A stretch of DNA of 64,000 nt from Saliphagus infecundisoli (GTDB taxonomy: Archaea; Halobacteriota; Halobacteria; Halobacteriales; Natrialbaceae), in the NCBI RefSeq assembly GCF_020177375.1, contig NZ_JAIWHV010000003.1, forward strand, positions 124,001-188,000. Reading direction: 5' to 3'. The notes under the pieces were generated by a model. That model searched no databases and was not told the origin of the DNA. It saw nothing but the letters and a program-made list of their open reading frames with translations. Numbering within the stretch: position 1 is the first letter of the stretch; the number at the start of each line of letters is the position of its first letter. A program made the position numbers and the translations under genes. Positions 1 through 64,000 of the stretch are shown here, piece after piece.

Positions 1-789
1 TCGACGCTGCGCCACGAGAAGGCGATCACGAAGGGTGATCTGGAACCCGAAACGGACGTCTACCGTCGTCTCGCCGACTACAGTTCTTCATCTGAGGGTC
101 CCGACTACACTCTGCTCCGGGACGACCGAGAGGGGTTCCCCCGGCGGATCGTCTTCGACAGCGCCGAGATCCCCCTCGAAGGGGAGCGGCGGATCCGACT
201 GATTGGCCGCGAGGAACCGTTCCGGGCGCTTCGGACCCACGAGTTCGCGCTGGGGTTCGACAGTGCCGACCTCGTCTTGGAGGAGGTCGTCGAACTCGGC
301 GCCGGACCCGTCGAGCGGATCGCGGATCTGAACGCCCGGATCGACCCCACGGAGACCGACGTCAGGGTCGCCGGCGGCCTCGGCGACACCGTCTACCACA
401 CGCTGATGGTGACCCCCGAAACTGCTCCCGAAGCGGCACCGATCGATCGGGCGTTCCTCGCGAGCTACGAGGGACCGCTCTGTATCGTCCCCCGCTACGA
501 GCGACTGGTCCGGGCGGTTCTCGGCAAGCGGGTCCTGGATGGGATCTCGTTTCGGTATCCGGAACACGGTCGCGAGGAGGAGGCCGCCATCGCGGCCCAC
601 GGCGCCGGCGTCTACCTGACGGTGACCGGCTCGACCGCCCGCGACCACGGGCTCGTCCTCGGCGAGGAGCTCTTTCCCAGCGAGACCGTCCTGCTCGAAA
701 ACGCCGCCGAGCGCCGAAGTTCGCCCGCGGTCGAGGCCGTCAGGAACCTGATCGCGCCCGCGCCGGCCGAGACCGAACTCGTCGTCTGA
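1..789 (+). CDS. Unrecognised protein, 5'-truncated by the window edge
   Basis: The reading frame is open from the first base to the TGA at 787-789, giving 262 residues of a longer protein. An internal ATG at 277 exists, but the frame continues uninterrupted upstream with the same acidic haloarchaeal composition, so the true start lies outside the window. I recognise no domain. The visible part is soluble, mixed alpha/beta in character, rich in Glu/Asp/Arg, with no signal peptide or membrane segment and no CxxC or P-loop motif. It ends 5 bp before the convergent deacetylase gene. The neighbouring sugar-modifying genes could suggest a shared role, but that is only inference from position. Confidence 0.6.
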   Translation, partial: STLRHEKAITKGDLEPETDVYRRLADYSSSSEGPDYTLLRDDREGFPRRIVFDSAEIPLEGERRIRLIGREEPFRALRTHEFALGFDSADLVLEEVVELGAGPVERIADLNARIDPTETDVRVAGGLGDTVYHTLMVTPETAPEAAPIDRAFLASYEGPLCIVPRYERLVRAVLGKRVLDGISFRYPEHGREEEAAIAAHGAGVYLTVTGSTARDHGLVLGEELFPSETVLLENAAERRSSPAVEAVRNLIAPAPAETELVV

Positions 790-794
790 ACGGG

Positions 795-1499
795 TCAGGG
801 ATCGAGCGCCGCGAGATACCGGCCGACGCGTTCGGCCCGCTCGGCCTCGACGCCCCCAACGATCTCCCCGAACGTTCGTTCCGTAGCGCCCCAGAGTCCG
901 GGATGGACGAGCAACTGGAAGCGATCGGGACGGCCGTCGGGAAACGGCGGCTCCCGGCGCCACTTCTGGCTCGAGTCCGAGCAGTAGCCGACCTCGGTGA
1001 AGTAACGGGGATCGTAGGCGTTCTCGAACCCCGCGAAGGGCTCGCCTAACACCCACTCGGGCGGCCGGTGAAAGGAGACGACCCCGCTCTCCTCGATCAG
1101 GCGGTCGAGGACCTCCCGTTCGGCGCGGACCCGCCGCTCGAACTCCGCGGATGGCGGCCGTTCGTCCCAGTAGTGGTGGGTGTTGAAGTGGAGCGCGACG
1201 TCGTGGCCGAGCGCCTCGATCTCCCGAAGGGCCTCGTGTTCCGCGACCGCGAGGAGGTTGTAGACCGGCGTCGTCAACAGGACACAGTACGTCGATTCGA
1301 TATCCAGTCGGGACTCGATTCGGGCCATCTCGAGGGCGGTTTCGGGCGAGAGATCGACGTCGTGGCGGAGGGTGATCTCGCCGTCGGCAAGCGGCGAGAA
1401 GTCGGTAAACGAGTAGCCCTCGGCGAGCAGCGACTCGAGCAGTTCCTCGTACTCCCTTAGGGTATAGGAGAGGCGCTGGCCGCCGGCGAGTTCAGGCAT
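795..1499 (-). CDS. Polysaccharide deacetylase-like protein
   Basis: This 234-residue protein resembles the NodB/polysaccharide deacetylase fold. It has LRHDVDLSPE near residue 45, where the HDVD supplies candidate metal-binding Asp residues. HFNTHH near residue 105 would contribute metal-binding His, and FHRPPEW lies near residue 140. The family removes acyl groups from amino sugars or related amides using a divalent metal. No signal peptide is seen, so it should act in the cytosol. The ATG at 1499 is preferred because it lets the gene overlap the end of the upstream formyltransferase by 8 bp, consistent with one operon. I infer that the pair acts on a sugar nucleotide for surface glycans. 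Substrate unknown. Confidence 0.75.
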   Translation of the reverse strand: MPELAGGQRLSYTLREYEELLESLLAEGYSFTDFSPLADGEITLRHDVDLSPETALEMARIESRLDIESTYCVLLTTPVYNLLAVAEHEALREIEALGHDVALHFNTHHYWDERPPSAEFERRVRAEREVLDRLIEESGVVSFHRPPEWVLGEPFAGFENAYDPRYFTEVGYCSDSSQKWRREPPFPDGRPDRFQLLVHPGLWGATERTFGEIVGGVEAERAERVGRYLAALDP

Positions 1500-2526
1500 C
1501 GATCCCCGACTCGGCGGCTTCCGTGTCGTCGGTGCTACTGGTGAGGTTGTGTCGGTGCTCGGGGCCGTCAACCCGGTCGTGATCGCCCCGGGACTCGAGG
1601 CGCTCGTCGACCGCCGGCTCCCACTCGCCCTCGACGGGTTCGTAGTCGGTCACGAGTAGCGTGCCGTCGGCCGTCGCGACGACGAAGTCGCCGGTCCAGA
1701 AGACCTCGACGATCGTTCCTGCCCGGGCCTCGGAGGCGAGATCCGTCGAGAACGGCCGAGCGTCCCAGATCATCACCCGATCGCCGTCGGCGAAGGTGAA
1801 CGCACCCGGGTAGGGGTCGGCGACGGCCCGGACGAGATTGTAGACCTCCCTGGTTCCCTCACCCCAGTGGATCTCGCCGTCCGCGGGATTGCGCTTGGGG
1901 TAGTACGTCGCCTCGCCGGTCTGGGACTCCCCGACCGACTCTCCCCGGAGGAGCGGGCCGAGGACCTCCGCGAGCATCTCCTTCATGCAGATCGTGACCT
2001 TGTAGTAGAGCGTCTCGATCGTGTCGTAGTCGGTGATATCGAACTTCCGGGTCGCGAGGACCCCGCCCGCGTCGGCCTCCGGGTCGAGTCCGATCACCGA
2101 CAGCAGGAACCGATCCCGATCCTCGATCAGCGACCAGTTCAGCGGCGACCGACCCCGCCCCTTCGGCAACCCGAACGCGCTTCCGTGGTTGCCGATCGCG
2201 CCGTGGGTCGCCGCCTCGAGCGCTTCTTCAGGAATCAGGCGCTGCCAGCCGTTGACGATCAGGAGGTCGGGATCGACCCCTCGGACGTGTTCGCAGTCTG
2301 CGTCGGTCATCGAGTACGTCTCGGGGTAGTAGACCGGGATATCGTAACGATCGCCGACCTCGGCGAACGACGCGTAGCCAGAGACGTCGTTCCGGCGTGC
2401 GGTTTCCGGATCGATCGTCACGATCTCGACGATCGGGACGCCGCGATCGAGCAGCGTCTCGAGGACGTCACGGGCAGGCGCGGTGCAGCCGACGTAGACG
2501 ACCTCGGAGCCCTCGGGTATGTTCAT
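1492..2526 (-). CDS. Formyltransferase-family protein (Fmt/ArnA-like)
   Basis: The 344-residue product has the N-terminal formyl-transferase fold. The segment NHGSAFGLPKGRGRSPLNW near residues 110-130 matches the catalytic N-x-H and substrate-loop region of Fmt and ArnA proteins. A formyl_trans_C-like beta domain follows at about 210-300, and the acidic C-terminal tail is probably disordered. The family transfers a formyl group from N10-formyltetrahydrofolate to an amino group. Archaea initiate with unformylated methionine, so initiator-tRNA formylation is unlikely. Partnership with the overlapping deacetylase points to formylation of an amino sugar. ATG 2526 was chosen because the upstream extension to 2679 lacks homology-like character. 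Confidence 0.8.
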   Translation of the reverse strand: MNIPEGSEVVYVGCTAPARDVLETLLDRGVPIVEIVTIDPETARRNDVSGYASFAEVGDRYDIPVYYPETYSMTDADCEHVRGVDPDLLIVNGWQRLIPEEALEAATHGAIGNHGSAFGLPKGRGRSPLNWSLIEDRDRFLLSVIGLDPEADAGGVLATRKFDITDYDTIETLYYKVTICMKEMLAEVLGPLLRGESVGESQTGEATYYPKRNPADGEIHWGEGTREVYNLVRAVADPYPGAFTFADGDRVMIWDARPFSTDLASEARAGTIVEVFWTGDFVVATADGTLLVTDYEPVEGEWEPAVDERLESRGDHDRVDGPEHRHNLTSSTDDTEAAESGIDA

Positions 2527-2655
2527 GCACGAGGTCCGCCGCCAGCGATCATTGTTATCCTCCGGTTTCCCCCGATTGGGTCGTCCATACCCGCTCAGGC
2601 CTCCAGGGGAGATCGAGTTGAGTATATCAATATGTGATTTATGAGTCGCCTCCCG

Positions 2656-2677
2656 GTCACTGGATCGCACCAGTGAC
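2656..2677. repeat. Perfect inverted repeat GTCACTGG / CCAGTGAC
   Basis: Two 8-bp arms (2656-2663 and 2670-2677) are separated by 6 bp and sit in AT-rich DNA about 130 bp upstream of the formyltransferase start. The geometry suits a dimeric repressor operator or a small RNA hairpin. There is no direct evidence of function. Confidence 0.45.
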
Positions 2678-3401
2678 ATAATGTGTATATCGAGTGAGCA
2701 ATAGTGGCCATCAGCCGCCTCGCGAGGGCTCGCTCGACCGCCGTTCGAGGACCACCGGCCGAAGGTGTCTCCCGATCAGAGACGGGACTCGATTCCAGAC
2801 CGTGTCGAGACGCCACCATAGACCGTCGGCTGACGAGTCCGTCTCGGTCGGTTTCACGGACCGGCGAACGATTCCGTATATCGTCTCCGGAGATATGGGG
2901 AGGAGAACGCGAACCCGGAAACGCACCCAATTGATACCCGCTATCGTGTAGACGTCCGATCAGCTATCGCTGCATCCTCTTCGGTTCGTCTCCCAGGACC
3001 GGTCGTATCATAGGGCCGGTTGTTGCGATATACAGCCGATCGGCAGAACGGGCCCGGCGACCGCCGGTGACGGACTACACCGACCCTATCAGCTATTTCT
3101 CCCGCAATCACGGGCCCGAAAACCCGCCGTGAACCCACTGCGCACGTTTCGATTCACGCGGCGAAGAGAACCGGAGAATTGTTACGAGGCGCTCGAGGGA
3201 GTCCAGAGGCGATCCGAAGCCCCATCGGTGCGGTTCGATGACGAGGATGAAGGGCCCGACAACGGGATCTGCGAGTCGTCCCGATCGGCTGGACGGGTTC
3301 GGCCGTCACGACCGTGAACTTCGCGAGAACGACGAACAGCGGCCCGTACCGAGAACGACTACCGTGGGCAAGGAGAGCGAAGGCAGGTGTTGTTGAAGCC
3401 G

Positions 3402-3408
3402 ATATATT
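3402..3408 (+). promoter_or_regulatory. Probable TATA box for the small membrane protein gene
   Basis: The sequence atatatt lies about 33 bp before the ATG at 3438. That spacing predicts a transcript starting only a few bases before the start codon, as is common in haloarchaea. Confidence 0.5.
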
Positions 3409-3437
3409 GAGGGCCACGGCCCGCGAAGGGTGAGTCG

Positions 3438-3593
3438 ATGCTAGAGCTACTTCACACCGGCAGCGAACATCCCGACCTCTGGTGGGTCCTCGTTCCCTCA
3501 CTCCTCTCGTTTCTGGCGGGGCTGGGTATCGCCACGGTTTCGGATCGGATTCGAGAGACGCTTCGACCTCGGGCGAGCGCTCCCGACGAATAA
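3438..3593 (+). CDS. Small single-span membrane protein (51 aa)
   Basis: This is a compact 51-codon ORF with a convincing protein character. A polar N-terminus (MLELLHTGSEHPDL) is followed by a hydrophobic segment, about residues 15-33 (WWVLVPSLLSFLAGLGI), then a basic Arg-rich tail ending in APDE. One transmembrane helix with positive residues after it predicts an N-out/C-in orientation. A TATA-like element about 33 bp upstream fits expression from its own short-leader transcript. Function unknown. It is too short for most gene finders and may be missing from automated annotation. Confidence 0.6.
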   Translation: MLELLHTGSEHPDLWWVLVPSLLSFLAGLGIATVSDRIRETLRPRASAPDE

Positions 3594-3922
3594 TTCGACG
3601 GACGGTTCGGAACCCATACGGAAAGCACATCCTCGAAATCGGAAATCCCTCGTGTCTCGCTCACCCCCGGCAGGGAGGACCAGCCACAGTAGGCGAGAGT
3701 TCGTCCCGGACCGACATGTTCTGTCCCGCGAGAGACCCGCCCGAACGTATCAATATTCAATAAAGAAGGGCTACCACTAATCCCAAAATGTGGGCCATAG
3801 GTGAAGGACATCTCGATACACGGCCCCATATTTCGGTGCCTTGATGGACCATCAATTCAGATTAGGGCCTTAATCTAGACTAGTGGGACACATTGAAGGT
3901 CATCGACTGTGAGAGGTAATCC
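3594..3922 (+). other. Intergenic region upstream of the DUF5805/integrase pair
   Basis: No gene is seen. GC is lower than in the neighbours. It contains two nearby inverted repeats, GATGG-A-CCATC at 3843-3853 and the larger dif-like element at 3854-3881. A good Shine-Dalgarno-like gaggtaatc lies just before the ATG at 3923, so the downstream transcript probably has a leader. Confidence 0.6.
3854..3881. other. Candidate dif-like (11-6-11) recombination site or operator
   Basis: Left arm aattcagatta and right arm taatctagact surround a 6-bp centre gggcct. The inner 6 bp of each arm (AGATTA/TAATCT) are perfectly inverted, and 8 of 11 arm positions are inverted matches. Xer recombination sites share this layout: two 11-bp arms and a 6-bp spacer. 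It lies 42 bp before the DUF5805-like gene and upstream of the tyrosine integrase. The alternative is an autoregulatory operator or promoter element of that operon. Confidence 0.4.
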
Positions 3923-4318
3923 ATGAGCGACTCGGCCGAGGAATCCAGGGTGGCCGTAAAGACTCGGGTTCCCGCCTACCAAAAACAGCAATGGGTGGAG
4001 CACGCCGAGGAACTCGACATGAGCCAGAGCGAGTTCGTCCGGACGATGGTCCAGGCCGGACGAAAGGGGTTCGAGCCCGACCACGAGGAACCCCGTTCTG
4101 GGAGTCCAGACCCCCGGGGTAACGGCCTGGAAACCCGGGTCCTCGAGTTGCTCTCCGAGGGGCCCCGCTCGTGGGAGGAACTCCTCGAGGCCGCAAGCGG
4201 CGAGATCGAGGAGCGCCTCGATGAGACCCTCGAGGACCTCCAGAGCCGAGGCCGCGTTCGCTACAGCGGGCGCCACGGGGGGTACACGGTCATTGGGGGC
4301 GAGAGCGATGGCGAGTGA
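3923..4318 (+). CDS. DUF5805-like DNA-binding protein
   Basis: This 131-residue haloarchaeal protein resembles what I recall as DUF5805. The N-terminal part (VKTRVPAYQKQQWVEHAEEL, then DMSQSEFVRTMVQAG) looks like a ribbon-helix-helix DNA-binding domain. The C-terminal half (LETRVLELLSEGPRSWEELL and following) resembles a winged-helix segment that ends in a beta wing. It overlaps the integrase start by 11 bp, so the two proteins are probably translated together. A role as accessory or directionality factor, or as repressor of the recombinase, is inferred from context. The start is supported by a gaggtaatc ribosome-binding sequence. Confidence 0.75.
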   Translation: MSDSAEESRVAVKTRVPAYQKQQWVEHAEELDMSQSEFVRTMVQAGRKGFEPDHEEPRSGSPDPRGNGLETRVLELLSEGPRSWEELLEAASGEIEERLDETLEDLQSRGRVRYSGRHGGYTVIGGESDGE

Positions 4319-5360
4319 GGTGGAGACCGAACGCGAAGCCATCGAGGATCCGATCGCGTACTTCCTCGAGGACCAGCGCTATCACGGCCGGAGCGAGCGG
4401 ACGATTGCCGAACACGAGCGCGTACTCCGGGCGTTCGAGGCGTTCGTCGAGAGTGAGGAGACGCCCGGGGGACCCGTAGAATCGCCCGCCGAGGCCGGTC
4501 GTCGGGAGTGTATGGCCTGGGTCCACTCGTTGCGCGGCGACCTCGAACCGGGTACGATCGCGACCTACGCCTCCTACGTCCACCGGTTCTACGACTACAT
4601 GACCCAGGTCGGCGCCTTCGAGTCGAACCCGATGGCCCTCGTGGTCCGGGAGATGGACGAATCGATCGACACGAACCCCGCCAGACGCGAGATCTCTGTC
4701 CCGGACATGCGGGAGTTCGTCGCGGGCATCCCTCACCCGCTCGAGCGAGCAGTCGTCCTCACGTTACTGAAAACCGGCGTTCGGGTGGGTGAACTTTGCA
4801 ACCTCGACCTCCGAGATCTCTCGATGCCGGTCGAGAGCTGCGAGATGACGCTCGAGCCCCGGGTGCAACTCGATGGACGCCCGAACTCGCTGTACGTCGA
4901 TTCCGAGCCGGTTCGGGGGAAAACGGTAAACGGCGAGGAGCGGACGGCCTCGAACAAGCGTAAACGGGCGACCGTGATACCGGTAGACGACGAGCTCCGC
5001 CGAGTGCTCGAAGAATGGCTCGCGATCCGTCCCGACGCCGCCTCGCCCGCGGGGCCGCTCTTTCTCGACACCGGCGGCTCGTGGGGCCAGCGTCTCGAGC
5101 CCTCGGACATCCGCTACATGGTCGAGAGCCACGCCCGCGAGTACGGCTGGTACCAGACCGGAGGCGGCGCGGCCGAGAACGTCACACCCCACTACTTCCG
5201 GCACTTCTTCACGACTCACTTGCGGGACCGGACGGGCGACCGCGGCGTCGTGAAGTACCTCCGCGGGGACGTCGCAAGCGACGTCATCGACACCTACACC
5301 CACAACTGGGGCGATCAGGTCCGGCGAGTCTACGAACGGAACGTCTACTCGCTGCTGTGA
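4308..5360 (+). CDS. Tyrosine recombinase/integrase (XerC/D-like)
   Basis: The 350-residue product has an N-terminal SAM-like core-binding domain (about 1-110; SERTIAEHERVLRAFEAFV and YASYVHRFYDYM) and a C-terminal catalytic domain. Catalytic residues visible are Arg159 in TGVRVGEL, His295 and Arg298 in HYFRH, and Tyr330 in DTYTHNW. A Lys-rich beta-turn precedes ATVIPVD. The usual LGH motif before the tyrosine is replaced by LRGD, so the second catalytic histidine is not obvious. The ATG at 4308 lies inside the end of the DUF5805-like gene. No phage genes are nearby, which favours a resident chromosomal recombinase, possibly for dimer resolution, over a mobile-element integrase. Confidence 0.85.
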   Translation: MASEVETEREAIEDPIAYFLEDQRYHGRSERTIAEHERVLRAFEAFVESEETPGGPVESPAEAGRRECMAWVHSLRGDLEPGTIATYASYVHRFYDYMTQVGAFESNPMALVVREMDESIDTNPARREISVPDMREFVAGIPHPLERAVVLTLLKTGVRVGELCNLDLRDLSMPVESCEMTLEPRVQLDGRPNSLYVDSEPVRGKTVNGEERTASNKRKRATVIPVDDELRRVLEEWLAIRPDAASPAGPLFLDTGGSWGQRLEPSDIRYMVESHAREYGWYQTGGGAAENVTPHYFRHFFTTHLRDRTGDRGVVKYLRGDVASDVIDTYTHNWGDQVRRVYERNVYSLL

Positions 5361-5559
5361 TCGTGATGTCTGGCCAAACCTTCGATTAAGAACGTGTTTT
5401 AATATGGCCTATGAGGTGTAGTGGCTCGGCCGCATGTATCATATAACGCTATACACAATTCAGAGCGGGCTGAAACGTGGTTTATGTTGCGTATCTGGTG
5501 TTTCGAGTCCGGACACTGCTCGCATCACGCATTTGTCGGTCCAGTCGCCATAGACCGGT
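5361..5559 (+). other. Intergenic, likely promoter region
   Basis: About 200 bp of comparatively AT-rich DNA containing TATA-like stretches (ttttaata near 5397, catataacg near 5440) ahead of the lipase-maturation-factor-like gene. No ORF or RNA is recognised. Confidence 0.5.
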
Positions 5560-7026
5560 ATGGTGCCGCTCGGCTCGGAGGGGTACTGGCTCGTCCGCCT
5601 TCTCTTCGAGCGGGGGCTGGCGGTGATCTACCTGTTTGCGTTCATCGTTGCGCTCAAGCAGTTTCGTCCCCTGGCGGGCGAGGACGGTCTCCTCCCGATC
5701 GACGAATACGCGGAAGGCGTCGAGTTCGGGGAGCGGCCGAGCCTCTTTCAGCTCCTTCCCGATGACCGATTCATCGGCGCGGCCGCCTGGACCGGAGTCG
5801 TCCTCTCGAGTCTCGCGCTGGTCGGAGTGCCCTACTGGCTCCCCGAACCCTACCCCGTCGTCGCCTCGATGGCCCTGTGGGGTGCGATGTGGGCGCTCTA
5901 CCTCTCCTTTGTCAACGCCGGGCGGGTCTTCTACGGCTACGGCTGGGAGTCGATGCTCCTGGAAACCGGCTTCCTCGCGATCTTTCTCGGTGCAGGCGAA
6001 ACCGCACCGCCGACCGTCGTCCTCCTCCTGATCTCCTGGGTGCTCTTTCGGAACATGTTCGGCGCGGGCCTGATCAAGATCCGTGGCGACGACTGCTGGC
6101 GGGAGTTGAGGTGTATGGACTACCACTACGAGACCCAACCGATCCCCAACCCCCTCTCGTGGTTCGCCCACCGGCTCCCCGATCGGTTTCACCGGGTCGA
6201 GGTGCTGGGCAACCACGTCGTCGAACTCGCGATCCCCTTTCTGTACTTCGCGCCCCAGCCGTACGCGACCGTCGGCGGCGTCGCGACGATCGGCTTCCAG
6301 CTCTGGCTGATGACGACCGGCAACTTCGCATGGCTGAACGCCTTGACCATCGTCCAGGCGACGGCGACGTTCGGCGACGGCACCCTCTCGGTTCTGCCGG
6401 GAGTCTCCGCGCCAGCGGCGGCACCGACGCCGCTCTACCTCGAGGCCCTCGCCCTCCTCGTCGCCGCGGTCATCCTCGTGCTCTCGGTCCCACCGACCCG
6501 GAACATGCTCTCGCCGGGCCAGGTGATGAACACCTCCTTCGACCCGATCCACCTCGTCAAAAGCTACGGCGCCTTCGGCTCGGTCACCAGGGAACGCTAC
6601 CAGCTCGTGATCGAAGGGACTCGCGAGCCGAACCCGGGGGAAGACGACTGGGAGGCCTACGATCTGAAAGGCCAGCCCGTCGATCCCGCCGAACGCCCGC
6701 CCCAGTGGGCGCCCTACCACCTCCGGCTGGACTGGCAGCTCTGGTTCGCCGCCATGCGGTCCCGTCCGGGCCCCCGCCAGCGGTGGCTGCTCGCCCTGCT
6801 GGCGAAGCTACTGGAGGGCGACCGGGAGACCGAATCGCTGCTCGCGGCGACGCCGTTCGAGGAGTCGCCCGAACGGATCCGGGTGCTCAGGTATCGCTAC
6901 CGCTTTACCACCCGCGAGGAACGCACCGAGACCGGCCGGTGGTGGTCCCGCGAGCGCGTCGGCACCTACGTTCCCGCGAGTACGCGCGAGGAACTCGGTA
7001 GCAGTCGCCGGATCCGGCTTCGATAA
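5560..7026 (+). CDS. Lipase maturation factor (LMF1)-like membrane protein
   Basis: A 488-residue multi-pass membrane protein. The region FGAGLIKIRGDDCWREL at about 167-184, then MDYHYETQPIPNPLSWFAH, matches the signature of the LMF1/DUF1222 family. In animals that family is an ER protein needed for folding of lipases; bacterial and archaeal members are uncharacterised. About eight to ten hydrophobic segments occupy residues 10-310, followed by a soluble C-terminal domain (about 310-488) ending in an Arg-rich tail. It is followed after 36 bp by a small two-span membrane protein. No lipase gene is adjacent, so the client is unknown. Confidence 0.8.
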   Translation: MVPLGSEGYWLVRLLFERGLAVIYLFAFIVALKQFRPLAGEDGLLPIDEYAEGVEFGERPSLFQLLPDDRFIGAAAWTGVVLSSLALVGVPYWLPEPYPVVASMALWGAMWALYLSFVNAGRVFYGYGWESMLLETGFLAIFLGAGETAPPTVVLLLISWVLFRNMFGAGLIKIRGDDCWRELRCMDYHYETQPIPNPLSWFAHRLPDRFHRVEVLGNHVVELAIPFLYFAPQPYATVGGVATIGFQLWLMTTGNFAWLNALTIVQATATFGDGTLSVLPGVSAPAAAPTPLYLEALALLVAAVILVLSVPPTRNMLSPGQVMNTSFDPIHLVKSYGAFGSVTRERYQLVIEGTREPNPGEDDWEAYDLKGQPVDPAERPPQWAPYHLRLDWQLWFAAMRSRPGPRQRWLLALLAKLLEGDRETESLLAATPFEESPERIRVLRYRYRFTTREERTETGRWWSRERVGTYVPASTREELGSSRRIRLR

Positions 7027-7062
7027 CGACGGATATAGACCGGATAAACCCACACTCGATAT

Positions 7063-7230
7063 ATGGAACGGTTCGTCCAGTCGATCGTCGCCGGCGGGCC
7101 CGCGCTGGTCGCCGGCCTCTGGCTCGTGGCGCTGGGGGGTTCGATCCCCCGGCTCGCCGGAATCGGCCTCGCTCTCCTCGGAATCGTCGGTCTCGTACGC
7201 GGGATCGGGAGCGAGATCCGGTACTCGTAG
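7063..7230 (+). CDS. Small two-span membrane protein (55 aa)
   Basis: The 55-codon ORF starts at the ATG at 7063, and the TAG ends at 7230. Two hydrophobic stretches (about residues 8-25 and 31-46) are joined by a short SIPRL loop and flanked by charged ends (MERF at the start, GSEIRYS at the end). This resembles a helical hairpin. A TATA-like ggatatag about 30 bp upstream may drive it separately from the LMF1-like gene. The function is unknown. It is short enough to be missed by automated calling. Confidence 0.55.
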   Translation: MERFVQSIVAGGPALVAGLWLVALGGSIPRLAGIGLALLGIVGLVRGIGSEIRYS

Positions 7231-7268
7231 CCCGGGAGTTTTAAGCGTCGGTCCGACGAGCCGCCAGT

Positions 7269-8219
7269 ATGGCAGAGATCGTCGTCCTCAACGGTAGCGC
7301 ACACGGAATCCCCTCCAGCGAGTGTGCCGACGCCCTCCGCGAGCGCCTCGATCGCGAGGTCGAACTCGCCGAGTCGCCGGCCGAGGAGGTCGAACTGATC
7401 CGGGATGCCGAGGTCGCCGTCGGCGGGAAAATGCGCGAGGAGGTCATAGACGCTGCCGGCGAACTCGAGCTGTTCGCCTGCTCGTCGGCCGGGGTCGGCC
7501 ACCTCGACTTGGACGCGCTTGGAGAGCGGGGGATCGCGGTGACGAACGCCTCGGGCGTCCACGGGCCGAACATCGCCGAGCACGTGCTGGGGTGGATGCT
7601 GATGATCACCCGCCGGCTCGACGAGGGACTCGCCCGTCAGGATCGACGGGAGTGGAGCCACTTTCAGGCGTTCGGGGAGTTCCAGGGCTCGCGGGTCTGT
7701 GTCGTCGGCCTCGGCGCGATCGGACAGGCGATCGTCGAGCGCCTGGCGGGCTTCGGTGTCGAGACCGTCGGCGTCCGCTACTCCCCCGAGAAGGGCGGAC
7801 CGACCGACGAGGTGTACGGGTTCGACGAGATCGAGGAGGCACTGGTCGGGGTCGATTACCTCGCAATCGCCTGTCCGCTCACCGACGAGACCCGGGGACT
7901 GATCGGCGCCGAGGAACTCGCGACCCTGCCCCCGGACGCCGTGTTAGTCAACGTCGGCCGCGGCCCGATCGTCGAGACCGAGGCGCTCGTCTCGGCCCTG
8001 CGAAACAACAAGCTCCACGCGGAGGCCCTCGATGTCACCGATCCCGAACCGCTCCCCGAGGACCACGAGCTCTGGGGGCTCTCGAACGTCTACATCACGC
8101 CGCACAACTCCGGGCACACGCCCCATTACTGGGAGCGCGTCGCGGAGATCCTCGTCAGAAATCTCGAGCACGTCGAGGAGACCGGGGAGTACGACGACCT
8201 CGAGAACCAGGTCGCCTGA
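7269..8219 (+). CDS. D-2-hydroxyacid dehydrogenase, NAD(P)-dependent
   Basis: The 316-residue protein has the classical D-isomer 2-hydroxyacid dehydrogenase layout. The Rossmann motif GLGAIGQAIVERL is at about residues 147-159. Signature NVGRGPIVETEALVSAL is near 226-242, and the acidic catalytic segment DVTDPEPLPEDH is near 256-267. The active-site histidine lies in TPHNSGHT near 278. It interconverts 2-keto acids and D-2-hydroxy acids in the cytosol; the exact substrate is not readable. The TATA-like tttaagc about 30 bp before the ATG fits a leaderless transcript. It is convergent with the alcohol dehydrogenase, separated by 3 bp. Confidence 0.85.
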   Translation: MAEIVVLNGSAHGIPSSECADALRERLDREVELAESPAEEVELIRDAEVAVGGKMREEVIDAAGELELFACSSAGVGHLDLDALGERGIAVTNASGVHGPNIAEHVLGWMLMITRRLDEGLARQDRREWSHFQAFGEFQGSRVCVVGLGAIGQAIVERLAGFGVETVGVRYSPEKGGPTDEVYGFDEIEEALVGVDYLAIACPLTDETRGLIGAEELATLPPDAVLVNVGRGPIVETEALVSALRNNKLHAEALDVTDPEPLPEDHELWGLSNVYITPHNSGHTPHYWERVAEILVRNLEHVEETGEYDDLENQVA

Positions 8220-8222
8220 GAG

Positions 8223-9404
8223 TCAGTACGCCGCCTCGAACAGTTCGATCACGTCCCCGCGGTCCATTCTCCGAGGGTTGCGGTCGATGTTGTGTTTCGA
8301 ATGCTCGAAGGCGACCTCGGCGAAGCCCTCGAACTCGTCGGTGTCGATGTCGCCCAGTTCGGAGATTCGGTTCGGGATCCCGATGTCGTCGTTCAGCGCG
8401 GCGACCGCGTCGGCCCCCCGCCGGGCGAGCTCGAGGTCGGACTCCCCTGCCCGGCGTTCGACGCCGAGCAGGTCGGCGACCTCCGCAAGTCGGGCGGGTT
8501 CGGCAGGCGCGTTGTACCGCATGACGTGGGGGAGGAGCACGGCGTTCGCTCGTCCGTGGCCGATCCCGTACTCGATCCCCAGGGGATAGGTCAGCGCGTG
8601 GACGGCCCCGAGCCCGGAGTTGACGAACGCCTGGCCAGCGATGGTCGCCGCGAGGCTCATCCGGTAGCGCGCGCGGTCGTTGTGGGCGCCCTGGTGGACC
8701 GCCTCCCGCAGGCTATCGCCGATCAGCCCGATCGCCTCGCGGGCCAGCCCGTCCGTGAAGGGCGTTCGGAGCGTCGAGACGTAGGCCTCTATCGCGTGAC
8801 TCAGGGCGTCCATCCCCGTCGCGGCGGCGACTCCCGGCGGAAGCGACCGGGTGAGGTCGGGATCGACGACCGCGAGGTCGGCGAAGAGGTGTTCGGAGTA
8901 GACGACCTTCTTGTTGTCCCCGTCCTCGCTGTCGGCGAACACCCCGATGTGTGTCACCTCGCTTCCGGTCCCCGCGGTCGTCGGCACGAGCGCGGTCGGT
9001 CGGCCCTCGCCGGGGACGTTCCCCATTCCCAGCATCTCGCGAACCGGAACGTCGTGGTCGGCGAGGACGGCCGCCAGTTTGGCCGTGTCCATGCAGCTTC
9101 CGCCGCCGACACCGACCACGAGATCGGCCTCGGCCTCCCGGACGGCCTCGGCGGCGTCCTCGGCCAGCCGAAGCTTCGGCTCGGGATGAACGTCCTCGAA
9201 CGTCGAGAGTTCCAGCTCCGAGAGCGCCTCGAAGACGGTGTCGGCGGCGCCGGCCTCCACGACGTCGCCGTCGGTGACGACGAGCGCCGACTCGAACCCC
9301 TCGGCGAAGCCGGCGAGTTCGCTCGCCGCACCCATTCCGTAGCGGACCTCGTTCGGACTCTCGATCCCGTACACCCGGTCAATGGCTCCGATCCCGTCGA
9401 ACAT
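8223..9404 (-). CDS. Iron-containing alcohol dehydrogenase
   Basis: A 393-residue group III (Fe-dependent) alcohol dehydrogenase. The N-terminal dinucleotide-binding half carries GVGGGSCMDTAKLAA (about 84-98). The iron-binding half contains MDALSHAIEAYVS (near 185), GLGAVHALTYPLG (near 254) and GHGRANAVLLP (near 268), which supply the Asp and His metal ligands. These enzymes reduce aldehydes or ketones with NAD(P)H, or the reverse. ATG 9404 is preferred over the upstream in-frame ATG at 9446 because the protein then begins MFDGIG, close to family length. Substrate specificity is not inferable. Confidence 0.85.
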   Translation of the reverse strand: MFDGIGAIDRVYGIESPNEVRYGMGAASELAGFAEGFESALVVTDGDVVEAGAADTVFEALSELELSTFEDVHPEPKLRLAEDAAEAVREAEADLVVGVGGGSCMDTAKLAAVLADHDVPVREMLGMGNVPGEGRPTALVPTTAGTGSEVTHIGVFADSEDGDNKKVVYSEHLFADLAVVDPDLTRSLPPGVAAATGMDALSHAIEAYVSTLRTPFTDGLAREAIGLIGDSLREAVHQGAHNDRARYRMSLAATIAGQAFVNSGLGAVHALTYPLGIEYGIGHGRANAVLLPHVMRYNAPAEPARLAEVADLLGVERRAGESDLELARRGADAVAALNDDIGIPNRISELGDIDTDEFEGFAEVAFEHSKHNIDRNPRRMDRGDVIELFEAAY

Positions 9405-9442
9405 ACCGGATGGATGCCGGGCGGCCCCAAAAGTGTAGGCGG

Positions 9443-11431
9443 TCACCGCAGCGGGACGTCGGTGATCGAAAAGCGAGCGCCGCCCGCCTCGCTCTCCCCG
9501 ATCCGGACCGACCAGCCGTGGGCCTCTACGATCTCGCGGACGATCCCCAGCCCGAACCCGGTTCCCTCCGCGGCGGTCGAGTAGCCGACCTCGAAGACGC
9601 GCTCGCGGTCGGCGGGCGCGACCCCGGGCCCGTCGTCTTCGACGTAGAAGCCGCCAGCGAGGTCGCCGACGCGGACCTCGCTGGCGCCGTGTTCGGCGGC
9701 GTCATCGGGAGCCTGCGAACGATTGCCCGTGGAGCCGTGCTCCACGGCGTTGCGAAAGAGGTTCTCTACGACCCGCGAGAGCCGGCTCCGGTCGGCCAGC
9801 ACGACCGCCTCGCTTTCGACCCGGAGGGTGATCCCCGCCGTCTCGACGGAGTCCCAGCACCGGGCCGCGAGGTCCGCGATCCGGACCCGCTCGAAGTCCT
9901 CGACGACCCGTCCCCCGCGGGCGAGCGCGAGGGCGTCCGCGACGATCTCCCGGCTCCGCTCGACGGCCCGCGCGGCGTCGGCGACGTGCTCGCCCCCCTG
10001 TTCGCCGGCGAGCTCGAGATGGCCCGCCGCGACGCCGAGGGGGTTTCGCAGGTCGTGGCCGAGCGCGCCCGCGAACGCCTCGAGGCGATCGCCGTCCGTC
10101 CCGATCGCCGGGGTGCTCCCCCGGTGGAAGTCCCCCCGGTCGGTCCGATCGAGGGCCGCCCGGACCGTGGTCGCCAGGATCTCGACCAGCGCCTCGTCGG
10201 TGTCGTCGAACGCCTCTGGGTCGGGCGAAGAGGTGATGAAGACGCCGTGGTCGCCCAGCGGGTGGATGATCCCGCTGGCCGCGGGAGTCTCGGCGGCGTC
10301 CATTACTTCCCCGGACTCGACGTCGTCGATGACGAGGGACTCCCCGCGCTCGAAGACGTCCCAAACGACCCGATCGGTCGTCCGATCCGGGTCCGTCCGC
10401 CGGTAGGCCGAGTCGGTTCCGAGTCGCTCCCGGACGCCCTCGGTGACGGCGACCGGCTCGAGGACCTCGCCCTCGCGGAGATGCACCCCGCTCAGGGGGA
10501 GATCAAGCGTCTCCTCGGCGGCCCGGACGGCGACCTCGGCGACCCCCCGCCGGCTTTCGGCCCGGATGAGGTCGTCCATCCACGTCTGGAGCCCTCGGAT
10601 CTTCGCCTCGCGTTCCTGTCTCTCGGTGACGTCGATCAGACAGCCCTCGATGGCGACGACCTCGCCCTCGGCGACGATCGGGGTTCCTTTCTCCCAGACG
10701 TGGCGGCGCTCGCCGTCGGCGGTCCGGATCCGGTAGGTTGCCTCGAAGGACTCGCCGGTGTCGACCGCCGACCGGACCCGCTCGGCTAAGTCCCCTGCGT
10801 CCGCCTCGGCGATGAGGTCGTCCCCGAAGGCGACCTCGCCGCGCTCGAGGGCCTCGGGCGGGTAGCCCGTGAGTTCCTCGACCCGGCCGCCGACGAACGA
10901 CATGTTCCAGGGCGGCTCCGGCGAGCAGCGGTAGACCATCCCCGAGAAGTTGTCCAGAAAGGTCGCGAACTGGCGGCGGCTCTCGGCCAGCGCGACGTGG
11001 GCGCGATGGCGTTCGACGGCGTTCGTGACGCGGTTCGCGAGCACGCGGTACTGTTCGGGGCCGCCCTTCTGGAGGTAGTCGGTGACCCCCGCCGAGATCG
11101 CCTCGCTCGCGATCTCCTCGCTTCCCCGCCCCGTAAAGAGGACGAAGGGAATTTCGGGATGGTCCTCGCGGACGCACTCGAGGAACTCCAGGCCGTCGGT
11201 GCCAGGCATCTCGTAGTCGCTGACGATACAGTCGATCCCGCCCTCCTCGAGGCGCTCGCTTCCCGCCCCGGCGTCGGGAGCCGTCTCAACGACGATCCCC
11301 TCGCCCTCCCGCTCCAAGAACGACCGCGTCAGCTTCCGGTGGGAGGCGTCGTCGTCCACGTGGAGCACGCGGAGGGAGTCCGGATCGGTGGCCGCCGCGC
11401 CGGACGCCGGAGCCACGATCCCCTGGTGCAT
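9443..11431 (-). CDS. Hybrid sensor histidine kinase (REC-PAS-GAF-HisKA-HATPase)
   Basis: The 662-residue soluble kinase has an N-terminal receiver domain (VLHVDDD, then VSDYEMPG with the phospho-acceptor Asp, then YLQKG). A PAS domain with WEKGTPIV and a PAC-like end follows, then a GAF-like segment (about 290-425). The HisKA domain has ALGHDLRNPLG with the phosphorylatable His. The HATPase shows an N-box (NLFRNAVEH), G1 box (DDGPGV) and G2 box (GFGLGI). No membrane segment is present, so the signal is cytosolic. ATG 11431 is preferred to GTG 11440. Haloarchaea carry many such orphan kinases, and no separate response regulator lies nearby. Confidence 0.9.
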   Translation of the reverse strand: MHQGIVAPASGAAATDPDSLRVLHVDDDASHRKLTRSFLEREGEGIVVETAPDAGAGSERLEEGGIDCIVSDYEMPGTDGLEFLECVREDHPEIPFVLFTGRGSEEIASEAISAGVTDYLQKGGPEQYRVLANRVTNAVERHRAHVALAESRRQFATFLDNFSGMVYRCSPEPPWNMSFVGGRVEELTGYPPEALERGEVAFGDDLIAEADAGDLAERVRSAVDTGESFEATYRIRTADGERRHVWEKGTPIVAEGEVVAIEGCLIDVTERQEREAKIRGLQTWMDDLIRAESRRGVAEVAVRAAEETLDLPLSGVHLREGEVLEPVAVTEGVRERLGTDSAYRRTDPDRTTDRVVWDVFERGESLVIDDVESGEVMDAAETPAASGIIHPLGDHGVFITSSPDPEAFDDTDEALVEILATTVRAALDRTDRGDFHRGSTPAIGTDGDRLEAFAGALGHDLRNPLGVAAGHLELAGEQGGEHVADAARAVERSREIVADALALARGGRVVEDFERVRIADLAARCWDSVETAGITLRVESEAVVLADRSRLSRVVENLFRNAVEHGSTGNRSQAPDDAAEHGASEVRVGDLAGGFYVEDDGPGVAPADRERVFEVGYSTAAEGTGFGLGIVREIVEAHGWSVRIGESEAGGARFSITDVPLR

Positions 11432-11502
11432 ACCGGCCACTCGTCGGCGAGCATGATGAGTGCTTCGGCCTGACTGTCGGGAAATCGGATGGGTTCCTGG
11501 CG

Positions 11503-12816
11503 CTATTCGGCGTCGGGCCCGGCTCCGTCAGCCTCGCTGTGCGATCCGACTCCATCGATATCCGAGACGTTTGTGCGACCGCGTCCGCGAGATGCCGATT
11601 CGACCGCCGCGAGCGCGGAAAGGACCGACGACGGCTCCGTGGACTCCGCGGCCGCCCGGATCGCCCGGTAGGCGGCCGCGGCCTCCTCGCCCGCATAGTT
11701 TCGCTTGGTGAGTGGCGTCGTCTCACAGACGACCGCCGGGGGGGCATCGAGCGCCGAGAGGAGAAGCTGGTTGCCGCTCCCGAGGTGGAGGTCACAGACG
11801 ACGACCGCGTCGGCCGTCCGGATCCGTTCTTTGGCGGCCGCGAGCAGCTCCCGGTCGAGCGGGGCGTACGGTTCGGCGACGAGCGGGTCGATCCCCTGGC
11901 GGGTCGCGGCCGCCGCCGCCGGCCCGCCCGCGACGAGCGGGCCCGCAGTCACTTCGACGCCGGTTCCCTCCAGGCGTGCGAGGACGCCCGCGGCGGCCGC
12001 CCCCCGTCCGAGCACGTGGACCCGTTCGGGGAGCTCCGAGGGCACCCCGCCAGGGAGGGCGGTGACCGTCGGCGACCCCGTGACCGGGTTCGTCGCGACC
12101 GCGGTGGTGGCGTCGAACGCCTCGGCGAGCCGGTCGGCCGACAGCACCTCCTCCGGAGACCCCGTCTCGACGATTCCTCCCCCCGCAAGGACCGCGAGCC
12201 GGTCGCAGTAGCGGGCCGCGAGCTCGAGGTCGTGGATCGCCGCCAGCGCCGTCTTCCCTTCCTCGACGAGTTTGGCGACGAGTTCGAGGGTCTCGATCTG
12301 GTGGGCAACGTCGAGGCTCGCCGTCGGCTCGTCGAGCAGGACGACGGGCGTGTCCTGGGCGAGCGTCCGTGCGAGGATCACCCGCTGGCGCTCGCCGCCG
12401 CTGACCGCCTCGATCGACCGGTCTTCGAACTCTGCGACCGCGGTCCGCTCCATCGCCCGGTCGACGCGCTCGCGGTCCTCGGGGGTCGGCGACGAAAACC
12501 GCGACCGGTAGGGCGTTCGACCCATCTCGACGACCTCGCGGACGTCGAACGCAAAGGAGAGGTGGGTGACCTGGGGAACCACCGAGACCAGCCGGCTCGA
12601 CTCTCGCGAGGAGAGATTCTGAACCTCCCTCCCGGCGACTCTGACGGAGCCGGCGTCGGGGGAAATCGCCGCGCTGATCGCCCGTAGGAGGGTCGTCTTG
12701 CCGGCACCGTTGGGGCCGACGAGGCCGACGAACTCGCCCTCCGCGACCGACAGCGATGCCTCCGAGAGGACGGCCACGTCGCCGAAGGAGACGGAGAGGG
12801 AGTCGGCGTCGATCAC
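11503..12816 (-). CDS. btuD: Corrinoid ABC transporter ATPase with C-terminal extension
   Basis: A 437-residue protein. Residues 1-250 form a complete ABC ATPase: Walker [10 protein letters not shown] (34-42), signature VSGGERQRV, Walker [13 protein letters not shown] and switch His in AIHDLELA. Residues from about 260 onwards form an extra domain (ERVHVLGRG, then [16 protein letters not shown]) not needed for ATPase function and possibly nucleotide- or ligand-sensing. The start is GTG 12816, overlapping the permease stop as GTGA, so it is coupled to btuC. With BtuC and BtuF it should power vitamin B12/cobinamide import; heme or siderophore import is the alternative within this transporter superfamily. 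Confidence 0.85.
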
Positions 12817-13907
12817 AGCGCGTGCACCTCCCGCTTGGTGAGCAAGTAGAGAAAGAAGGGCGCGCCGAAGGCGGCGGTGACGATGCCGACGGGGACCTCG
12901 GCGGGACCCGCGCGGGCGAGGGTGTCGGTCGCGACGAGGAAGGACGCCCCGGCGAGCGCGCTCGTCGGCAACAGGATCCGGTGATCGGGGCCGACGAGCA
13001 GGCGCATGACGTGGGGGACGACGAGGCCGACGAAGCCGATGACGCCCGCGACGGCGACCCCCGCCGCTGTCACGACGCTCGCGAGCGCGAGCAAGAGTAG
13101 TTTGGTGCGCTCGACGTCGATGCCGAGGTGATGAGCGTCCTCCTCGCCGAGCAGGAGGACGTTCATCTCGCGGGTGAAGGCCGCGAGGACGGCCACCCCG
13201 ATGAGGACGACCGGCAGCGAGACCGAGACGTCGCTCCAGGTGGCGTTCGAGAGCCGGCCCATCAGCCAGATCATCGCCTCCCGCAAGCTGTCGCCGCTGT
13301 GGACGAGCATGTAGGAGATGAGGGCACCGAGAAAGGCCTGGACGGCGACCCCGGCGAGCAGGAGAGTCGCGACCGGCGTCCGCCCGCCCTCGGTCGCGAT
13401 GGCGTAGACGAGAAAGGCGGTCGCGAGCGCGCCGGCGAAGGCGGCGGGCTGGAGCCCCACCGGGAGGAGTGCCGGAAAAGCGATGACGGCGACGGCGCCC
13501 GCGGCGGCCCCCGTGGAGACGCCGATGATCGAGGGGTCGGCCAGCGGGTTCCTGAAAAAGCCCTGCATCACGGTGCCCGCGGCCGCGAGGCCGAAGCCGA
13601 CGGTCGCCGCGAGCGCGATCCGGGGAAGCCGGATGTCGGCGACGATCGTCTGGTGGCTCGAACGGACGTCGAACGCGAACGGGCGGACGAACTCGAGCGA
13701 CGGTGCGGGAAGCGACCACCCGAGAAGGGGCAGCGCCCGCTCGCCGAGACCGGCTCCCGTGGGGACGGCGACGGCGTTCAGAACGGCGAGGGCGACCGTC
13801 GTCGGGCCGATCCGGGCCGGGCCGAGGCCGGCGCTGGCGACGACGACGACCGCGAGGATCGCCGTCAGGCCCGCCGACCAGGAGACGATCCGGCCCGTTC
13901 GCTCCAT
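12813..13907 (-). CDS. btuC: Corrinoid/FecCD-type ABC transporter permease
   Basis: A 364-residue FecCD-family permease with about ten hydrophobic segments. Family-typical stretches include [20 protein letters not shown] (about 90-110), [21 protein letters not shown] and [20 protein letters not shown] (about 270-290). It forms the membrane channel of the importer. It is followed by btuD through a GTGA overlap. The ATG at 13907 lies 31 bp from the centre of the shared TATA element, predicting an almost leaderless mRNA. Assignment to B12 rests on the neighbouring BtuF-like binding protein and the known haloarchaeal btuCDF arrangement. Confidence 0.88.
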
Positions 13908-13913
13908 CTACAA

Positions 13914-13925
13914 CAACTGCGGTTG
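13914..13925. promoter_or_regulatory. Small inverted repeat CAAC-tgcg-GTTG
   Basis: A 4-bp-arm inverted repeat between the btuC start codon and the shared TATA element. It overlaps the predicted btuC transcription start, so it could be part of an operator. The arms are short and chance is a fair explanation. Confidence 0.25.
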
Positions 13926-13933
13926 CTTTAGCC

Positions 13934-13942
13934 AAATATTTA
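13934..13942. promoter_or_regulatory. Shared bidirectional TATA element for btuCD and btuF
   Basis: The AT-only core aaatattta lies in the 64-bp gap between the divergent btuC and btuF start codons. It is nearly self-complementary (ccaaatatttattgg). Its centre is 31 bp from the first base of btuC and 34 bp from that of btuF, the spacing expected for TATA boxes of near-leaderless transcripts on both sides. Confidence 0.55.
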
Positions 13943-13971
13943 TTGGAGTCGCCCGCACGGGGAGACGAGAC

Positions 13972-15357
13972 ATGCGAAAGCTACTGACGATCCTGCTGGC
14001 CGCCTTCCTGATCGCGAGCGTGGCCGCCCCGCCCGTCGCCGCGGGCGCGGCGGGCGCCTCGGGCGCGACCGGGGCAAGTGCGGCCCAGGCCGAGGCGACC
14101 TGCGAGTACCCGGTCGAGTTGACCGACGCGACCGGCGAGGACGTGACGCTGGACGAACCGCCCGAACGGGTCGTCGCCCTGCAGGCGAGCGACGCCCAGA
14201 CCGTCTTCGAGATCGGCGCCGAGGAGAGCCTGGTCGGGATGCCGATAAACGACTTCACGTCCCACCATGACGCCGGCAACCGAACGAACGTCGCCGTCGA
14301 GGGGCAACAAAACGTCGACGTCGAGACCGTCGTCGATCTCGAGCCCGACGTCGTGCTCGCGGCGAACGTCACGGCCCCCGAGGACGTCGAACAGCTCCGG
14401 GAGGCCGGGGTCACGGTCTACCACTTCGAGACCGCCGAGGACCTAACGGACGTCCGTGAGAACGTCCAGCGCACCGGCGAGCTGACCGGCGCCTGCGAGG
14501 GCGCCCAAGAGCGCATCGACTGGATGGACGAGCGCCTGGGTGCCCTCGAGACCGCTCTCGAGGGCGTCGAGCGCCCGCTTGCCTACTGGTCGATGGGTGG
14601 CGGCTACACCGCGGGCAACGGCACCTTCCAGAACGCGATCCTGGAGACTGCAGGCGTCGAGAACCTCGCTGCGGAGGCCGGCATCGCCGGCTGGCAGGAG
14701 ATCAGCAATGAGGTCGTGATCGAGGAGAACCCCGAGTGGATCGTCTACGGGAGTGCGGACCCCGAGATGGAACCCGCGCTCAGCGAGGGCGCGATGGAAA
14801 CGACCGCCTACGAGGAGGGCAACCTCGTCGCGGTGGACTCGAACGCCGTCAGCCAACCCGCACCCCACGTCGTTACCGCGATCGAGACGATCGTCGAAGC
14901 CGTCCACCCCGAGGCCTACGAGGAGGCTCAAGCGATCCTCGAGGAGGGCAACGGGACCGAAGGAGCCAGCGAGAACGCGACCGACGCCAACGGAACGGTA
15001 GCCAACGCGACCAACGGCTCGGTCGGCGAGGAACCGAACGAAACCGCCGACTCGAACGAAACGGCAAACGAATCGACGGGCGTCGGCGAGAACACCACCA
15101 ACGAAACCGGCGAGAACGCCACCGACGAGACCGACGCGGACGACGAGACGGAGAACGCGACCGACGGGAACGGAACGGAAGCCAACGCGACGGGTGAAAA
15201 CGCTACCAACGACACCGACGGCGCCGAGAACGCGACGGATCCCGAGGAGAGCGCCGAGAGCGACGACGGCGACTCGATCCCGGTCGGAATCGTCGCCGCG
15301 GTCGTCGCCGCGATCGCGGTGATCGCCGCGGCGGTCGTCGGATTCCGCCGGCTGTAG
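13972..15357 (+). CDS. btuF: Corrinoid-binding protein, membrane-anchored, with sequon-rich stalk
   Basis: The 461-residue protein begins with a Sec-type signal (MRKLLTILLAAFLIASVAAP). A BtuF-like periplasmic-binding domain follows (about 45-325; ERVVALQASDAQTVFEIGAE, DLEPDVVLAAN, and NPEWIVYGSADPEM). Residues about 327-430 form a linker with about seventeen N-x-S/T sites interspersed with Glu/Asp/Gly. The end is a hydrophobic helix (VGIVAAVVAAIAVIAAAVVG) followed by RRL, anchoring it to the outer face of the membrane. No clear PGF-CTERM motif is present. It captures corrinoid for BtuCD. The ATG at 13972 follows the shared TATA element and precedes the signal peptide directly. Confidence 0.88.
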   Translation: MRKLLTILLAAFLIASVAAPPVAAGAAGASGATGASAAQAEATCEYPVELTDATGEDVTLDEPPERVVALQASDAQTVFEIGAEESLVGMPINDFTSHHDAGNRTNVAVEGQQNVDVETVVDLEPDVVLAANVTAPEDVEQLREAGVTVYHFETAEDLTDVRENVQRTGELTGACEGAQERIDWMDERLGALETALEGVERPLAYWSMGGGYTAGNGTFQNAILETAGVENLAAEAGIAGWQEISNEVVIEENPEWIVYGSADPEMEPALSEGAMETTAYEEGNLVAVDSNAVSQPAPHVVTAIETIVEAVHPEAYEEAQAILEEGNGTEGASENATDANGTVANATNGSVGEEPNETADSNETANESTGVGENTTNETGENATDETDADDETENATDGNGTEANATGENATNDTDGAENATDPEESAESDDGDSIPVGIVAAVVAAIAVIAAAVVGFRRL

Positions 15358-15402
15358 CCGGCGTTCGAAAGGCGTTTACCCCCATCGGCTCACAGGTCCG
15401 GC

Positions 15403-15684
15403 ATGGTCGAAAACGTCATCTGGCCCGCCTATCTCGACGCGGAGCTTTCCCGGAAGGAGGGGAGGCGGGTTCCCGAGGGGCTTGCCGTCCCCGAGCCGAC
15501 GGTCGACGAGATCGCACAGGCGGTCCAGCAGGTCGGCTACGACGCCACGATCGAACGCGAGAAGTCCTACTCGCGGGAGTCCTGGGAAGCGCGAGGCCGG
15601 GTCGTCGTCCGGGGCGCCGAGGACTCGACGAAGAACGACCTCGTCCAGGCGGTCGCGGCCTACGTCGCCGCGATCCGCGAGTGA
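15403..15684 (+). CDS. srp19: Signal recognition particle 19 kDa protein
   Basis: A 93-residue archaeal SRP19. The N-terminal [20 protein letters not shown] matches the RNA-binding start of the family. [20 protein letters not shown] then gives the second conserved strand and basic loop that contacts the tips of 7S RNA helices 6 and 8. It prepares the RNA for SRP54 binding in co-translational targeting. The gene for the RNA itself appears at about 53.0 kb in this window. It is followed one base later by gar1. TATA-like cgtttacc lies about 28 bp upstream. Confidence 0.95.
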
Positions 15685-15685
15685 G

Positions 15686-15928
15686 ATGGCGGTCCGCCGG
15701 GTCGGAACCGTCCGCGACACCGCCCAGGGGCTGCTCGTCCTCCGCACGGAGGGTGGAAACGGGAATTACGACGAGGAGATCGGAACGACGGTGCTCTCCG
15801 AATCGCTCGAGGACGTCGGTCGAGTCGTCGACGTCTTCGGGCCCGTCGAGCGCCCCTATCTCGCGGTCACTCCCGAAGCGGGCGTCCACGCGCCCGCGCT
15901 GGTCGGGTCTACGCTGTACGCGCGGTAA
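15686..15928 (+). CDS. gar1: H/ACA ribonucleoprotein subunit Gar1
   Basis: An 80-residue archaeal Gar1. It has the small beta-barrel pattern seen in the family, VRRVGTVRDTAQGLLVLRTE and then DVGRVVDVFGPVERPYLAV. Gar1 binds Cbf5 and promotes substrate turnover in H/ACA-guided pseudouridylation of rRNA. It starts one base after the srp19 stop, so the two share a transcript. The last five codons (TLYAR) and stop fall in the first copy of a tandem 25-26-bp repeat that continues past the gene, so the 3' end has been duplicated in tandem. Confidence 0.92.
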   Translation: MAVRRVGTVRDTAQGLLVLRTEGGNGNYDEEIGTTVLSESLEDVGRVVDVFGPVERPYLAVTPEAGVHAPALVGSTLYAR

Positions 15929-15976
15929 GGGGTCCTACGCTGTACGCGCGGTAAGGGGTCTACGCTGTACGCGCGG
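15909..15976 (+). repeat. Tandem 25-26-bp repeat at the gar1 3' end (about 2.7 copies)
   Basis: Copies start at 15909, 15935 and 15960. Each contains tacgctgtacgcgcgg, and the first two are followed by taaggggtc. The first copy encodes the gar1 C-terminus and stop. The others are non-coding. The pattern is a local slippage-type duplication. Confidence 0.9.
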
Positions 15977-16057
15977 GAGGATCGGGGCAGGCGGGATGGC
16001 TGCGGCGGCCGGACCGAGGGCACAACACCAATACCGCCCCGGTCCGAATCCCGTGCC

Positions 16058-17041
16058 ATGAACGACCGGACGCGGGTCCTCGTCGCGGTCTCTCTTACGG
16101 TCGGGCTCTTCCTCGCCGTCCAGCTGGGCGCTCTCGCGCTGCTCGAACCCTTCTCCGAGTCCGGCCAGCAGGCAGTCGATGATCCGGAGAACCCGACGAA
16201 CAGCCTGCTCTACTTCGGCGCGATCCTCGTCGGAACCGGCGTCATGCTCGCGGCCTTTCGCTACGGCTTCGAGTGGCTCATCCGCGGGCTCGTCCTCGTC
16301 CTCAGCGCCTTCCTCGCGTGGGTCGTCCTCGCCGAACTCCTCCCGCCCGCGATCTCGGTCGTCTCGCTCCCCGCCGGAATCGCCGTCGGGATCGCCCTGC
16401 TTGCCTACCCCGAGTGGTACGTGATCGACGCCGCGGGCGTCCTGATGGGCGCCGGCGCCGCCGGCCTGTTCGGCGTCAGCTTCGGGCTCTTGCCCGCGCT
16501 CGTTCTCCTGGTGGTGCTCGCGATCTACGACGCGATCAGCGTCTACCGGACCCGCCACATGCTCTCGCTGGCCGAGGGCGTGATGGATCTGAAGATCCCC
16601 GTCGTCCTCGTCGTCCCGACGAGTCTTTCGTATACCTACCTCGACGGGGAAAGCGCGGAGGGAGCGTTCGACGAGGAGAGCGATTCGGGTTCCGAGGACC
16701 GAACACAACCGGAGACCGGAGAGGACGACCCGGAACCCGCCGACCCCGAACGGGACGCCCTGTTCGTCGGCCTCGGCGACGCCGTGATCCCGACGATCCT
16801 GGTCGCGAGCGCCGCCGTCTTCGTCGATAGCGGGACGCTCGCGGTGCCGGGGATCACCGTCAACCTCGCCGCGCTCGGCGGGATCGTCGGTACCCTCGCC
16901 GGACTCCTCGTCCTGCTCGTGTTGGTGTTCCGTGGCCGACCCCACGCGGGCCTCCCGCTGCTCAACGGCGGCGCCATCGCCGGCTATCTGCTGGGTGCGC
17001 TCGCCAGCGGCCTCTCGCTTTCGGCGGCGCTCGGGCTCTAG
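16058..17041 (+). CDS. Presenilin-like intramembrane aspartyl protease (A22 family)
   Basis: A 327-residue membrane protein with about nine hydrophobic segments. The two catalytic aspartates are in AIYDAISV (about residue 153) and FVGLGDAVIP (about residue 235). The third motif near the C-terminus, AGLPLLNGG, corresponds to the PAL region. Between the aspartates lies a hydrophilic, very acidic cytosolic loop (about 190-228). This matches archaeal presenilin homologues, which cleave transmembrane helices of other proteins. Substrates are unknown. It follows gar1 after 129 bp and is convergent with a lipoprotein gene, overlapping it by 4 bp. Confidence 0.9.
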   Translation: MNDRTRVLVAVSLTVGLFLAVQLGALALLEPFSESGQQAVDDPENPTNSLLYFGAILVGTGVMLAAFRYGFEWLIRGLVLVLSAFLAWVVLAELLPPAISVVSLPAGIAVGIALLAYPEWYVIDAAGVLMGAGAAGLFGVSFGLLPALVLLVVLAIYDAISVYRTRHMLSLAEGVMDLKIPVVLVVPTSLSYTYLDGESAEGAFDEESDSGSEDRTQPETGEDDPEPADPERDALFVGLGDAVIPTILVASAAVFVDSGTLAVPGITVNLAALGGIVGTLAGLLVLLVLVFRGRPHAGLPLLNGGAIAGYLLGALASGLSLSAALGL

Positions 17042-17673
17042 TGGTCGAGCCCCTCGAACATCGTCTCGATCCGGCCCGCAGACCCGGGCAGCGCCTCAGG
17101 ATAGACCCCGACGGCGACGACGTGGTCCCCCTCATGTGCGAGTCGGGTGACGTCGATCAGAGCATCGACCTCGTATCCCTCGATCGTGACCGTCCCCGAA
17201 AAGGTCGTGACCGTCGTCGCCTCGAGGGACTCCACGCTCCGCTCTCCCACGGGCTCGCCCCTGACCGACAGCTCCGGGTACTGCTCGTCGGCGTAGGCGG
17301 CGATCTCTTCGGGTCCCATCTCGGCGATCGGGTTCAGCTCCCGACCCAGCACCGACGCTCGGGGACTCGTCACCGTCGTGAACACGCCGGCCGTGACCTC
17401 GCCGATTCCAGGGAGGTCCCCCGACCGGGCGTACTCGACATACTGGTTGCGGAACTCGACGGACTGGCCCGCGACCGTCTCCTCCTCGACGACCTCGTGG
17501 CTCTCCTCCAAGCCGTAGCCGGCCTCCTCGATCGACGACTCCGCGACGGTCGCCGGCGCGGCCTCGTGGGTGGTGGCGTCGTCGATCGCGCCGCCGAGAC
17601 AGCCCGCGAGCCCGGCCACGGAGGCGGTTGCGACCCCGGCGAGCAGCCGGCGCCGCGAAGGGGGAGGACTCAT
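17038..17673 (-). CDS. DUF6517-like Tat lipoprotein
   Basis: The 211-residue product starts with a twin-arginine signal (SRRRLLAGVATASVAGLAGC) in which LAGC is a lipobox, so the mature protein is a lipoprotein starting near Cys24. The mature part is a compact beta-rich domain (about 45-211) that resembles the haloarchaeal DUF6517 family, by recollection. It is acidic and lacks catalytic motifs. The stop codon overlaps the end of the presenilin-like gene on the other strand. Function unknown. Confidence 0.75.
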   Translation of the reverse strand: MSPPPSRRRLLAGVATASVAGLAGCLGGAIDDATTHEAAPATVAESSIEEAGYGLEESHEVVEEETVAGQSVEFRNQYVEYARSGDLPGIGEVTAGVFTTVTSPRASVLGRELNPIAEMGPEEIAAYADEQYPELSVRGEPVGERSVESLEATTVTTFSGTVTIEGYEVDALIDVTRLAHEGDHVVAVGVYPEALPGSAGRIETMFEGLDH

Positions 17674-17842
17674 CGGGAGTCGGTAGGTCGCCGAGCCGCA
17701 TAGGGGTTTTCCTCTCTCAACGCCGGCGAGACTGCCCGTACCACGAGCATGGCTGAGGCCCGTCTACGGCCTGTGCATCCACCCGGCTGATCCGACCGCG
17801 ACGCGATCGAGAGTCCCCGCTCCGACGACCGACCTCGGCCGC
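17674..17842. other. Short intergenic region
   Basis: 169 bp between two genes on the minus strand. It should contain the promoter of the lipoprotein gene. No RNA gene, repeat or ORF is recognised. Confidence 0.5.
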
Positions 17843-18796
17843 TCACAGTTCGGCCAGGACCTCGTCGGAAAACTCCTCGAGAACCCCCCGCGGGTCCCGA
17901 TCGTCGTCCGTCTGCCGGATGTTGATCATCACGTGATCGACCCCGGCGTCGCGGAGCCCCCGAACGTGCTCGCGGAACCACTCGCTGCCGGCGGCGTACC
18001 CCTGGTGGATCGGCTCCGGCTCCGCCGACGGGTCCTCCTTCAGATCCACGTGCAACACCTGAACGTACGGCTTGGATTCCTCACCGGTCGTCTCGCGAAC
18101 CAGCTCCCGCCACGTCCCTAGTTGGTCCTCGAGGTCCTCGAGCGTGTGCTGGTAGTAGACCCAGCCGTCGCCGTGTTCGGCGATCCACTCGAGGGACTGG
18201 CGGGCGCGGCCGGTGACGAGAAGCGGGAGGGTCTCGGTCGTCGGTTTCGGCACGAGGTCGAGCGAGCCGTCGAGCGTCCCGAACGAGGAATCGAGTTCGG
18301 GGTAGTCCTCGGACCAGAGAGTCCGGAGCACGCCGACGTGTTCTCGGAACAGTTCACCCCGAGCGTCCTCGTCGATATCGAACGCCGGGAACTCCGATGG
18401 CCGGTCGCCGGTCGCGACGCCGAGGACCAGGCGTCCGCCCGACAGTCGGTCGACCGATGCGGCCGCCTTCGCGACGTGTAACGGATGCCTCAGCGGGAGG
18501 ATGATCGACCCCGTGACGAGCGCGACGTCGTCCGTGTTGGCGGCGACGTGTGTGAGGAAGACCCACGGGTCGTACACCTGTCCGGCGTCGTTGAACCGCG
18601 GCGAGTACAGCGGGACGTCGCGAAACCAGAGCGCGTCAAAGCCCAGGTCGCTTGCCTCACTCGCCAGTTCGACTTGTCGCTCTAAGTCCTCGAACGACGG
18701 AATCGGATCCGACGCCGTCGTGATCGGGAAGAACAGGCCGACCGAGAACCCGTCGTCGAACAGCCGTCGATAGCCCTCGTTCGCGTATGGACGCAT
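17843..18796 (-). CDS. Luciferase-like (LLM class) flavin-dependent oxidoreductase
   Basis: The 317-residue protein has the TIM-barrel pattern of luciferase-like monooxygenases. Markers are SVGLFFPI at the N-terminus, DALWFRDVPLYSPRF (about 55-69), VTGSIILPLRHPLHVAKAAA (about 95-114) and RLSGGRLVLGVATGDRP (about 119-135). A LLVTGRARQSLEWIAEHGDG segment lies near 200. It resembles the TIGR03571 subgroup, by recollection. Such enzymes use reduced flavin (FMN or F420) and oxygen or redox partners on diverse substrates. The substrate is unknown, and the gene stands alone. Confidence 0.85.
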   Translation of the reverse strand: MRPYANEGYRRLFDDGFSVGLFFPITTASDPIPSFEDLERQVELASEASDLGFDALWFRDVPLYSPRFNDAGQVYDPWVFLTHVAANTDDVALVTGSIILPLRHPLHVAKAAASVDRLSGGRLVLGVATGDRPSEFPAFDIDEDARGELFREHVGVLRTLWSEDYPELDSSFGTLDGSLDLVPKPTTETLPLLVTGRARQSLEWIAEHGDGWVYYQHTLEDLEDQLGTWRELVRETTGEESKPYVQVLHVDLKEDPSAEPEPIHQGYAAGSEWFREHVRGLRDAGVDHVMINIRQTDDDRDPRGVLEEFSDEVLAEL

Positions 18797-18846
18797 TGTC
18801 CCCGGTTTCGTCCACGGCCGAGTGAAGATTGTGATTGAGATCGTGG

Positions 18847-20343
18847 CTATTGAAGCCGGTAGGACGGCCCCGAGTCGGTGTCTTGAACCTCGACCCCGAG
18901 GTCCTCCAAATCCTCCCGGAGCTCATCGGCCCGATCGTAGTTGCCCGCCTCGCGTTCGCGCTCCCGGACCGACAACAGGAGGTCGACGACCTCTCCCGCG
19001 AGGTCGGCCCGGCCGTCGGTGTCGCCCGTAAAGGAGAGGCCCAGGACGGCGCCGAGTTCCTCCAGGGTTTCGACCGCCTCCCGAAGGCCGCGGTAGTCGT
19101 AGCTTCCGCCGGCGCCCGGAGCGGTTCGATCGAGATGGTGATTGATCGCGCCCGCGATCTCGAGGAGTTCGGACTGGGCCTCCCGGGTGTTGAAGTCGTT
19201 ATTCATCGCCCGCTCGAAGGCCACGCGGGCATCCGTGACGGCCTCCCGGAGATCGCCGTCCTCGGCCTTGCTGCCCGCGTCCGGCGAGTCGATGGCGTTG
19301 ACGGCACGCTCGTGGGCGCGCTCCATGCGCTCCCAGCGTTCCCCGGCCTCGGCGATCGTTTTCTCGCTGTAGAGCTGTTCGCTGTTGTACGAGCCCGCCG
19401 TGAGGAAGGTTCGCAACACGTTGGTTCCCCACTCGGAGACCGCCTCCTCGACGGTGACGAAGTTGCCCAGACTCGAGGACATCTTCTCGTCGCCGATCTC
19501 GAACAGTTCGCAGTGGAGCCAGTAGTCCGCGAAGCGCTCGCCGCTTGCGGCCTCGCTCTGGGCGATCTCGTTTTCGTGGTGGGGAAAGACCAGATCGCGG
19601 CCGCCGACGTGGATGTCGATGTGATCCGCGAGATGGGTCATGCTCATCGCCGAGCACTCGACGTGCCAGCCCGGACGGCCCTCGCCCCAGGGGGAGTCCC
19701 AGGTCGACGCGCCCGCGGCGGCCTCCTCGGCGGGCGCGGCCCCGTCGTGGCGGTGTTCCTCGATCGCGGCGGGATCGACGCCGCCCGCCTTCCAGAGCGC
19801 GAAGTCCGCGGGATGGCGCTTCTCGGATCGCTCGTCGGGATCGCCCTGGGATTCCATTTCGTCGATGTCCTGGTTCGAGAGTTCGCCGTACTCCTCGAAG
19901 CTCGTGACGTCGAAGTAGACCGACCCCTCCGACTCGTAGGCGTACCCTTTCTCGACGAGGGTCTCGATCAGTTCGACGATCTCGGGGACGTGTTCGGAGA
20001 CGCGGGGATAGACCTCCGCACGCAGGAGGTTCAGCGAACGCATGTCTGCGATCGTTCGGGCGAGGTAGCTCCGGGCGACCGCCTCTTCGTCTCCCCCCGC
20101 CTCGCCGATCCGGGCGACGATCTTCTCGTTGACGTCCGTGAAGTTCTCGACGTGGCGGACGCCGTAGCCCAGGTACTCGAGCCATCGGTGCATCACGTCG
20201 ACGTGGACCCACGACCGCGCGTGACCGAGGTGGGGCGGATCCGAGACCGTCAGGCCACAGTAGTAGAGTAAGACGTCCTCGGGGTCCCGCGGCTCGAAGG
20301 GCTCGCGTTCGCCCGTCAGCGTGTTCTCGACGTGGAGCGTCAT
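18847..20343 (-). CDS. cysS: Cysteinyl-tRNA synthetase
   Basis: The 498-residue class Ia synthetase has the signature HLGHARSWVHVDV (HIGH motif, about 38-50) and KMSSSLGNF (KMSKS motif, about 285). Cys29 in YYCGLTV, the Cys in WHVECSAMS and the His pair in FPHHENEIAQ supply the active-site zinc ligands that select cysteine. The DALR/anticodon-binding region follows. It charges tRNA-Cys in the cytosol. A Gly/Ala/Glu-rich insertion (EEAAAGAS, about 205-213) is typical of halophilic expansions. It is divergent from nothing immediate; the next upstream gene, on the same strand, begins beyond 20422. Confidence 0.97.
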   Translation of the reverse strand: MTLHVENTLTGEREPFEPRDPEDVLLYYCGLTVSDPPHLGHARSWVHVDVMHRWLEYLGYGVRHVENFTDVNEKIVARIGEAGGDEEAVARSYLARTIADMRSLNLLRAEVYPRVSEHVPEIVELIETLVEKGYAYESEGSVYFDVTSFEEYGELSNQDIDEMESQGDPDERSEKRHPADFALWKAGGVDPAAIEEHRHDGAAPAEEAAAGASTWDSPWGEGRPGWHVECSAMSMTHLADHIDIHVGGRDLVFPHHENEIAQSEAASGERFADYWLHCELFEIGDEKMSSSLGNFVTVEEAVSEWGTNVLRTFLTAGSYNSEQLYSEKTIAEAGERWERMERAHERAVNAIDSPDAGSKAEDGDLREAVTDARVAFERAMNNDFNTREAQSELLEIAGAINHHLDRTAPGAGGSYDYRGLREAVETLEELGAVLGLSFTGDTDGRADLAGEVVDLLLSVREREREAGNYDRADELREDLEDLGVEVQDTDSGPSYRLQ

Positions 20344-20421
20344 TGCCGGAGAATACCGCTGGCCGGACGTTAAAAGGTCGGATACGGGACCGTAGACCGA
20401 TCGAGCGAACGCCGCCGCGAG

Positions 20422-20898
20422 TCAGGGGACCGACTCGAGGGCGCTCTCGACGGTTCGGAGCGCGTTCGACCCCGCGCGGCGGTCGACGACGACCGCGAGT
20501 GCGTCGCCGCCGACGCCCGCAGCGTGGACCGCGACGTCCTCGACGGCGAGGGTCGCGAGGACGGTCCGGAGCGCAGCCGAATCGACGTCGCCGGTCGCAA
20601 GGACCGCGGTCCGGTCGCCGCCGCCGGCGGCGAGGGCGGTTCCGCCGACGGAAAGCAGCGGCTCCGCCTCGTCGGCGGGTCCGACGCCGCTTTCCATCGT
20701 GATCCGGGCCTTTCGGGGGCCGGGCTCGTAGTCGGGCAACTCCTCGGCGTAGCGCCGGAGCGCGGTCGCGACCGCCTCGGCATCGCCGACGTCGAGAAAG
20801 CGCGCCGCCGCGGTGTAGTTGACGACGCCCGCCCGGAGCGCGCTCACGAGAAACGGGTGCTCCCGTGCCGCGCGCCTCGTCTCGGCTGCAAGCGACAT
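20422..20898 (-). CDS. Uncharacterised haloarchaeal protein, possible ACT-like domain
   Basis: A 158-residue soluble protein. Residues 1-55 are helical (MSLAAETRRAAREHPFLVSA, then ARFLDV). Residues 60-158 alternate strands and helices in an ACT-like pattern ending in VVVDRRAGSNALRTVESAL. No catalytic motif is visible. The ATG at 20898 was chosen since the frame upstream is a shadow of bolA. It is divergent from bolA, and 93 bp separate the start codons. I do not recognise a function. It might be a regulatory ligand-binding protein. Confidence 0.6.
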   Translation of the reverse strand: MSLAAETRRAAREHPFLVSALRAGVVNYTAAARFLDVGDAEAVATALRRYAEELPDYEPGPRKARITMESGVGPADEAEPLLSVGGTALAAGGGDRTAVLATGDVDSAALRTVLATLAVEDVAVHAAGVGGDALAVVVDRRAGSNALRTVESALESVP

Positions 20899-20991
20899 AT
20901 CTCCGAGGGCGTCCGGCGGGGGCATAAACGCGCCGACCGGATCGCCGCGGGGACCGCGGCGTTTTTCCCCTGGCCCGACCCAGAGGAGGCC

Positions 20992-21243
20992 ATGAATCCC
21001 GAGGATGTCGAGCGAGTCATCGAGAGCGAACTCGAGGGCGCGAAGGCGACGGTCCGGCGCGCGCGCGGCGAACACGACGACGACCACCTCGCGGCGACGG
21101 TCGTCTCGCCCACCTTCGAGGGCGAGGCGCTGGTCGCCCAACACCAGCAGGTGTACGACGCCCTGGGCGAGCGGATGACGACGGACATTCACGCCGTCGA
21201 ACTCTCGACGTACACGCCCGCGGAGTACGAAGAGCAGAAGTAG
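20992..21243 (+). CDS. bolA: BolA family protein
   Basis: The 83-residue protein is the size of a single BolA domain. It has an N-terminal helix (MNPEDVERVIESELEGAKAT) and a conserved core with HLAATVVSPTFEGEALVAQH, followed by the helix QQVYDALG. The C-terminal IHAVELSTYTPAEY matches the family end. BolA proteins partner with monothiol glutaredoxins in iron-sulfur trafficking in eukaryotes and bacteria. Archaeal roles are not established. An agaggaggcc ribosome-binding sequence is just before the ATG. Confidence 0.9.
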   Translation: MNPEDVERVIESELEGAKATVRRARGEHDDDHLAATVVSPTFEGEALVAQHQQVYDALGERMTTDIHAVELSTYTPAEYEEQK

Positions 21244-21303
21244 TTCCCGACAGGTCGGGAGAAAGATCAGTTCGTTTATCAGGTTACCGTCGAACGGTCC
21301 CGC

Positions 21304-21768
21304 ATGGAGTCACTGCATTCGAGGGTGCGAGCCGTCTGGATCGTGCGGGCCGTCGTCGTCGCGTGCGTCCTCGCCGTCGCGGTCGCGGCCGCCGAGCGGT
21401 GGCTCGTCGACACCCTCCCGGCGGCCGCCCTCGTGGCCGTCGGCCTCGTCGCGGCGGGCGTCGGCATCGGCCACGCCCTCGTCCTCTACAGCAGGTGGGG
21501 GTTCGAGCTCCAGGACGACGCCCTCTATCTCGAGCGCGGTGTCGTCACGTTCGTCGAGACGTCGGTCCCCTTCGTCCGCGTCCAGCACGTCGACACCGAG
21601 TTCGGACCCGTAGAGCGTGCGCTCGGGCTCTCGAGCGTCGTCGTCTACACCGCCGGCTCCCGGAACGCCGACGTCACGATTCCTGGCTTGCGACCCGAGC
21701 GGGCCCGTCGGCTCCAGGACACCCTCCGGGACCTCGCGGTCGAGAGCGAGGGCGAGGACGCGGTATGA
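21304..21768 (+). CDS. bPH2/YdbS-like membrane protein, copy A
   Basis: A 154-residue protein with two N-terminal transmembrane helices (about 15-33 and 37-60) followed by a bacterial PH-like (bPH2/DUF304) domain. The domain contains [38 protein letters not shown] and TAGSRNADVTIPGL. It overlaps the next gene by ATGA, like the bacterial ydbS-ydbT pairs. The same two-gene arrangement recurs at 25142-27375, on the other side of fumC. The function of these proteins is poorly known; a membrane-associated assembly with the larger partner is inferred. Confidence 0.85.
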   Translation: MESLHSRVRAVWIVRAVVVACVLAVAVAAAERWLVDTLPAAALVAVGLVAAGVGIGHALVLYSRWGFELQDDALYLERGVVTFVETSVPFVRVQHVDTEFGPVERALGLSSVVVYTAGSRNADVTIPGLRPERARRLQDTLRDLAVESEGEDAV

Positions 21769-23333
21769 GCCGGCTCCATCCGGTTACGGCACTGACGAAA
21801 ACCCTCGGCTACGCGGTCCAGTGGGCATCGGTCCCGTTTTTCCTCGTCAGCATCCTCTCGGGGGCCTTCGACGTCGTCCGGATCGACTGGGTGTTCTCGC
21901 TCGCCCCGGTCGGCTTCCTCCTCGGGGCCGCCTATGGACTCGTCGAGTACTACCGCTTCGAGTACGAACTCAGCGAGGACACGTTCGATCTGGCCTCCGG
22001 CGTGTTCTCGCGGCGTGACCGGGAGATCCCGTTTCGCCGCGTCCAGAACGTCGACGTCTCCCGGGGGATCGTCCAGCGGCTCCTCGGGCTGGCCGTCGTC
22101 TCGATCGAGACCGCGGGCGGCGGCGACACCGAGGCGACGCTGCGGTACGTCGGCGAGGGCGAGGCCAACTGGCTCCAGCGGGAGATCCGTCGGCTGACCG
22201 CCGAGAACGACGAAATCGAAGCCGACGAGCAAGAAGGCCTCGAGCCCGATCCGACCGAACGCCCCGAACCGGCGACCGCCGGGACGAGCGGGGACCGCCG
22301 GCCGACGCACCTGTTCGAACTCGACCAGGTGGAACTCGGTCTCCTCAGTCTCACCACCGCCAAGCTCTCGGCGTCGATGGTCGTCGCCGTCGTGACCGCG
22401 TTCGGCGGCGACGCCGCCCTCGGCCTGGTGCTCTCGCTGGCCAGGCCGTTCGGCGGTCCCGCCCAACTCGCGGGCGCCTCCCCGCTGGAGTACGCCGCCC
22501 TGGCGCTTTCCTCGGCGCTCTACGGCGCGGTCGCGACCTACCTCGTCGGGGTCGTCTACACGTTCGTCGGCTACTACGGTTTCCGGATCGGGGAGGCCGG
22601 CGACGACCTCGTCTACGAGCGCGGACTCCTCCAGCGCTACAGCGGGTCGATCCCGACCGAAAAGATCCAGACGCTCTCGATCGTCGAGAACCCCCTCCAG
22701 CGCGCGATCGGCTACGCCGGCCTCCGGATCGAGACCGCGGGCTACGGCCCCGACGGCGGCGGGAACCAGTCGGCGATCCCGCTCGCCAAACGGAGCCGCG
22801 TCGAGCGGTTCGTTGCACGGGCGACCGGGATCGAATCTGGCGACTTCGACCGCCCGCCGACGGTGGCTCGCCGGCGCTACCTCGTCCGCTACTCGGTGAT
22901 CGCTGCTGCGATCGTCGCCGCGGCCGGCGCAGCCGGGATCGTCTGGGGCCTTCCCTACTGGTACGCGAGCGCCCTCGCCGTCCTTGGGGCGCCGGTCGGC
23001 GCCCACCTCCGGTGGACGAACCTCGGCTACGACCTCCGGGAAGACCACCTGCTGGTCCGAGAGGGGTTCTGGCGCCGGCGGACCCACGTCGTCCCCTACT
23101 ACCGCCTCCAGACGGTTTCGACCCGCCGGTCGGTCTTCCAGCGCCGACTCGGACTGGCCAGCCTCGTGATCGACACCGCCAGTTCGCGGACGTTCGTCCG
23201 GGGGACGCCGACGATCCACGACCTCTCGCTTTCGACGGCCCGGTCGATCCACGCCGACTGCCGGGAACGGTTAGAGGACGCCCGGCGGACCAGGGCCCGC
23301 GAGGAGCGTGCGCTTTCGGTGGCTTTTACCTGA
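21765..23333 (+). CDS. bPH2/YdbT-like membrane protein, copy A
   Basis: A 522-residue protein with three bPH2 (DUF304) units, each preceded by paired membrane helices. Unit 1 (about 60-150) contains [20 protein letters not shown]. Unit 2 (about 265-355) contains [20 protein letters not shown]. Unit 3 (about 420-500) contains REGFWRRRTHVVPYYRLQTV. A hydrophilic acidic linker (about 150-185) separates units 1 and 2. The ATG overlaps the stop of the small partner (ATGA), so synthesis is coupled. The closest relative in the window is the 578-residue protein at 25639. The cellular role is unknown. Confidence 0.85.
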   Translation: MSRLHPVTALTKTLGYAVQWASVPFFLVSILSGAFDVVRIDWVFSLAPVGFLLGAAYGLVEYYRFEYELSEDTFDLASGVFSRRDREIPFRRVQNVDVSRGIVQRLLGLAVVSIETAGGGDTEATLRYVGEGEANWLQREIRRLTAENDEIEADEQEGLEPDPTERPEPATAGTSGDRRPTHLFELDQVELGLLSLTTAKLSASMVVAVVTAFGGDAALGLVLSLARPFGGPAQLAGASPLEYAALALSSALYGAVATYLVGVVYTFVGYYGFRIGEAGDDLVYERGLLQRYSGSIPTEKIQTLSIVENPLQRAIGYAGLRIETAGYGPDGGGNQSAIPLAKRSRVERFVARATGIESGDFDRPPTVARRRYLVRYSVIAAAIVAAAGAAGIVWGLPYWYASALAVLGAPVGAHLRWTNLGYDLREDHLLVREGFWRRRTHVVPYYRLQTVSTRRSVFQRRLGLASLVIDTASSRTFVRGTPTIHDLSLSTARSIHADCRERLEDARRTRAREERALSVAFT

Positions 23334-23353
23334 CCCGCCGCGACCTCTCGGCC

Positions 23354-24763
23354 ATGACCGACGACGTTCGCATCGAGGAGGACAGCCTGGGAGAGATGGA
23401 AGTGCCCGCCGACGCCTACTGGGGCGCCCAGACCCAGCGCGCGGTCGAGAACTTCCCGATCAGCGGGATCACCTTCGGCCGGCGGTTCGTCCGCGCGCTG
23501 GGCGTCGTCAAGAAGGCCGCCGCCCAGGCCAACCGCGACCTGGACCTGCTCGACGACGAGATCGCCGACGCGATCGTCGAGGCTGCCGAGGAGGTCATCG
23601 CGGGCGAGCACGACGACCAGTTCCCCGTCGACGTCTTCCAGACCGGGTCGGGCACCTCCTCGAACATGAACGCCAACGAGGTGATCGCGAACCGCGCCGC
23701 CGAGATCACGGGCGCGGAGATCGGATCCCGTACTGTGCATCCGAACGACCACGTCAACTTCGGCCAGTCGAGCAACGACGTGATCCCCACGGCGATGCAC
23801 GTCGCGAGCCTCGAAGCGGCCGAGAAGGACGTGATCCCGGCGCTCTCGACGCTTCGGGAAGCGTTGGAGACAAAGGAAGAGGAGTTCGACGACGTCGTCA
23901 AGACGGGGCGAACGCACCTCCAGGACGCCACCCCCGTGACGCTCGGCCAGGAGTTCTCGGGCTACCGGAGCCAGGTCGAGAAGGGCCTCGTCCGGGTCGA
24001 CAACGCCCGGGAACATCTCGCCGAACTCGCCCTCGGGGGGACCGCGGTCGGCACCGGCTTGAACACCCACGAGGAGTTTCCCGGGCGGGCCGCCGAGTAC
24101 ATTACCAAGGAGACGGGCGTCCAGTTCCGGGAGGCCGACAACCACTTCGAGGCCCAGGCCGCCCACGACGCCATGAACGAGGCACATGGCGCCCTCCGGA
24201 CGGTCGCCGGCTCGCTGAACAAGATCGCAAACGACCTCCGGCTGCTCGCGTCGGGTCCCCGGAACGGACTGGGCGAAATCGAACAGCCCGAGAACCAGCC
24301 CGGCTCCTCGATCATGCCCGGCAAGGTGAACCCGGTCGTCGCCGAAGCGGTGAATCAAGTTCACAAACAGGTCGTCGGCAACGACGCCGCGGTGTCGGCG
24401 GGTGCCGCGGAGGGCCAGATCGACCTCAACCTCTACAAGCCGGTGCTGGCGCACAACTTCCTCGAGTCCGCCGAACTGATCTCGAACGCGAGCGCGGTGT
24501 TCGCCGAGCGGTTCGTCCGACCCCTCGAGGCCAACGACGAGCACTGCGCCGAGCAGGTCGAAGGGTCGATGGCGCTCGCCACCTCGTTGAACGTCCACAT
24601 CGGCTACGACAAGGCGAGCGAGGTCGCGAAGGCCGCCCTCAAGGAGGGCAAGACGGTCCGCGAGGTCGCCGTCGGGAAGGGCTACATCAGCGAGGAGGAG
24701 GCCGACGAGGTTCTCGACCCCGCGAAGATGACCGAGCGCGGACTGCTCGGCCGCGAGGAGTAG
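23354..24763 (+). CDS. fumC: Class II fumarate hydratase
   Basis: The 469-residue enzyme carries the fumarase/aspartase superfamily signature GSSIMPGKVNP (about 316-326). Also visible are TGSGTSSNMNANEV (about 97-110), HPNDHVNFGQSSND (about 129-142) and KTGRTHLQDATPVTLGQE (about 182-199), which build the tetrameric active site. It interconverts fumarate and L-malate in the citric acid cycle. It starts 20 bp after the bPH2 copy A gene, so it may share its transcript. That places a core metabolic gene between two paralogous membrane operons. Length and residues are normal. Confidence 0.95.
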   Translation: MTDDVRIEEDSLGEMEVPADAYWGAQTQRAVENFPISGITFGRRFVRALGVVKKAAAQANRDLDLLDDEIADAIVEAAEEVIAGEHDDQFPVDVFQTGSGTSSNMNANEVIANRAAEITGAEIGSRTVHPNDHVNFGQSSNDVIPTAMHVASLEAAEKDVIPALSTLREALETKEEEFDDVVKTGRTHLQDATPVTLGQEFSGYRSQVEKGLVRVDNAREHLAELALGGTAVGTGLNTHEEFPGRAAEYITKETGVQFREADNHFEAQAAHDAMNEAHGALRTVAGSLNKIANDLRLLASGPRNGLGEIEQPENQPGSSIMPGKVNPVVAEAVNQVHKQVVGNDAAVSAGAAEGQIDLNLYKPVLAHNFLESAELISNASAVFAERFVRPLEANDEHCAEQVEGSMALATSLNVHIGYDKASEVAKAALKEGKTVREVAVGKGYISEEEADEVLDPAKMTERGLLGREE

Positions 24764-24851
24764 CCGCGGTACTGACCCGTCGAACCCCGCCACAGTCAGG
24801 TCCGCGAACGGAATCCAAGCAGTTTTCACGGAGAACGTCGTCGGATGTATT

Positions 24852-25082
24852 ATGCACACCTGCCGAACCTGCAACCAGTCGTTCGGGAGCGAGCTCGCCC
24901 TCGAGCTCCACCGGGACACGTGCGCCGAGGGACGGTTGCTCTGTGGGCTCTGTGGCGAGCGGTTCCGGGAGGCCGAGGCCACCGAGGACGGCTGGCACTA
25001 CGCCTGCCCGAACGAGGACTGTTCGGGCGAGGGGCTGACCGAGGACCTCCTCGCGGGCGACGCCGGGACGGCGACCCGCTGA
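24852..25082 (+). CDS. Small zinc-finger protein (76 aa)
   Basis: The 76-residue protein carries two zinc-binding units. The first is [20 protein letters not shown], followed by DTC, a C2H2-like finger. The second is [14 protein letters not shown], then HYACPNEDC, a Cys4-like ribbon. Many haloarchaea encode such tiny double zinc-finger proteins, and a few affect motility or biofilm formation in model species. No function can be assigned here. It lies between fumC and the second bPH2 operon. Confidence 0.75.
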
Positions 25083-25141
25083 GACGGCCAGACGGGGGTC
25101 GAATCCCATCCTTTATTCGGGGCCCAGCCCTCGCGCCGGGC

Positions 25142-25642
25142 ATGGAACGGCTCTCTCCCCGGATTCGTCCCGTCTGGCTCACCGCGGCGATCGTCCAGGC
25201 GGCCGTCTCGGGGGGACTTCTCGTCGGCGGCGCCGTCGGACTGACACGGGCGACGGATCTCGCCGATGCCGTCGGGCTCGCGGAATCGACCGTCGTCCAG
25301 GGTGCCATCGCCCTCGCCGTCGTCCTCGCCGTCGTCCGGCTGGCGCTGGCGTGGCTTCGCTACTCGGTCTGGCGGTTCGAGCTCCGCGAGGACGCCCTCT
25401 ACATCGAACGCGGCGTTCTGACCCGCGTGAAGACCGTCGTTCCGTTCGTCAGAGTCCAGCACGTCGACTCCCAGCGCGGTCCCGTAGAGCGGGCGGTCGG
25501 GCTGGCGACGGTCGTCGTCTACACGGCGGGCTCGCGAAGCGCCGACGTGGCGATCCCCGGCCTGCGGCCCGACCGTGCCGAGGACCTCCGGGAGGAGCTT
25601 CGCCGGCTCGCGATCGAGAGCGAGGGCGAGGACGCGGTATGA
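25142..25642 (+). CDS. bPH2/YdbS-like membrane protein, copy B
   Basis: The 166-residue protein is paralogous to the one at 21304. It has two membrane helices (about 12-33 and 48-70) and then a PH-like domain with [40 protein letters not shown] and [20 protein letters not shown]. Its last residues, [10 protein letters not shown], nearly match copy A ([10 protein letters not shown]). It overlaps the following gene by ATGA, as in copy A. Both copies probably arose from one operon duplication, with fumC and the zinc-finger gene now between them. Confidence 0.85.
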
Positions 25643-27375
25643 GCGGTGAGCGCGGCGGGGACGACGGAAGCGAGCCGGCGAGGGGCTCGGTAGACAAGTC
25701 GGCCGAGGAGGGGCCGTCGGACTCCGGGTCCGGCGGTCCGGCGGTCGGCGAAAGCGGGGGCTCCGGACCGGGAGCCGCCGAAAGCGGGGGTGGCGGTGAT
25801 CCCTCGACGAAGCTTCATCCGTACTCCGTTCCCTACCGATCGCTCTCGCGGAGTTTCTCGACCGGCTCGCTGTTCTTCTTCGTCGGCGTGTTCACCTCCC
25901 CGGGCGGCGGGGGGGACCTCCTCACCCTGGGCGCAATGGTCGTCGTCGGAATCGTCCTCGGGATCGCCTACGAGATCGCCTACTATCAGCGGTTTCGCTA
26001 CGAACTCACGAGCGACACGTTCGACGTCGCCTCGGGGGTGGTCTCTCGGCGCGACCGGGAAGTCCCTCTCCGGCGGGTCCAGAACGTCGACGTCCAGCAG
26101 AACGTCCTCCAGCGCGCGCTGGGACTCGCCGCGGTCAACGTCGAGACCGCCGGCGGCGGCGAGACCGAGGTCGTCCTCCACTACGTCGGCGAGGCCGAGG
26201 CCGAGCGCCTCCAGCGCCTGCTCCGGACGGGCGCCCGCGAGGACGCGGGACAGGACGGCGTCGAGAGCACGGAGCCCGGACGGGAGCCGGACGAGGAAGA
26301 ACTCCTCTTTGCGATCCAGCCCAACGAGCTGGCGATCCTGAGCGTGTTCACGATCGACCCGGGGGCGAGCCTGCTGGCGACCATCGCGCTTTCGTTCGCC
26401 AGCGGGTTCGACCCGACGGCACTGGTCCCGCTCGCACCGTTCGAGGGGGGCCTTCCGGGAAGCGGGCTGATCGCGCTCGCCTGGGCCGCTCTCCTCTTCG
26501 TGCTCGTCGCCTGGATCGTCAGCGCCGTGCTCACGTTCAGCCGCTACTACGGCTTCCGGCTCATGCGTGCGGGCGAGGAACTCCGCTACGAGCGGGGGCT
26601 GCTACAGCGCTACAGTGGGACGATCCCGCTGGACAAGGTCCAGACGCTGACCGTCGAGGAGTCGATCCCGTTCCGGTGGATCGGCTACGGCTCGCTGGCC
26701 GTCGAGACCGCGGGCTACGCCCCCGGCCAGTCGGGCTCGGGCGGCGCCGAGTCGGCGGTCCCGATCGCCGAACGCGAGCGGGTCCGGGCGCTGGCGCGCT
26801 CGATCGAACCCTTCGGCGACCCCGGGCTCGAGTCCTCCCCGAAGCGAGCGCGCGAACGCTACGTCGTCCGGTACGGCGCCGTCGTCGCCGCCGTCGTGGC
26901 CGCGGGCTACGCGGTAGACGCCGCTACGGGTGCCCTCGGGGACTGGTACGTCCTCGCGGTCTTGGCCCTCGCGGTCCCGGTCGCGGCCCACCTCAAGTGG
27001 GCGAATCGCGGGTTCGCGGTCGGCGAGCGCTACTTCTTCGCCCGGACCGGCTTCTGGAAGCGGACGACGAAGGTCGTTCCCCACTACCGGATCCAGTCGG
27101 TCGTCGACACGCGAAACGTCTTCCAGCGCAGGCGCCGGCTCGCCAGCGTCACCGCCGACACCGCGAGCTCGGCGGCCTTCTTCGGCCGGGCGGCGACGGC
27201 CTACGACATCGACGCTCGCCGTGCCACGGAACTTCGCGAGGATCTCAACGACCGCCTCCAGGAGCGCCTCCGAGAGCGAAAGCGCCACCGGCTCGCGGGG
27301 GGCGAACCACCAGCGGACGCCGGGGCCGACGGGGAACGTGGCGAGGGGAGAGCCGGGGACGCGACCGGCGCCTGA
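25639..27375 (+). CDS. bPH2/YdbT-like membrane protein, copy B
   Basis: A 578-residue paralogue of the protein at 21765. It adds a low-complexity Gly/Ser/Glu-rich cytosolic N-terminus (about 1-55) and an acidic Gly-rich C-terminal tail (about 545-578). Three bPH2 units are visible: [20 protein letters not shown] near residue 150, [20 protein letters not shown] near 330, and [19 protein letters not shown] near 475. Each unit follows a membrane helix pair. The extra tails distinguish it from copy A and suggest divergence in partners. Coupled to the small gene by ATGA. Function unknown. Confidence 0.85.
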
Positions 27376-27486
27376 GACTACCGGCTGTCCGTCGTTCGGG
27401 GCTCTCGGTCGAACGAGGGGCCGAGAGCCGTCATACAGGTACAGCCGGCTACGAGCGGCGAGGATCCGAACGCTTTTGAACCGAAT

Positions 27487-27500
27487 TGACCAACCGGTCA
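27487..27500. promoter_or_regulatory. Operator-like palindrome TGACC-aacc-GGTCA upstream of the MFS gene
   Basis: A perfect 5-bp inverted repeat with a 4-bp spacer lies immediately downstream of a TATA-like cttttgaa (27472-27479) and just upstream of the ATG at 27505. A repressor bound here would block transcription initiation. TetR-type sites in haloarchaeal efflux promoters often have this appearance. Confidence 0.55.
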
Positions 27501-27504
27501 GCTA

Positions 27505-27558
27505 ATGGAATCGAACGACGGTTCGCTCAAGGAGACGGGACCCGCGAGGACAGGGTGA
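27505..27558 (+). CDS. 17-codon upstream ORF (putative leader peptide) of the MFS gene
   Basis: The ORF begins with the ATG at 27505, only a few bases after the predicted transcription start, and encodes MESNDGSLKETGPARTG. Its TGA (27556-27558) overlaps the GTG start of the MFS protein as GTGA, the same coupling used between real genes elsewhere in this window. It may allow translational reinitiation on a leaderless mRNA. It could instead be a chance frame. Confidence 0.4.
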   Translation: MESNDGSLKETGPARTG

Positions 27559-28826
27559 ACCCCCGATCCGGGGGCATCGACCGGCTCCGCGCCCGGGTGG
27601 CCGACCGGCTCGGCGGCGACGGGCGAGGGGTCGTCGTCGCCGCGGTGATCGCCAGCACCTTTTTTATCGGGTTCGGTGGCGGGGTCGTCTTTCCGATCCT
27701 GCCGAACCTCGGGGTTGTCCTGGGGATCTCGCCGGTTCTCGTCGGGATCATCCTGAGCGCCAACCGCTTCTCGCGGCTGGTCGCCAACGCCCCTGCAGGG
27801 GTATTGGTCGATCGGATCGGGACCCGCACGCCGTTCGTCGTCGGGATGGCCGTGCAGGCGGTCGCGACCGTCGGCTACGTCGTCGCGATCCCCGCACCGT
27901 TTCCCGAGGCCTGGTTCCTGCTCGCGCGAGTACTGTGGGGATTGGGCAGCGCGCTCGTCTTCGCGACGGCCTACACCATCGCCGCCGACGTCAGCGACGG
28001 GGACTCGCGGGGGACGAACATGGGAGTCATCCGCGGCGGGGTTCTCTTCGGCTTCCCCGTCGGGGTCGTCATCGGCGGCGTCGTCAGCGAACTCCAGAGC
28101 ACCGCGGCCGCGTTCGTCGTCGCGGCCGTCTTCGCCGCCCTCGCGACCGGGATCGCCTACCGGGTGATCCCCGAGACCCACGTCGAGGGCGGGAGCCGCG
28201 ACTCGATCAAGCCCTGGGACGTCGATACGAGCCCCGCGGCGCTGGTCGTCGGCTTCGTCAACTTCGCCGTACTGTTCGGGTATATCGGCGCGCTGTTCGC
28301 CTCGCTCGTGCTCTTTCTCGGCGAGAACGACCTCGGGGTGTTCGGCTTCGACGCCCAGGGCACCTCGGGGATCTTCATGGCGATCACCGTGATCGCCGCG
28401 GGCGTGTTCATGTTCCTCGGCGGCGTCGTCAGCGACCGGCGCCAGTCGCGGGTCCCAACGCTGCTGGTCTTTCTTTCGACCGCGTTCGTCGGCTTTCTCC
28501 TCCTCGCGCGGGCGGACTCGCTCGCGACGCTGACTGTCGCCTGTCTGTTCGTCGGCGCCGGCCAGGGCGGGACCAGCGGCCCGCTGATGGCGCTGCTGGC
28601 CGACCTCACCCCCGAGGAGTCGATGGGGCGGGCCGTCGGAACGAACAACGTCCTCGGGGACGTCGGGGGCGGGCTCGGACCCGTCGTCACCCTGCCGGCG
28701 ATCGACGCCGTCGGCTTCACTCCGGTCTATCTCGCGTGTGCGCTCCTCCCGATGATCGCCGCGGCGACCCTCCTCGCCGGCGTCTACCGGGAGACCGGCG
28801 AGTTCGTCCCCGCGGTCGAGGACTGA
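27555..28826 (+). CDS. MFS transporter (drug/metabolite exporter-like)
   Basis: A 423-residue transporter from GTG 27555, with 12 predicted membrane helices. The loop between helices 2 and 3 carries PAGVLVDRIGTRTPF, the MFS A-motif. The second half has a related motif, GGVVSDRRQSRVPT. A longer frame opens at TTG 27486, but it would run through the operator-like palindrome, so the GTG is preferred. The protein probably exports small hydrophobic compounds and is likely induced through derepression at the palindrome at 27487. Substrate unknown. No regulator gene is adjacent. Confidence 0.8.
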   Translation: MNPRSGGIDRLRARVADRLGGDGRGVVVAAVIASTFFIGFGGGVVFPILPNLGVVLGISPVLVGIILSANRFSRLVANAPAGVLVDRIGTRTPFVVGMAVQAVATVGYVVAIPAPFPEAWFLLARVLWGLGSALVFATAYTIAADVSDGDSRGTNMGVIRGGVLFGFPVGVVIGGVVSELQSTAAAFVVAAVFAALATGIAYRVIPETHVEGGSRDSIKPWDVDTSPAALVVGFVNFAVLFGYIGALFASLVLFLGENDLGVFGFDAQGTSGIFMAITVIAAGVFMFLGGVVSDRRQSRVPTLLVFLSTAFVGFLLLARADSLATLTVACLFVGAGQGGTSGPLMALLADLTPEESMGRAVGTNNVLGDVGGGLGPVVTLPAIDAVGFTPVYLACALLPMIAAATLLAGVYRETGEFVPAVED

Positions 28827-28872
28827 GTCGCATAATCGGACTTTTTACCCCTCGGCGCCCCACTGGCCGACA

Positions 28873-30747
28873 ATGAGCGAGCGCGACCACGACTACGAGG
28901 ACGCCGGACTCGTCGCCGGCCTCGAGATCCACCAGCAACTCGACACGGCGACGAAGCTGTTCTGTGACTGCCCGACCGAACTGCGCGAACCCGAAGAGTC
29001 CTCCCGACGGTTCACCCGCTATCTCCATCCCACTCGGAGCGAACTCGGCGAACTCGACGACGCCGCCCTAGAGGAGAGCAGGGTCGACCGGGAGTTCGAG
29101 TATCTCGCCTACGACACCACCTGCCTCGTCGAGGAGGACGAGGAGCCCCCACACCGACTGGACGAGGAGGCCATGGAGACGACCCTCGAGATCGCCCAGC
29201 TTCTGGACGCCCGGCCGGTCGATCAGGCCAACGTCATGCGAAAGCTCGTCGTCGACGGCTCGAACACCTCCGGCTTCCAGCGCTCGACGCTGATCGCGAC
29301 CGACGGCGAGATCGAGACGGAGGAGGGATCGGTCAGGATCGAGGACCTCCTGCTCGAAGAGGAGAGCGCAAAGAGAGTCGAGGAGACCGAGGAAGGCGTC
29401 CGCTACAGCCTCGACCGACTGGGAATCCCCCTCGTCGAGATCGGCACCAGCCCCGACATCCGCTCGCCCGCCCAGGCCCGGGAGGCCGCAGAACGAATCG
29501 GGATGCTCCTTCGCTCGACCGGCAAGGTCAAACGCGGCCTGGGCACCATCCGCCAGGACGTCAACGTCTCGATCGCCGAGGGCGCCCGCGTCGAGATCAA
29601 GGGCGTCCAGAGTCTCGACGACATCGACGACATCGTCCGCACGGAGGTCGGCCGCCAGCTCGAGCTCGTGGCGATCCGCGACGAACTCGCGGCCCGAAAC
29701 GCCGCAGTAGACCAGCCCGAGGACGTCACCGAGGTGTTCGCGGGAACCGACAGCGGCGTGATCGGGGGAGCACTCTCCTCAGGGGGGAGCGTGATGGGCG
29801 TCCGTCTGCGCGGGTTCGACGGCCTCGTTGGCCGGGAGATCGCCCCCAACCGCCGGCTGGGGACCGAACTCTCCGATCACGCCAAACGCCACGGCGCCGG
29901 CGGGATCTTCCACACCGACGAACTGCCGGCCTACGGCGTCACCGAAGGGGAAGTCGCCGACCTCCGGGAGGCCGTCGATGCCGAGCCCGAAGACGCCGTC
30001 GCCATCGTCGCCGACAGCGGGGAGACCGCGCGCACCGCTATCGGAGCGGTCGCCGACCGCGCGCGAGCCGCCGTCGCGGGCGTCCCCGAGGAGACCCGCG
30101 GAGCGAACGAGGACGGCACCACCCGCTACCTCCGCCCGCTGCCCGGCGCAGCCCGGATGTACCCCGAGACCGACGTCCCGCCGGTCAAACCCGACCGGAG
30201 CGAGGTCGAAACTCCGGAGCTCCTGACCGAGAAGGTCGGACGGTACGAGCGCGAGTACGACCTCGATCGTGGACTGGCCGAACAGGTCGCCTACGGCCGG
30301 CGGATGCCCGTCTTCGAGCGTGCGGTGGGCGAGGGCGTCGATCCGACCCTCGCGGCGACGACGCTGGAATCGACCGTCACCGAACTCCGGCGGGACGGCG
30401 TCGCCATCGAGAACGTAAGCGAAGAGCAGTTCGCCGGCGCGCTCGCGCTCGCCCGCGACGACGACCTCCCGACGGGCAACGTCGGCGACCTGCTTTCGGC
30501 GCTGGCCGACGCGCCGGAGCTTACCGCCAGGGAGGCCGTAGAGCGCGAGGATCTCGGCGGCGCCTCCGAGGACGAGGTTCGGGAGGCCGTTCGCGAGGTC
30601 GTCGAGCGAAACGAGGAGCAAGTACACGAGGAGGGGATGGGCGCCTTCTCGGGCCTGATGGGCGAGGCGATGGGCGCGCTGGGCGGGCAGGCCGACGGCG
30701 AGGCCGTCAGCGCGGCGCTGCGCGAGGAAATCCAGAAGCGATCCTGA
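28873..30747 (+). CDS. gatE: Glu-tRNA(Gln) amidotransferase subunit E
   Basis: The 624-residue archaeal GatE has a GatB-like catalytic cradle. Its N-terminal GLEIHQQLDTATKLFCDCP (about 16-34) holds characteristic zinc-coordinating Cys residues. LDRLGIPLVEIGTSPDI and RQDVNVSIAEGARVEIKGVQ follow. An inserted AspRS-like domain lies at about 270-400, and a YqeY-like tail domain is at the C-terminus. With GatD it converts Glu-tRNA(Gln) to Gln-tRNA(Gln), the archaeal route to glutaminylated tRNA. GatD is not in the window. A Gly/Met-rich segment near the end is normal for the haloarchaeal protein. Confidence 0.95.
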   Translation: MSERDHDYEDAGLVAGLEIHQQLDTATKLFCDCPTELREPEESSRRFTRYLHPTRSELGELDDAALEESRVDREFEYLAYDTTCLVEEDEEPPHRLDEEAMETTLEIAQLLDARPVDQANVMRKLVVDGSNTSGFQRSTLIATDGEIETEEGSVRIEDLLLEEESAKRVEETEEGVRYSLDRLGIPLVEIGTSPDIRSPAQAREAAERIGMLLRSTGKVKRGLGTIRQDVNVSIAEGARVEIKGVQSLDDIDDIVRTEVGRQLELVAIRDELAARNAAVDQPEDVTEVFAGTDSGVIGGALSSGGSVMGVRLRGFDGLVGREIAPNRRLGTELSDHAKRHGAGGIFHTDELPAYGVTEGEVADLREAVDAEPEDAVAIVADSGETARTAIGAVADRARAAVAGVPEETRGANEDGTTRYLRPLPGAARMYPETDVPPVKPDRSEVETPELLTEKVGRYEREYDLDRGLAEQVAYGRRMPVFERAVGEGVDPTLAATTLESTVTELRRDGVAIENVSEEQFAGALALARDDDLPTGNVGDLLSALADAPELTAREAVEREDLGGASEDEVREAVREVVERNEEQVHEEGMGAFSGLMGEAMGALGGQADGEAVSAALREEIQKRS

Positions 30748-30875
30748 CCCGGTCGGCCGTCGTCCCGGGTGCGGCCGCTTTCGGGGTCCGTCCGTCGTCG
30801 AACACCCCGTAGAACACCAGGATCGAACCCCGAACGAACGAAGCAGCGAAAACGAGCGATCGGAGACGAGTCTCG
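30748..30875. other. Intergenic between convergent genes
   Basis: 128 bp separate the convergent stops of gatE and the subtilase gene. No strong terminator hairpin or ORF is seen; transcription probably ends at weak T-rich sites. Confidence 0.4.
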
Positions 30876-33800
30876 TTACCTGCGCAGCCAGCTCGGAATG
30901 CCGGCGTGGTCGGGCGCGTTCGCGTGGTCCGGAACCCCCGCGTGAGCGGGCGGACGAACGCTCTCGACGGCTTCGACGGTAATTTCGGCGCTGGCCATTT
31001 CCTGGAGCGTCGAGATAGAGTAGGCGTAGGTGGCGGGTTCGAGGTCGTCCTCGAGGGTGTGGGTGAGTGAGACGGTCGTGGAGTCGCCGCCGGCGAGGGT
31101 GATCTCCTGCATGGCGTCGGTGTCGACGAGTCGGCGGAGTTCCGCTTCGGAGTAGCGCTCTCGAGCGTTGACTTCGCCGTCCCAGAAGAGGAAGATCGTC
31201 TGGGTGGCTTCTTCGCCGCCCGTGTTGGTGATGGTGGCATCGGCGGTGAACGACTCGCCCGCGCCGACGGTGTCGGGGCCATCGATCGAGCTGACCTCGA
31301 AGTAGGCGGGATCGGGCTCGCCGCCCTCTTCGATGGTGATGGTGGCCGTGGCGACCTCGTCGGCAGACACGCCGTGTTGGAGGTCGCCGGTTTCCTCGTC
31401 GGCGGGGATCTCGTAGGAGAACGAGACGGTGGTGGTCTCGCCGCCATCCAGGGTCACCGTCTCGGATTGCTCTGGTTCGTAATCGAGCACTGCAGCGCCG
31501 AAGTCCGTGCCTGGCGGGAAGTAGAACACGGTGCGGGAGGCCTCCTGGTCGCCCGCGTTCGTGACGTCCGCCGAGACCTCGATCGTCTCGCCCTGTTCGG
31601 CGGAGCCGGGGGCCTCGAGGTTCGAGACCTCGAAGTAGGTCCCCAGGGTGAGGTTCTGGCTGGTGGTCTCGCCGGGAGTCACGTCAACGAAGGTGATGTC
31701 CGAGTCGGGGTAGTTCTCGTGGAGCGCCCGAAGCGCCTTCGTTCCCGGCGTGACCCCCTCGATCGTGTAGTTGCCGTCGGCGTCCGTGGTCGCGCTAAAC
31801 GCTTCCTGGTCGGCGTCGACGACCTCGGCGCCCTCGATGGGGACGCCCGCGGCGTTGGTGACCTGGCCCTCGATCGAGCCCGGGCTGCGGTCGATCTGGA
31901 AATCGACGCCCTCGACGGTTTCACCCGCAGTGACGGTGACGATCTCCTCGGGCTGGTAGCCCGGCGGAGTTTCCGCGACCGTGACGACGTACGTCCCCGC
32001 GGGAACGTCGAGAGCGTACTGGCCCTCGGCGTCCGTCGTGGCCTCGTACGTGTCGCCGTCGCCGTTCTCGCCGACGATCGTGACGCCCTCGACCGGCTCG
32101 CCGTCGTCGCTTGCGGTCACCTGCCCCGTGATCGAGCCCGGCGCGGGCTCTAAGGCCGCGTCGTAAGTCACGGCCCCGTCCTCGGGCACCTCGATCGTCT
32201 CGGACACCTCGGCGTAGTCCTCCGCCGTCACCGTGATCTCGTGTTCGCCCGCGGGGATGCCCGCCAGCGAGTAGGTGCCGTCGGCGTCGGTCGTGGCGGT
32301 GTAGGTTCCCCCGTCGGCGTCGAGGGTGACCGTGGCGCCCTCGATGGGGTCGCCGCTTTCGGCGTCGGTCACCGTCCCCTCGACGGTCGCGCCGGCCGGG
32401 ACGGCCGTAAACGCCACGAGGTCCTGGTCGTCCTCGCTCTCGACGGCGTGGAACCACTCCAAGTCGGGGTCGACGTCGCCGAGCGTGTTCGCGAACTCGA
32501 CGGTCGCGGACTCGCCGGGTTCCAAGGAGACCTCCTCGCTGGTCTGCTCTATGCCGGCCACGACCCCGGTGTCGTCGACGTAGACGACGGCGTTCCCGAG
32601 GATCGCGTCGGCGTCGGCGCTGAAGTCGTCATCGGAGACGAACGACGAGCGTCCGAACGTCGCGAGCAGGACCTCGCGGCCGTCATCGGAGACGCCGACC
32701 GCGCTTCCGTCCGGCTCCCCGTCGGTGGCGGCGACGTCGGCGACCGTCTCGCCGCTGTAGCCGTCGAACCAGGCACGGTCGGCGGCGCTCGCGGCGTGGA
32801 GTTCGACGGTGTCGCCGGCCTCGCCGACGCCCGTGAACAGCGCGTGATCGGCCGTGAGTTCGAGGTTGATGGGCGTCGAGCCGCTGTACCCGTCCTCGAC
32901 GGTCGAGGGATCGCCGGTCGCAGCCGAGAGATCGGTGATCGAGGCGGAGCTCCCGCCCCAGTTCTCGAGGTAGACGACGCCCTGATCGTCGCCGAGTTCG
33001 TCGAGGAAGGCGCCGACGTCGGCCTCGTCGAAGTCGTTGACGACGAAGACGTCGTACTCCCCGACCACGGAGAGGAGGTCGCTGGCGTCGACCGCACTCA
33101 CGCCGTAGCGATCAGAGTCGAGTTCGCCCTGCAGGGTTTCGACGATGTCCGCGGCGTTCTCGATCTCGGCCTCGACGTCCCGTTCAACGACCTCGCGGCG
33201 GTGTTCCTCCTCGTCGACGCCGCCGTCGACGACCGCGACGTCGGTCTCTCCTTGCACCACGTTGTAGGTCACGGTCTGGCTGTCGGGCGCGTCGCCGGTG
33301 TTCTCGACTGTCGCGTCCACGTCGTAGCCGTCGCCGACCGCGACCTCCCCGGGCGCGTCGGTGATCTCGACGTCGAAGAAGGCCGCGAGGATCGTGATGG
33401 TCGCGGTCTCGCCGTCGTCGTCGGTGAACACCCCGTGGTCGTACGTCCCCGCCTCGATGTCGCTCGTGTCGACGGTAAATGAGACGCCGGTTCCCTCGCC
33501 GGGCTCGAGGGAAACCTCCTCGGTGAGCAACGCCTCGTCGAGGTCGTCGAAACGGAACTCGACGGTCTGAGTGTCGTCGGCGTTACCTGTGTTGGTGATG
33601 TCGGCACTCACCTCGATTTCGTCACCCTGGTCGACTTCGCCGGGTGCGTCGAGGTTCGAGACCTCGAAGTACGACGAGACGAGCGTGAGTTCTCCCGTCT
33701 CACTGTCGTCCTCGGAGTAGAGTCCATAATAATACTCGCCGGGATCGAACTCGCTCGTATCGACCGCGAGGGTAACCGTGGTTTCGGCAGGATGACCGAC

Positions 33801-35663
33801 GGGATCGGAGACGCCGGGGGCGGCGAGATCGACGAACGTGGTCGTGACGGGCTCGCCCGAGCCGAGATCGTCCTCGGTCTCGGCCATGTGGACGGCGAGT
33901 TCCTGGACGGCGCCCTCCTCGCCCGTGTTCTCGAGATCGGCCGAGAGTTCGATCTCGGTGCCCTGGTCGGCCTCGTCGGGCCCCTCCAGGTTCGAGACGT
34001 CGATCGCGCCCAGATCGAGATTGCCCTGGACCTTGTATTGCAACAGGTTCAGATCCGTGGTATCGACCTCGCCGTCGCGGTTCAGGTCTCCGAGATCCTC
34101 GTTGAACCCCTCGGGGTTCATCCCGTAGATGTACTGTTGAGTGAGTTGGACGTCCTGGATGTTGACCGAGTCGTCCTGGTTGACGTCGCCGAGATCGTCC
34201 TCGTAGACGGCGGCGCCGACCTCGTCGACCGCGGCATACGCATCGACGATGCCGTACCCATACCGGACGTCCTGTTCGTCGCCCGGCTCCGACCAGTCGT
34301 CGGGTTTCCAGGCGGTCCCCTCGAGCACCGACCGGCTGTCCCCAGCCGTCAAGTCCTCGTTGGCCGAGAGCATCAAGGCGAGGACGCCCGCGACGTGGGG
34401 GGCGGCCATCGAGGTCCCGCTGAGATTCTGGTAGGTGCCGCCGGGTTCGGCGCTCAGCACCTCGTTGCCGGGGGCGGAGACGTCGGGTTTGATCCACTCG
34501 TCGGGCCAGTCGGGATCGGGTTCCTCCCAGTTGTCGGCGGCGATCGTATCGCCGCTCGAGAACTCCGTGATGTCGCCGTTCTCGTCCGACGCACCGATCG
34601 CAAAGGAATCATAGATGTTAGCAGGTGAGCCCACACAGCCCTCGCCGGAGTTGCCCGAGGAGGTGACGGCGAGGACGTCCATCGCGAGGGCGTTCTGGAT
34701 GACGGGGATCCAGGCGTCCTCGTAGACCGGGCCGAACAACCCGCAGCCGGCACCGAAACTCATGCTGATGACGTCGGCGCCCATCTCCTCGAGGACGTAC
34801 TCGAAGCCGGCGATCGGGTCCGAATCCGCCCCCGAGCCGCCCGGAAGGACGAGGCCGTGCTGGAGGTCGACGTTCGGGGCGACGCCGTACTGGGGCGTGT
34901 CGCCGTCGGGAGCACTGGCGCCGACGGTGCCACCGACGTGAGTCCCATGGTAGTGGGAATCGTACGGTTCCGAGCCCTCGATGGGCTCGCCATCGGGACC
35001 GATCTCGACCCACCCACCAGGGTAGGTCGGGTCATCGGAATCGTCCGAGTACAGTTCGAGGTCGGGATGAGAAACGTCGAAACCCGTATCGAGGACGGCG
35101 ACCTTGACGCCCTCGCCCTGGGTGCCGAAATCGTCCCAGACGTCGGGGGCGTTGATCTGCTCGAGGCCATACGTGGTGCCGTCGGCCTCTGGAGCCGTGT
35201 CGGCCGACTCGGGTTCGGGGACGCGATACTCGGGGACGAGGTAGACGGCGCGGACGCCCTCGACCGATTGGAGCTGGTCGGCGGTGACCGCGTCGGCATT
35301 GACCTCGGCGCGGATGACGTTGGTGATCCAGTAGCTCCTGACGAGGTCGACGGTATCGAACTCGGCGAGGGTCGTGCGGGCGGGCTCCTGGCTCGCCTCG
35401 GCGTGCTCGCGGAGCAGACGGATGCGTTCGGCGCGGTCGCCGGACAGGCTCTCGTCGTACTGGTCGAAGACGATGTAGACCTGCTGGGTTCCCTCGGCGT
35501 CGTCAAAGCGGGCGGCGGCCGCCGCCCGCACCTCCTCGATGGCACCGCCGCCGAACGCCGACGCCGCCCCGATCCCCGCAGCACCCTGCAGGATCGTGCG
35601 CCGCGAGACGTCGACCGATCGCTTCTCCTGACTCTCCGTTTCGTCCGTGGTATCTGAAGGCAC
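30876..35663 (-). CDS. Large secreted subtilisin-like protease with dockerin and CARDB/CnaB-like repeats
   Basis: The 1595-residue protein starts at GTG 35663 with a Tat signal (SRRTILQGAAGIGAASAFGG). A propeptide (about 55-150) precedes an S8 domain (about 165-480) with Asp192 (AVLDTGFD), His239 (HYHGTHVGG), Asn338 (SSGNSGEG) and Ser418 (SGTSMAAPHVAG). A dockerin follows (about 490-550) with two calcium loops, DVNQDDSVNIQD and DLNRDGEVDTTD. After it come several CARDB-like beta domains, one apparently interrupted by a ThuA-like alpha/beta insertion. Three carboxypeptidase-regulatory (CnaB-like) domains and two further CARDB-like domains complete the protein. No C-terminal anchor is seen. It probably degrades proteins outside the cell. 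Confidence 0.9.
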   Translation of the reverse strand: MPSDTTDETESQEKRSVDVSRRTILQGAAGIGAASAFGGGAIEEVRAAAAARFDDAEGTQQVYIVFDQYDESLSGDRAERIRLLREHAEASQEPARTTLAEFDTVDLVRSYWITNVIRAEVNADAVTADQLQSVEGVRAVYLVPEYRVPEPESADTAPEADGTTYGLEQINAPDVWDDFGTQGEGVKVAVLDTGFDVSHPDLELYSDDSDDPTYPGGWVEIGPDGEPIEGSEPYDSHYHGTHVGGTVGASAPDGDTPQYGVAPNVDLQHGLVLPGGSGADSDPIAGFEYVLEEMGADVISMSFGAGCGLFGPVYEDAWIPVIQNALAMDVLAVTSSGNSGEGCVGSPANIYDSFAIGASDENGDITEFSSGDTIAADNWEEPDPDWPDEWIKPDVSAPGNEVLSAEPGGTYQNLSGTSMAAPHVAGVLALMLSANEDLTAGDSRSVLEGTAWKPDDWSEPGDEQDVRYGYGIVDAYAAVDEVGAAVYEDDLGDVNQDDSVNIQDVQLTQQYIYGMNPEGFNEDLGDLNRDGEVDTTDLNLLQYKVQGNLDLGAIDVSNLEGPDEADQGTEIELSADLENTGEEGAVQELAVHMAETEDDLGSGEPVTTTFVDLAAPGVSDPVGHPAETTVTLAVDTSEFDPGEYYYGLYSEDDSETGELTLVSSYFEVSNLDAPGEVDQGDEIEVSADITNTGNADDTQTVEFRFDDLDEALLTEEVSLEPGEGTGVSFTVDTSDIEAGTYDHGVFTDDDGETATITILAAFFDVEITDAPGEVAVGDGYDVDATVENTGDAPDSQTVTYNVVQGETDVAVVDGGVDEEEHRREVVERDVEAEIENAADIVETLQGELDSDRYGVSAVDASDLLSVVGEYDVFVVNDFDEADVGAFLDELGDDQGVVYLENWGGSSASITDLSAATGDPSTVEDGYSGSTPINLELTADHALFTGVGEAGDTVELHAASAADRAWFDGYSGETVADVAATDGEPDGSAVGVSDDGREVLLATFGRSSFVSDDDFSADADAILGNAVVYVDDTGVVAGIEQTSEEVSLEPGESATVEFANTLGDVDPDLEWFHAVESEDDQDLVAFTAVPAGATVEGTVTDAESGDPIEGATVTLDADGGTYTATTDADGTYSLAGIPAGEHEITVTAEDYAEVSETIEVPEDGAVTYDAALEPAPGSITGQVTASDDGEPVEGVTIVGENGDGDTYEATTDAEGQYALDVPAGTYVVTVAETPPGYQPEEIVTVTAGETVEGVDFQIDRSPGSIEGQVTNAAGVPIEGAEVVDADQEAFSATTDADGNYTIEGVTPGTKALRALHENYPDSDITFVDVTPGETTSQNLTLGTYFEVSNLEAPGSAEQGETIEVSADVTNAGDQEASRTVFYFPPGTDFGAAVLDYEPEQSETVTLDGGETTTVSFSYEIPADEETGDLQHGVSADEVATATITIEEGGEPDPAYFEVSSIDGPDTVGAGESFTADATITNTGGEEATQTIFLFWDGEVNARERYSEAELRRLVDTDAMQEITLAGGDSTTVSLTHTLEDDLEPATYAYSISTLQEMASAEITVEAVESVRPPAHAGVPDHANAPDHAGIPSWLRR

Positions 35664-35884
35664 GACATCCAGTCTCGAACATACGTTCTTAAAACTATTG
35701 GATATATCTAGAGAGAATTTCCATTAGATATCTACTCGAACCGAGTGAACCCGCCCTACGAACCCGCCAGCAGCGCGACGACGGTCCGTGACACGGTACG
35801 ATGCGGCCGGTGGCCGTGGCCGCCTCCTCTCGGAGTGCTCGAGGGCGCCGCGAGATACAAGACGACCGGCGTCGAAGGAGGGAC
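35664..35884. other. Divergent promoter region
   Basis: A 221-bp region, AT-rich at 35690-35740 (tatatctagag, attagatatcta). It probably contains the promoter of the protease gene on the minus strand. A Shine-Dalgarno-like ggagg lies 5 bp before the GTG at 35885 for the universal stress gene. No ORF convinces. Confidence 0.5.
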
Positions 35885-36316
35885 GTGGCTCCCTCGCACG
35901 TCCTCGTCGCGCTGGACGGCTCGCCGCTGGCCGACGACGCCCTCGAGTTCGCACTCGAGGTCTTCGAGTGCCCGATCACGGTGGTGAACGTCGTGACGCC
36001 CCTGGACGCGGGGATGAGCGAGGGTGGCGTACTGGAACCCGACGAGGAACGGCTCGAGACCGCGGAGGACCGCGCCGAGCGGGTGATCGAGCGCGCCCGC
36101 GACCGGGCGGCGGCCGTCGACCGGACGGTCGAGACGACCGTCGAGTCCGGCGACCCGGCCGAGGCGATCCTGGCCTACGTCGAGGCGTCCGGCGTCGATC
36201 ACGTAGTGATGGGCGGCCACGGCGGATCCGAGAGCGGCGTCCTCCCCAGGCTGCTCGGGACGGTGGCGACCACGGTTGTCGGCGAGGCGCCGGTTCCGGT
36301 GACTGTCGTCAGGTAA
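35885..36316 (+). CDS. Universal stress protein (UspA family)
   Basis: A 143-residue single Usp domain. The N-terminal SHVLVALDGSPLADDALEFA gives the first strand and the Asp/Gly/Ser nucleotide-proximal loop. The C-terminal GVDHVVMGGHGGSESGVLPR followed by LLGTVATTV fits the ATP-binding G-2x-G-9x-G-S/T motif of ATP-binding Usps. GTG 35885 is preferred because of the ggagg ribosome-binding site and because residues upstream do not resemble Usp. The stop is 6 bp from the end of the convergent PiT gene. The trigger condition is unknown. Confidence 0.85.
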   Translation: MAPSHVLVALDGSPLADDALEFALEVFECPITVVNVVTPLDAGMSEGGVLEPDEERLETAEDRAERVIERARDRAAAVDRTVETTVESGDPAEAILAYVEASGVDHVVMGGHGGSESGVLPRLLGTVATTVVGEAPVPVTVVR

Positions 36317-36322
36317 CTCCGA

Positions 36323-37525
36323 CTACTGGATCCCCAGGACCGCCGAGAACAGCCGGTAGAGGCCGAATCCGATCCCGACCGAACTCGCGAGCGTGAGCAC
36401 CCAGAAGCCGATCGTGACGCCGATCTTCCGCCGGGAGACGCCGGCGGTTCCGGCGGCCAGTCCGCCGCCGATGACCCCCGAGATGATGATGTTGTTGAAC
36501 GAGATCGGAATCCCGAGCGTGATTGCGGCCTGTGCGATGAGAAAGCCCGGGACGAGCGCCGCGACCGACCGGCGCACTCCCAGCTGGGCGTACTCGCGGG
36601 AGGTCGCCTGCAACAGTCGGGGTGCCCCCATCCACGCCCCCGCGAGGATGCCCGTGGCACCGATCGCGAGCAGGACGATCCCGGGAAGCCCGAGCTCGGC
36701 CCCGTACAGCGCCTCCAGGGGCCCGGTCGCGAGCCCGACCTGGCTACCGCCGCTGCTGAAGGCGACGATCCCGCCGAGGACGAGCAGGAAGGTTCGGATC
36801 CCCTGCTCGACCGATGCCGCCACCTGCCGACGGATGAACCGGTAGCCGACGGCGGCAAAGACGACGGTGACGACGATCGCCACGGGGTCGATGCCGGCGA
36901 CGTTCGGGGAGCCGAGCGCGGACGAGACCAGGTCCGCGACCGACCCCTGTGCGCGCTCGGGGTGGGGGATGATCCCGAGGCGGATGTGGGCGAGGACGCC
37001 CGCGACGACCGCCGCGAGCACCGGGACGCCGACGGTCTCGGGGATGTCCTCCCGGCGGAGGAGACTCGCCGTGAGGTAGGCGATCCCGCCCGAGGTCGGC
37101 GGGACCAGAAGCCAGAACGTCCCGATCCGGCGGTAGGTGTCGACGGCGGGGTCGCCACCCAGCGAGAGGCCGACGCCGACCATCGCCCCGGTCGTCGCGA
37201 ACGCCGCCGGCACCGGATACCCCGAGTAGACCCCGAAGGTCATGAACGTCGCCGCGACCAGCAGCCCGGTCGTCGCGGCAAGCGGCGTGAACGCGGTGCC
37301 GACGATCAGGTCCGCGCCGACGGTCTCGGAGATGCTTCCCCCCTGGGTGAGCGCGCCCGCCGCCGCAAGGATCCCGATGAGGAACGCGGCCCGCATCGTC
37401 GAGACGGCGTTGGCACCGATCGCGGGCGCAAAGGGCGGCGAGTTGCTGTTGGCGCCCAGCGACCACGCCATGAACAGGCCGGTCACCGTCGCGAGGGCGA
37501 CCAGCGCCCAGAACGACGCCGTCAC
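36323..37525 (-). CDS. pitA: PiT-family inorganic phosphate transporter
   Basis: The 400-residue transporter has about ten membrane helices and the internally duplicated PiT signature. The N-terminal copy is SLGANSNSPPFAPAIGANAVS (about 23-42). The C-terminal copy includes GIPISFNNIIISGVIGGGLA (about 346-365). PiT proteins import phosphate driven by proton or sodium gradients at the cytoplasmic membrane. The C-terminal copy has SFNN in place of the usual GANDV-like core. It overlaps by 4 bp the end of the two-domain stress protein at 37522, so the two are co-translated. Confidence 0.85.
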   Translation of the reverse strand: MTASFWALVALATVTGLFMAWSLGANSNSPPFAPAIGANAVSTMRAAFLIGILAAAGALTQGGSISETVGADLIVGTAFTPLAATTGLLVAATFMTFGVYSGYPVPAAFATTGAMVGVGLSLGGDPAVDTYRRIGTFWLLVPPTSGGIAYLTASLLRREDIPETVGVPVLAAVVAGVLAHIRLGIIPHPERAQGSVADLVSSALGSPNVAGIDPVAIVVTVVFAAVGYRFIRRQVAASVEQGIRTFLLVLGGIVAFSSGGSQVGLATGPLEALYGAELGLPGIVLLAIGATGILAGAWMGAPRLLQATSREYAQLGVRRSVAALVPGFLIAQAAITLGIPISFNNIIISGVIGGGLAAGTAGVSRRKIGVTIGFWVLTLASSVGIGFGLYRLFSAVLGIQ

Positions 37526-38433
37526 GGCCGTCTCCAGAAGCGCGCGAGCCGTCTCAGCCGCGGCCGTCCCACGGCGTCTCCTGCACGCGAGAGCAGAACC
37601 GTCTCGTCGATGCGGGGCAACACCACCTGCGGGATCGATCCGACGAGCCGTCGATGGATCCCGCTCCGGCGGGTGACGCCGAAGACGACGACGTCGTGGT
37701 CGGCCGCGGCCTCGACGAGCACCGCCGAAACGTCGTCGCCGCGCTCGAGACGTGTCTCGATCCGAACGTCGGGACCGGGCGCAGTCTCGACGTGTTCGAC
37801 CGCCTCCTCGATCGCCTCGTCGGCCGCGCCCTCGTGGTTGGTTCCGTCCTCGCCGCCCGGGTCGGCGACGGAGAGGACGGACACGGTCGCGTCGTTGCGC
37901 GCGGCGATCGCCTTCGCCGCGGCCGCCGCCGGCCGGACGTGGGGACCGCCGGCGACCGGAACCAGAACGGAGTCGACGCCATCGGCCTCGTAGCCGATCC
38001 GCTCGACGTAGAGGTCACAGGGTGCGCGTTCGATGAGGCGATCGAGGTTCGTCCCGAGCAGCGCGTCGGTCCGCGAGCTTCGCTCGTGCCACCCGATCAC
38101 GAGCGCGCGGGGCTCGACGCGGCGAACCTCCGAGAGGACGCCGTCGGCGACCGAGCGATCGACGACGACCTCGCGCTCGACGGGGACGTCCCCGGGGGCG
38201 ATGGCGATCGCCGCCTCGAGGACGGCCTGCGTGTCGTGGGCGTACTGCTCGACGATCGTCTCGTCGGAGTAGATCGAAAACGGCGAGCCGTGGGGTTTGG
38301 CGACGACCGAGACGATCCGGACGCCGACGCCGGCCGCACGTGCGAGGTCGCTCGCGGTTCGGACCAACTGCTCGACGTGATCCGGGTTCGCGACCGCGAC
38401 CAGCACGGGTTCGTCCGTCGGCGGTTCGTTCAT
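37522..38433 (-). CDS. Tandem two-domain universal stress protein
   Basis: The 303-residue protein consists of two Usp-like domains. The first (about 8-145) contains VLVAVANPDHVEQLVRTASD and ALVIGWHERSSRTDALLGTN. The second (about 155-275) contains SVLVPVAGGPHVRPAAAAAK and DVVVFGVTRRSGIHRRLVGS. It ends in a short Arg-rich tail (GRPRLRRLARFWRRP). Its stop overlaps the PiT start by ATGA. Fused or adjacent Usp domains often regulate transporters, so modulating PiT activity is a reasonable inference without direct evidence. Confidence 0.85.
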   Translation of the reverse strand: MNEPPTDEPVLVAVANPDHVEQLVRTASDLARAAGVGVRIVSVVAKPHGSPFSIYSDETIVEQYAHDTQAVLEAAIAIAPGDVPVEREVVVDRSVADGVLSEVRRVEPRALVIGWHERSSRTDALLGTNLDRLIERAPCDLYVERIGYEADGVDSVLVPVAGGPHVRPAAAAAKAIAARNDATVSVLSVADPGGEDGTNHEGAADEAIEEAVEHVETAPGPDVRIETRLERGDDVSAVLVEAAADHDVVVFGVTRRSGIHRRLVGSIPQVVLPRIDETVLLSRAGDAVGRPRLRRLARFWRRP

Positions 38434-38546
38434 CGGTACCTACTTGCACGGGAGAAGAGGAATATCCTCCGGTGGGACCGGTCTCGCCGCCGACCGCTCC
38501 TCGCACGGATCGCAGGGCGGGTCCGCCCCCGGAGTCCGGCACCCGC

Positions 38547-39287
38547 TCACCGCTTCCGGGTCGCCCGCTCGATTGCCCGCAACACGCCGTGAAGCGTCGT
38601 GATCTCCCGGTCGGTGGGATGGGCTCGCCCGACCAGCCGCCGGACCAGCCGCATCGTCTTCGCGCGTTTCTCCGCCGGGTAGCCGACGGACGCGAGGGTC
38701 TCCCCGAACCGGTCGTAGAAGCGTTCGATCTCGCCCTCGTCAGCGCGTTCGTGGGAGACGTCGGGAAGCTGGGAGTCGGCCATCGCCAGCCCGCGGAGCT
38801 CGTAGAGCGCGATCGTCGCGGCCTGGCCGAGGTTGAGAACGGGATACTCCGCGCTCGCGGGGATCGCACACACCTGGTCGAGAGAGGCAAGTTCCTCGTT
38901 GGTGAGCCCGATCCGCTCGCGCCCGAACAGGAGCGCCGTGTCGGCACCGACCCCCGCGAGGTCGTCGGCGAGGTCGGCGGGCGTCCGGAACGGGAACCGG
39001 ACGTGTTTCCGGGCGTCCTCGTTGGTCGTTGCCGTGAAGCCGACGGTGTGGTAGCTCTCGACGACCTTCTCGAGAGTGACTTCGCGCGCGTTCGGGAGGA
39101 CGTCCTCGCGGGCCTGGCCGGCGAAGCCGTAGGCGTCGCCCTCCCGGTCGAGGTCGGGAGGGTCGACCAGCAGCAGCTCCTCGAAGCCGAAGTTCTTCAT
39201 CGCGCGGGCGATCGTGCCGACGTTGCCGGGGGTGTCGGCGTCGACGACGACGACTGCCGGCGGGCTCGCGGGCCGCTCCCCGCTCAC
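38547..39287 (-). CDS. trmJ: TrmJ-like SPOUT RNA methyltransferase
   Basis: A 246-residue SPOUT-class methyltransferase. The N-terminal VVVVDADTPGNVGTIARAMK carries the conserved Asn-Gly segment. TALLFGRERIGLTNEEL (about 117-133) and VLNLGQAATIALYELRGLA (about 148-166) make the trefoil-knot S-adenosylmethionine site. A helical C-terminal extension follows. The family makes 2'-O-methyl nucleotides, typically at position 32 of tRNA. GTG 39287 is chosen because it overlaps the stop of the upstream gene by GTGA. The exact RNA target in this organism is an inference. Confidence 0.88.
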   Translation of the reverse strand: MSGERPASPPAVVVVDADTPGNVGTIARAMKNFGFEELLLVDPPDLDREGDAYGFAGQAREDVLPNAREVTLEKVVESYHTVGFTATTNEDARKHVRFPFRTPADLADDLAGVGADTALLFGRERIGLTNEELASLDQVCAIPASAEYPVLNLGQAATIALYELRGLAMADSQLPDVSHERADEGEIERFYDRFGETLASVGYPAEKRAKTMRLVRRLVGRAHPTDREITTLHGVLRAIERATRKR

Positions 39288-39796
39288 GAGGGATAGTCTG
39301 GATCGAGGTCGACGCCGCTGTCGGCGATCGCCTCCTCGGTGAGTTCGGGGTGGTCGTCCGGGCTGACCGTCGGCGGCTCGGGGAGGTCCTCGGGGTCGGT
39401 CTCGACGTACTCCATCCCCTCGTAGCCCTCGGGGGCCCGTCCGCCGTCCGCGAACCACTCGAAGAAGGCGTCCTCGAGCCCGTCCGTTCCCCGATGCTCG
39501 TCGCCTCCCTCCCGGCGGAACCAGTAGACGAAGTCGGGTTCGTGCTCCTCACAGAGGATCACCTCGTCCAGGGGCTCGCCGTAGACGTACTGGGCGGTGT
39601 TACACGCCTCCAGGTCGGCGTCGCCGTGGATCAGCCAGCAGGCGTTACACGGTGCGTTGTAGATCGATCCCAGCCGGACGATCCGTTTCCGGTCCTCGGG
39701 GGACATCTCCTCGAAGGGGAGGAACTCGCCGTCGTCGTCGAGGATTGCCGCCTCGTCGAAGCGCCATCCGAGCATCCCGATGCTCACCTTGCCCAT
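39284..39796 (-). CDS. Conserved-looking hypothetical protein with Cys motifs
   Basis: A 170-residue acidic soluble protein. Residues 45-85 carry five Cys-region ligands: NAPCNACWLIHG, then DLEACNTAQYVYGEP and ILCEEHEPDF. This could bind zinc or an Fe-S cluster. The C-terminal third is very acidic and Pro-rich, ending in DPDYPS. It overlaps the start of the trmJ-like gene by GTGA, so a link to RNA modification is possible. I do not recognise the family with certainty. Confidence 0.65.
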   Translation of the reverse strand: MGKVSIGMLGWRFDEAAILDDDGEFLPFEEMSPEDRKRIVRLGSIYNAPCNACWLIHGDADLEACNTAQYVYGEPLDEVILCEEHEPDFVYWFRREGGDEHRGTDGLEDAFFEWFADGGRAPEGYEGMEYVETDPEDLPEPPTVSPDDHPELTEEAIADSGVDLDPDYPS

Positions 39797-39831
39797 ACGG
39801 GGGCTACGGAGCCGGGAGGGGAAAAGGCGTA

Positions 39832-41922
39832 CTACTCGATCGAGATGGTCCAGTCGCCGTCGGCCTCAACGTTGAGCCAGACCGCGCCGCCGGCGCTGTA
39901 CGAGCGGTTGTTGTCGAACTCGCCCTCGTCGTAGATCACCTGCTCCCAGTTGCCCTCGGTGTCGTAGCCGTCGACGATGAACTCGCCGGAGCCGTCGTGG
40001 GTCGCCTGGAGGGAGACGCCGCCCTCCGTCCACAGCGGCCCGATGTACGAGGAGCCGCTTCCCGACGCTTCCGTCGGAAGCTCCGCCAAGTCGTCGCTGT
40101 GGACCTCCGGCTGTTCGATCTCGATCGTCCAGTCGCCGTCGGCCTCGACCTCGAGGGTGTAGCTCCCGCCGCCGACGGCAAAGGCCGACTCCCCGGAGCC
40201 GCTCCCGGCCGTCGAGACGACGAGTTCGTTCGGAAGTTCGCCCTGGACTTCGACGACGAACTCGCCGGAGCCGCCGTGTTCGAAGCTCGCGAGCGCGATC
40301 CCCGCCTGGAGGTCGAACTCGCCCGTCGAACCGCTTCCGGAGCCCTCGAACTCGTGAGAGGGGCCGGCCTCCAAGAGCGTCCCCTCCTCGCGTTCGGGGG
40401 TCTCGGAAGACTCGGAGTCGCCGTCGCCGGCGTCGATCCCCCCGTCGACCAGCGCCGACGGCGTGACGACGTCGAGCCCCCGTTGTTCGATGTGGTTGAC
40501 GAGCTCCTCGAAGTCCGAGACGGGCATGAATTCCCCGGAGGCGTCCTCGGCGGCGTCGTCGGCGACGATCCGGGGGACCCGGATCACGACGAGCTGGTTG
40601 TACTGGTCTGCGAGGTTGATCTGGCGGCGGACGCCGTCGTGGAGCGCCATCCCCCAGAACGTCGAAACCGTGTGGATCCCCGTCGGCGGAGCCGCGGTCG
40701 GGTTGTACCCGAACAGGAAGCCCGACTCGTGGACGTCCCTGACGATCTCTACGGTCTCCCGGCTCATTCGGTCGTCGGGCGCGAAGAAGTGTCGTGCGCC
40801 GTCCTCGAACCCCTGATCGGCGAGGAACTCCTGGCCGTTCTCGATGATGTCGCGTTGCTGTTCGGGCGGGCGCTCGGGCAGCGCGCCCGCGTTTGCGGGG
40901 TGAGAACAGACGTCCCAGCCCCGGTCGCGGAGTTCGGTTAGCTCCTCTACGCCCATCCGGCCCGAGCTGCCGATCGCGCGCGGGTCGATCGGCAGGGCCG
41001 CGGGCCACTCGCGCTCGGCGAGGTTGGGGATCGCGACCTCCCGGTGGGACTCGATCCCGCCGTAAAACGCGAGGATCGCCTTCCCGTTGTCGGGAGTCTG
41101 GGTCCGCCGGAGGTCGTCGGCGACAAAGCGGGTCGGTCCGTCCTCGGGCCCGAAGACGGTCAGGCGTAACTCGGTGACGTTCGTGAGGTCCGGGGTGCCG
41201 TGTTTCGACGTGTAGCCGAAGTCCACCCGGAACCAGTCGTCGAGGCCCTCGGGGACGATCCGGTTTGCGGTGAGGTGGGTCCCCCGCTCGGGGGCGATGA
41301 CCTCCATGACGACCCGCCGGGCCGACTCGGCTTTGATCGCCATCGAGAGCGTCCAGTTCTCGAGGTCGATCCCGTCGGGGAAACCCATTGCCATCACGGC
41401 CGCGTCGTCCTCGCTCTCAACCGCGATCGCCTGTGATCCCGTCCGTGCCTCCTCGGAGGCGGCTTCGGGGACCCCGGTGTGGACCACCCAGTCGCCGAGG
41501 CTCTCGAAGTCCGAGACGACCTCGCCGTACTCGATCGCCGGCCAGCGGGGCAGTTCCGCGTCGGACGCTCCCTCGTCGGTTTCGTTTCCATCGGTCTCGT
41601 TTCCATCGGTCTCGTTTCCATCGGTCTCGTTCCCGTCGGTTTCGTTGGTCTCCGTCTCGTTTCCGCCCCCGTCGCTCTCGTTGTCGACGGTCTCGTTGCC
41701 GTCGCTCTCGTTTTCCGTCTCGGTGGTTTCGGTCTCGGTTTCCTCCGATTCTTCCTCGTCCGTCTCGTTCGTCCCGTTCTCGGTCGCCGTCTCCGTGGAG
41801 TCGTTTTCCTCACCGGACTCGTTTTCTTCCTCGTCCCCCGAGAGCGACTCGGTACAGCCGGCCAGCGGGATCGACGCCCCGAGCGCCGTCAACATGGTCC
41901 GTCGCGACGGTCCGTTATCCAT
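39832..41922 (-). CDS. Polysaccharide-deacetylase-like Tat lipoprotein with Asn-Glu-Thr repeat stalk
   Basis: The 696-residue product has a Tat lipoprotein signal (SRRTMLTALGASIPLAGC). A long acidic linker (about 24-118) contains many N-x-T sites, including NETDG repeats. A beta-sandwich region (about 130-265; VVSDFESLGDWVV) comes next, then a NodB-like deacetylase domain (about 270-480; AILAFYGGIESHREVAIP, GWDVCSHPANAG, FFAPDDRMS). Two C-terminal beta domains end in DGDWTIEIE and DGDWTISIE. It should sit on the outer face of the membrane and modify surface or environmental polysaccharide. Metal-binding residues are less canonical than in bacterial enzymes, so activity is uncertain. Confidence 0.75.
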   Translation of the reverse strand: MDNGPSRRTMLTALGASIPLAGCTESLSGDEEENESGEENDSTETATENGTNETDEEESEETETETTETENESDGNETVDNESDGGGNETETNETDGNETDGNETDGNETDGNETDEGASDAELPRWPAIEYGEVVSDFESLGDWVVHTGVPEAASEEARTGSQAIAVESEDDAAVMAMGFPDGIDLENWTLSMAIKAESARRVVMEVIAPERGTHLTANRIVPEGLDDWFRVDFGYTSKHGTPDLTNVTELRLTVFGPEDGPTRFVADDLRRTQTPDNGKAILAFYGGIESHREVAIPNLAEREWPAALPIDPRAIGSSGRMGVEELTELRDRGWDVCSHPANAGALPERPPEQQRDIIENGQEFLADQGFEDGARHFFAPDDRMSRETVEIVRDVHESGFLFGYNPTAAPPTGIHTVSTFWGMALHDGVRRQINLADQYNQLVVIRVPRIVADDAAEDASGEFMPVSDFEELVNHIEQRGLDVVTPSALVDGGIDAGDGDSESSETPEREEGTLLEAGPSHEFEGSGSGSTGEFDLQAGIALASFEHGGSGEFVVEVQGELPNELVVSTAGSGSGESAFAVGGGSYTLEVEADGDWTIEIEQPEVHSDDLAELPTEASGSGSSYIGPLWTEGGVSLQATHDGSGEFIVDGYDTEGNWEQVIYDEGEFDNNRSYSAGGAVWLNVEADGDWTISIE
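41584..41643 (-). repeat. Tandem 15-bp repeat encoding NETDG (4 copies)
   Basis: Three identical units of gtttccatcggtctc and one variant, in frame within the linker of the deacetylase lipoprotein. Each unit encodes five residues with one N-glycosylation sequon, so copy-number change alters stalk length without a frameshift. Confidence 0.9.
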
Positions 41923-42197
41923 ACGCGGCCGTTGGGTTCGCGGTACTTGTTAATACGGATGTTAAGCCGAGCCCCGCGGTCGCGGGAAAACGATCGGAAG
42001 ACCCCACGCAGTAGGGCACTCGTCGCGCACTTATGGGTCCGATAGCAACGGAACCGACCGCGAATCAGCGCTCGCGGCGGACGGTCGGGGCCGCGGCTGG
42101 ACCGCCGCCCGGTCGGGCTCCAGCTCCGATCGACCGTCACGAAACGCCGAATTGGCCGGCATAGTTAATGTATTCCTGCCCGATACTCCCCACGGGA
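41923..42197. other. Intergenic between divergent genes
   Basis: 275 bp without a convincing ORF. The left part, with TATA-like ttgttaatac near 41950, probably serves the deacetylase lipoprotein gene. The right part has agttaatgt about 30 bp before the ATG at 42198 for the HTH gene. Confidence 0.5.
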
Positions 42198-43016
42198 ATG
42201 GACACCGAACGGCTCATCGAACTCGTCAGACGGGGGCCGGTGCTCGAGGCGCTCCTCGAGGAGGGGACGATGGATCGCCGCGAGATCGAACGACGCCTCG
42301 GGGTCTCGCGGTCGACCGTCCACCGGTCGACCGGATCGCTCCGGGACAGCGGGCTAGTCGAGCGCACCGACGGCGCGTTCTCGCTCACGCCGCTCGGGGA
42401 GGTGTGCGCCCGGGAGGTCACGGGCCTCGAGCGGACCGTCGGGACCGCCTGGGAGATCGCCCCGATCCTGCGGGCGGCACGCGACCACGACATCGCCCTC
42501 GACGTCGAGACGTTCGTCGACGCGACCGTGACGACCGCCGCGCCGGGCAACCCGTACCGTCCGGTGGCCCGGTTCATGTCGCTGCTGGAGGACACCGACA
42601 CCCTGCGTGGCCTCGACCCCGCCTCGATCAACCCCCTCCACATAGACGAACTCTGCGACCGGATCGCCGACGGGATGGTAACCGAGGCGGTCTTTCCGTC
42701 CGCCGTGCTCGAGGAACTCCTCGTCTCGAACCCCGAACGCGCACGGACGGTCGTCGAGAGCGGGAACCTGGTACTGCTCGCCCACGACGACCTTCCCTTC
42801 GGGCTCACGATCTGTGACGACCGGGTCGGCGTCGGGGTCTACGACGACGAAACTGGGCTGTTGCGAACGTACGTCGACACGGACTCGCCGGCCGCACGGG
42901 AGTGGGCCGACGCCGTCTTCGCCGAGTACCGCTCGGCGGCGACCACCCTCGTCGAACACGACGAACTCTCGGAGTTTCCCTCGGCTCGAGCCATGGCCGA
43001 GGACGGCTCCGGCTGA
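42198..43016 (+). CDS. HTH transcriptional regulator with DUF1724/FilR1-like domain
   Basis: A 272-residue regulator. The N-terminal winged helix (about 10-70) has the segment TMDRREIERRLGVSRSTVHR as the likely recognition helix region. The C-terminal domain (about 100-255) contains NPLHIDELCDRIADGMVTEA and GLTICDDRVGVGVYDDETG, typical of haloarchaeal regulators with the DUF1724/FilR1-like fold. The ligand is unknown. ATG 42198 is preferred to 42168 because agttaatgt lies about 30 bp upstream, giving a leaderless transcript. It may regulate the adjacent divergent deacetylase gene, which is inference. Confidence 0.85.
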   Translation: MDTERLIELVRRGPVLEALLEEGTMDRREIERRLGVSRSTVHRSTGSLRDSGLVERTDGAFSLTPLGEVCAREVTGLERTVGTAWEIAPILRAARDHDIALDVETFVDATVTTAAPGNPYRPVARFMSLLEDTDTLRGLDPASINPLHIDELCDRIADGMVTEAVFPSAVLEELLVSNPERARTVVESGNLVLLAHDDLPFGLTICDDRVGVGVYDDETGLLRTYVDTDSPAAREWADAVFAEYRSAATTLVEHDELSEFPSARAMAEDGSG

Positions 43017-43228
43017 GAGGGGCGATGGAAGAGGTATCGACCGATCGGACTTCCGTGTCGCGATCGACGGTGCAACGGGATACATCCGAGCCTATGAGCA
43101 CTACCCGGTCCACACCGGATGGCATAGGCTCCCGTTCGAGCGGCGAGCGATCCCCTGCAGGGCGTGAGGTGGCCGATAACCTCGGAGGACCCAGAGGATT
43201 AACATCGAGTAGAGTCTACGGCCCTCCC
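43017..43228. other. Intergenic region
   Basis: 212 bp in which I see no gene. Composition falls towards lower GC at its right end, marking entry to the accessory-looking block. Confidence 0.45.
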
Positions 43229-43890
43229 ATGACCCTCACTACGGAGTTCGTTATCCGCTCGTCCGCCTTGCGGAATCGCTCCCGTCGAAGCGAGTCGAGT
43301 GCGTACATGGTCTCTATCACGAGGGGAACTCGCGGGTATTCGTCGTCTATCTCGAGCCGACCGACGAGGTGTCAGAAGAAGACCTCTCGGCTCTCGCCGA
43401 GGTCGTAGAAACGGCCCCGCTCGGACGCGCAAGCGGCAGAGACGTCTACCAACTCACGACCGAACTGGAGGATGTCGTCTCGGAGGCCTTCGCCCCCGAA
43501 CGGTTTACTGCAACCCAGATGGAGCCGACGGTCGTCACGCCCGAGGGCTGGTACGAGAAGAAGCTCTTTCAGAACTACAACGCGTTCAGCGGAATGCGAA
43601 CACGGTGTGAGGAGTACGGGATCGAGATCGACTTGGTTTCGATCTCTCAGAACCCTCCCGAGGACGACGGGTCCTCTCAGTACGGGCTGACCGATCGGCA
43701 ACACGAGGCGCTCCGACTGGCGATCAGCCGGGACTATTACGAAAGCCCGCGTCAAGCCAGTACCGAAGAACTGGCCGACGAGATGGACATCTCGCAACCG
43801 TCCATGTCGAGTCTCCTCCGGCGCGGCGAACGTCAACTCCTCACTACGGCGCTCGGTTCACAACCACGGGTAGACGCGCTTACCAGATAG
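43229..43890 (+). pseudogene. HTH-10 (bacterio-opsin-activator-like) regulator, frameshifted
   Basis: The ATG at 43229 opens MTLTTEFVIRS, a typical HTH-10 family beginning, but this frame soon becomes nonsense and stops at 43408. From about 43261 a different frame (+2) reads VRLAESLPSKRVECVHGLYH and continues through EPTDEVSEEDL into the standard family body to the TAG at 43888-43890. It ends with the HTH-10 region LTDRQHEALRLAISRDYYES, then EELADEMDISQPSMSSLLRR. A single missing base near 43260 reconciles the two, giving about 220 residues, the normal family length. It could be a true pseudogene or a sequence error; a shortened protein from GTG 43369 would lack its N-terminus. Confidence 0.7.
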
Positions 43891-44018
43891 CATCTCAGCC
43901 GTATTCCCTCTCGGCCTCGGCTCAGCGGATAGTAGCAGGATCGGAGTTCGAAACCGGATCCGGCACTCGTCTTTCGAAGATCACCTGCGGTAGACACCTC
44001 GTTCAGTTCCGCGGTCGC

Positions 44019-44027
44019 GTATTTAAA
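44019..44027 (+). promoter_or_regulatory. TATA box of the SDR gene
   Basis: The sequence gtatttaaa, followed by aaccctttttaga, lies about 60 bp before the ATG at 44082. That spacing predicts a 30-35-nt leader. Confidence 0.55.
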
Positions 44028-44081
44028 AACCCTTTTTAGACAGCACAACTCCGAAACGTATCGCCGGTCGTTTTCCACTCG

Positions 44082-44846
44082 ATGTCAATGGACCTCGGTT
44101 CGGAACTCGACGAACAGGTCGCACTGGTCACCGGCGCGTCCTCCGGAATCGGCAGTGCGACCGCTGCGTCACTCGCATCACGGGGCGCACGCGTCGTCCT
44201 CGCGTCCCGGCGTGAAGACGAACTCGAGGAGCTCGAAGCCCGTATCGAGGACGACGGCGGAGAAGCGCTCGTGGTCGAGACGGACGTGACGAACGACGAT
44301 GATATCGACAACGTCGTCGAGACCACACTCGACGAGTACGGCCGCATCGATATCCTCGTGAACAACGCCGGCCTCATGCCGCTCGCACATATCGCGGAAG
44401 GGGACCGCGAGACGCTTCAGACGACCATCGACGTGAATCTCAGCGGACTCATCAAACTCACACACGCGGTCGTCCCGACGATGATAGACCAAGAGAGCGG
44501 ATACATCGTCAACGTCTCCTCCGTAGTCGGGCGATTCCTCCAGCCGAACAGCTCCCACTACAACGCGACGAAAGCGGGCGTCAAGACGTTCGGCGACTCG
44601 CTCCGGCTCGACGTCGCCGAAGAGGGAATCCACGTCGCCACGATCGAGCCGGGCTCGGTCGACACCGAACTCCTCGATCACATCCCCGACGACGAGCTTC
44701 AGTCGGACGTACGGGAGCCCGTGGGGTCGATGGAATCGCTCGCGCCCGAGGACATCGCTCGGACCATCACGTTCGTCGTCACCCAACCACCGCGCGTCGA
44801 CATCAACGAAGTCCTCGTTCGGCCGATCGATCAGGTCCAGCCGTAA
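44082..44846 (+). CDS. SDR-family oxidoreductase
   Basis: The 254-residue short-chain dehydrogenase is complete. TGASSGIG (about residues 17-24) is the dinucleotide-binding motif, and NNAG is near 93. The catalytic triad is Ser in NVSSVVG (near 145), Tyr in SSHYNATKAG and Lys four residues later. The end, DINEVLVRPIDQVQP, is the usual SDR C-terminus for classical members. It interconverts an alcohol and carbonyl with NAD(P)H; substrate unknown. The clear TATA box and modest GC mark it as part of the accessory-looking block. A second ATG at 44088 is also possible as start. Confidence 0.9.
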   Translation: MSMDLGSELDEQVALVTGASSGIGSATAASLASRGARVVLASRREDELEELEARIEDDGGEALVVETDVTNDDDIDNVVETTLDEYGRIDILVNNAGLMPLAHIAEGDRETLQTTIDVNLSGLIKLTHAVVPTMIDQESGYIVNVSSVVGRFLQPNSSHYNATKAGVKTFGDSLRLDVAEEGIHVATIEPGSVDTELLDHIPDDELQSDVREPVGSMESLAPEDIARTITFVVTQPPRVDINEVLVRPIDQVQP

Positions 44847-45055
44847 AACGGTAGTAACCTGCGTACGGAGCGTCGTATTTCTGCTCTCCACGCACGAGTC
44901 GCTCGGTCGTCACCGGAGCCTCGCCGCTAGTCAACCCACCCGTTCGCCCGAGAAACCGGCGAACGTCGCGCCTCCCCCGGCCCAGCACACTGGGTATTTA
45001 ATCACCTCTCCAGATAGGATCGCTTCTATGCCCCCAAGCACCCATTCTCTGGTCA
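44847..45055. other. Intergenic region
   Basis: About 200 bp with no recognisable gene. It contains tatttaatcacc near 44994, a TATA-like element that would once have served the truncated SDR at 45056. Confidence 0.45.
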
Positions 45056-45142
45056 ATGGTTCCGACCGCCCGGCCCGGATCCGACGGACAGGTGTGGCTC
45101 GTCACGGGCGCGAGCCGCGGCATGGGATTACACCATGAATAA
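45056..45142 (+). pseudogene. Truncated SDR oxidoreductase remnant
   Basis: A 28-codon frame begins at the ATG at 45056. It reads SDGQVWLVTGASRGMG, the N-terminal strand and cofactor-binding motif of an SDR, then ends within five codons (LHHE, stop TAA). Nothing after it continues an SDR in any frame before the MFS gene. This is best read as the 5' end of an SDR gene whose remainder was deleted. The preceding TATA-like tatttaatc at about 44995-45003 is a little far for it. Confidence 0.6.
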
Positions 45143-45250
45143 CTCGGTCCGACAGTTAGGGAGGCTTCTCGGCATGTTTGAACAGCGATGGCGAACAGTC
45201 AGCGAAACGTACTGTACGGCACCCCTTCGTTCGATGGAGGGACATGTTTA

Positions 45251-46498
45251 GTGGCGGAAACTAAGAAATCTACGGCGCGCGAAGGGGCCCTCGACTCTGC
45301 CCAGGGGTGGCTGATCGTCGCCCTCGGCGTCTGTATGCTCACGATGATCTGGGGAACCGTCTTCACGTTCACCGTGTACGCCGACCAGCTCGCCGCCGCC
45401 TTTGCCCTTACCGCGCTCCAGGTCTCATCTGTCTTTTCGATTACGGCTGCAGTCTTCCTTACCGTCGGGGGGATCTTCGGGATATTCGCTGCCCGATTTT
45501 CGCTCCGGCCGGTCCTCGTACTGATCGGTTTCGGTCTGGCTATGACCGTCGTTCTCCTTCAGGTCGTCGACTCATACCTCGGCGTCGTCACCACGTTCAC
45601 GCTTCTCGGCACGGCGGGGGGTACGGCCTTTACGGTCATCGTCTCGCTGGCACCGCAGTGGTTCGAAACCCACCAGGGACTCGCCACGAGCATCACGATG
45701 ACTGGGGTCGGCTTTGGTCCACTGGTTCTCCCGTTCGCGTGGCTCTGGCTTCTCGATGGAACGGGTTTCAGAACCGCTTTCGCTGTTGTCGTTGGCGTGA
45801 CGACCCTTGTCGTGCTCGTGTCGAGCCTCGTCTATCGTCGACCGATTGACCGCTCGAAAAACGCGCGTCCCGTCGACGGAACCTGGCTCCGCGCGAGGGT
45901 GGGCGACCCGCGGTTCCAGAGTGCGGCGATTGGATTCCCGCTCGTTTTTGTCTGGTTCCACGTCCTTTCTGCACATCTCGTTGATATCCTCACTACGAAC
46001 AGCATCGGTCTGGAGGTCGCTGCAGTGGGGATCAGTGTTATCAGCGGTGTGAGTGTCGTGAGCCGGATCGGCGGTGGATTCGTCGGCGATCGCCTCGGCC
46101 AGCGTGAGACGTTCTTGACGAGTGTGGGCCTCGCCAGTGTTTGTGCCATCGTACTGCCGTTTGCCCGGTCATCCCTGCTCGTCGTCGTCGTCGTCCTCGC
46201 CGGCTTCGGCGTCGCTCTCGGTCCACTCGCCTCGCTCTGGTCGCCAATCATCCTCACTCGCTTCGGACACGAGAACGCGACGGCGACCGTCGGTTTGCTC
46301 AATATCACGATGGGCGGGTTCGCCTTCGTCGTACCGCTTGCCATCGGCATGCTTTACCGCGTGACTGGAGGGTACGCTGTTCCACTCGTTACGCTGGGTG
46401 TCGGTACCGTTCTCGGGGGCGTTCTCTTCCGCTGGGGGACGAACGGAAGACGAGAACAGCGGCTTGGCCGAATTCCTTTCGACGACCGAGATACTTAA
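45251..46498 (+). CDS. MFS transporter (oxalate/formate antiporter-like subgroup)
   Basis: The 415-residue protein has twelve predicted membrane helices. Subgroup-like features include TMIWGTVFTFTVYADQLAA in helix 1, GGIFGIFAARFSLRPVLVLI as the first-half A-motif region, and GGGFVGDRLGQRETFL as the second-half A-motif. It resembles monocarboxylate/oxalate-formate MFS carriers. GTG 45251 is chosen over ATG 45188 because ggaggga sits about 10 bp before it. It lies beside a cupin gene and an SDR, which may form a small pathway for an imported organic compound. Substrate unknown. Confidence 0.8.
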   Translation: MAETKKSTAREGALDSAQGWLIVALGVCMLTMIWGTVFTFTVYADQLAAAFALTALQVSSVFSITAAVFLTVGGIFGIFAARFSLRPVLVLIGFGLAMTVVLLQVVDSYLGVVTTFTLLGTAGGTAFTVIVSLAPQWFETHQGLATSITMTGVGFGPLVLPFAWLWLLDGTGFRTAFAVVVGVTTLVVLVSSLVYRRPIDRSKNARPVDGTWLRARVGDPRFQSAAIGFPLVFVWFHVLSAHLVDILTTNSIGLEVAAVGISVISGVSVVSRIGGGFVGDRLGQRETFLTSVGLASVCAIVLPFARSSLLVVVVVLAGFGVALGPLASLWSPIILTRFGHENATATVGLLNITMGGFAFVVPLAIGMLYRVTGGYAVPLVTLGVGTVLGGVLFRWGTNGRREQRLGRIPFDDRDT

Positions 46499-46565
46499 AT
46501 GCCCTTTCAAAATAGCACCGAGCTCAAGGGGCAAATACGTCTCACTGTTGTGCGGGTACAATCAC

Positions 46566-46973
46566 ATGGAGATTACTAGCGGCTGTTCACAACCCGCCAA
46601 CGAGGGTCCTGAGGAGTACTTCACAGGAAACGCCCGGATCGACCCTCTATTCGATCCACAGGACGAGGCCCGCACAGCGGCGGCAAGCGTCACGTTCGAA
46701 CCGGGCGCTCGCACTGCGTGGCACACTCACCCGCTCGGGCAACGACTGATCGTGACGAGCGGCTGTGGTCTCGTGCAACGCGACGGGGGAGAGATCGAGC
46801 AGATTCGAGCAGGTGATGTGGTCTGGTTCCCACCCGGCGAGAAACACTGGCATGGTGCGACGTCGAACAACGCGATGACCCACATCGCCATCCAGGAAGA
46901 ACAGGACGGGGAGGTCGTCACCTGGCTGGACCACGTCACGAACGCGGAGTACGACTCGAGGTCGGATAGCTGA
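46566..46973 (+). CDS. Cupin-domain protein ((R)-mandelonitrile-lyase/carboxymuconolactone-type)
   Basis: A 135-residue single cupin. Motif 1 is AWHTHPLGQRLIVTSGCG, giving two His and a Gln as possible metal ligands. Motif 2 is DVVWFPPGEKHWHGATSNN, giving a further His. Such small cupins bind Mn or Fe and include hydroxynitrile lyases and associated enzymes. The preceding residues (TGNARIDPLFDP) fit that subgroup. It begins 67 bp after the MFS gene and may be co-transcribed. The ATG at 46566 is the only sensible start because the frame upstream is a shadow of the MFS gene. Confidence 0.82.
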   Translation: MEITSGCSQPANEGPEEYFTGNARIDPLFDPQDEARTAAASVTFEPGARTAWHTHPLGQRLIVTSGCGLVQRDGGEIEQIRAGDVVWFPPGEKHWHGATSNNAMTHIAIQEEQDGEVVTWLDHVTNAEYDSRSDS

Positions 46974-47104
46974 CCCGACACCACTCCGGCTGGACCGGCA
47001 CTCGAGGAACCACCTGGTTATCGGATTATTACGACCCGTTCGGCCGCCGTCGGCGCTACGAGCAACTCGTTCCGTCTATCAGACGTGAACCCTTCGAAAA
47101 CTAT

Positions 47105-47178
47105 GGGCGCTGCAGGATTTGAACCCGCGACAGCTTGGTCCGAAGCCAAGTACTCTGTCCAGACTGAGCTAAGCGCCC
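47105..47178 (-). tRNA. tRNA-Arg (anticodon TCG)
   Basis: A 74-nt cloverleaf reads on the minus strand. Acceptor stem GGGCGCT pairs with AGCGCCC. The anticodon stem CTTGG/CCAAG encloses loop CTTCGGA with anticodon TCG. The T arm is GCGGG-TTCAAAT-CCTGC. It decodes CGA (and possibly other CGN) arginine codons. No intron is present. CCA is not encoded. The 3' end faces the accessory-looking block to its left, the orientation expected if elements integrate at this tRNA. Confidence 0.95.
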
Positions 47179-47323
47179 TCGTGGACGTTCGTTCCGGTCG
47201 GTCCGGTATAAGTCACTCGATTCGACCCGTCGGACCGTCCCGTCCGAGGGCCACCCGACGGCCGGAAACCGAGACGGAAGGGGTATCGGTCGGTTTATAC
47301 CTGATCACCGAACACTCCCGGGC

Positions 47324-48184
47324 ATGACAGGGGGCGTCGGCGAGACCGTACGCGGGGCCGTCGAGCTGACGCGGCCGGTGAACTCGATCGCCGCGGGTCT
47401 GCTCACCGCAATCGGGGCGTTCGTCGCCGGCGAAATCGCCGCCGCTCCCCTCCACGTGGCCAGTGCCGTCGGAGCGACCGTGTTCGCGACCGCGGCGGGA
47501 ATGGCGATCAACGACTACTTCGACCGCGAGATCGACCGGATCAACCGACCCGACCGCGCGATCCCGCGGGGCGCGATCAGCCCGCGGGGGGCGCTCGCGT
47601 TCTCGGTCGCCCTCTTCGTCGGTGCGGTCGCGCTGGCGCTTACCCTCCCGGCGCTTGCGATCGCGATCGCGGTCGTCAACCTGCTCGCGCTGGTCGCGTA
47701 CACGGAACTGTTCAAGGGTCTTCCGGGGGTCGGCAACGTCGTCGTCGGCTACCTCGGCGGGAGTACGTTTCTCTTCGGCGGCGCCGCGGTCGGGAGCGTC
47801 GAACCCGTCGTCGTCCTCTTCGCGCTGGCGGCGCTCTCGACGATCTCCCGGGAGGTCCTGAAGGACGTCGAGGACGTAGAGGGCGACCGCGCGGAGGGGT
47901 TGAACACGCTCCCGATCGCGGTCGGCGAGCGGACCGCGTGGCTGCTCGCGGCCGCCCTGCTCGCGGTCGCGGTCCTCGCGAGCCCCGTCCCCTATCTCCT
48001 GGGGTACTTCGGGGCCGTCTACCTCCTGGTCGTCCTGCCGGGGGTGGCCCTGATGATCGTCGCGATCGCCGAGGGACGGACGGACCCGACGGCGGGCCAG
48101 GAGCGGCTCAAGTACGGCCAGTTCCTCGCGGCGCTCGCGTTCGTCGTCGGCCGGCTCGCCGCCGGAACCCAGGGGCTGTTGTGA
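47324..48184 (+). CDS. UbiA prenyltransferase, probable DGGGP synthase
   Basis: The 286-residue membrane protein has eight to nine helices and two Asp-rich motifs. NDYFDREIDRINRPDRAIP (about 68-86) and DVEDVEGDRAEGLNTLP (about 182-198) bind prenyl diphosphate through magnesium. This subgroup in archaea is typically digeranylgeranylglyceryl phosphate synthase, which adds the second C20 chain during ether-lipid formation. ggtttatacc lies about 30 bp before the ATG, so the transcript is probably leaderless. It is adjacent to tRNA-Arg in the opposite orientation. Other UbiA functions, such as quinone or heme prenylation, are less likely but not excluded. Confidence 0.85.
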   Translation: MTGGVGETVRGAVELTRPVNSIAAGLLTAIGAFVAGEIAAAPLHVASAVGATVFATAAGMAINDYFDREIDRINRPDRAIPRGAISPRGALAFSVALFVGAVALALTLPALAIAIAVVNLLALVAYTELFKGLPGVGNVVVGYLGGSTFLFGGAAVGSVEPVVVLFALAALSTISREVLKDVEDVEGDRAEGLNTLPIAVGERTAWLLAAALLAVAVLASPVPYLLGYFGAVYLLVVLPGVALMIVAIAEGRTDPTAGQERLKYGQFLAALAFVVGRLAAGTQGLL

Positions 48185-48345
48185 CCGCCCGGCCGTGACC
48201 GACCGGCGTTCGGACACCCCGAAGTCATCGGACGAGACGAACGTCGTATCACAAGGAATATAAACCGGTTTCTGTATTTTCAGACCACCATTGGAGAGTC
48301 CTGTCCGCCAGGATCGGCGAGCGAAGGAGATCCGAACGATTTCGA
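48185..48345. other. Intergenic region with likely promoter
   Basis: 161 bp between co-directional genes. The AT-rich piece aaggaatataaaccgg near 48253 is a probable TATA region for the following ATPase gene. No other feature is recognised. Confidence 0.5.
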
Positions 48346-48996
48346 ATGTATGACCTTTCAGCCGTCCTCCCGGAGGTGACGGTCGCTCCGGGGACGAACG
48401 TGCTCGTCTCTGGACCACCTCTGACCGGGAAACGCGACGTCGCGTTCGACCTGCTCGCCGACGGCGCCGCCAGTGGCGAGGGGACGATCGTCGTTACGAC
48501 CAAAGACGACGCGGGGAAGACCCTCGCGGCGTTCTCGCGGGCCGTCGGCGACGACGAGCCGGAGGAGGATGGGGAGGTTGATGCCCCCGTCGGCGTCGTG
48601 GACTGTGTCACCAAACAACGGGGGACGGGAACCGTGGAGGACGACCCGCGGATCGCCTACGCGGCCTCGCCGGTGGATATGACCGGGATCGGCGTCGAGC
48701 TTTCGGCCTTCTTTCAGGAGTTCTACGAGGAACGGGGGTGCTCGCGCAACCGGGTCCTGTTGCACTCGATCTCGACGCTGCTGATGTACTCGGACCTCCA
48801 GACCGTCTTCCGATTTCTCCACGTCTTCACCGGGCGGATTCAGAGCGGCGAGGGGCTCGGCATCTACGTCATCGACTCGACGGCCCACGACGAGCGCACG
48901 ATGAACACGCTGAAACAGCTGTTCGACGGGTTAGTCGAGGTGAAGTCGGGCGAGGGTTCGCGTCCGAAGATTCGGACGGCCGGGCTCTCCGCGTAG
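48346..48996 (+). CDS. RecA/RAD55-like ATPase
   Basis: A 216-residue protein of the RecA/KaiC superfamily. A degenerate Walker A is at about 21-31 (SGPPLTGKRDV) and Walker B-like VLLHSISTLLMYSD at about 140-153. GLGIYVIDSTAHDER follows near 172. Such short single-domain members in haloarchaea are often grouped with RAD55 or with DUF7504-type proteins and may act as signal-linked ATPases rather than recombinases. Function unknown. It precedes the CoA-binding protein by 56 bp. Confidence 0.7.
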   Translation: MYDLSAVLPEVTVAPGTNVLVSGPPLTGKRDVAFDLLADGAASGEGTIVVTTKDDAGKTLAAFSRAVGDDEPEEDGEVDAPVGVVDCVTKQRGTGTVEDDPRIAYAASPVDMTGIGVELSAFFQEFYEERGCSRNRVLLHSISTLLMYSDLQTVFRFLHVFTGRIQSGEGLGIYVIDSTAHDERTMNTLKQLFDGLVEVKSGEGSRPKIRTAGLSA

Positions 48997-49052
48997 TTCC
49001 GAGCCGATCGCGCCGGGACCACCGTTTTGGGTTCTCGCCCCGAACGTCGTCC

Positions 49053-49466
49053 ATGCCAGTCGACTCCGACGAACGGCTCCGGGAGGTCCTCGACGTCGAG
49101 ACGATCGCGGTCGTGGGCTGCTCGAGCACGCGCGGGAAGGACGCCCACGAGATCCCGCGCTATCTCGCCGATCGCGGCTACGACGTGATCCCGGTCAACC
49201 CCTACGCCGAGGAGGTCCTCGGTCGGCAAACATATGACGGCCTCGCCGACGTCGAGGAGGGAATCGACGTCGTCTGCGTCTTCCGGCCCAGCGAGGAGGT
49301 GAGCGGAATCGTCGACGAAGCCCTCGAGCGCGAGGACGCGGGCGTGATCTGGACCCAGCTGGGAATCCGCGACGACGAGGCCGCTTCCCGCGCCGAGGAC
49401 GCGGGGAGGACCGTCGTCCAGGACCGCTGTATGAAGGTCGAACACCGCCGACTGATGGGGAGTTAG
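49053..49466 (+). CDS. CoA-binding domain protein (YccU-like)
   Basis: The 137-residue Rossmann-like CoA-binding domain contains TIAVVGCSSTRGKDAHEIP (about 17-35), YDVIPVNPYAEEVLG (about 43-57) and AGVIWTQLGIRDDEA (about 96-110). The end, VVQDRCMKVEHRRL, matches the invariant C-terminal Cys-x-K motif of YccU-like proteins. It binds a CoA derivative, and cellular function is unclear. The gene overlaps by 4 bp the convergent membrane protein gene. Confidence 0.9.
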   Translation: MPVDSDERLREVLDVETIAVVGCSSTRGKDAHEIPRYLADRGYDVIPVNPYAEEVLGRQTYDGLADVEEGIDVVCVFRPSEEVSGIVDEALEREDAGVIWTQLGIRDDEAASRAEDAGRTVVQDRCMKVEHRRLMGS

Positions 49467-51055
49467 CGCTCGACGGTCCACGCGCCCAGTCGCCGGACGG
49501 CGACGAGATAGCCGACGGCCCCGCTTCCGGCGACGACGGCCGCGTACGCGAGGACGAACGGCCAGCGGGAGACGAGAGATCCGACGGTCGGTGCCGGCGC
49601 GCCGACGACCAGGAGTCCGAGAGCGCTGACGGCGATCGTGCCGATCTCGAAGGCGAAGAGGGGGACGTTCGAGGGGCGGACGGTCTCGACGCCGAAGATC
49701 TCCTCGGGTTCGTACTTCGGAAGGAGAACCCCGAAGCCGGCGGCGACGCCGCCGGCCGCGGGCGAGAGGCCGACCGCGAGGAGAGCGAGGAGGCCGAGGG
49801 CCACCGGTGGGACGCCGACGGCCGCGCCGAGGGCGACGCAGGCGACCAGGGCGGCGAGCCCGACGACCAGCCCCGCCAGAACGCGTCCCCGGACGAACGC
49901 CGCCGCGTCGGTCCCCGACAGCAGGACGACGGGAAGCGTCCCGCGCTCGTCGCCGATTGGGTTGAGCGAGAACGTCGCGCCCGCGAGCAGGGCACAGGCG
50001 AGGACGCCGACCGAGGGGGCAAACCGGAGCGCGGCGAGTTCGGCCTCGGCGAGCGGACCGACCATCGGAAAGACCAGAAAGAGCAAGAAGAGGAGGTGGG
50101 TCAGGCGGCGAGGCGCGCGGTAGGCCAGCCGGAGGTAATGCCAGGCGACCCGGCCGGTCTTCGTCAGCGCGAACGGGGTCGGCGGCCGCATCGAGCCCTC
50201 CGGTTCGTTCTCGGCGCTGTCGGGCCGGTCGGCGAACCACAGCTCGGCCGCCTCGGTCGTCGCCCGCCGGGCGACGATGGCGCCGACCGCGAGGAGGGCC
50301 GCGCCGACCGCGAGCCCCATGGGAAGTTCCCCGCCGCCGAACAGGAGGGAGGCGTATGCCGTCGTCGGGCCGAACGCGGGGAGAAATCCGGTCTCCAGGG
50401 AACCGAGGCCCTCGTCGGCGACCACGTACCCGACCCGCTGGCCGACGACGATCGATCCGAGCACGAAAACGGCCCAGACGCCGGCTTTCCCCGCCGTCGG
50501 GACCGGGAGCCGACGGTTGAGCCGGATCAGCCAGAGCCCGGCGAGGTAGCCGAGCGGCACGGCCGCGAGGACGATCGGAACCAGCCAGACTGCTACCGCG
50601 GGTGCGAGCAGTCCCGCCCCGGCGCCAGCGAGAAAGGCCCCGCCGAAGACGACCGTCGGGACGACGAGCCAGACGGCGACCGCAACGAGGGCGGCGAACA
50701 GCTTCGAGAGGACGACCGCCCGGGTCGAGGCGATCGACAGCGGGAGCGTCGGGTGGTCGGGAAACGGACCGTCCTGAACCGTCTGGAAGGCGACAGTCGC
50801 CGCGAAACCGGCGACCGCAGGGAGCACGAACGAGCCGATCAGCGGAGCGGCTCCCGGCCCGACGTCGACCCCCTCGCCGAGGGCGTAAGCGCCGTAGAGC
50901 CAGACCAGACCCATGGGAACAGTAAAAAGTGCCAGTACGACGACGGAGGCAAAGCGCGAGTCGTTCGCCCGGATCGCACGCAGCGTCCGCCGGAACTCGG
51001 TCCCGGCGATCAGGCGAGCGTCCCGGACGTCGCGCGCGATCGACCTGTGAACCAT
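49463..51055 (-). CDS. Multi-pass membrane protein, ABC-2 permease-like
   Basis: A 530-residue protein with about twelve hydrophobic segments in two halves, split by a cytosolic loop near 285-300 (DRPDSAENEPEGS). Its N-terminus (DARLIAGTEFRRTLRAIRAN) and the amphipathic entry before the first helix resemble ABC-2-type permeases. No ATPase gene is nearby, so partner and substrate are unknown. The segment GDERGTLPVVLLSGTDAAAF recurs in ABC-2 exporters with two halves. It overlaps the convergent CoA-binding gene by 4 bp. Confidence 0.65.
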   Translation of the reverse strand: MVHRSIARDVRDARLIAGTEFRRTLRAIRANDSRFASVVVLALFTVPMGLVWLYGAYALGEGVDVGPGAAPLIGSFVLPAVAGFAATVAFQTVQDGPFPDHPTLPLSIASTRAVVLSKLFAALVAVAVWLVVPTVVFGGAFLAGAGAGLLAPAVAVWLVPIVLAAVPLGYLAGLWLIRLNRRLPVPTAGKAGVWAVFVLGSIVVGQRVGYVVADEGLGSLETGFLPAFGPTTAYASLLFGGGELPMGLAVGAALLAVGAIVARRATTEAAELWFADRPDSAENEPEGSMRPPTPFALTKTGRVAWHYLRLAYRAPRRLTHLLFLLFLVFPMVGPLAEAELAALRFAPSVGVLACALLAGATFSLNPIGDERGTLPVVLLSGTDAAAFVRGRVLAGLVVGLAALVACVALGAAVGVPPVALGLLALLAVGLSPAAGGVAAGFGVLLPKYEPEEIFGVETVRPSNVPLFAFEIGTIAVSALGLLVVGAPAPTVGSLVSRWPFVLAYAAVVAGSGAVGYLVAVRRLGAWTVER

Positions 51056-51083
51056 TCGACAGGACGTGGCCGGCCGGAGCCCT

Positions 51084-52061
51084 TCAACATTCCCACTCCT
51101 CGAACGAGCGGTAGATCCCCTTCGAGAGGTACCGCTCGCTCGAGTCCGGAAACACCGTCACGACGCTCTCGGAAGGCGCGTCGATCCCGCCGTCCGCGAT
51201 CGAGCGGGCGACGCGCTTGGCCGCGACACTCGCCGCGGCCGCGCTCGAGCCGACCAGGTGGCCCTCCTCGCGGGCCAAACGGGCGACCTCCTCGTGGGCG
51301 CGTTCGTCGGCCACGGCGTGGACGGCATCGACGAGATCCGGGTCGAACAGCTCGTTGGTCGCGGGGTCGTGGGTTCCGATCCCCTCGACCTTGTACTCGC
51401 CTTCCTCGCGGTCCTCGCCGAAGAACTCTCCGTAGAGCGAGCCTTCGGGCTCGACGCCCGCGACGTACGTGTCTGGGTCCTGTTCGCGTGCGTAGCGGGC
51501 GATCCCCATGAGCGTCCCCGCGGTGCCACAGCCGGCAACGACAGCGCCCACCTCATCCAACGCGTCGTAGATCTCCGGCCCGGTCGTCTCGTAGTGGGCC
51601 TCGCTATTCAGCGGGTTCGAGAACTGCTGGGGGACCACCGCGTCGTCGAGTTCCTCCGCGAGCTCGTGGGCCCGGTCGATCGCGCCGTCCATCCCGTCGT
51701 CGCTCGGCGTGTTGATCACCTCGGCACCCAGCGCGGCCATCAGCTGTTGTTTCTCGACGGAAAAGCGCTCGGGCACGACGAAGATCGCCTCGAGGTCGAG
51801 CTGTTCGGCGGCGATCGCGATCCCGATCCCGGTGTTGCCGGCGGTCGGCTCGATGACGGTTCCGCCGGGGGAGACGTCGCCGCGCTCGAGCATCCGTTCG
51901 AGCATGTACCGGCCGATCCGGTCCTTGACGCTCGCGCCGGGGTTGAACGACTCGAGTTTCGCGTAGATCGCCACCTCCTCTGGCCCGTCGTGGACCCGGA
52001 CCAGCGGCGTCCGGCCGACCGTCTCGAGGACCGACTCCAGGGGACGCTCGTGGCTCGTCAT
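51084..52061 (-). CDS. cysK: PLP-dependent cysteine synthase family protein
   Basis: The 325-residue protein belongs to fold-type II PLP enzymes. GRTPLVRVHD opens the domain. FNPGASVKDRIGRYM (about 36-50) holds the PLP-binding Lys. EPTAGNTGIGIAIAAEQ (about 67-83) is the substrate loop, and GCGTAGTLMG (about 170-179) is the PLP-phosphate-binding loop. It should make cysteine from O-acetyl- or O-phosphoserine and sulfide, or cystathionine. ATG 52061 is preferred to the one at 52073. The C-terminus ends EEWEC. Confidence 0.88.
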   Translation of the reverse strand: MTSHERPLESVLETVGRTPLVRVHDGPEEVAIYAKLESFNPGASVKDRIGRYMLERMLERGDVSPGGTVIEPTAGNTGIGIAIAAEQLDLEAIFVVPERFSVEKQQLMAALGAEVINTPSDDGMDGAIDRAHELAEELDDAVVPQQFSNPLNSEAHYETTGPEIYDALDEVGAVVAGCGTAGTLMGIARYAREQDPDTYVAGVEPEGSLYGEFFGEDREEGEYKVEGIGTHDPATNELFDPDLVDAVHAVADERAHEEVARLAREEGHLVGSSAAAASVAAKRVARSIADGGIDAPSESVVTVFPDSSERYLSKGIYRSFEEWEC

Positions 52062-52118
52062 CCGGGCAGGCAAATGTTGCCCCGGGTGTTAGCTCTTATT
52101 ATCCTCCAGCCGCCGAGG

Positions 52119-52448
52119 CTACTCCGCTCCTTGCGGCGGGGTCTCCCGGGTCCGGCCGCCATCGGCCCCCGCGGCGGCCTCGTCGTCGCGGGCGAGCTCG
52201 TCGGCGTCGTCGATTGCGGCCTGGGTAGTGACCTGATCGACGTCTACACCCTGCTCCTCGGCGATGGCGACCAGCAGAGCGCGGTTCTCCTCGATCCGGT
52301 GATCCAGGGCGGTGGCGGTGTCGTGGGTGTCCTCGAGCTTTCGCTCTAAGTGGATGATCCGCTGTTGGAGCTCCTGGATCTGTTTGTACACTTGCTCGGC
52401 GCGCTCGGAGACGATCTGGATCTTCTTTGCCGTACTGCCCAGTCCCAT
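52119..52448 (-). CDS. DUF5798-like coiled-coil protein
   Basis: A 109-residue acidic protein. Residues 5-70 form a heptad-bearing coiled coil (ERAEQVYKQIQELQQRIIHL, then ERKLEDTHDTATALDHRIEE). The C-terminal third is disordered, ending RETPPQGAE. It resembles the haloarchaeal DUF5798 family, by recollection. Role unknown. It reads opposite to the small membrane protein gene that starts at 52546. Confidence 0.7.
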   Translation of the reverse strand: MGLGSTAKKIQIVSERAEQVYKQIQELQQRIIHLERKLEDTHDTATALDHRIEENRALLVAIAEEQGVDVDQVTTQAAIDDADELARDDEAAAGADGGRTRETPPQGAE

Positions 52449-52545
52449 GCCTTCGAGTGACTGCTCCAGCTAATTGTGTCTTTCGCGCGACCGGTCCGAA
52501 CCGGGGACCGCCGTCCTTATGCGACCTCGCTGCCAGATCCCGGGC

Positions 52546-52968
52546 ATGCGCGCCCAGCAGCGCCCGCCGACCGCGGGGATCGTCGCCTGTCTCTGTTACC
52601 TCCTCGCGGTCGTCGCCCCCTACCTCCTCCTGGAGGGACCGGCGGCCGCCGGTCTCGAGACCTACTACGGCGGCTACGGGATCGCCGGCCCGCAGTTCCT
52701 CGCGGCGCTTCCCCTCGTCGGAATCGTCCTCTTCGCGGCCGGCCGCCAGGCCCGCACCCGCCCCGACTACGCCGCCGGCCTCACCCTCGTTCTCGGTACC
52801 GTGCTCACGCTGTTGGTCCTCGCGTGGGCCCTTGCGGTCCCCGCCGACGTCGTCGCGAGCATCGGCGAGGCGACCTGGCTCGAGTACCATCGCTGGCTCC
52901 TCGCCGTCTGTGCGGCCGCGGTCGTCGCCGCCTCCGCGTGGTACGCCCGCGTGCTCGGTCTCGTCTAA
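52546..52968 (+). CDS. Small four-span membrane protein
   Basis: The 140-residue protein has about four hydrophobic helices (PTAGIVACLCYLLAVVAPYL, then PQFLAALPLVGIVLFAAG, and two more). I associate it tentatively with the haloarchaeal DUF7548 family. No catalytic motif is visible. ATG 52546 is favoured over 52519 because the helix then starts soon after the Met, as in small membrane proteins. Its gene is directly upstream of the 7S RNA gene. Confidence 0.65.
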   Translation: MRAQQRPPTAGIVACLCYLLAVVAPYLLLEGPAAAGLETYYGGYGIAGPQFLAALPLVGIVLFAAGRQARTRPDYAAGLTLVLGTVLTLLVLAWALAVPADVVASIGEATWLEYHRWLLAVCAAAVVAASAWYARVLGLV

Positions 52969-52987
52969 ACACCACTCGCGTGGCGTA

Positions 52988-52999
52988 AGGCCCTTAAGC
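52988..52999 (+). promoter_or_regulatory. Probable promoter of the 7S RNA
   Basis: The segment aaggcccttaagc places a TATA-like cttaag about 25 bp before the predicted 5' end of the RNA at about 53017, consistent with a stable-RNA promoter. Confidence 0.45.
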
Positions 53000-53016
53000 C
53001 CCTACCCCCTACGGAG

Positions 53017-53329
53017 GAGTGGACTAGGTCGGGCAGTTTGGCCCTGCTCTCTACCCGCACTACGGTCATCAGCGGGGACCGAATTCCGCGGGCGTCCGGT
53101 CCGACCGACCGGGGCCCCGGGAGCCAACGTAGAAGCCTCGTCCGTCGGGGACAGCGGGCCATTATGGCCGTCCGCAGGGACGCCCCATCGTGGCTAACCG
53201 GCGACAGCCCATCAGGCGCGGAAGCGAGCAGTGGACCGCCGGACACCTGTCGCTCGACGGGTCGCGGGGTGGAGGAGGCAACCGGGATTCCCCCGGCCGG
53301 AACGCCGGGCAACCGCGGGCCGTCCGCAT
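53017..53329 (+). ncRNA. ffs: Signal recognition particle (7S) RNA
   Basis: Sequence features are those of archaeal SRP RNA. Near the 5' end, ctaggtcgggcagtttggcc and the following ctgctctctaccc match the Alu-domain loops. In the S domain, tcaggcgcggaagcgagcag (53212-53231) reproduces the helix-8 motif bound by SRP54, with GGAA at 53220-53223 as the tetraloop closed by CGC/GCG. The ends pair: gtggac (53019-53024) with gtccgc (53322-53327). About 313 nt is the normal haloarchaeal size. Exact ends are approximate. It works with the SRP19 encoded at 15.4 kb. Confidence 0.9.
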
Positions 53330-53389
53330 TCATACGCGACGAACTTTTGCGCTGCAGGCGTGGCTCCGCCGCGCCCTCGGCAAAATCTT

Positions 53390-53413
53390 CAAAAGAGCAT
53401 GCGTGCTCTTTTG
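53390..53413. terminator. Hairpin CAAAAGAGCA-tgcg-TGCTCTTTTG
   Basis: Ten-bp perfect arms with a 4-nt loop end in a TTTT run, so it could terminate transcription from the 7S RNA about 60 bp upstream. Symmetric poly-A/poly-T flanks make it usable on both strands. Confidence 0.5.
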
Positions 53414-53418
53414 GACCT

Positions 53419-53439
53419 AGCGGGATCGGAGATCCCGCT
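53419..53439. repeat. Second hairpin AGCGGGATC-gga-GATCCCGCT
   Basis: A 9-bp perfect inverted repeat with a 3-nt loop, 5 bp after the first hairpin. Two adjacent strong hairpins suggest a structured element rather than a single terminator. Confidence 0.55.
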
Positions 53440-53700
53440 CAGCTTCGATGAAAAGCACTCCTCCCTCCCCGACAGCCGTGCGTCGCGTCGCTTCCGGTCG
53501 GTCGTCGGCCTGCTCGTTCGCATCGCTCACTCGCGGTGAGCCGGCTTGCTGTGTTTTCGAACGAACCGGCGGTAACACGGGATAGAAAGAAGATTTGGTA
53601 GATAGCCGCTGCAAACGGCCCGTTCTGACGGATTCGGATTCTCAGAACGATGTGAAGAGCGGAACGGATTGTTACCACGCGATAACTCCGTCAGGGGACA

Positions 53701-54990
53701 CTACGTTGCAACGAGAGAGAACGCGACAGTGTGCTGGTAATCGGTGATCCTCTCACTGCCTTCGTCAGCAACTCCGAGCGATGTAGAGAACTCGAACTCC
53801 GAAGGAACCGTCCCCGGGAATCCCTCGTGGGACAGCCTCACCAGGACGAGTTCCTGTGATCGAGTTTCGTCGGGTTCGAGTTCCCCCAACAGGCTCGTAT
53901 CCGTGGTGCCGACCGAGCCGATCGCAAACCACAGCCGTTCCTTCTCATTGAACGCATACTCGTTTTCATCTGGTGAAACTAGAATGAAATCGTCCGACGT
54001 CAGGGCTCGTCCGAGGGCCGCGCGCCGATCCCTGTAGACGATCGTCTCGTCGGTCGGGTTCGAGATCGAGACGGTGACCGTGAGCGGCGACTCGGGCGAG
54101 TGGATATCGGGTTGGGTCACTTCGAACTCGTGTCGAATCGGGCTCTCCGATGACGTCTCCGGATCTACTTCGTAGGCGCGGCTCTCGCGGACCGGATCAT
54201 ATTGGATATTCTTGTCTTGCTTTCGTGTCGATACGAGAGAGAACGAAAAACCGTACGCGTCTTCGGAATCGTCTTCGCCACCGGTACCCCCGTTTTCCAC
54301 TACGACCGTCGTGGCGAACCAGAGCTGGGAGGGAACCGTCTCCGGGAAGTCCTCGTGCTGTCGTCGCACCAACACGAGCTCTCGAGATAGTGTCTCGTCG
54401 GGATCGAGCTCTCCGGATTCATACGAACCCGTGGAATCTCTCGTTTCCGATTCGAACCACAACCGTTCTCGTTCGTCGAACGAGTACGTGTCTTCTTCGT
54501 TCGGGATCAGTATGAATTCCTCGTACGTGACGTTCTCCGCGACGGCGTTTCCCTTCGTGCTGTAGCGGATCGTCTCGTCGGTCGGGTTCGAGATCGAGAC
54601 GGTGACCGTAAGCGGCGACTCGGACGAGTGGATCTCGGGCTGGATCACCTCGAACTCGTATCGGATCGGGCTGTCCGATGGTGGGTCTGCTTCTATGTCG
54701 TAGGTTCGCCTCTCGCGGTCGCGCTCGCTCCGATCGGTCCCGTTTCCATCCGCTTCCTGCGCTGACTCGTTGGTCGCGTTATCCTGAGTCGGCCCGTTCG
54801 ACGTGTCGTTCTGATTCGTGGTGTTCGAGTCGGGTCCCTCGGTGGGTCCGTTCGATTCGTTTTCCTGATCCGTTCCGTCAGCTTCCTCGTCTTGATCCGT
54901 CCCGTCGGAGCTTTGCGTGGTATCCGTACTGTTCTGGAGGCAGCCACCGAGGACGCCAACACCCGCGATCAGGAGTGCGCGTCGTTTCAT
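53701..54990 (-). CDS. Secreted lipoprotein with duplicated domain
   Basis: A 429-residue lipoprotein. The signal MKRRALLIAGVGVLGGC carries a lipobox at Cys17 and a possible Tat-like Arg pair. A Thr/Asn/Glu/Asp-rich linker with sequons (about 18-95) precedes two related domains, about 95-255 and 265-429. Both contain ESPLTVTVSISNPTDETI with E/DFILV/IP, then ERLWF and a Q/RELVLVR strand. The duplication, and the presence of beta-strand pairs of the ISNPTDETI type, suggest immunoglobulin-like folds. Probably an extracellular binding or structural protein. Function unknown. Confidence 0.8.
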   Translation of the reverse strand: MKRRALLIAGVGVLGGCLQNSTDTTQSSDGTDQDEEADGTDQENESNGPTEGPDSNTTNQNDTSNGPTQDNATNESAQEADGNGTDRSERDRERRTYDIEADPPSDSPIRYEFEVIQPEIHSSESPLTVTVSISNPTDETIRYSTKGNAVAENVTYEEFILIPNEEDTYSFDERERLWFESETRDSTGSYESGELDPDETLSRELVLVRRQHEDFPETVPSQLWFATTVVVENGGTGGEDDSEDAYGFSFSLVSTRKQDKNIQYDPVRESRAYEVDPETSSESPIRHEFEVTQPDIHSPESPLTVTVSISNPTDETIVYRDRRAALGRALTSDDFILVSPDENEYAFNEKERLWFAIGSVGTTDTSLLGELEPDETRSQELVLVRLSHEGFPGTVPSEFEFSTSLGVADEGSERITDYQHTVAFSLVAT

Positions 54991-55211
54991 GATAGCTAGG
55001 TTAGATTGTCAACGGATATGTTTTGGTCACAGTGAAACTCGTGTAGTATCCAACCAAGGATATATAACGGAAGAGGCCAGCCGGAAGGTGGGTCCTGTCA
55101 CGGACTTACTTCGCGCGTTTTCGTTCGTATCGATACGTAACATCGGACTCGGCGTTGTGAATCGAGCGTGCGAGCACAGTTCTACGGCGGAAAGAAAGCG
55201 ATCGCCGAAAA
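54991..55211. other. Intergenic region
   Basis: 221 bp. The AT-rich segment ccaaggatatataacgg near 55056 is a possible promoter. No gene is recognised. Confidence 0.45.
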
Positions 55212-56123
55212 TCAGTCGTCGGCCGACAGGTGCTGGGCGTTCTCCATCTGCAGGCCGCCCTCGAGCGTTCGGACGGGGTAGGGCATGTCGATCCCCTCCT
55301 CGTCGAACCGCTCCTTGACGCTGGTGACGTACTCCCCGCGCGTGCGGACGAAGTCCCCGCGGGAGGGCTCTGCGATCCAGAAGCGCGACTGGAGGCCGAC
55401 CGCGGAGTCGCCGAGTTCGGTCAGCCGGACGGAGGGCTCGGGCTCGTTCAGGATGTCAGGATGGCGCTTGGCTTCCTCGACGATGATATCGGTCGCCTGC
55501 TGGATGTCGTCCTCGTAGCCGATCCCGAAGTCGAACTTCAGGCGGAGGCGGTCGCCGTCTACCGGGTTCTTCAAGACGCCGCTGGTGAGCACGCTGTTCG
55601 GTACGGTGAGCAGTTCGTTGTCGAACGTCCGCACGCGGGTGACCCGGAGGCTGATGTCCTCGACGATCCCCGAATAGGTGCCGTCGTCCCACTCGATCCA
55701 GTCGCCGATCCGGAACGGCCTGTCGGTGTAGATGAAGACGCCGGCGACGAAGTTCGAGATGACGTTCTGGAGGGCGAGCCCGACCGCCAGCGCCCCCGCG
55801 GCGGCGATGCCGGCCATCGAGACCAGGAAGTTGCCGAAGCCGGCGAAGCCGAACGCGAGGGCGACCGCGGCGAACAACACCCCGAGGCGGGTCGCGAGCA
55901 ACAGGGGCGTCTGTGCGTGGGCGTCGAGTTCGCGGGCATCGAGTGCCCGCCCGACGAGCGGGATCACGACCGCACGGCCGATCGCGGCGAAGACCACCAG
56001 GCCGACGACGAACACCAGGACGCTCGCGACGGCTTCCCCGCCGGCGCCCGCCAGGCCCGGAACGTTGTCGGCGAACCATCGTCCGAGGCCCTCCGTTATC
56101 TGGAGCGGCGGCGTGGCGGTCAT
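55212..56123 (-). CDS. mscS: MscS-family mechanosensitive channel
   Basis: A 303-residue channel of minimal MscS size. Three transmembrane helices lie at about 33-52, 76-95 and 100-130. The pore helix contains AAAGALAVGLALQNVISNFV with the Gly/Ala-rich packing face. The beta domain has FRIGDWIEWDDGTYSGIVED and TVPNSVLTSGVLKNP. The alpha/beta C-terminal domain ends in QMENAQHLSADD. Such channels release osmolytes during hypo-osmotic shock, relevant for halophiles. The ATG at 56123 overlaps the stop of yhbY by ATGA. Confidence 0.92.
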   Translation of the reverse strand: MTATPPLQITEGLGRWFADNVPGLAGAGGEAVASVLVFVVGLVVFAAIGRAVVIPLVGRALDARELDAHAQTPLLLATRLGVLFAAVALAFGFAGFGNFLVSMAGIAAAGALAVGLALQNVISNFVAGVFIYTDRPFRIGDWIEWDDGTYSGIVEDISLRVTRVRTFDNELLTVPNSVLTSGVLKNPVDGDRLRLKFDFGIGYEDDIQQATDIIVEEAKRHPDILNEPEPSVRLTELGDSAVGLQSRFWIAEPSRGDFVRTRGEYVTSVKERFDEEGIDMPYPVRTLEGGLQMENAQHLSADD

Positions 56124-56368
56124 CGGTACAACACCGCCGTATGGCCCCGGGTATCGACGAGGTCGGCGCCGACCTGTTCGGCGAGGTCCGCGGCCTGCTC
56201 CTCGGTGGGGGGCCCCGTCCGGGCGGCCCGGAGGAACTTCACTTTGATCAGATCGTTTGCCGAAAGCTGGTCGTCGAGCTCCTCGACGACCGCCTCGGGG
56301 CCGCCCTTGCCGACCCAGACGGTCACGTCCAGATCGTGGGCTCGCCGCTTGAGCTCTTGGTCGTCCAT
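56120..56368 (-). CDS. yhbY: YhbY/CRM-domain RNA-binding protein
   Basis: An 82-residue single CRM domain. LKRRAHDLDVTVWVGKGGPE includes the GxxG loop that touches RNA. LIKVKFLRAARTGPPTEE and TRGHTAVLYR complete the IF3-like fold. Homologues associate with ribosome precursors or tRNA-processing enzymes. It is placed between rnp4 and mscS in a same-strand cluster, overlapping mscS by ATGA. Proximity to the RNase P subunit fits an RNA-processing role. Confidence 0.9.
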   Translation of the reverse strand: MDDQELKRRAHDLDVTVWVGKGGPEAVVEELDDQLSANDLIKVKFLRAARTGPPTEEQAADLAEQVGADLVDTRGHTAVLYR

Positions 56369-56457
56369 GGCGGCGTCTAGGGGGATGATGGTTTAATGGT
56401 CCCGAAACCGGAGCGCGAGCGGCTCGAGGGCGCTGCGTCGACGCGAGTCGTCGCGGA

Positions 56458-56739
56458 TCAGCCGTCGATGTACGGGTATCGTGCCTGGGCCCGGCAGTCA
56501 CAGGTGATGACGACGTGGCCGTCCCGCAGGCGGACTCGGGCGTTTCGCCCCGGCCGGAGGTAGGCGTCGCAGTCGTCGCAGGTGAACCGACGGAACTTGC
56601 GGGGCAGGACCAGTCGGTTTCGTTCGGCGACCCGGCGAGCGAGGCGGACGTAGTAGCGTGCGCGGTCGTCCTCGCCCCCTCGGGCGGCCGCCCGCGCAAG
56701 CTCCGCGAGGCGTTCGATGCGCTCCTCGGCGACGGTCAT
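56458..56739 (-). CDS. rnp4: RNase P protein component 4 (Rpp21/Rpr2 family)
   Basis: The 93-residue protein matches the archaeal Rpp21 size and plan. Two N-terminal helices contain ARYYVRLARRVAERNRLVLP. A zinc ribbon follows with Cys in FTCDDCDAYLRPG and the second pair in VITCDCRAQARYPYIDG. In archaea it helps the RNase P RNA mature tRNA 5' ends, paired with Rpp29. The ATG at 56739 is the natural start; the longer upstream frame belongs to the opposite strand's promoter region. Confidence 0.93.
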   Translation of the reverse strand: MTVAEERIERLAELARAAARGGEDDRARYYVRLARRVAERNRLVLPRKFRRFTCDDCDAYLRPGRNARVRLRDGHVVITCDCRAQARYPYIDG

Positions 56740-56883
56740 GGCAGACGGTTCGGTCCCCCGTGGCATCCATATTGCGTTCGATCGCGGGCGGCGCCCCGGG
56801 GGTAATAGAGGGATACGGGGACGGACCATCCACAATATAGTTATACGGGGAGGGTCGAGTATCGATGATATATCGACGCCACG
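56740..56883. other. Divergent promoter region
   Basis: A 144-bp divergent gap between rnp4 and the solute-binding protein gene. AT-rich pieces (acaatatagttatacgg, gatgatatatcgac) near 56832-56875 likely supply TATA elements. No ORF is recognised. Confidence 0.5.
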
Positions 56884-58785
56884 ATGACGGGACCCTCCAC
56901 CGACCGGCTCGACAGGCGATCGCTGCTCGCGGCGCTCGGAGCCGGCGGGTTGGGCGCTACTGCCGGCTGCGTCCACCGAGCCCGCAACGCCGTCAACCGG
57001 GACGGCCCCGAGCAGCTCTCCCTGACGATCACGACCGTCCCCGCCGACGTCGACCAGGTCTCGATCCGGATCGCCAACGACCTCCAGGCGAACCTCGCGG
57101 CAGTCGGGATCGAGGCCAGCATCGACCCGCTGTCGGTCGAGGAGTTCTTCCGGGCGACGCTCGTCAACCACGACTTCGACCTCTTCGTCGGCCACCACCC
57201 CGGCGACGACGACCCCGACTTCCTCTACGAGTCGCTCCACTCGGTGTTCGCGAGCGAACCCGGCTGGCAGAACCCCTACGGATTCACGAACATGGCCTTC
57301 GACACCCTACTGGAGCGCCAGCGGCGGATCGGCGGCGAGGCCCGCCGGACCACCATCGGCGAGATCCTGGAGGCGCTCGCGGCCGAACAGCCGTTCGTCC
57401 CGCTGTGTGTCCCGACCGAACACCGGCTCCTGCGGACCGACCGCTTCGAGGGCTGGAACGACGACCTGCTCGCGAGCCGGCTTGGCTATCTCGGATTGGA
57501 ACAAGTCGAGGGCGCCGAGGGCCCCAACGACCGGCTCCGGGCGCTCGTCACCGACGCGCGCTCGACCGTAAACCTGAACCCGCTGTCGGCGGAGTACTAC
57601 GACCAGAGCACCTACATCGACCTGCTGTACGACTCGCTCGCGACCGCCGACGGCGACGGCTTTCGTCCCTGGCTCGCCGAGTCCTGGGAGTGGGAGGGCC
57701 GGACGGTGACGGTCCGGCTCCGGCCCGACCTCTCCTTTCACGACGGCGAATCCCTCACCGCCGACGACGTCGCCTTCACCTACCGCTTTCTCGACGACAC
57801 CACGCTCGGGGATGAGGAGTCGATCGAGGCGCCGGCGCCTCGCTACCAGGGCCAGGTCACGGCCGTCGAGGAGGTCATCGCTACCGACGACCGAACCGTC
57901 GAGATCGAGGTCTCGACCGGCCGGGAGGTCGGCGAACGCGCGCTCGCGGTCCCGATCCTCCCCGAACACGTCTGGAGAGAGCGCGCCGAGGAAGTCGAGA
58001 TCGCCGGAATCTCGATCTCCCAGGGGACGACGGAGGCCGTCGTCACCGACAACATCCCACCGGTCGGCAGCGGCCCCTTCGCGTTCGTCGAGCGAACCGA
58101 GCGCGAGAGCCTCGAGCTGGCCCGTTTCGAGGACCACTTCTCGCTCCGGGAGGATGCCGGAGCCAGCGGCGGGGACGTCGAGGGCGAGGGAGACGATGAT
58201 GGGGAAAACGGCAACGAGACGCCTCCGACGGGCGCCGAGCGCCGGGAGTCGGGGCCGACGCCGGCGCCGACCGTCGCCGAACTCGGGACCCGGGTCGAAC
58301 CCAGCAGCCCATCGACGATCGAGTCGATGGGAAACGGCGACGGGGACGTCACCGTCACGCCGATAGAGCCCCACACGATCGGGGACGTCGAGGAGCGAGA
58401 GGGACTCGCGCTCCGGGACACGTCCTCCCGGGCGTTCTACCAGGTCGGGTTCAACGTCAGGAACGCCCCCTTCGGGAACCCCTACTTCCGGCGGACCGTC
58501 GCCCGCCTGCTCGACAAGGCGTGGATCGCCCGCGACGTGTTCTACGGCCACGCCGACCCCGTCGCGACGCCGCTTCCCGAGGGATGGGAACAGCACGACG
58601 GGGACGACAGGAACGAGGAAGCCAGCGACGAGTGGGTTCCCGAGAGCCTCCGGTGGGACGGCGAGGACCCCGAAGTCCCCTTCTTCGGCGAGGACGGCGA
58701 CCTCGACGCCGAGGCCGCCCGCGCGGAGTTCGAGGAGATCGGCTTCCAGTACAACGACCAGGGCGACCTCCTCATGGGTGAGTGA
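56884..58785 (+). CDS. Family 5 solute-binding lipoprotein, apparently circularly permuted
   Basis: The 633-residue protein has a Tat lipoprotein signal (DRRSLLAALGAGGLGATAGC). Residues about 40-205 resemble the C-terminal lobe end of OppA/DppA-type proteins (LQANLAAVGIEASIDPLSVE; DFDLFVGHHPGDDDPDFLYE). Residues about 218-420 instead match the normal N-terminal part (VNLNPLSAEYYDQSTY, then DLSFHDGESLTADDVAFTYR). The end (FYQVGFNVRNAPFGNPYFRR near 517, then DAEAARAEFEEIGF near 607) matches the middle of the family. So the order looks permuted. An acidic Gly/Glu linker lies at 430-500. Coupled to PAP2 by GTGA. No permease is nearby. Confidence 0.75.
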   Translation: MTGPSTDRLDRRSLLAALGAGGLGATAGCVHRARNAVNRDGPEQLSLTITTVPADVDQVSIRIANDLQANLAAVGIEASIDPLSVEEFFRATLVNHDFDLFVGHHPGDDDPDFLYESLHSVFASEPGWQNPYGFTNMAFDTLLERQRRIGGEARRTTIGEILEALAAEQPFVPLCVPTEHRLLRTDRFEGWNDDLLASRLGYLGLEQVEGAEGPNDRLRALVTDARSTVNLNPLSAEYYDQSTYIDLLYDSLATADGDGFRPWLAESWEWEGRTVTVRLRPDLSFHDGESLTADDVAFTYRFLDDTTLGDEESIEAPAPRYQGQVTAVEEVIATDDRTVEIEVSTGREVGERALAVPILPEHVWRERAEEVEIAGISISQGTTEAVVTDNIPPVGSGPFAFVERTERESLELARFEDHFSLREDAGASGGDVEGEGDDDGENGNETPPTGAERRESGPTPAPTVAELGTRVEPSSPSTIESMGNGDGDVTVTPIEPHTIGDVEEREGLALRDTSSRAFYQVGFNVRNAPFGNPYFRRTVARLLDKAWIARDVFYGHADPVATPLPEGWEQHDGDDRNEEASDEWVPESLRWDGEDPEVPFFGEDGDLDAEAARAEFEEIGFQYNDQGDLLMGE

Positions 58786-59666
58786 GCGTGCTCGGCCGGG
58801 TCCTCCTTGAGGTAAGCATCGGCGTCTCGATCATGATCGCCGTCGCGACGGCCGTCGTCGTCGGCCGCCAGCGGCTCGTCGTCACACTCCGGGAGTTCAC
58901 CGACCGGCTCCGGGACGTCGCACCGACCGCGGCCGTCCTCACGGTCGTCCTGCTGTTCAACGGGATCGCCCGCCAGGTCGTCCCGGAGCTCTCCTGGATC
59001 ATTAACCAGAACGTCGGCTTCGTCAACCTCAACCTCACGTGGGTGATCTACGACCTCGAGGGCGAGTTCCTCGTCTGGCTCCAGTCGTTTGCGAACCCGA
59101 CGTTCACCAGCTACTTCTCGTTTATCTACATCTACGGCTACATCTTCCTGCTGGTCTTTCCCGTGGTCGCCTACTTCGCGCTCCCCAACAGCCGCCCGTT
59201 GCGCGAGTTGCTCGCGGCCTACACGCTGAACTACGTCCTCGGGCTGATCTGTTACGTCGTCATCATCGCCTACGGTCCCCGGAACATGATGCCCGAACTC
59301 GTCCAGGGGCTGCTGTTCGACACCTATCCCCGCTACCAGTACCTCACGCGCCAGGTAAACCGGAACACGAACGTCTTCCCCTCGCTTCACACCTCGCTTT
59401 CGGTGACCGTAGCCTTGCTCGCCTACCGCTCGCGGGCCGTCTACCCCCGGTGGCACCCGGTCGCGTTCACCCTCGCGGTCAGCGTCGTGCTCTCGACGAT
59501 GTATCTGGGAATCCACTGGGCGACCGACGTGGTCGCCGGGATCGTCCTCGCCTGGCTCTGCGTGGTGCTTGCCTCCCGGCTGGTCGGACGCTGGTCGCCC
59601 GTGGGCTACCTCCGTGACCACTTTCGCGACCGGGGCTGGCTCGGCTCCCGACCGCCGGAGCCGTGA
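58782..59666 (+). CDS. PAP2-type membrane phosphatase (inositolphosphotransferase-like)
   Basis: A 294-residue membrane protein with about six helices. PAP2 signature motifs appear as VFPSLHTSLSVTV (about 200-212) and YLGIHWATDVVAG (about 244-256), with the catalytic His in each. The first motif (K-x6-RP) is degenerate, near YGPRNMMPEL. This resembles the PAP2_3/Ipt1 branch, acting on lipid phosphates or lipid head-group transfers at the membrane's outer face. GTG 58782 overlaps the TGA of the preceding gene, so they are translationally coupled. Partnership with a substrate-binding protein is unusual. Confidence 0.85.
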   Translation: MSVLGRVLLEVSIGVSIMIAVATAVVVGRQRLVVTLREFTDRLRDVAPTAAVLTVVLLFNGIARQVVPELSWIINQNVGFVNLNLTWVIYDLEGEFLVWLQSFANPTFTSYFSFIYIYGYIFLLVFPVVAYFALPNSRPLRELLAAYTLNYVLGLICYVVIIAYGPRNMMPELVQGLLFDTYPRYQYLTRQVNRNTNVFPSLHTSLSVTVALLAYRSRAVYPRWHPVAFTLAVSVVLSTMYLGIHWATDVVAGIVLAWLCVVLASRLVGRWSPVGYLRDHFRDRGWLGSRPPEP

Positions 59667-59717
59667 CTCTCCGGAAAAGCGACCCCGGAAACCGTCGAAA
59701 ACGCGAAGAAACGAGCC

Positions 59718-60113
59718 TCAGTCGTCCTCGAGCGCGTCGGCGATGCGCTGTAGCTGCCGGGTCTGGTCGCGCATCTCGTCTCTGAGCTGTCGGACCTCGC
59801 GGACCAGTTCCTCGTTGTCGCTGCCCTGGTCGCCGCCAGGCGCCCCGCCGGGACCGCCGGGGCCGCCCCCGCCCATCATGCCGCCCATCATCTGGGCGAA
59901 GGGGTTGCCGCCACCGCCGCCCATGCCGCCAGGCCCGCCACCGCCGCCACCGAAGGGGTCCGGCGGCCCCTCGCCCTCTCCCTCCTCGCCTTCCTCGGCG
60001 CGTTTCTCGCGGATCTCCTCGACGCGCTCGCGGAAGGACTTCTCCTCGCCCTCTCCGGTCTCTGCGTCCTCGCTACCGGCGTCCTCGGCGTCGTGTTCGT
60101 TGTCGTCGGCCAT
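59718..60113 (-). CDS. Gly/Met-rich protein with terminal coiled coil
   Basis: A 131-residue protein of unusual composition. Residues 1-50 are very acidic. Residues 53-95 are Gly/Pro/Met-rich (GGGGGGPGGM; QMMGGMMGGGGPGG). Residues 98-131 are a coiled coil (ELVREVRQLRDEMRDQTRQL). Low-complexity Gly/Met segments of this type may interact with membranes, metals or other coiled coils. No enzyme motif is present. It is convergent with PAP2, separated by 51 bp. I recognise no family. Confidence 0.7.
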   Translation of the reverse strand: MADDNEHDAEDAGSEDAETGEGEEKSFRERVEEIREKRAEEGEEGEGEGPPDPFGGGGGGPGGMGGGGGNPFAQMMGGMMGGGGPGGPGGAPGGDQGSDNEELVREVRQLRDEMRDQTRQLQRIADALEDD

Positions 60114-60157
60114 GAGGGCGGGTTCTCCGCCGCGCCGGAAAAGGATTGTCATAGCCG

Positions 60158-60916
60158 TCAGAACGAACCCAGCGACGACTGGAGCCGGCGTTCGTCGGCC
60201 CCCTCCTCGAGCTCGTAGCCGACCAGGTCGCGCATGTCGACGGCGTACGTCGTCGCGCCCCGATCGAGGACGAGCAGCCGCCCCTTCACGCCCCGAACCG
60301 TACCCGAAGCAATCGTTTCGACCACTGGTCGGACCGGGAGGTCGAGTCCGTAGTCGAAGGCGTAGCGGTCGATGACGTCGAACTCCGCGAGAGCGCCCTC
60401 CCACCGATCCGCGTCCACGTTCGCCGCGAGGCCGGCCCGCTTGGTCGGGACCCGGACACGGTCAGTGAGTTCCTCGGCGATTCCGGCCTCGAGTTCGCGG
60501 GCGATCCGGCCGTTCGAGACGGTGTGGATGTGGGCCCCGCGGTCGGCGCCCTGCTCGCGCAGGCGGGTCTCGAGGCGCTCGGCCCGCGTTACTCCGACCT
60601 TGACCGTCCTGGGAGCGAAGGCCGCGAGGTAGACCGCGTGAGGGTCGTAACAGTCCATCTCGTCTTTGAGACAGGTTCCCGTACAGCGGGCACAGACCCA
60701 GCTCGTCGTGTGGAACTCGCAGTAGGGGGTTTCGGGGCGGTCGCAGGCGTAGTGGACGCCCTCGCGGTCGATCGAGCCGGCACACCGCCGGTCGCCGAGC
60801 CCGAAGCCGAGGTCGGTGCCCGGTTCGAGGGAGATCCGTCGGGCCTCGCTCCCGTCGCCGTCGCTGACCAGCAACGCGGAGCCCCGGCCGCTCGGGTCGT
60901 AGCCGACGACTTGCAC
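60158..60916 (-). CDS. DUF2797-family protein
   Basis: A 252-residue protein. Cys/His motifs in the first third (DRRCAGS, HYACDRPETPYCEFH, CARCTGTC and CYDPH) bind probably one or two zinc ions. The segment VYLAAFAPRTVKVGVTRAER, then TRLREQGADRG, resembles a GIY-YIG-like nuclease fold seen in DUF2797 proteins. Role unknown, perhaps nucleic-acid processing. It ends 44 bp before the Gly/Met-rich gene. Confidence 0.8.
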   Translation of the reverse strand: MQVVGYDPSGRGSALLVSDGDGSEARRISLEPGTDLGFGLGDRRCAGSIDREGVHYACDRPETPYCEFHTTSWVCARCTGTCLKDEMDCYDPHAVYLAAFAPRTVKVGVTRAERLETRLREQGADRGAHIHTVSNGRIARELEAGIAEELTDRVRVPTKRAGLAANVDADRWEGALAEFDVIDRYAFDYGLDLPVRPVVETIASGTVRGVKGRLLVLDRGATTYAVDMRDLVGYELEEGADERRLQSSLGSF

Positions 60917-60955
60917 TGGCGGCGGTAGGTCGGGGCCGGCTAAAGCTTCCCCGGA

Positions 60956-61894
60956 CTACCGCTCGTCGAGGCGGGCCACGAGCGAGCGGGCGGCCTCTCT
61001 GACGGAGTCGTCGCTCGAGAGGGCGGGCTCCCAGTGGGTCGAGAGCTTCTCGATCGAGAGGCGCATCTTCGGGACGTCGCCGGTCCAGCCCCGGTCGCCG
61101 CCGGTGTACTCGTAGTCGGGATCGAGGCCCATCTCGTCGCTTACGATGTCGGCGATCCGATCGACGGAGGTCGTCGTCCGGGTGCCGAGGTTGTAGGTGT
61201 GCATTCCCCCCTTCGGGGTGCCCTCGACGACTGCCCGGATCGCCTCCGAACACTCGGCCACGTGCATGTAGGACTTCTGCTGGCGGCCGTCGCCGAGGAT
61301 CGTCAGCGTCTCCGGGTTCTCGTCGAGTTTCTCGACGAAGTCGGGGACGACGCCCGCGCCGAAGCGGGGGCCGACGACGTTCGCGAAGCGGAAGTTCCAG
61401 ACCGTGAAGTCGTGTGAGTGGGCGTACACCGAGAGGAGGCTTTCCTCCGAGAGCTTGGCCGCGCCGTAGATGCTGATCGGCTCGAGGGGCGCGTAGTCCG
61501 CGGGCGTAGGACGGGGTGCCTCGCCGTAGACCGTCGAGGAGGAGGTAAAGGCGAGCCGGGAGACGCCGACTTCCTCCATCCGCTCGACGAGATCGTAGGT
61601 CATCGAGCCGTTGACCTCGAACTGCTCGCGGGGGTCGTCGGTATCCACGTATTTGTCGGCGGCGGCACAGTGAAAGACCGCGTCGAGGTCCCCGGTGATC
61701 GCGTCCTCGAGGGTCTCCCGCTCGGTGAGATCGCCCTCGACGAACGCGCAGTCGTCGGGAACCGATTCGCGAACCCCGTTCGAGAGGTCGTCGACGACGA
61801 CGACCTCGTTGTCGGCCGCGAGCTGGGCCGCGAGCTCTGAGCCCACGAGTCCCGCCCCGCCCGTCACCAGTAGCCGGCGATCGGTCAGGTCCAT
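60956..61894 (-). CDS. NAD-dependent epimerase/dehydratase (GalE-like)
   Basis: A 312-residue extended SDR. TGGAGLVGSELAAQLA (about 10-25) binds NAD, and HCAAADKYVD is at about 80. The active-site Ser-Thr near TSSSTVYGEA and the Tyr-x3-Lys motif in YGAAKLSEE (about 148) are intact. FRFANVVGPRFGAGVV is near 172. It should epimerise or dehydrate a nucleotide sugar such as UDP-glucose for surface glycans. ATG 61894 is chosen because a 12-bp palindrome lies directly upstream and no family-like residues exist further upstream. It is divergent from the acetyl-CoA synthetase gene. Confidence 0.9.
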   Translation of the reverse strand: MDLTDRRLLVTGGAGLVGSELAAQLAADNEVVVVDDLSNGVRESVPDDCAFVEGDLTERETLEDAITGDLDAVFHCAAADKYVDTDDPREQFEVNGSMTYDLVERMEEVGVSRLAFTSSSTVYGEAPRPTPADYAPLEPISIYGAAKLSEESLLSVYAHSHDFTVWNFRFANVVGPRFGAGVVPDFVEKLDENPETLTILGDGRQQKSYMHVAECSEAIRAVVEGTPKGGMHTYNLGTRTTTSVDRIADIVSDEMGLDPDYEYTGGDRGWTGDVPKMRLSIEKLSTHWEPALSSDDSVREAARSLVARLDER

Positions 61895-61906
61895 GTCGGT
61901 ACCGAC
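61895..61906. promoter_or_regulatory. 12-bp palindrome GTCGGTACCGAC
   Basis: A perfect palindrome abutting the epimerase start codon, on the side facing the divergent acs-like gene. It could be an operator for either gene or a chance GC-rich palindrome. Confidence 0.35.
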
Positions 61907-61953
61907 CGGGAGGCGGTGCATGTGTGTTGTGGTTCCGACGAGGGGCGGAGGAA

Positions 61954-61962
61954 CGCTTATTT
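61954..61962 (+). promoter_or_regulatory. TATA element of the acetyl-CoA synthetase gene
   Basis: cttattttt is centred about 29 bp before the ATG at 61986, the spacing for a leaderless transcript. Confidence 0.55.
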
Positions 61963-61985
61963 TTCCGACCCCACAGGGTGAGGGC

Positions 61986-63941
<1,956 letters not shown>

Positions 63942-64000
63942 ATTTCGACTTTCAATAGAAAGCGAAATACAAGGGAAGGTGGTGACGGCGGATGAAGCGG
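63942..64000. other. Window edge, downstream of acs
   Basis: The last 59 bp contain a modest AT-rich tract (caatagaaagcgaaatacaag) following the acs stop. It may hold the terminator or the next promoter. Too short to assess. Confidence 0.4.

Follow-up and report, generated by a model that had tools for sequence, protein, structure and literature searches.

A conserved dif-like site beside the genes of an Xer-type recombinase and its DUF5805 partner in Halobacteriales

A 28-bp inverted repeat in Saliphagus infecundisoli, located just upstream of the overlapping genes for a DUF5805 protein and a tyrosine recombinase, is probably the core dif of a chromosomal Xer-type system of the Halobacteriales, in which the site and a single recombinase are encoded in cis. 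A cis-encoded dif is favoured over the other readings by the combination of site geometry, arm sequence, uniqueness and universality with the lack of a canonical XerA. The window, which refers here to the whole stretch of 64,000 nucleotides that was analysed, comes from a draft genome of 76 contigs within this order.

The core occupies positions 3854-3881 of the plus strand and consists of the arm AATTCAGATTA, the spacer GGGCCT and the arm TAATCTAGACT, an inverted repeat with 11-bp arms and a 6-bp spacer; it is delineated by its geometry, a site matrix, the covariance profile R1 and an arm score. Of the 11 arm positions 8 match, the inner 6 bp being perfectly inverted, and the letters read GATTA-N6-TAATC, compared with GATAA-N6-TTATC in most relatives. 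Around the core, a conserved 64-bp site (3836-3899, plus strand) is defined by the R1 match, column conservation and pair counts. It includes the outer inverted arms GGACCA (3846-3851) and TGGGAC (3884-3889), also read on the plus strand and symmetric about the core, as well as a conserved TTGAAGG on its right-hand side. A gap of 41 bases separates the core from the ATG (3923) of the DUF5805 gene (3923-4318, plus strand), which overlaps the tyrosine recombinase gene (4308-5360, plus strand). These results confirm the preliminary description, in which an 11-6-11 repeat with an inverted inner 6 bp had been reported just before the DUF5805-recombinase pair. Its statement that no phage-like genes lie nearby agrees with a comparison of six neighbouring open reading frames, the pair included, with Pfam, where the integrase domains of the recombinase were the only matches to phage families. 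The repeat by itself was rejected as evidence, since comparable repeats occur at 30 places in the window, with 8-23 in each of ten dinucleotide shuffles; its weight derives from conservation across relatives, not from rarity in the window.

Conservation was followed in 119 loci, comprising 90 loci and a further 29 from genomes without a match to profile R1. DUF5805, or its ribbon-helix-helix (RHH) part, lies upstream of the recombinase on the same strand in 118 of them, and the sole exception (L033) has a broken DUF5805 together with a second, divergent pair. Of these 118 loci, 89 have an NNTWA-N6-TWANN palindrome in the 130 bp that precede DUF5805, versus 3.8 expected from shuffles. An ungapped site matrix built on the 89 loci reaches a score of at least 10 in 78 of them, with a nearly invariant core, ATAA-(g)N4(c)-TTA, and an outer inverted pair, GNNCYA at about -22 to -16 and TRGGG at about +16 to +20 from the centre. 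Profile R1, which models the 64-bp site, matches in 221 of the 293 genomes of the order (205 of the 255 good ones) and gives no match in 72. Among the 29 loci from R1-negative genomes, several or many have diverged sites and others have no visible site; no site was seen by eye in L155 and L157, and R1 likewise failed to match the chromosomal locus of Halomarina (L229). Diverged lineages exhibit matched changes on both arms, such as TCTTA-N6-TAAGA. In an alignment of 63 sites, the covariation score of the two arms was 0.256 versus 0.182 in shuffles, with none of 500 shuffles as high, and the number of arm cells changed on both sides was likewise unreached in 500 shuffles, while the count of arm pairs altered on both sides was unremarkable, being reached in 56 of 500 shuffles. 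The two most divergent orthologues, L167 (family f11) and L168 (f9), have no dif-like core near the start and carry the short palindromes TCTAATGTTAGA and GTCTAACGTTAGAC directly before the partner gene.

The site appears to be present once per chromosome. Allowing up to 3 mismatches, the 28-mer has a single occurrence in the 76-contig draft genome of the window. The R1 search, conducted at E <= 0.05 with up to 18 candidates scored per genome, returned two matches in 12 genomes; these were rejected as extra copies, since both matches correspond to one palindrome on opposite strands, and the 12 genomes were rechecked at E <= 1 with nearly all candidates scored. A second, separate match was found in no genome of the R1 search, at whose depth of up to 18 candidates per genome a weak second copy could escape.

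The arms also resemble those of a biochemically studied archaeal dif. On the haloarchaeal arm matrix, the 28-bp dif of Pyrococcus abyssi (sequence from the methods of PMC2958812) reaches 19.1 bits, compared with a median of 19.2 and a range of 7.2-29.3 for the 78 haloarchaeal sites and 13.9 bits for the window site. The probability of such a score is 1e-5 under letter permutation and 0.0017 under palindrome-preserving permutation, and the SSV1 attP control reaches -47.5 at best.

The recombinase was assigned as Xer-like by PF00589, NCBIfam, its solved XerA and XerD relatives and conservation. It is present in 282 of the 293 genomes of the order, including all 255 complete and clean ones, and its profile matches the structures of XerA and XerD. 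All 119 recombinases carry R159, K217, H295, R298 and Y330, which provide the R, K, H-x-x-R and tyrosine nucleophile of Xer enzymes. The fifth catalytic position, placed by its spacing of 9 to the tyrosine following XerD numbering, is Asp321 (window 5268-5270), and Asp is found there in 119 of 119. This residue is unusual, as this position is occupied by His or Trp in Xer enzymes according to the available part of PMC5357621. On the XerA model NF040815 (NCBIfam), the window recombinase scores 104.1 bits, below the cut-off of 220 and comparable to other recombinases of its genome (120 and 93 bits); XerA above the cut-off was found in none of 15 haloarchaeal genomes. Near-cut-off second recombinases were observed in G055 (C1:2766321-2767169, 197 bits) and G039 (C1:905699-906550, 196 bits), which gives some genomes a further Xer candidate. 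Deletion of HVO_1422, an XerC-like gene of Haloferax volcanii that may not be the same gene, was without effect on viability, according to the available text of a review (PMC7776575).

The partner protein (PF19121) is predicted to comprise an RHH domain, a disordered linker and a winged helix. The RHH assignment draws on several weak lines. In all, 16 of 34 DUF5805 members gave weak matches to NikA-like RHH domains, and 14 of 34 to the MCM4 winged helix; the AlphaFold2 model places a disordered linker at residues 49-64; and Foldseek with this model points to RHH proteins, CopG and NikA among them, none of which matches at E <= 0.001. Among 196 sampled genomes of the phylum, 32 contained DUF5805, and each of these 32 belongs to the order of the window.

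The steady place of the core beside the start of the operon would also suit an operator and in this respect counts against dif. It is unlikely, on balance, that the palindrome is an operator and nothing else, through which DUF5805 or the recombinase would autoregulate the operon with no strand exchange at the site. In keeping with such a role, the distance from the end of the core to the extrapolated start of DUF5805 is 35-53 bp in the 78 scored loci, the stretch between the site and the ATG is partly conserved as well, and DUF5805 has the predicted RHH domain. RHH proteins often autoregulate. However, the arms match the studied dif as well as haloarchaeal sites match one another, and four genomes of a single genus (g20) have the site some 620-690 bp upstream of the recombinase and some 250 bp ahead of DUF5805, with the old leader and a short open reading frame kept in between. 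Additionally, the arm class tracks a residue of the recombinase more fully than any residue of DUF5805. Residue 35 of the recombinase is Glu in all 10 loci with TCTTA-type arms, four of which were labelled by eye, and in none of the 70 loci of the tree set with ATAA-type arms, whereas the best DUF5805 column separates the arm classes less fully (0.79 versus 1.0 for residue 35). On a recombinase tree built without residue 35, the association amounts to one well-supported contrast, at most three; the window recombinase combines Glu35 with GATTA arms, and L003, L162 and L193 have ATTA-type arms without Glu35. The association is suggestive of contact between the recombinase and the core. An operator role, which the preliminary description had named as the main alternative, may nonetheless exist alongside the dif role.

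A second conserved element was identified inside the partner gene. Codons 57-71 of DUF5805, which encode the linker left disordered in the AlphaFold2 model, display synonymous conservation far above that of the recombinase gene, the scores at codons 58, 59 and 64-66 being 2.5 to 4.0, compared with 1.03 for the 99th percentile. This element 2 (4087-4142, plus strand) is quasi-palindromic around ACCCCCGGGGT, and its motif, quasi-palindromic around ACCCC-GGGGT, attains a matrix score of at least 25 in 94 of the 119 loci. Its spacing is also kept, the distance from its centre to the core centre being 235.5-288.5 bp (median 246.5) in 70 loci. Of the 25 loci that score low in, or lack, the DUF5805 copy, 18 have a match within about 1.5 kb that was equalled in none of 200 shuffles, and 7 have no such match; eleven of the 18 relocated matches lie outside the DUF5805 gene, some of them on the far side of the site. 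According to profile R2, the best match adjoins the module in 38 of 40 genomes, and it does so in 14 of the 15 genomes outside the model, which was built with the other 25; in G065, the R2 match at the module is not the top one. Uniqueness of element 2 to the module did not hold, as weaker R2 matches occur elsewhere in the genomes. Weaker relatives of element 2 were observed near parA-like genes on plasmids (L286, L289 and L300) and in the linkers of unrelated proteins (L287, L290 and L294). The Ser codons 34, 36 and 115 of DUF5805, whose synonymous scores are high as well, were rejected as parts of element 2; these scores arise at least partly because serine has two codon boxes.

Chromosomal position was expressed relative to a marker of oriC1, the PolD small-subunit gene (PF04042). 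HVO_0001 is presumably the orc1 gene at oriC1. The PolD small-subunit gene is listed as HVO_0003 in a review table (PMC7776575), and the choice of marker fits the contigs of G154, G205, G027, G210 and G052, which start within 7 kb of it. The module lies 108.5-178.6 degrees from the marker, with a median of 160, in 42 chromosomes from 28 genera, one of the 43 genomes (G140) having been left out because its marker is on another contig; genus means depart from a uniform distribution with a Kolmogorov-Smirnov (KS) p of 1e-16. A gene neighbouring the module, within 15 kb of it in 28 of the 42 chromosomes, has a median of 159 degrees, and radA lies at a median of 13 degrees from the oriC marker, which together indicate that core-gene positions are inherited in this order. 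The terminus position was therefore weakened as independent proof: the location of the module in the 42 chromosomes fits a terminus site, is shared with the neighbour gene and may reflect inherited synteny. Haloarchaea have several origins and many genome copies per cell.

The preliminary description had also proposed an Xer dif architecture and a resident chromosome-resolution system, and had named conservation among relatives and copy number beforehand as the checks on a dif role. The architecture is borne out by the match of the arms to the studied archaeal dif, and both checks were passed, with the site kept across the order (89/118 loci, 221/293 genomes) and no genome giving a second separate match among the up to 18 candidates scored in each. 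A resident resolution system is accordingly supported by conservation, the lack of a second copy in that search, dif-like arms and a location opposite the oriC1 marker, the last of these being common to the neighbour gene.

Orientation of the module was compared in 101 loci (L172-L271 plus the window). Flanking genes are common over about 9 kb, and the module is inverted with respect to both flanks in 509 of 1061 comparable pairs. A two-state orientation labelling of the 77 loci in the main group is consistent for all 1044 pairs; 24 of the 101 loci are outside the main group, and 10 directed pairs have mixed signals. Two recombinase lineages were rejected as the source of the flipping, since the tree runs largely by genus and 6 orientation changes have to be placed on it, no fewer than 4 of them on starred branches. 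Two divergent DUF5805-recombinase pairs around one site were observed in Natrinema hispanicum (L218) and Halorussus ruber (L266), 2 of the 101 loci, and additionally in L033; in all three, the decaying pair is without the RHH half yet keeps element 2. The flips and double pairs can be read as repeated local inversion together with rare replacement by a foreign module.

Tyrosine recombinases are a typical component of mobile elements. The second, divergent pairs in L218, L266 and L033, as a sign of occasional replacement by foreign modules, would fit a mobile-element attachment site with an integrase that has been domesticated or is still mobile. Such an origin is nevertheless very improbable, given that the recombinase is found in 282 of 293 genomes with a tree largely by genus, that the module occupies the same chromosomal region in 42 chromosomes, and that the R1 search, with up to 18 candidates scored per genome, found no second site. 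The recombinase was recovered from 2 of 72,556 plasmid records, both of about 1 Mb, and viral contigs gave one relative only, which covers 39 residues. One of these records, from Natrinema thermotolerans A29 (987 kb), encodes a recombinase 98.9% identical to that of the type strain. The Halomarina PSR21 plasmid (L306, 1.16 Mb) has its own divergent recombinase, 74% identical to the chromosomal copy of that strain, and matches both the site, weakly (E 0.009), and element 2 (E 1e-5).

Although the ATAA and TTA stretches look like promoter letters and a conserved TTGAAGT precedes the ATG by about 25 bp in some of the loci, it is scarcely credible that the conserved block is mainly the promoter and leader of the operon, with the palindrome as a by-product of A+T-rich promoter sequence, since changes in the two arms are matched, the outer arms mirror each other around the core centre and palindromy is not required of promoters.

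As a probable dif, the haloarchaeal site can be placed among other Xer systems. Like XerA/dif of the Thermococcales (Cortez 2010, PMC2958812), it is a 28-bp, 11-6-11 site with an ATAA-N6-TTAT core, is found once per chromosome, far from the origin, and is served by a single recombinase. In the available text of the same source, the Thermococcales dif lies apart from xerA, whereas the haloarchaeal site adjoins the recombinase gene; further differences from the Thermococcales are the score of the haloarchaeal recombinase below the XerA cut-off, its Asp at the fifth catalytic position and the DUF5805 partner, and the outer arms and element 2 are haloarchaeal additions. The XerA/dif of Sulfolobales, as described there, is similar in that dif is close to xerA on multi-origin chromosomes, but a conserved 13-bp sequence lies on one side only in Sulfolobales, while symmetric arms lie on both sides in haloarchaea, where, unlike in Sulfolobales, an RHH-winged-helix gene stands between the site and the recombinase. 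The main text of PMC2958812 contains no word beginning with 'halo'. A single recombinase with the site beside its gene is also characteristic of XerS/difSL and XerH/difH (PMC5357621). The central region of difSL is 11 bp, compared with the 6-bp spacer of the haloarchaeal site, and for XerS/difSL and XerH/difH no partner gene like DUF5805 is mentioned in the available part of PMC5357621. Finally, element 2 provides conserved DNA within a few hundred base pairs of the Xer-like core, as in ColE1 cer, where an Xer core is combined with accessory DNA, ArgR and PepA (PMC2409434). The accessory DNA of cer, which is found within about 180 bp in the accessible text of that source and is the closest analogy for element 2, belongs to a plasmid site with known accessory proteins, whereas the haloarchaeal site is chromosomal and its element 2, about 245 bp from the core centre, is known from sequence.

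If the site acts as a dif, recombination there would begin with recombinase monomers binding the two sites on a dimeric chromosome; they would cleave where the arms meet the 6-bp spacer and then exchange strands, giving rise to chromosome monomers. Less certainly, DUF5805 might bind the outer arms, element 2 or both, could shape the synapse or set its direction, and might repress the operon whose upstream region the site occupies. A more speculative extension, possible but somewhat doubtful, is a self-contained directional Xer system free of FtsK, in which DUF5805 would bridge the symmetric arms and the linker-codon element 2 as a topological filter, so that dimers are resolved rather than formed.

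The role of the XerC/D-like enzymes of Haloferax volcanii in termination remained to be determined according to the available text of a 2020 review (PMC7776575), and an archaeal equivalent of the bacterial factor that pushes Xer/dif to resolution had not been found according to that of a 2021 review (PMC8371274). The open-access literature, with subscription journals mostly outside the coverage, yielded neither a described haloarchaeal dif nor a paper on DUF5805. The question of how haloarchaea separate chromosome dimers now has a named candidate site, with a candidate enzyme, partner protein and accessory DNA element, all of them order-wide. If the directional-filter reading proved true, the DUF5805 system would be the archaeal directionality factor that is missing in the account of the 2021 review (PMC8371274).

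Follow-up and report, generated by a model that had tools for sequence, protein, structure and literature searches.

A circularly permuted family 5 solute-binding lipoprotein paired with a PAP2 membrane protein in haloarchaea

The chain of a family 5 solute-binding protein (SBP) encoded by the haloarchaeon Saliphagus infecundisoli is circularly permuted inside lobe II, and its gene stands in an operon-like arrangement with that of a PAP2-superfamily membrane protein, the two genes being gained and lost jointly. The permutation is not confined to this pairing, as it also occurs in Opp/Dpp ABC transporter operons of Proteobacteria and haloarchaea.

A family 5 chain permuted inside lobe II

In the window, the whole stretch of 64,000 nucleotides that was analysed, the permuted SBP is encoded at 56884-58785 (+ strand) by an open reading frame of 633 amino acids plus stop. 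The Pfam profile SBP_bac_5 (PF00496) matches it in two pieces, residues 43-120 corresponding to profile positions 287-363 and residues 260-627 to positions 2-284, with a split score of 157.2 bits (cut-off 32.4). Because profile positions 287-363 precede positions 2-284, the reverse of the canonical segment order, the protein is, judged by these matches, a permuted variant of SBP_bac_5 and not an ordinary member.

The chain begins with a Tat signal (DRRSLLAAL) and a lipobox (ATAGC), both recognised by motif within residues 1-29 (56884-56970, +). Arg11, Arg12 and Cys29 are invariant in an alignment of 23 homologues, which agrees with an earlier sequence-only reading that the lipoprotein signal is intact, and by motif the protein is a predicted Tat lipoprotein. 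The signal is followed by the displaced C-terminal third of the family, now N-terminal (residues 40-205; 57001-57498, +), by a linker, variable in length and sequence, that connects the former C and N termini (residues 206-217; 57499-57534, +), and by the N-terminal lobe and middle part of the family, which run to the new C terminus (residues 218-627; 57535-58764, +). The motif order described in the sequence-only reading held with one refinement, namely that AR..L..AG (residues 607-622) is the last motif of the chain, while a QAQLAEIGI-like segment (residues 61-78) lies at its start.

Sequence searches of NCBIfam and the PDB revealed the same swap, with residues 32-178 aligning to SapA 363-511 and residues 260-296 to NikA 57-94. 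As a control, we rotated the sequence at residues 213/41, and this restored one contiguous, end-to-end PF00496 match (positions 2-362 of 368) which scored 169.6 bits, compared with 157.2 bits for the split match. Once rotated, the protein is therefore homologous over the whole profile to family 5 (cluster C) proteins such as OppA, DppA, NikA and AppA, with which it shares the lipoprotein signal and the same fold elements, but from which it differs in its chain order, broken in lobe II, and, in the PAP2-paired class, in the lack of an ABC permease.

We also built a 540-column profile from rotated homologues, which includes both permuted classes described below and is thus unfit for comparing class scores. 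Normal-order SBPs from many phyla matched it front to back, whereas the matches of 178 permuted open reading frames, full or partial, fell into two parts in exchanged order, broken at columns 369/371. One further permuted fragment flagged with this profile (L155) was unconvincing. With a profile of the PAP2-paired class alone, the ABC-associated class scored 127-237 bits and normal proteins up to 174 bits, so that the ranges overlap.

An AlphaFold2 model built with 36 sequences folded the permuted SBP as one confident unit (mean pLDDT 86.2, pTM 0.85), with residues 40-205 mostly above pLDDT 90, and did not show the two separate partial domains that would be expected of a fusion. Residues 205-633 superposed on AppA over its initial two thirds (residues 18-357; Z 22.3, rmsd 2.7 over 332 residues), in keeping with a two-lobed fold, and superposed similarly on NikZ, DppA and LpqW, the LpqW structure (2grv) giving Z 19.8 over residues 214-633. 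The structure aligners used keep chain order and these superpositions cover residues 205-633 (or 214-633); accordingly, the match ends where the canonical chain enters the segment that is now N-terminal, and the Foldseek TM-scores are low (about 0.4-0.5). Sequence searches with both permuted clades returned no solved structure of a permuted family 5 protein, although one may exist.

The contiguous rotated match, the single predicted fold and the break shared by 178 open reading frames all indicate a real permutation, as had been proposed. We found nothing in favour of an artefact, whether a frameshift, a misassembly or two partial proteins fused, and its probability is negligible given that the same open frame is present in hundreds of independent genomes and that the AlphaFold2 model is one fold; recurrence, the rotation control, the single-fold model and the shared break together rule out a fusion of partial proteins or a misassembly.

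The PAP2 partner and the genes that accompany the pair

We searched the proteins of 392 genomes of the order Halobacteriales (threshold 1e-30), and matches collinear with the permuted SBP across the junction were present in 248 of them, representing 69 of 96 genera; among these matches a few weak rows may be fragments. In a phylum-wide profile search, full-length permuted matches were obtained only within the order; more distant archaea of the phylum gave partial matches, as normal SBPs do.

The PAP2 gene (58782-59666, +; 294 amino acids, GTG start) begins within the end of the SBP gene, the SBP stop and the PAP2 start codon sharing the four bases GTGA, an overlap that had been noticed from the sequence. 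The pairing recurs, as the sequence-only reading had invited us to ask: a PAP2 gene directly follows a permuted SBP in 40/40 loci, with at least one from each genus sampled (L080 and L087 being a single place), and over 82 partly redundant loci the SBP-PAP2 pairs number 93. The two genes overlap in 49 of the 83 measurable pairs, by one base in 34 and by four in 14. Several genera carry tandem pairs. Not every second SBP copy of Natrinema and some of its relatives has its own PAP2 gene. A divergent second SBP clade (L203-L210) pairs with a divergent PAP2 clade, and SBP and PAP2 distances correlate (r 0.86), a value that would be expected from relatedness alone too.

Presence and absence of the two genes were compared in two sets of genomes, those of the first taken from the profile search. 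In the first set a PAP2 orthologue, scoring over 300 bits, was found in 17/17 genomes with the PAP2-class SBP and 0/31 without it, two of the SBP-negative genomes having distant PAP2 proteins (87-89 bits); in the second set of 20 genomes the counts were 12/12 and 0/8. Overall, the orthologue is present in 29/29 genomes with the permuted SBP and 0/39 without, counts that are uncorrected for kinship beyond the fact that genomes with and without the SBP occur side by side in the same families and in genera g20, g23, g44 and g52. The negatives of the second set include five Natrialbaceae genomes (genera g20 and g23) which lack both genes, while their relatives keep both. Both genes are present but far apart in genomes G023 (L216, L229), G026 and G038. 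Paralogues belonging to the same PAP2 group also occur with no SBP next to them, in varied gene contexts, one of them in the same genome as the window (L218:8308-9159, - strand; G000:C22) and others at L219-L226.

The PAP2 partner matches PF14378 (PAP2_3) with 63.1 bits (cut-off 27) and PF01569 with 47.2 bits, and its candidate catalytic residues His203, His245 and Asp249 are invariant in two alignments, of 23 and 30 homologues. Its model (pLDDT 87.5, pTM 0.85) is closest in fold to the inositol phosphorylceramide synthase AUR1 (Z 17.6 and 16.6), followed by LpxE (15.5), a sphingomyelin synthase-related protein (13.9) and PgpB (12.3). The classical lipid phosphatase signature consists of KxxxxxxRP, PSGH and SRxxxxxHxxxD, with an arginine in the last motif, C3. 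The PAP2 partner instead has PSLHTS and STMYLGIHWATD, with an invariant Thr239 at the position of the C3 arginine, and KxxxxxxRP (motif C1) was not seen in the alignment of its homologues. Because the C3 arginine is absent, we did not keep the reading as a classical lipid phosphatase. The partner shares with AUR1, LpxE and PgpB the PAP2 fold with its H/H/D residues, but is about 17 percent identical to them and lacks the C3 arginine; its likeness to an AUR1-type phosphotransferase, which transfers a phospho-head-group between lipids, is one of predicted fold only. From these fold matches, it is likely to be a lipid phosphatase or a head-group phosphotransferase.

The SBP-PAP2 system probably includes a third protein. 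It belongs to a family of membrane proteins of about 420 residues with an invariant WPxTS motif, here called WPYTS; in Halorubrum, Halomarina, Haloferax gibbonsii (L233) and others its gene immediately precedes that of the SBP in the same orientation. WPYTS genes are found, for example, at L069:7472-8653 (+), L102:4578-5816 (+) and L233:2402-3868 (+), and at G000:C22:1129-2406 in the same genome as the window. In the first set of genomes, WPYTS, often unlinked, was present in 23/23 genomes with the pair versus 0/31 without, and in the second in 11/12 versus 4/8, giving 34/35 versus 4/39 over both sets; the four positive genomes without the pair all belong to g20, a genus in which relatives carry two copies. 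In G023, where SBP and PAP2 are separated, WPYTS is still close to PAP2.

WPYTS has no Pfam match, and nothing significant was found in NCBIfam or the PDB. LssY_C (PF14067) accompanies PAP2 in bacteria; we rejected it as the identity of WPYTS, for which Pfam gave nothing at E values as high as 5, and found no LssY_C loci in the nine genomes tried. PADLOC gave no defence match for the SBP, PAP2 or WPYTS proteins.

Among the neighbours of the pair and of unlinked WPYTS genes, the only further constancy was local synteny. In four Natrialbaceae loci (L048, L052, L057 and L058) the pair is flanked by GT4 glycosyltransferase genes (in L048 at 6297-7442 and 10349-11458, both -) related to the glycolipid synthases IagA/BgsA and Dgs, the best match, to IagA/BgsA, reaching 273.8 bits, which is below the cut-off of that model; these neighbours weakly hint at glycolipid metabolism. 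Haloferax gibbonsii (L233:910-2262, -) and Haladaptatus caseinilyticus (L234:2101-3525, -) have genes annotated as aryl-sulfate sulfotransferase family a short way upstream of the pair. In the window itself, a Gly/Met-rich protein with a low-complexity middle and charged ends (EEKSFRERVEEIREKRAEEGE...NPFAQMMGGMMGG...) is encoded at 59718-60404 (-) and is related to proteins encoded next to the pair at 11 further loci, a DUF2797 protein, of a family without assigned function, is encoded at 60158-60916 (-) and is conserved near the pair in several loci, and 53701-54990 (-) encodes a putative lipoprotein of 429 amino acids whose halves are near-repeats of each other and which has no Pfam match.

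A second permuted clade in Opp/Dpp operons and the origin of the permutation

Family 5 SBPs are commonly found with their transporter, and in the genome that contains the window 15/15 normal members have a BPD_transp_1 permease less than 6 kb away. For the permuted SBP, the distance to the closest permease on the same contig is about 122 kb, and neither BPD_transp_1 permeases nor oligo_HPY ATPases are linked to the PAP2-paired class, there being no conserved ABC genes among the neighbours of the pair in 40 loci. The permuted SBP could in principle be an ordinary importer component that shares an unlinked Opp/Dpp permease, of which the genome has many, with PAP2 only dephosphorylating an extracellular substrate or co-transcribed for another reason; the permuted fold can indeed serve a transporter, as shown by the second clade described next. 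We nevertheless consider this unlikely, since no permease adjoins the SBP in the loci examined whereas every normal SBP of its own genome has one nearby, and since its co-occurrence with PAP2 is strict (29/29 versus 0/39).

The second permuted clade (L115-L120, L125, L138, L198-L201 and L217) comprises SBPs which are 22-28 percent identical to that of the window where aligned and have the same breakpoint. In the neighbourhoods surveyed, which were those of members other than L116 and L120, their genes adjoin OppB/OppC-type permeases and, in most cases, ATPases. Complete Opp/Dpp ABC operons with such SBPs occur in Proteobacteria and haloarchaea (L115:5965-7599, L138:5944-7680, L231:5887-7536 and L232:5893-7569, all +). 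Annotated plasmids of Nitratireductor, Halalkalicoccus and Ketogulonicigenium carry the permuted SBP in the same Opp/Dpp operon, and their records name it only "ABC transporter substrate-binding protein". Some loci of this clade adjoin hydantoinase, creatininase or peptidase genes.

In trees of rotated sequences, the PAP2-paired class and the ABC-associated class each form one clade. The permuted order could have arisen independently in the two, and a tree that retained long-branch rows gives some support to this, as five normal, long-branch proteins fell near the PAP2-paired class and the two permuted clades were not adjacent, some normal proteins standing between them. When the long-branch rows were removed and the set was thinned, a single branch separated permuted from normal proteins (SH-aLRT 99), and a further tree without long rows gave the same branch bootstrap/SH-aLRT values of 100/97, although the bootstrap had not fully settled. 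Moreover, the breakpoint is equal in the two clades to within about two profile columns. Because of this single branch and the shared breakpoint, a single origin is the better reading, and we regard two independent origins as very unlikely. A single event in the SBP of an Opp/Dpp ABC importer thus probably gave rise to the permutation, as far as the sequence trees indicate. As association with ABC genes is the norm of the family, the PAP2-paired class would have lost its transporter, and the evidence supports a course in which one haloarchaeal branch did so and was then recruited by a PAP2 protein.

Proposed function and relation to known systems

In our assessment, the permuted SBP fairly probably works without a transporter, as a lipid-anchored binding protein which feeds, gates or scaffolds a PAP2 lipid phosphatase or phosphotransferase that faces outward. 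It would be exported by the Tat pathway and anchored by lipid on the outer face, with the anchor next to lobe II instead of lobe I. There it would bind a conserved ligand in its cleft and either deliver it to the PAP2 protein or gate or stabilise that protein, which may resemble AUR1 or LpxE and act on an archaeal phospholipid or lipid carrier, as a lipid phosphatase or head-group phosphotransferase. Several observations count against this explanation: the genes are non-adjacent in G023, G026 and G038, SBP copies without PAP2 and PAP2 paralogues without SBP exist, the PAP2 protein has no C3 arginine, and the single origin depends on the removal of long-branch rows.

In SBP family 5, one segment helps to line the cleft. 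This segment, with an invariant GWQNP motif, is kept in the permuted SBP, which therefore probably still binds a specific ligand, and the residues Gly127-Trp-Gln-Asn-Pro131, Gly395-Ser-Gly397 and Asn524 are invariant in the alignment of homologues, a pattern which suggests that the binding site is kept. The strong conservation of this cleft-lining segment speaks against the alternative that ligand binding was lost and that the SBP serves PAP2 and WPYTS solely as a scaffold or chaperone, which we find quite unlikely even though the SBP-like lipoproteins LpqZ and FecB have been reported to bind glycosyltransferases without a transporter (PMC12802301).

Precedents exist for parts of this arrangement. 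LpqW is an SBP-fold lipoprotein which takes part in mycobacterial envelope lipid or polysaccharide synthesis (PMC3229680), and LpqZ-AftA and FecB-AftB are couples in which such lipoproteins serve envelope enzymes (PMC12802301), so that SBP-fold lipoproteins can do so without a transporter (PMC3229680, PMC12802301). As far as described, LpqW, LpqZ and FecB are not permuted, and their partners are glycosyltransferases or lipoglycan synthesis, whereas that of the permuted SBP is a PAP2 protein; its likeness to LpqW lies in the modelled fold over residues 214-633 and the absence of a permease only. A natural, lipid-anchored, circularly permuted SBP has been described in Treponema pallidum, Tp0684 (MglB-2), for which its authors proposed the label Type Ic or Cluster Bc (PMC4990184). 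Tp0684 is a sugar-binding protein of Type I (cluster B) and differs from the haloarchaeal SBP in fold class and breakpoint and in having no PAP2 pairing; the latter belongs to SBP_bac_5 and is broken within lobe II, unlike the N-lobe strand permutation of the Type I (cluster B) fold that defines Type Ic. In open-access PMC papers we found no report of a family 5 permutation or of an SBP-PAP2 pairing, in line with the sequence-only reading, which knew of none.

Natural circular permutations of SBPs are rare in the searchable literature, where we found one described case, of another structural class. The permuted family 5 proteins form a large series dated by phylogeny, in which unpermuted relatives, a permuted transporter form and a permuted non-transporter form can all be compared, and which allows one to ask what an anchor and termini placed on the other lobe do to a Venus-flytrap protein. 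Haloarchaeal PAP2 enzymes and a membrane protein without an assigned family gain a defined partner, which opens gaps in the metabolism of archaeal lipids and carriers to testing in haloarchaea used as genetic models. Together, the permuted SBP and PAP2 may belong to a membrane system that has yet to be described. We tentatively entertain a broader picture, in which an undescribed, ancient clade of permuted family 5 SBPs would span Bacteria and Archaea, and one haloarchaeal branch would have left transport for a three-protein system of the outer face, made up of WPYTS, the permuted SBP lipoprotein and the AUR1-like PAP2 protein, that might remodel or recycle an archaeal lipid or lipid carrier.
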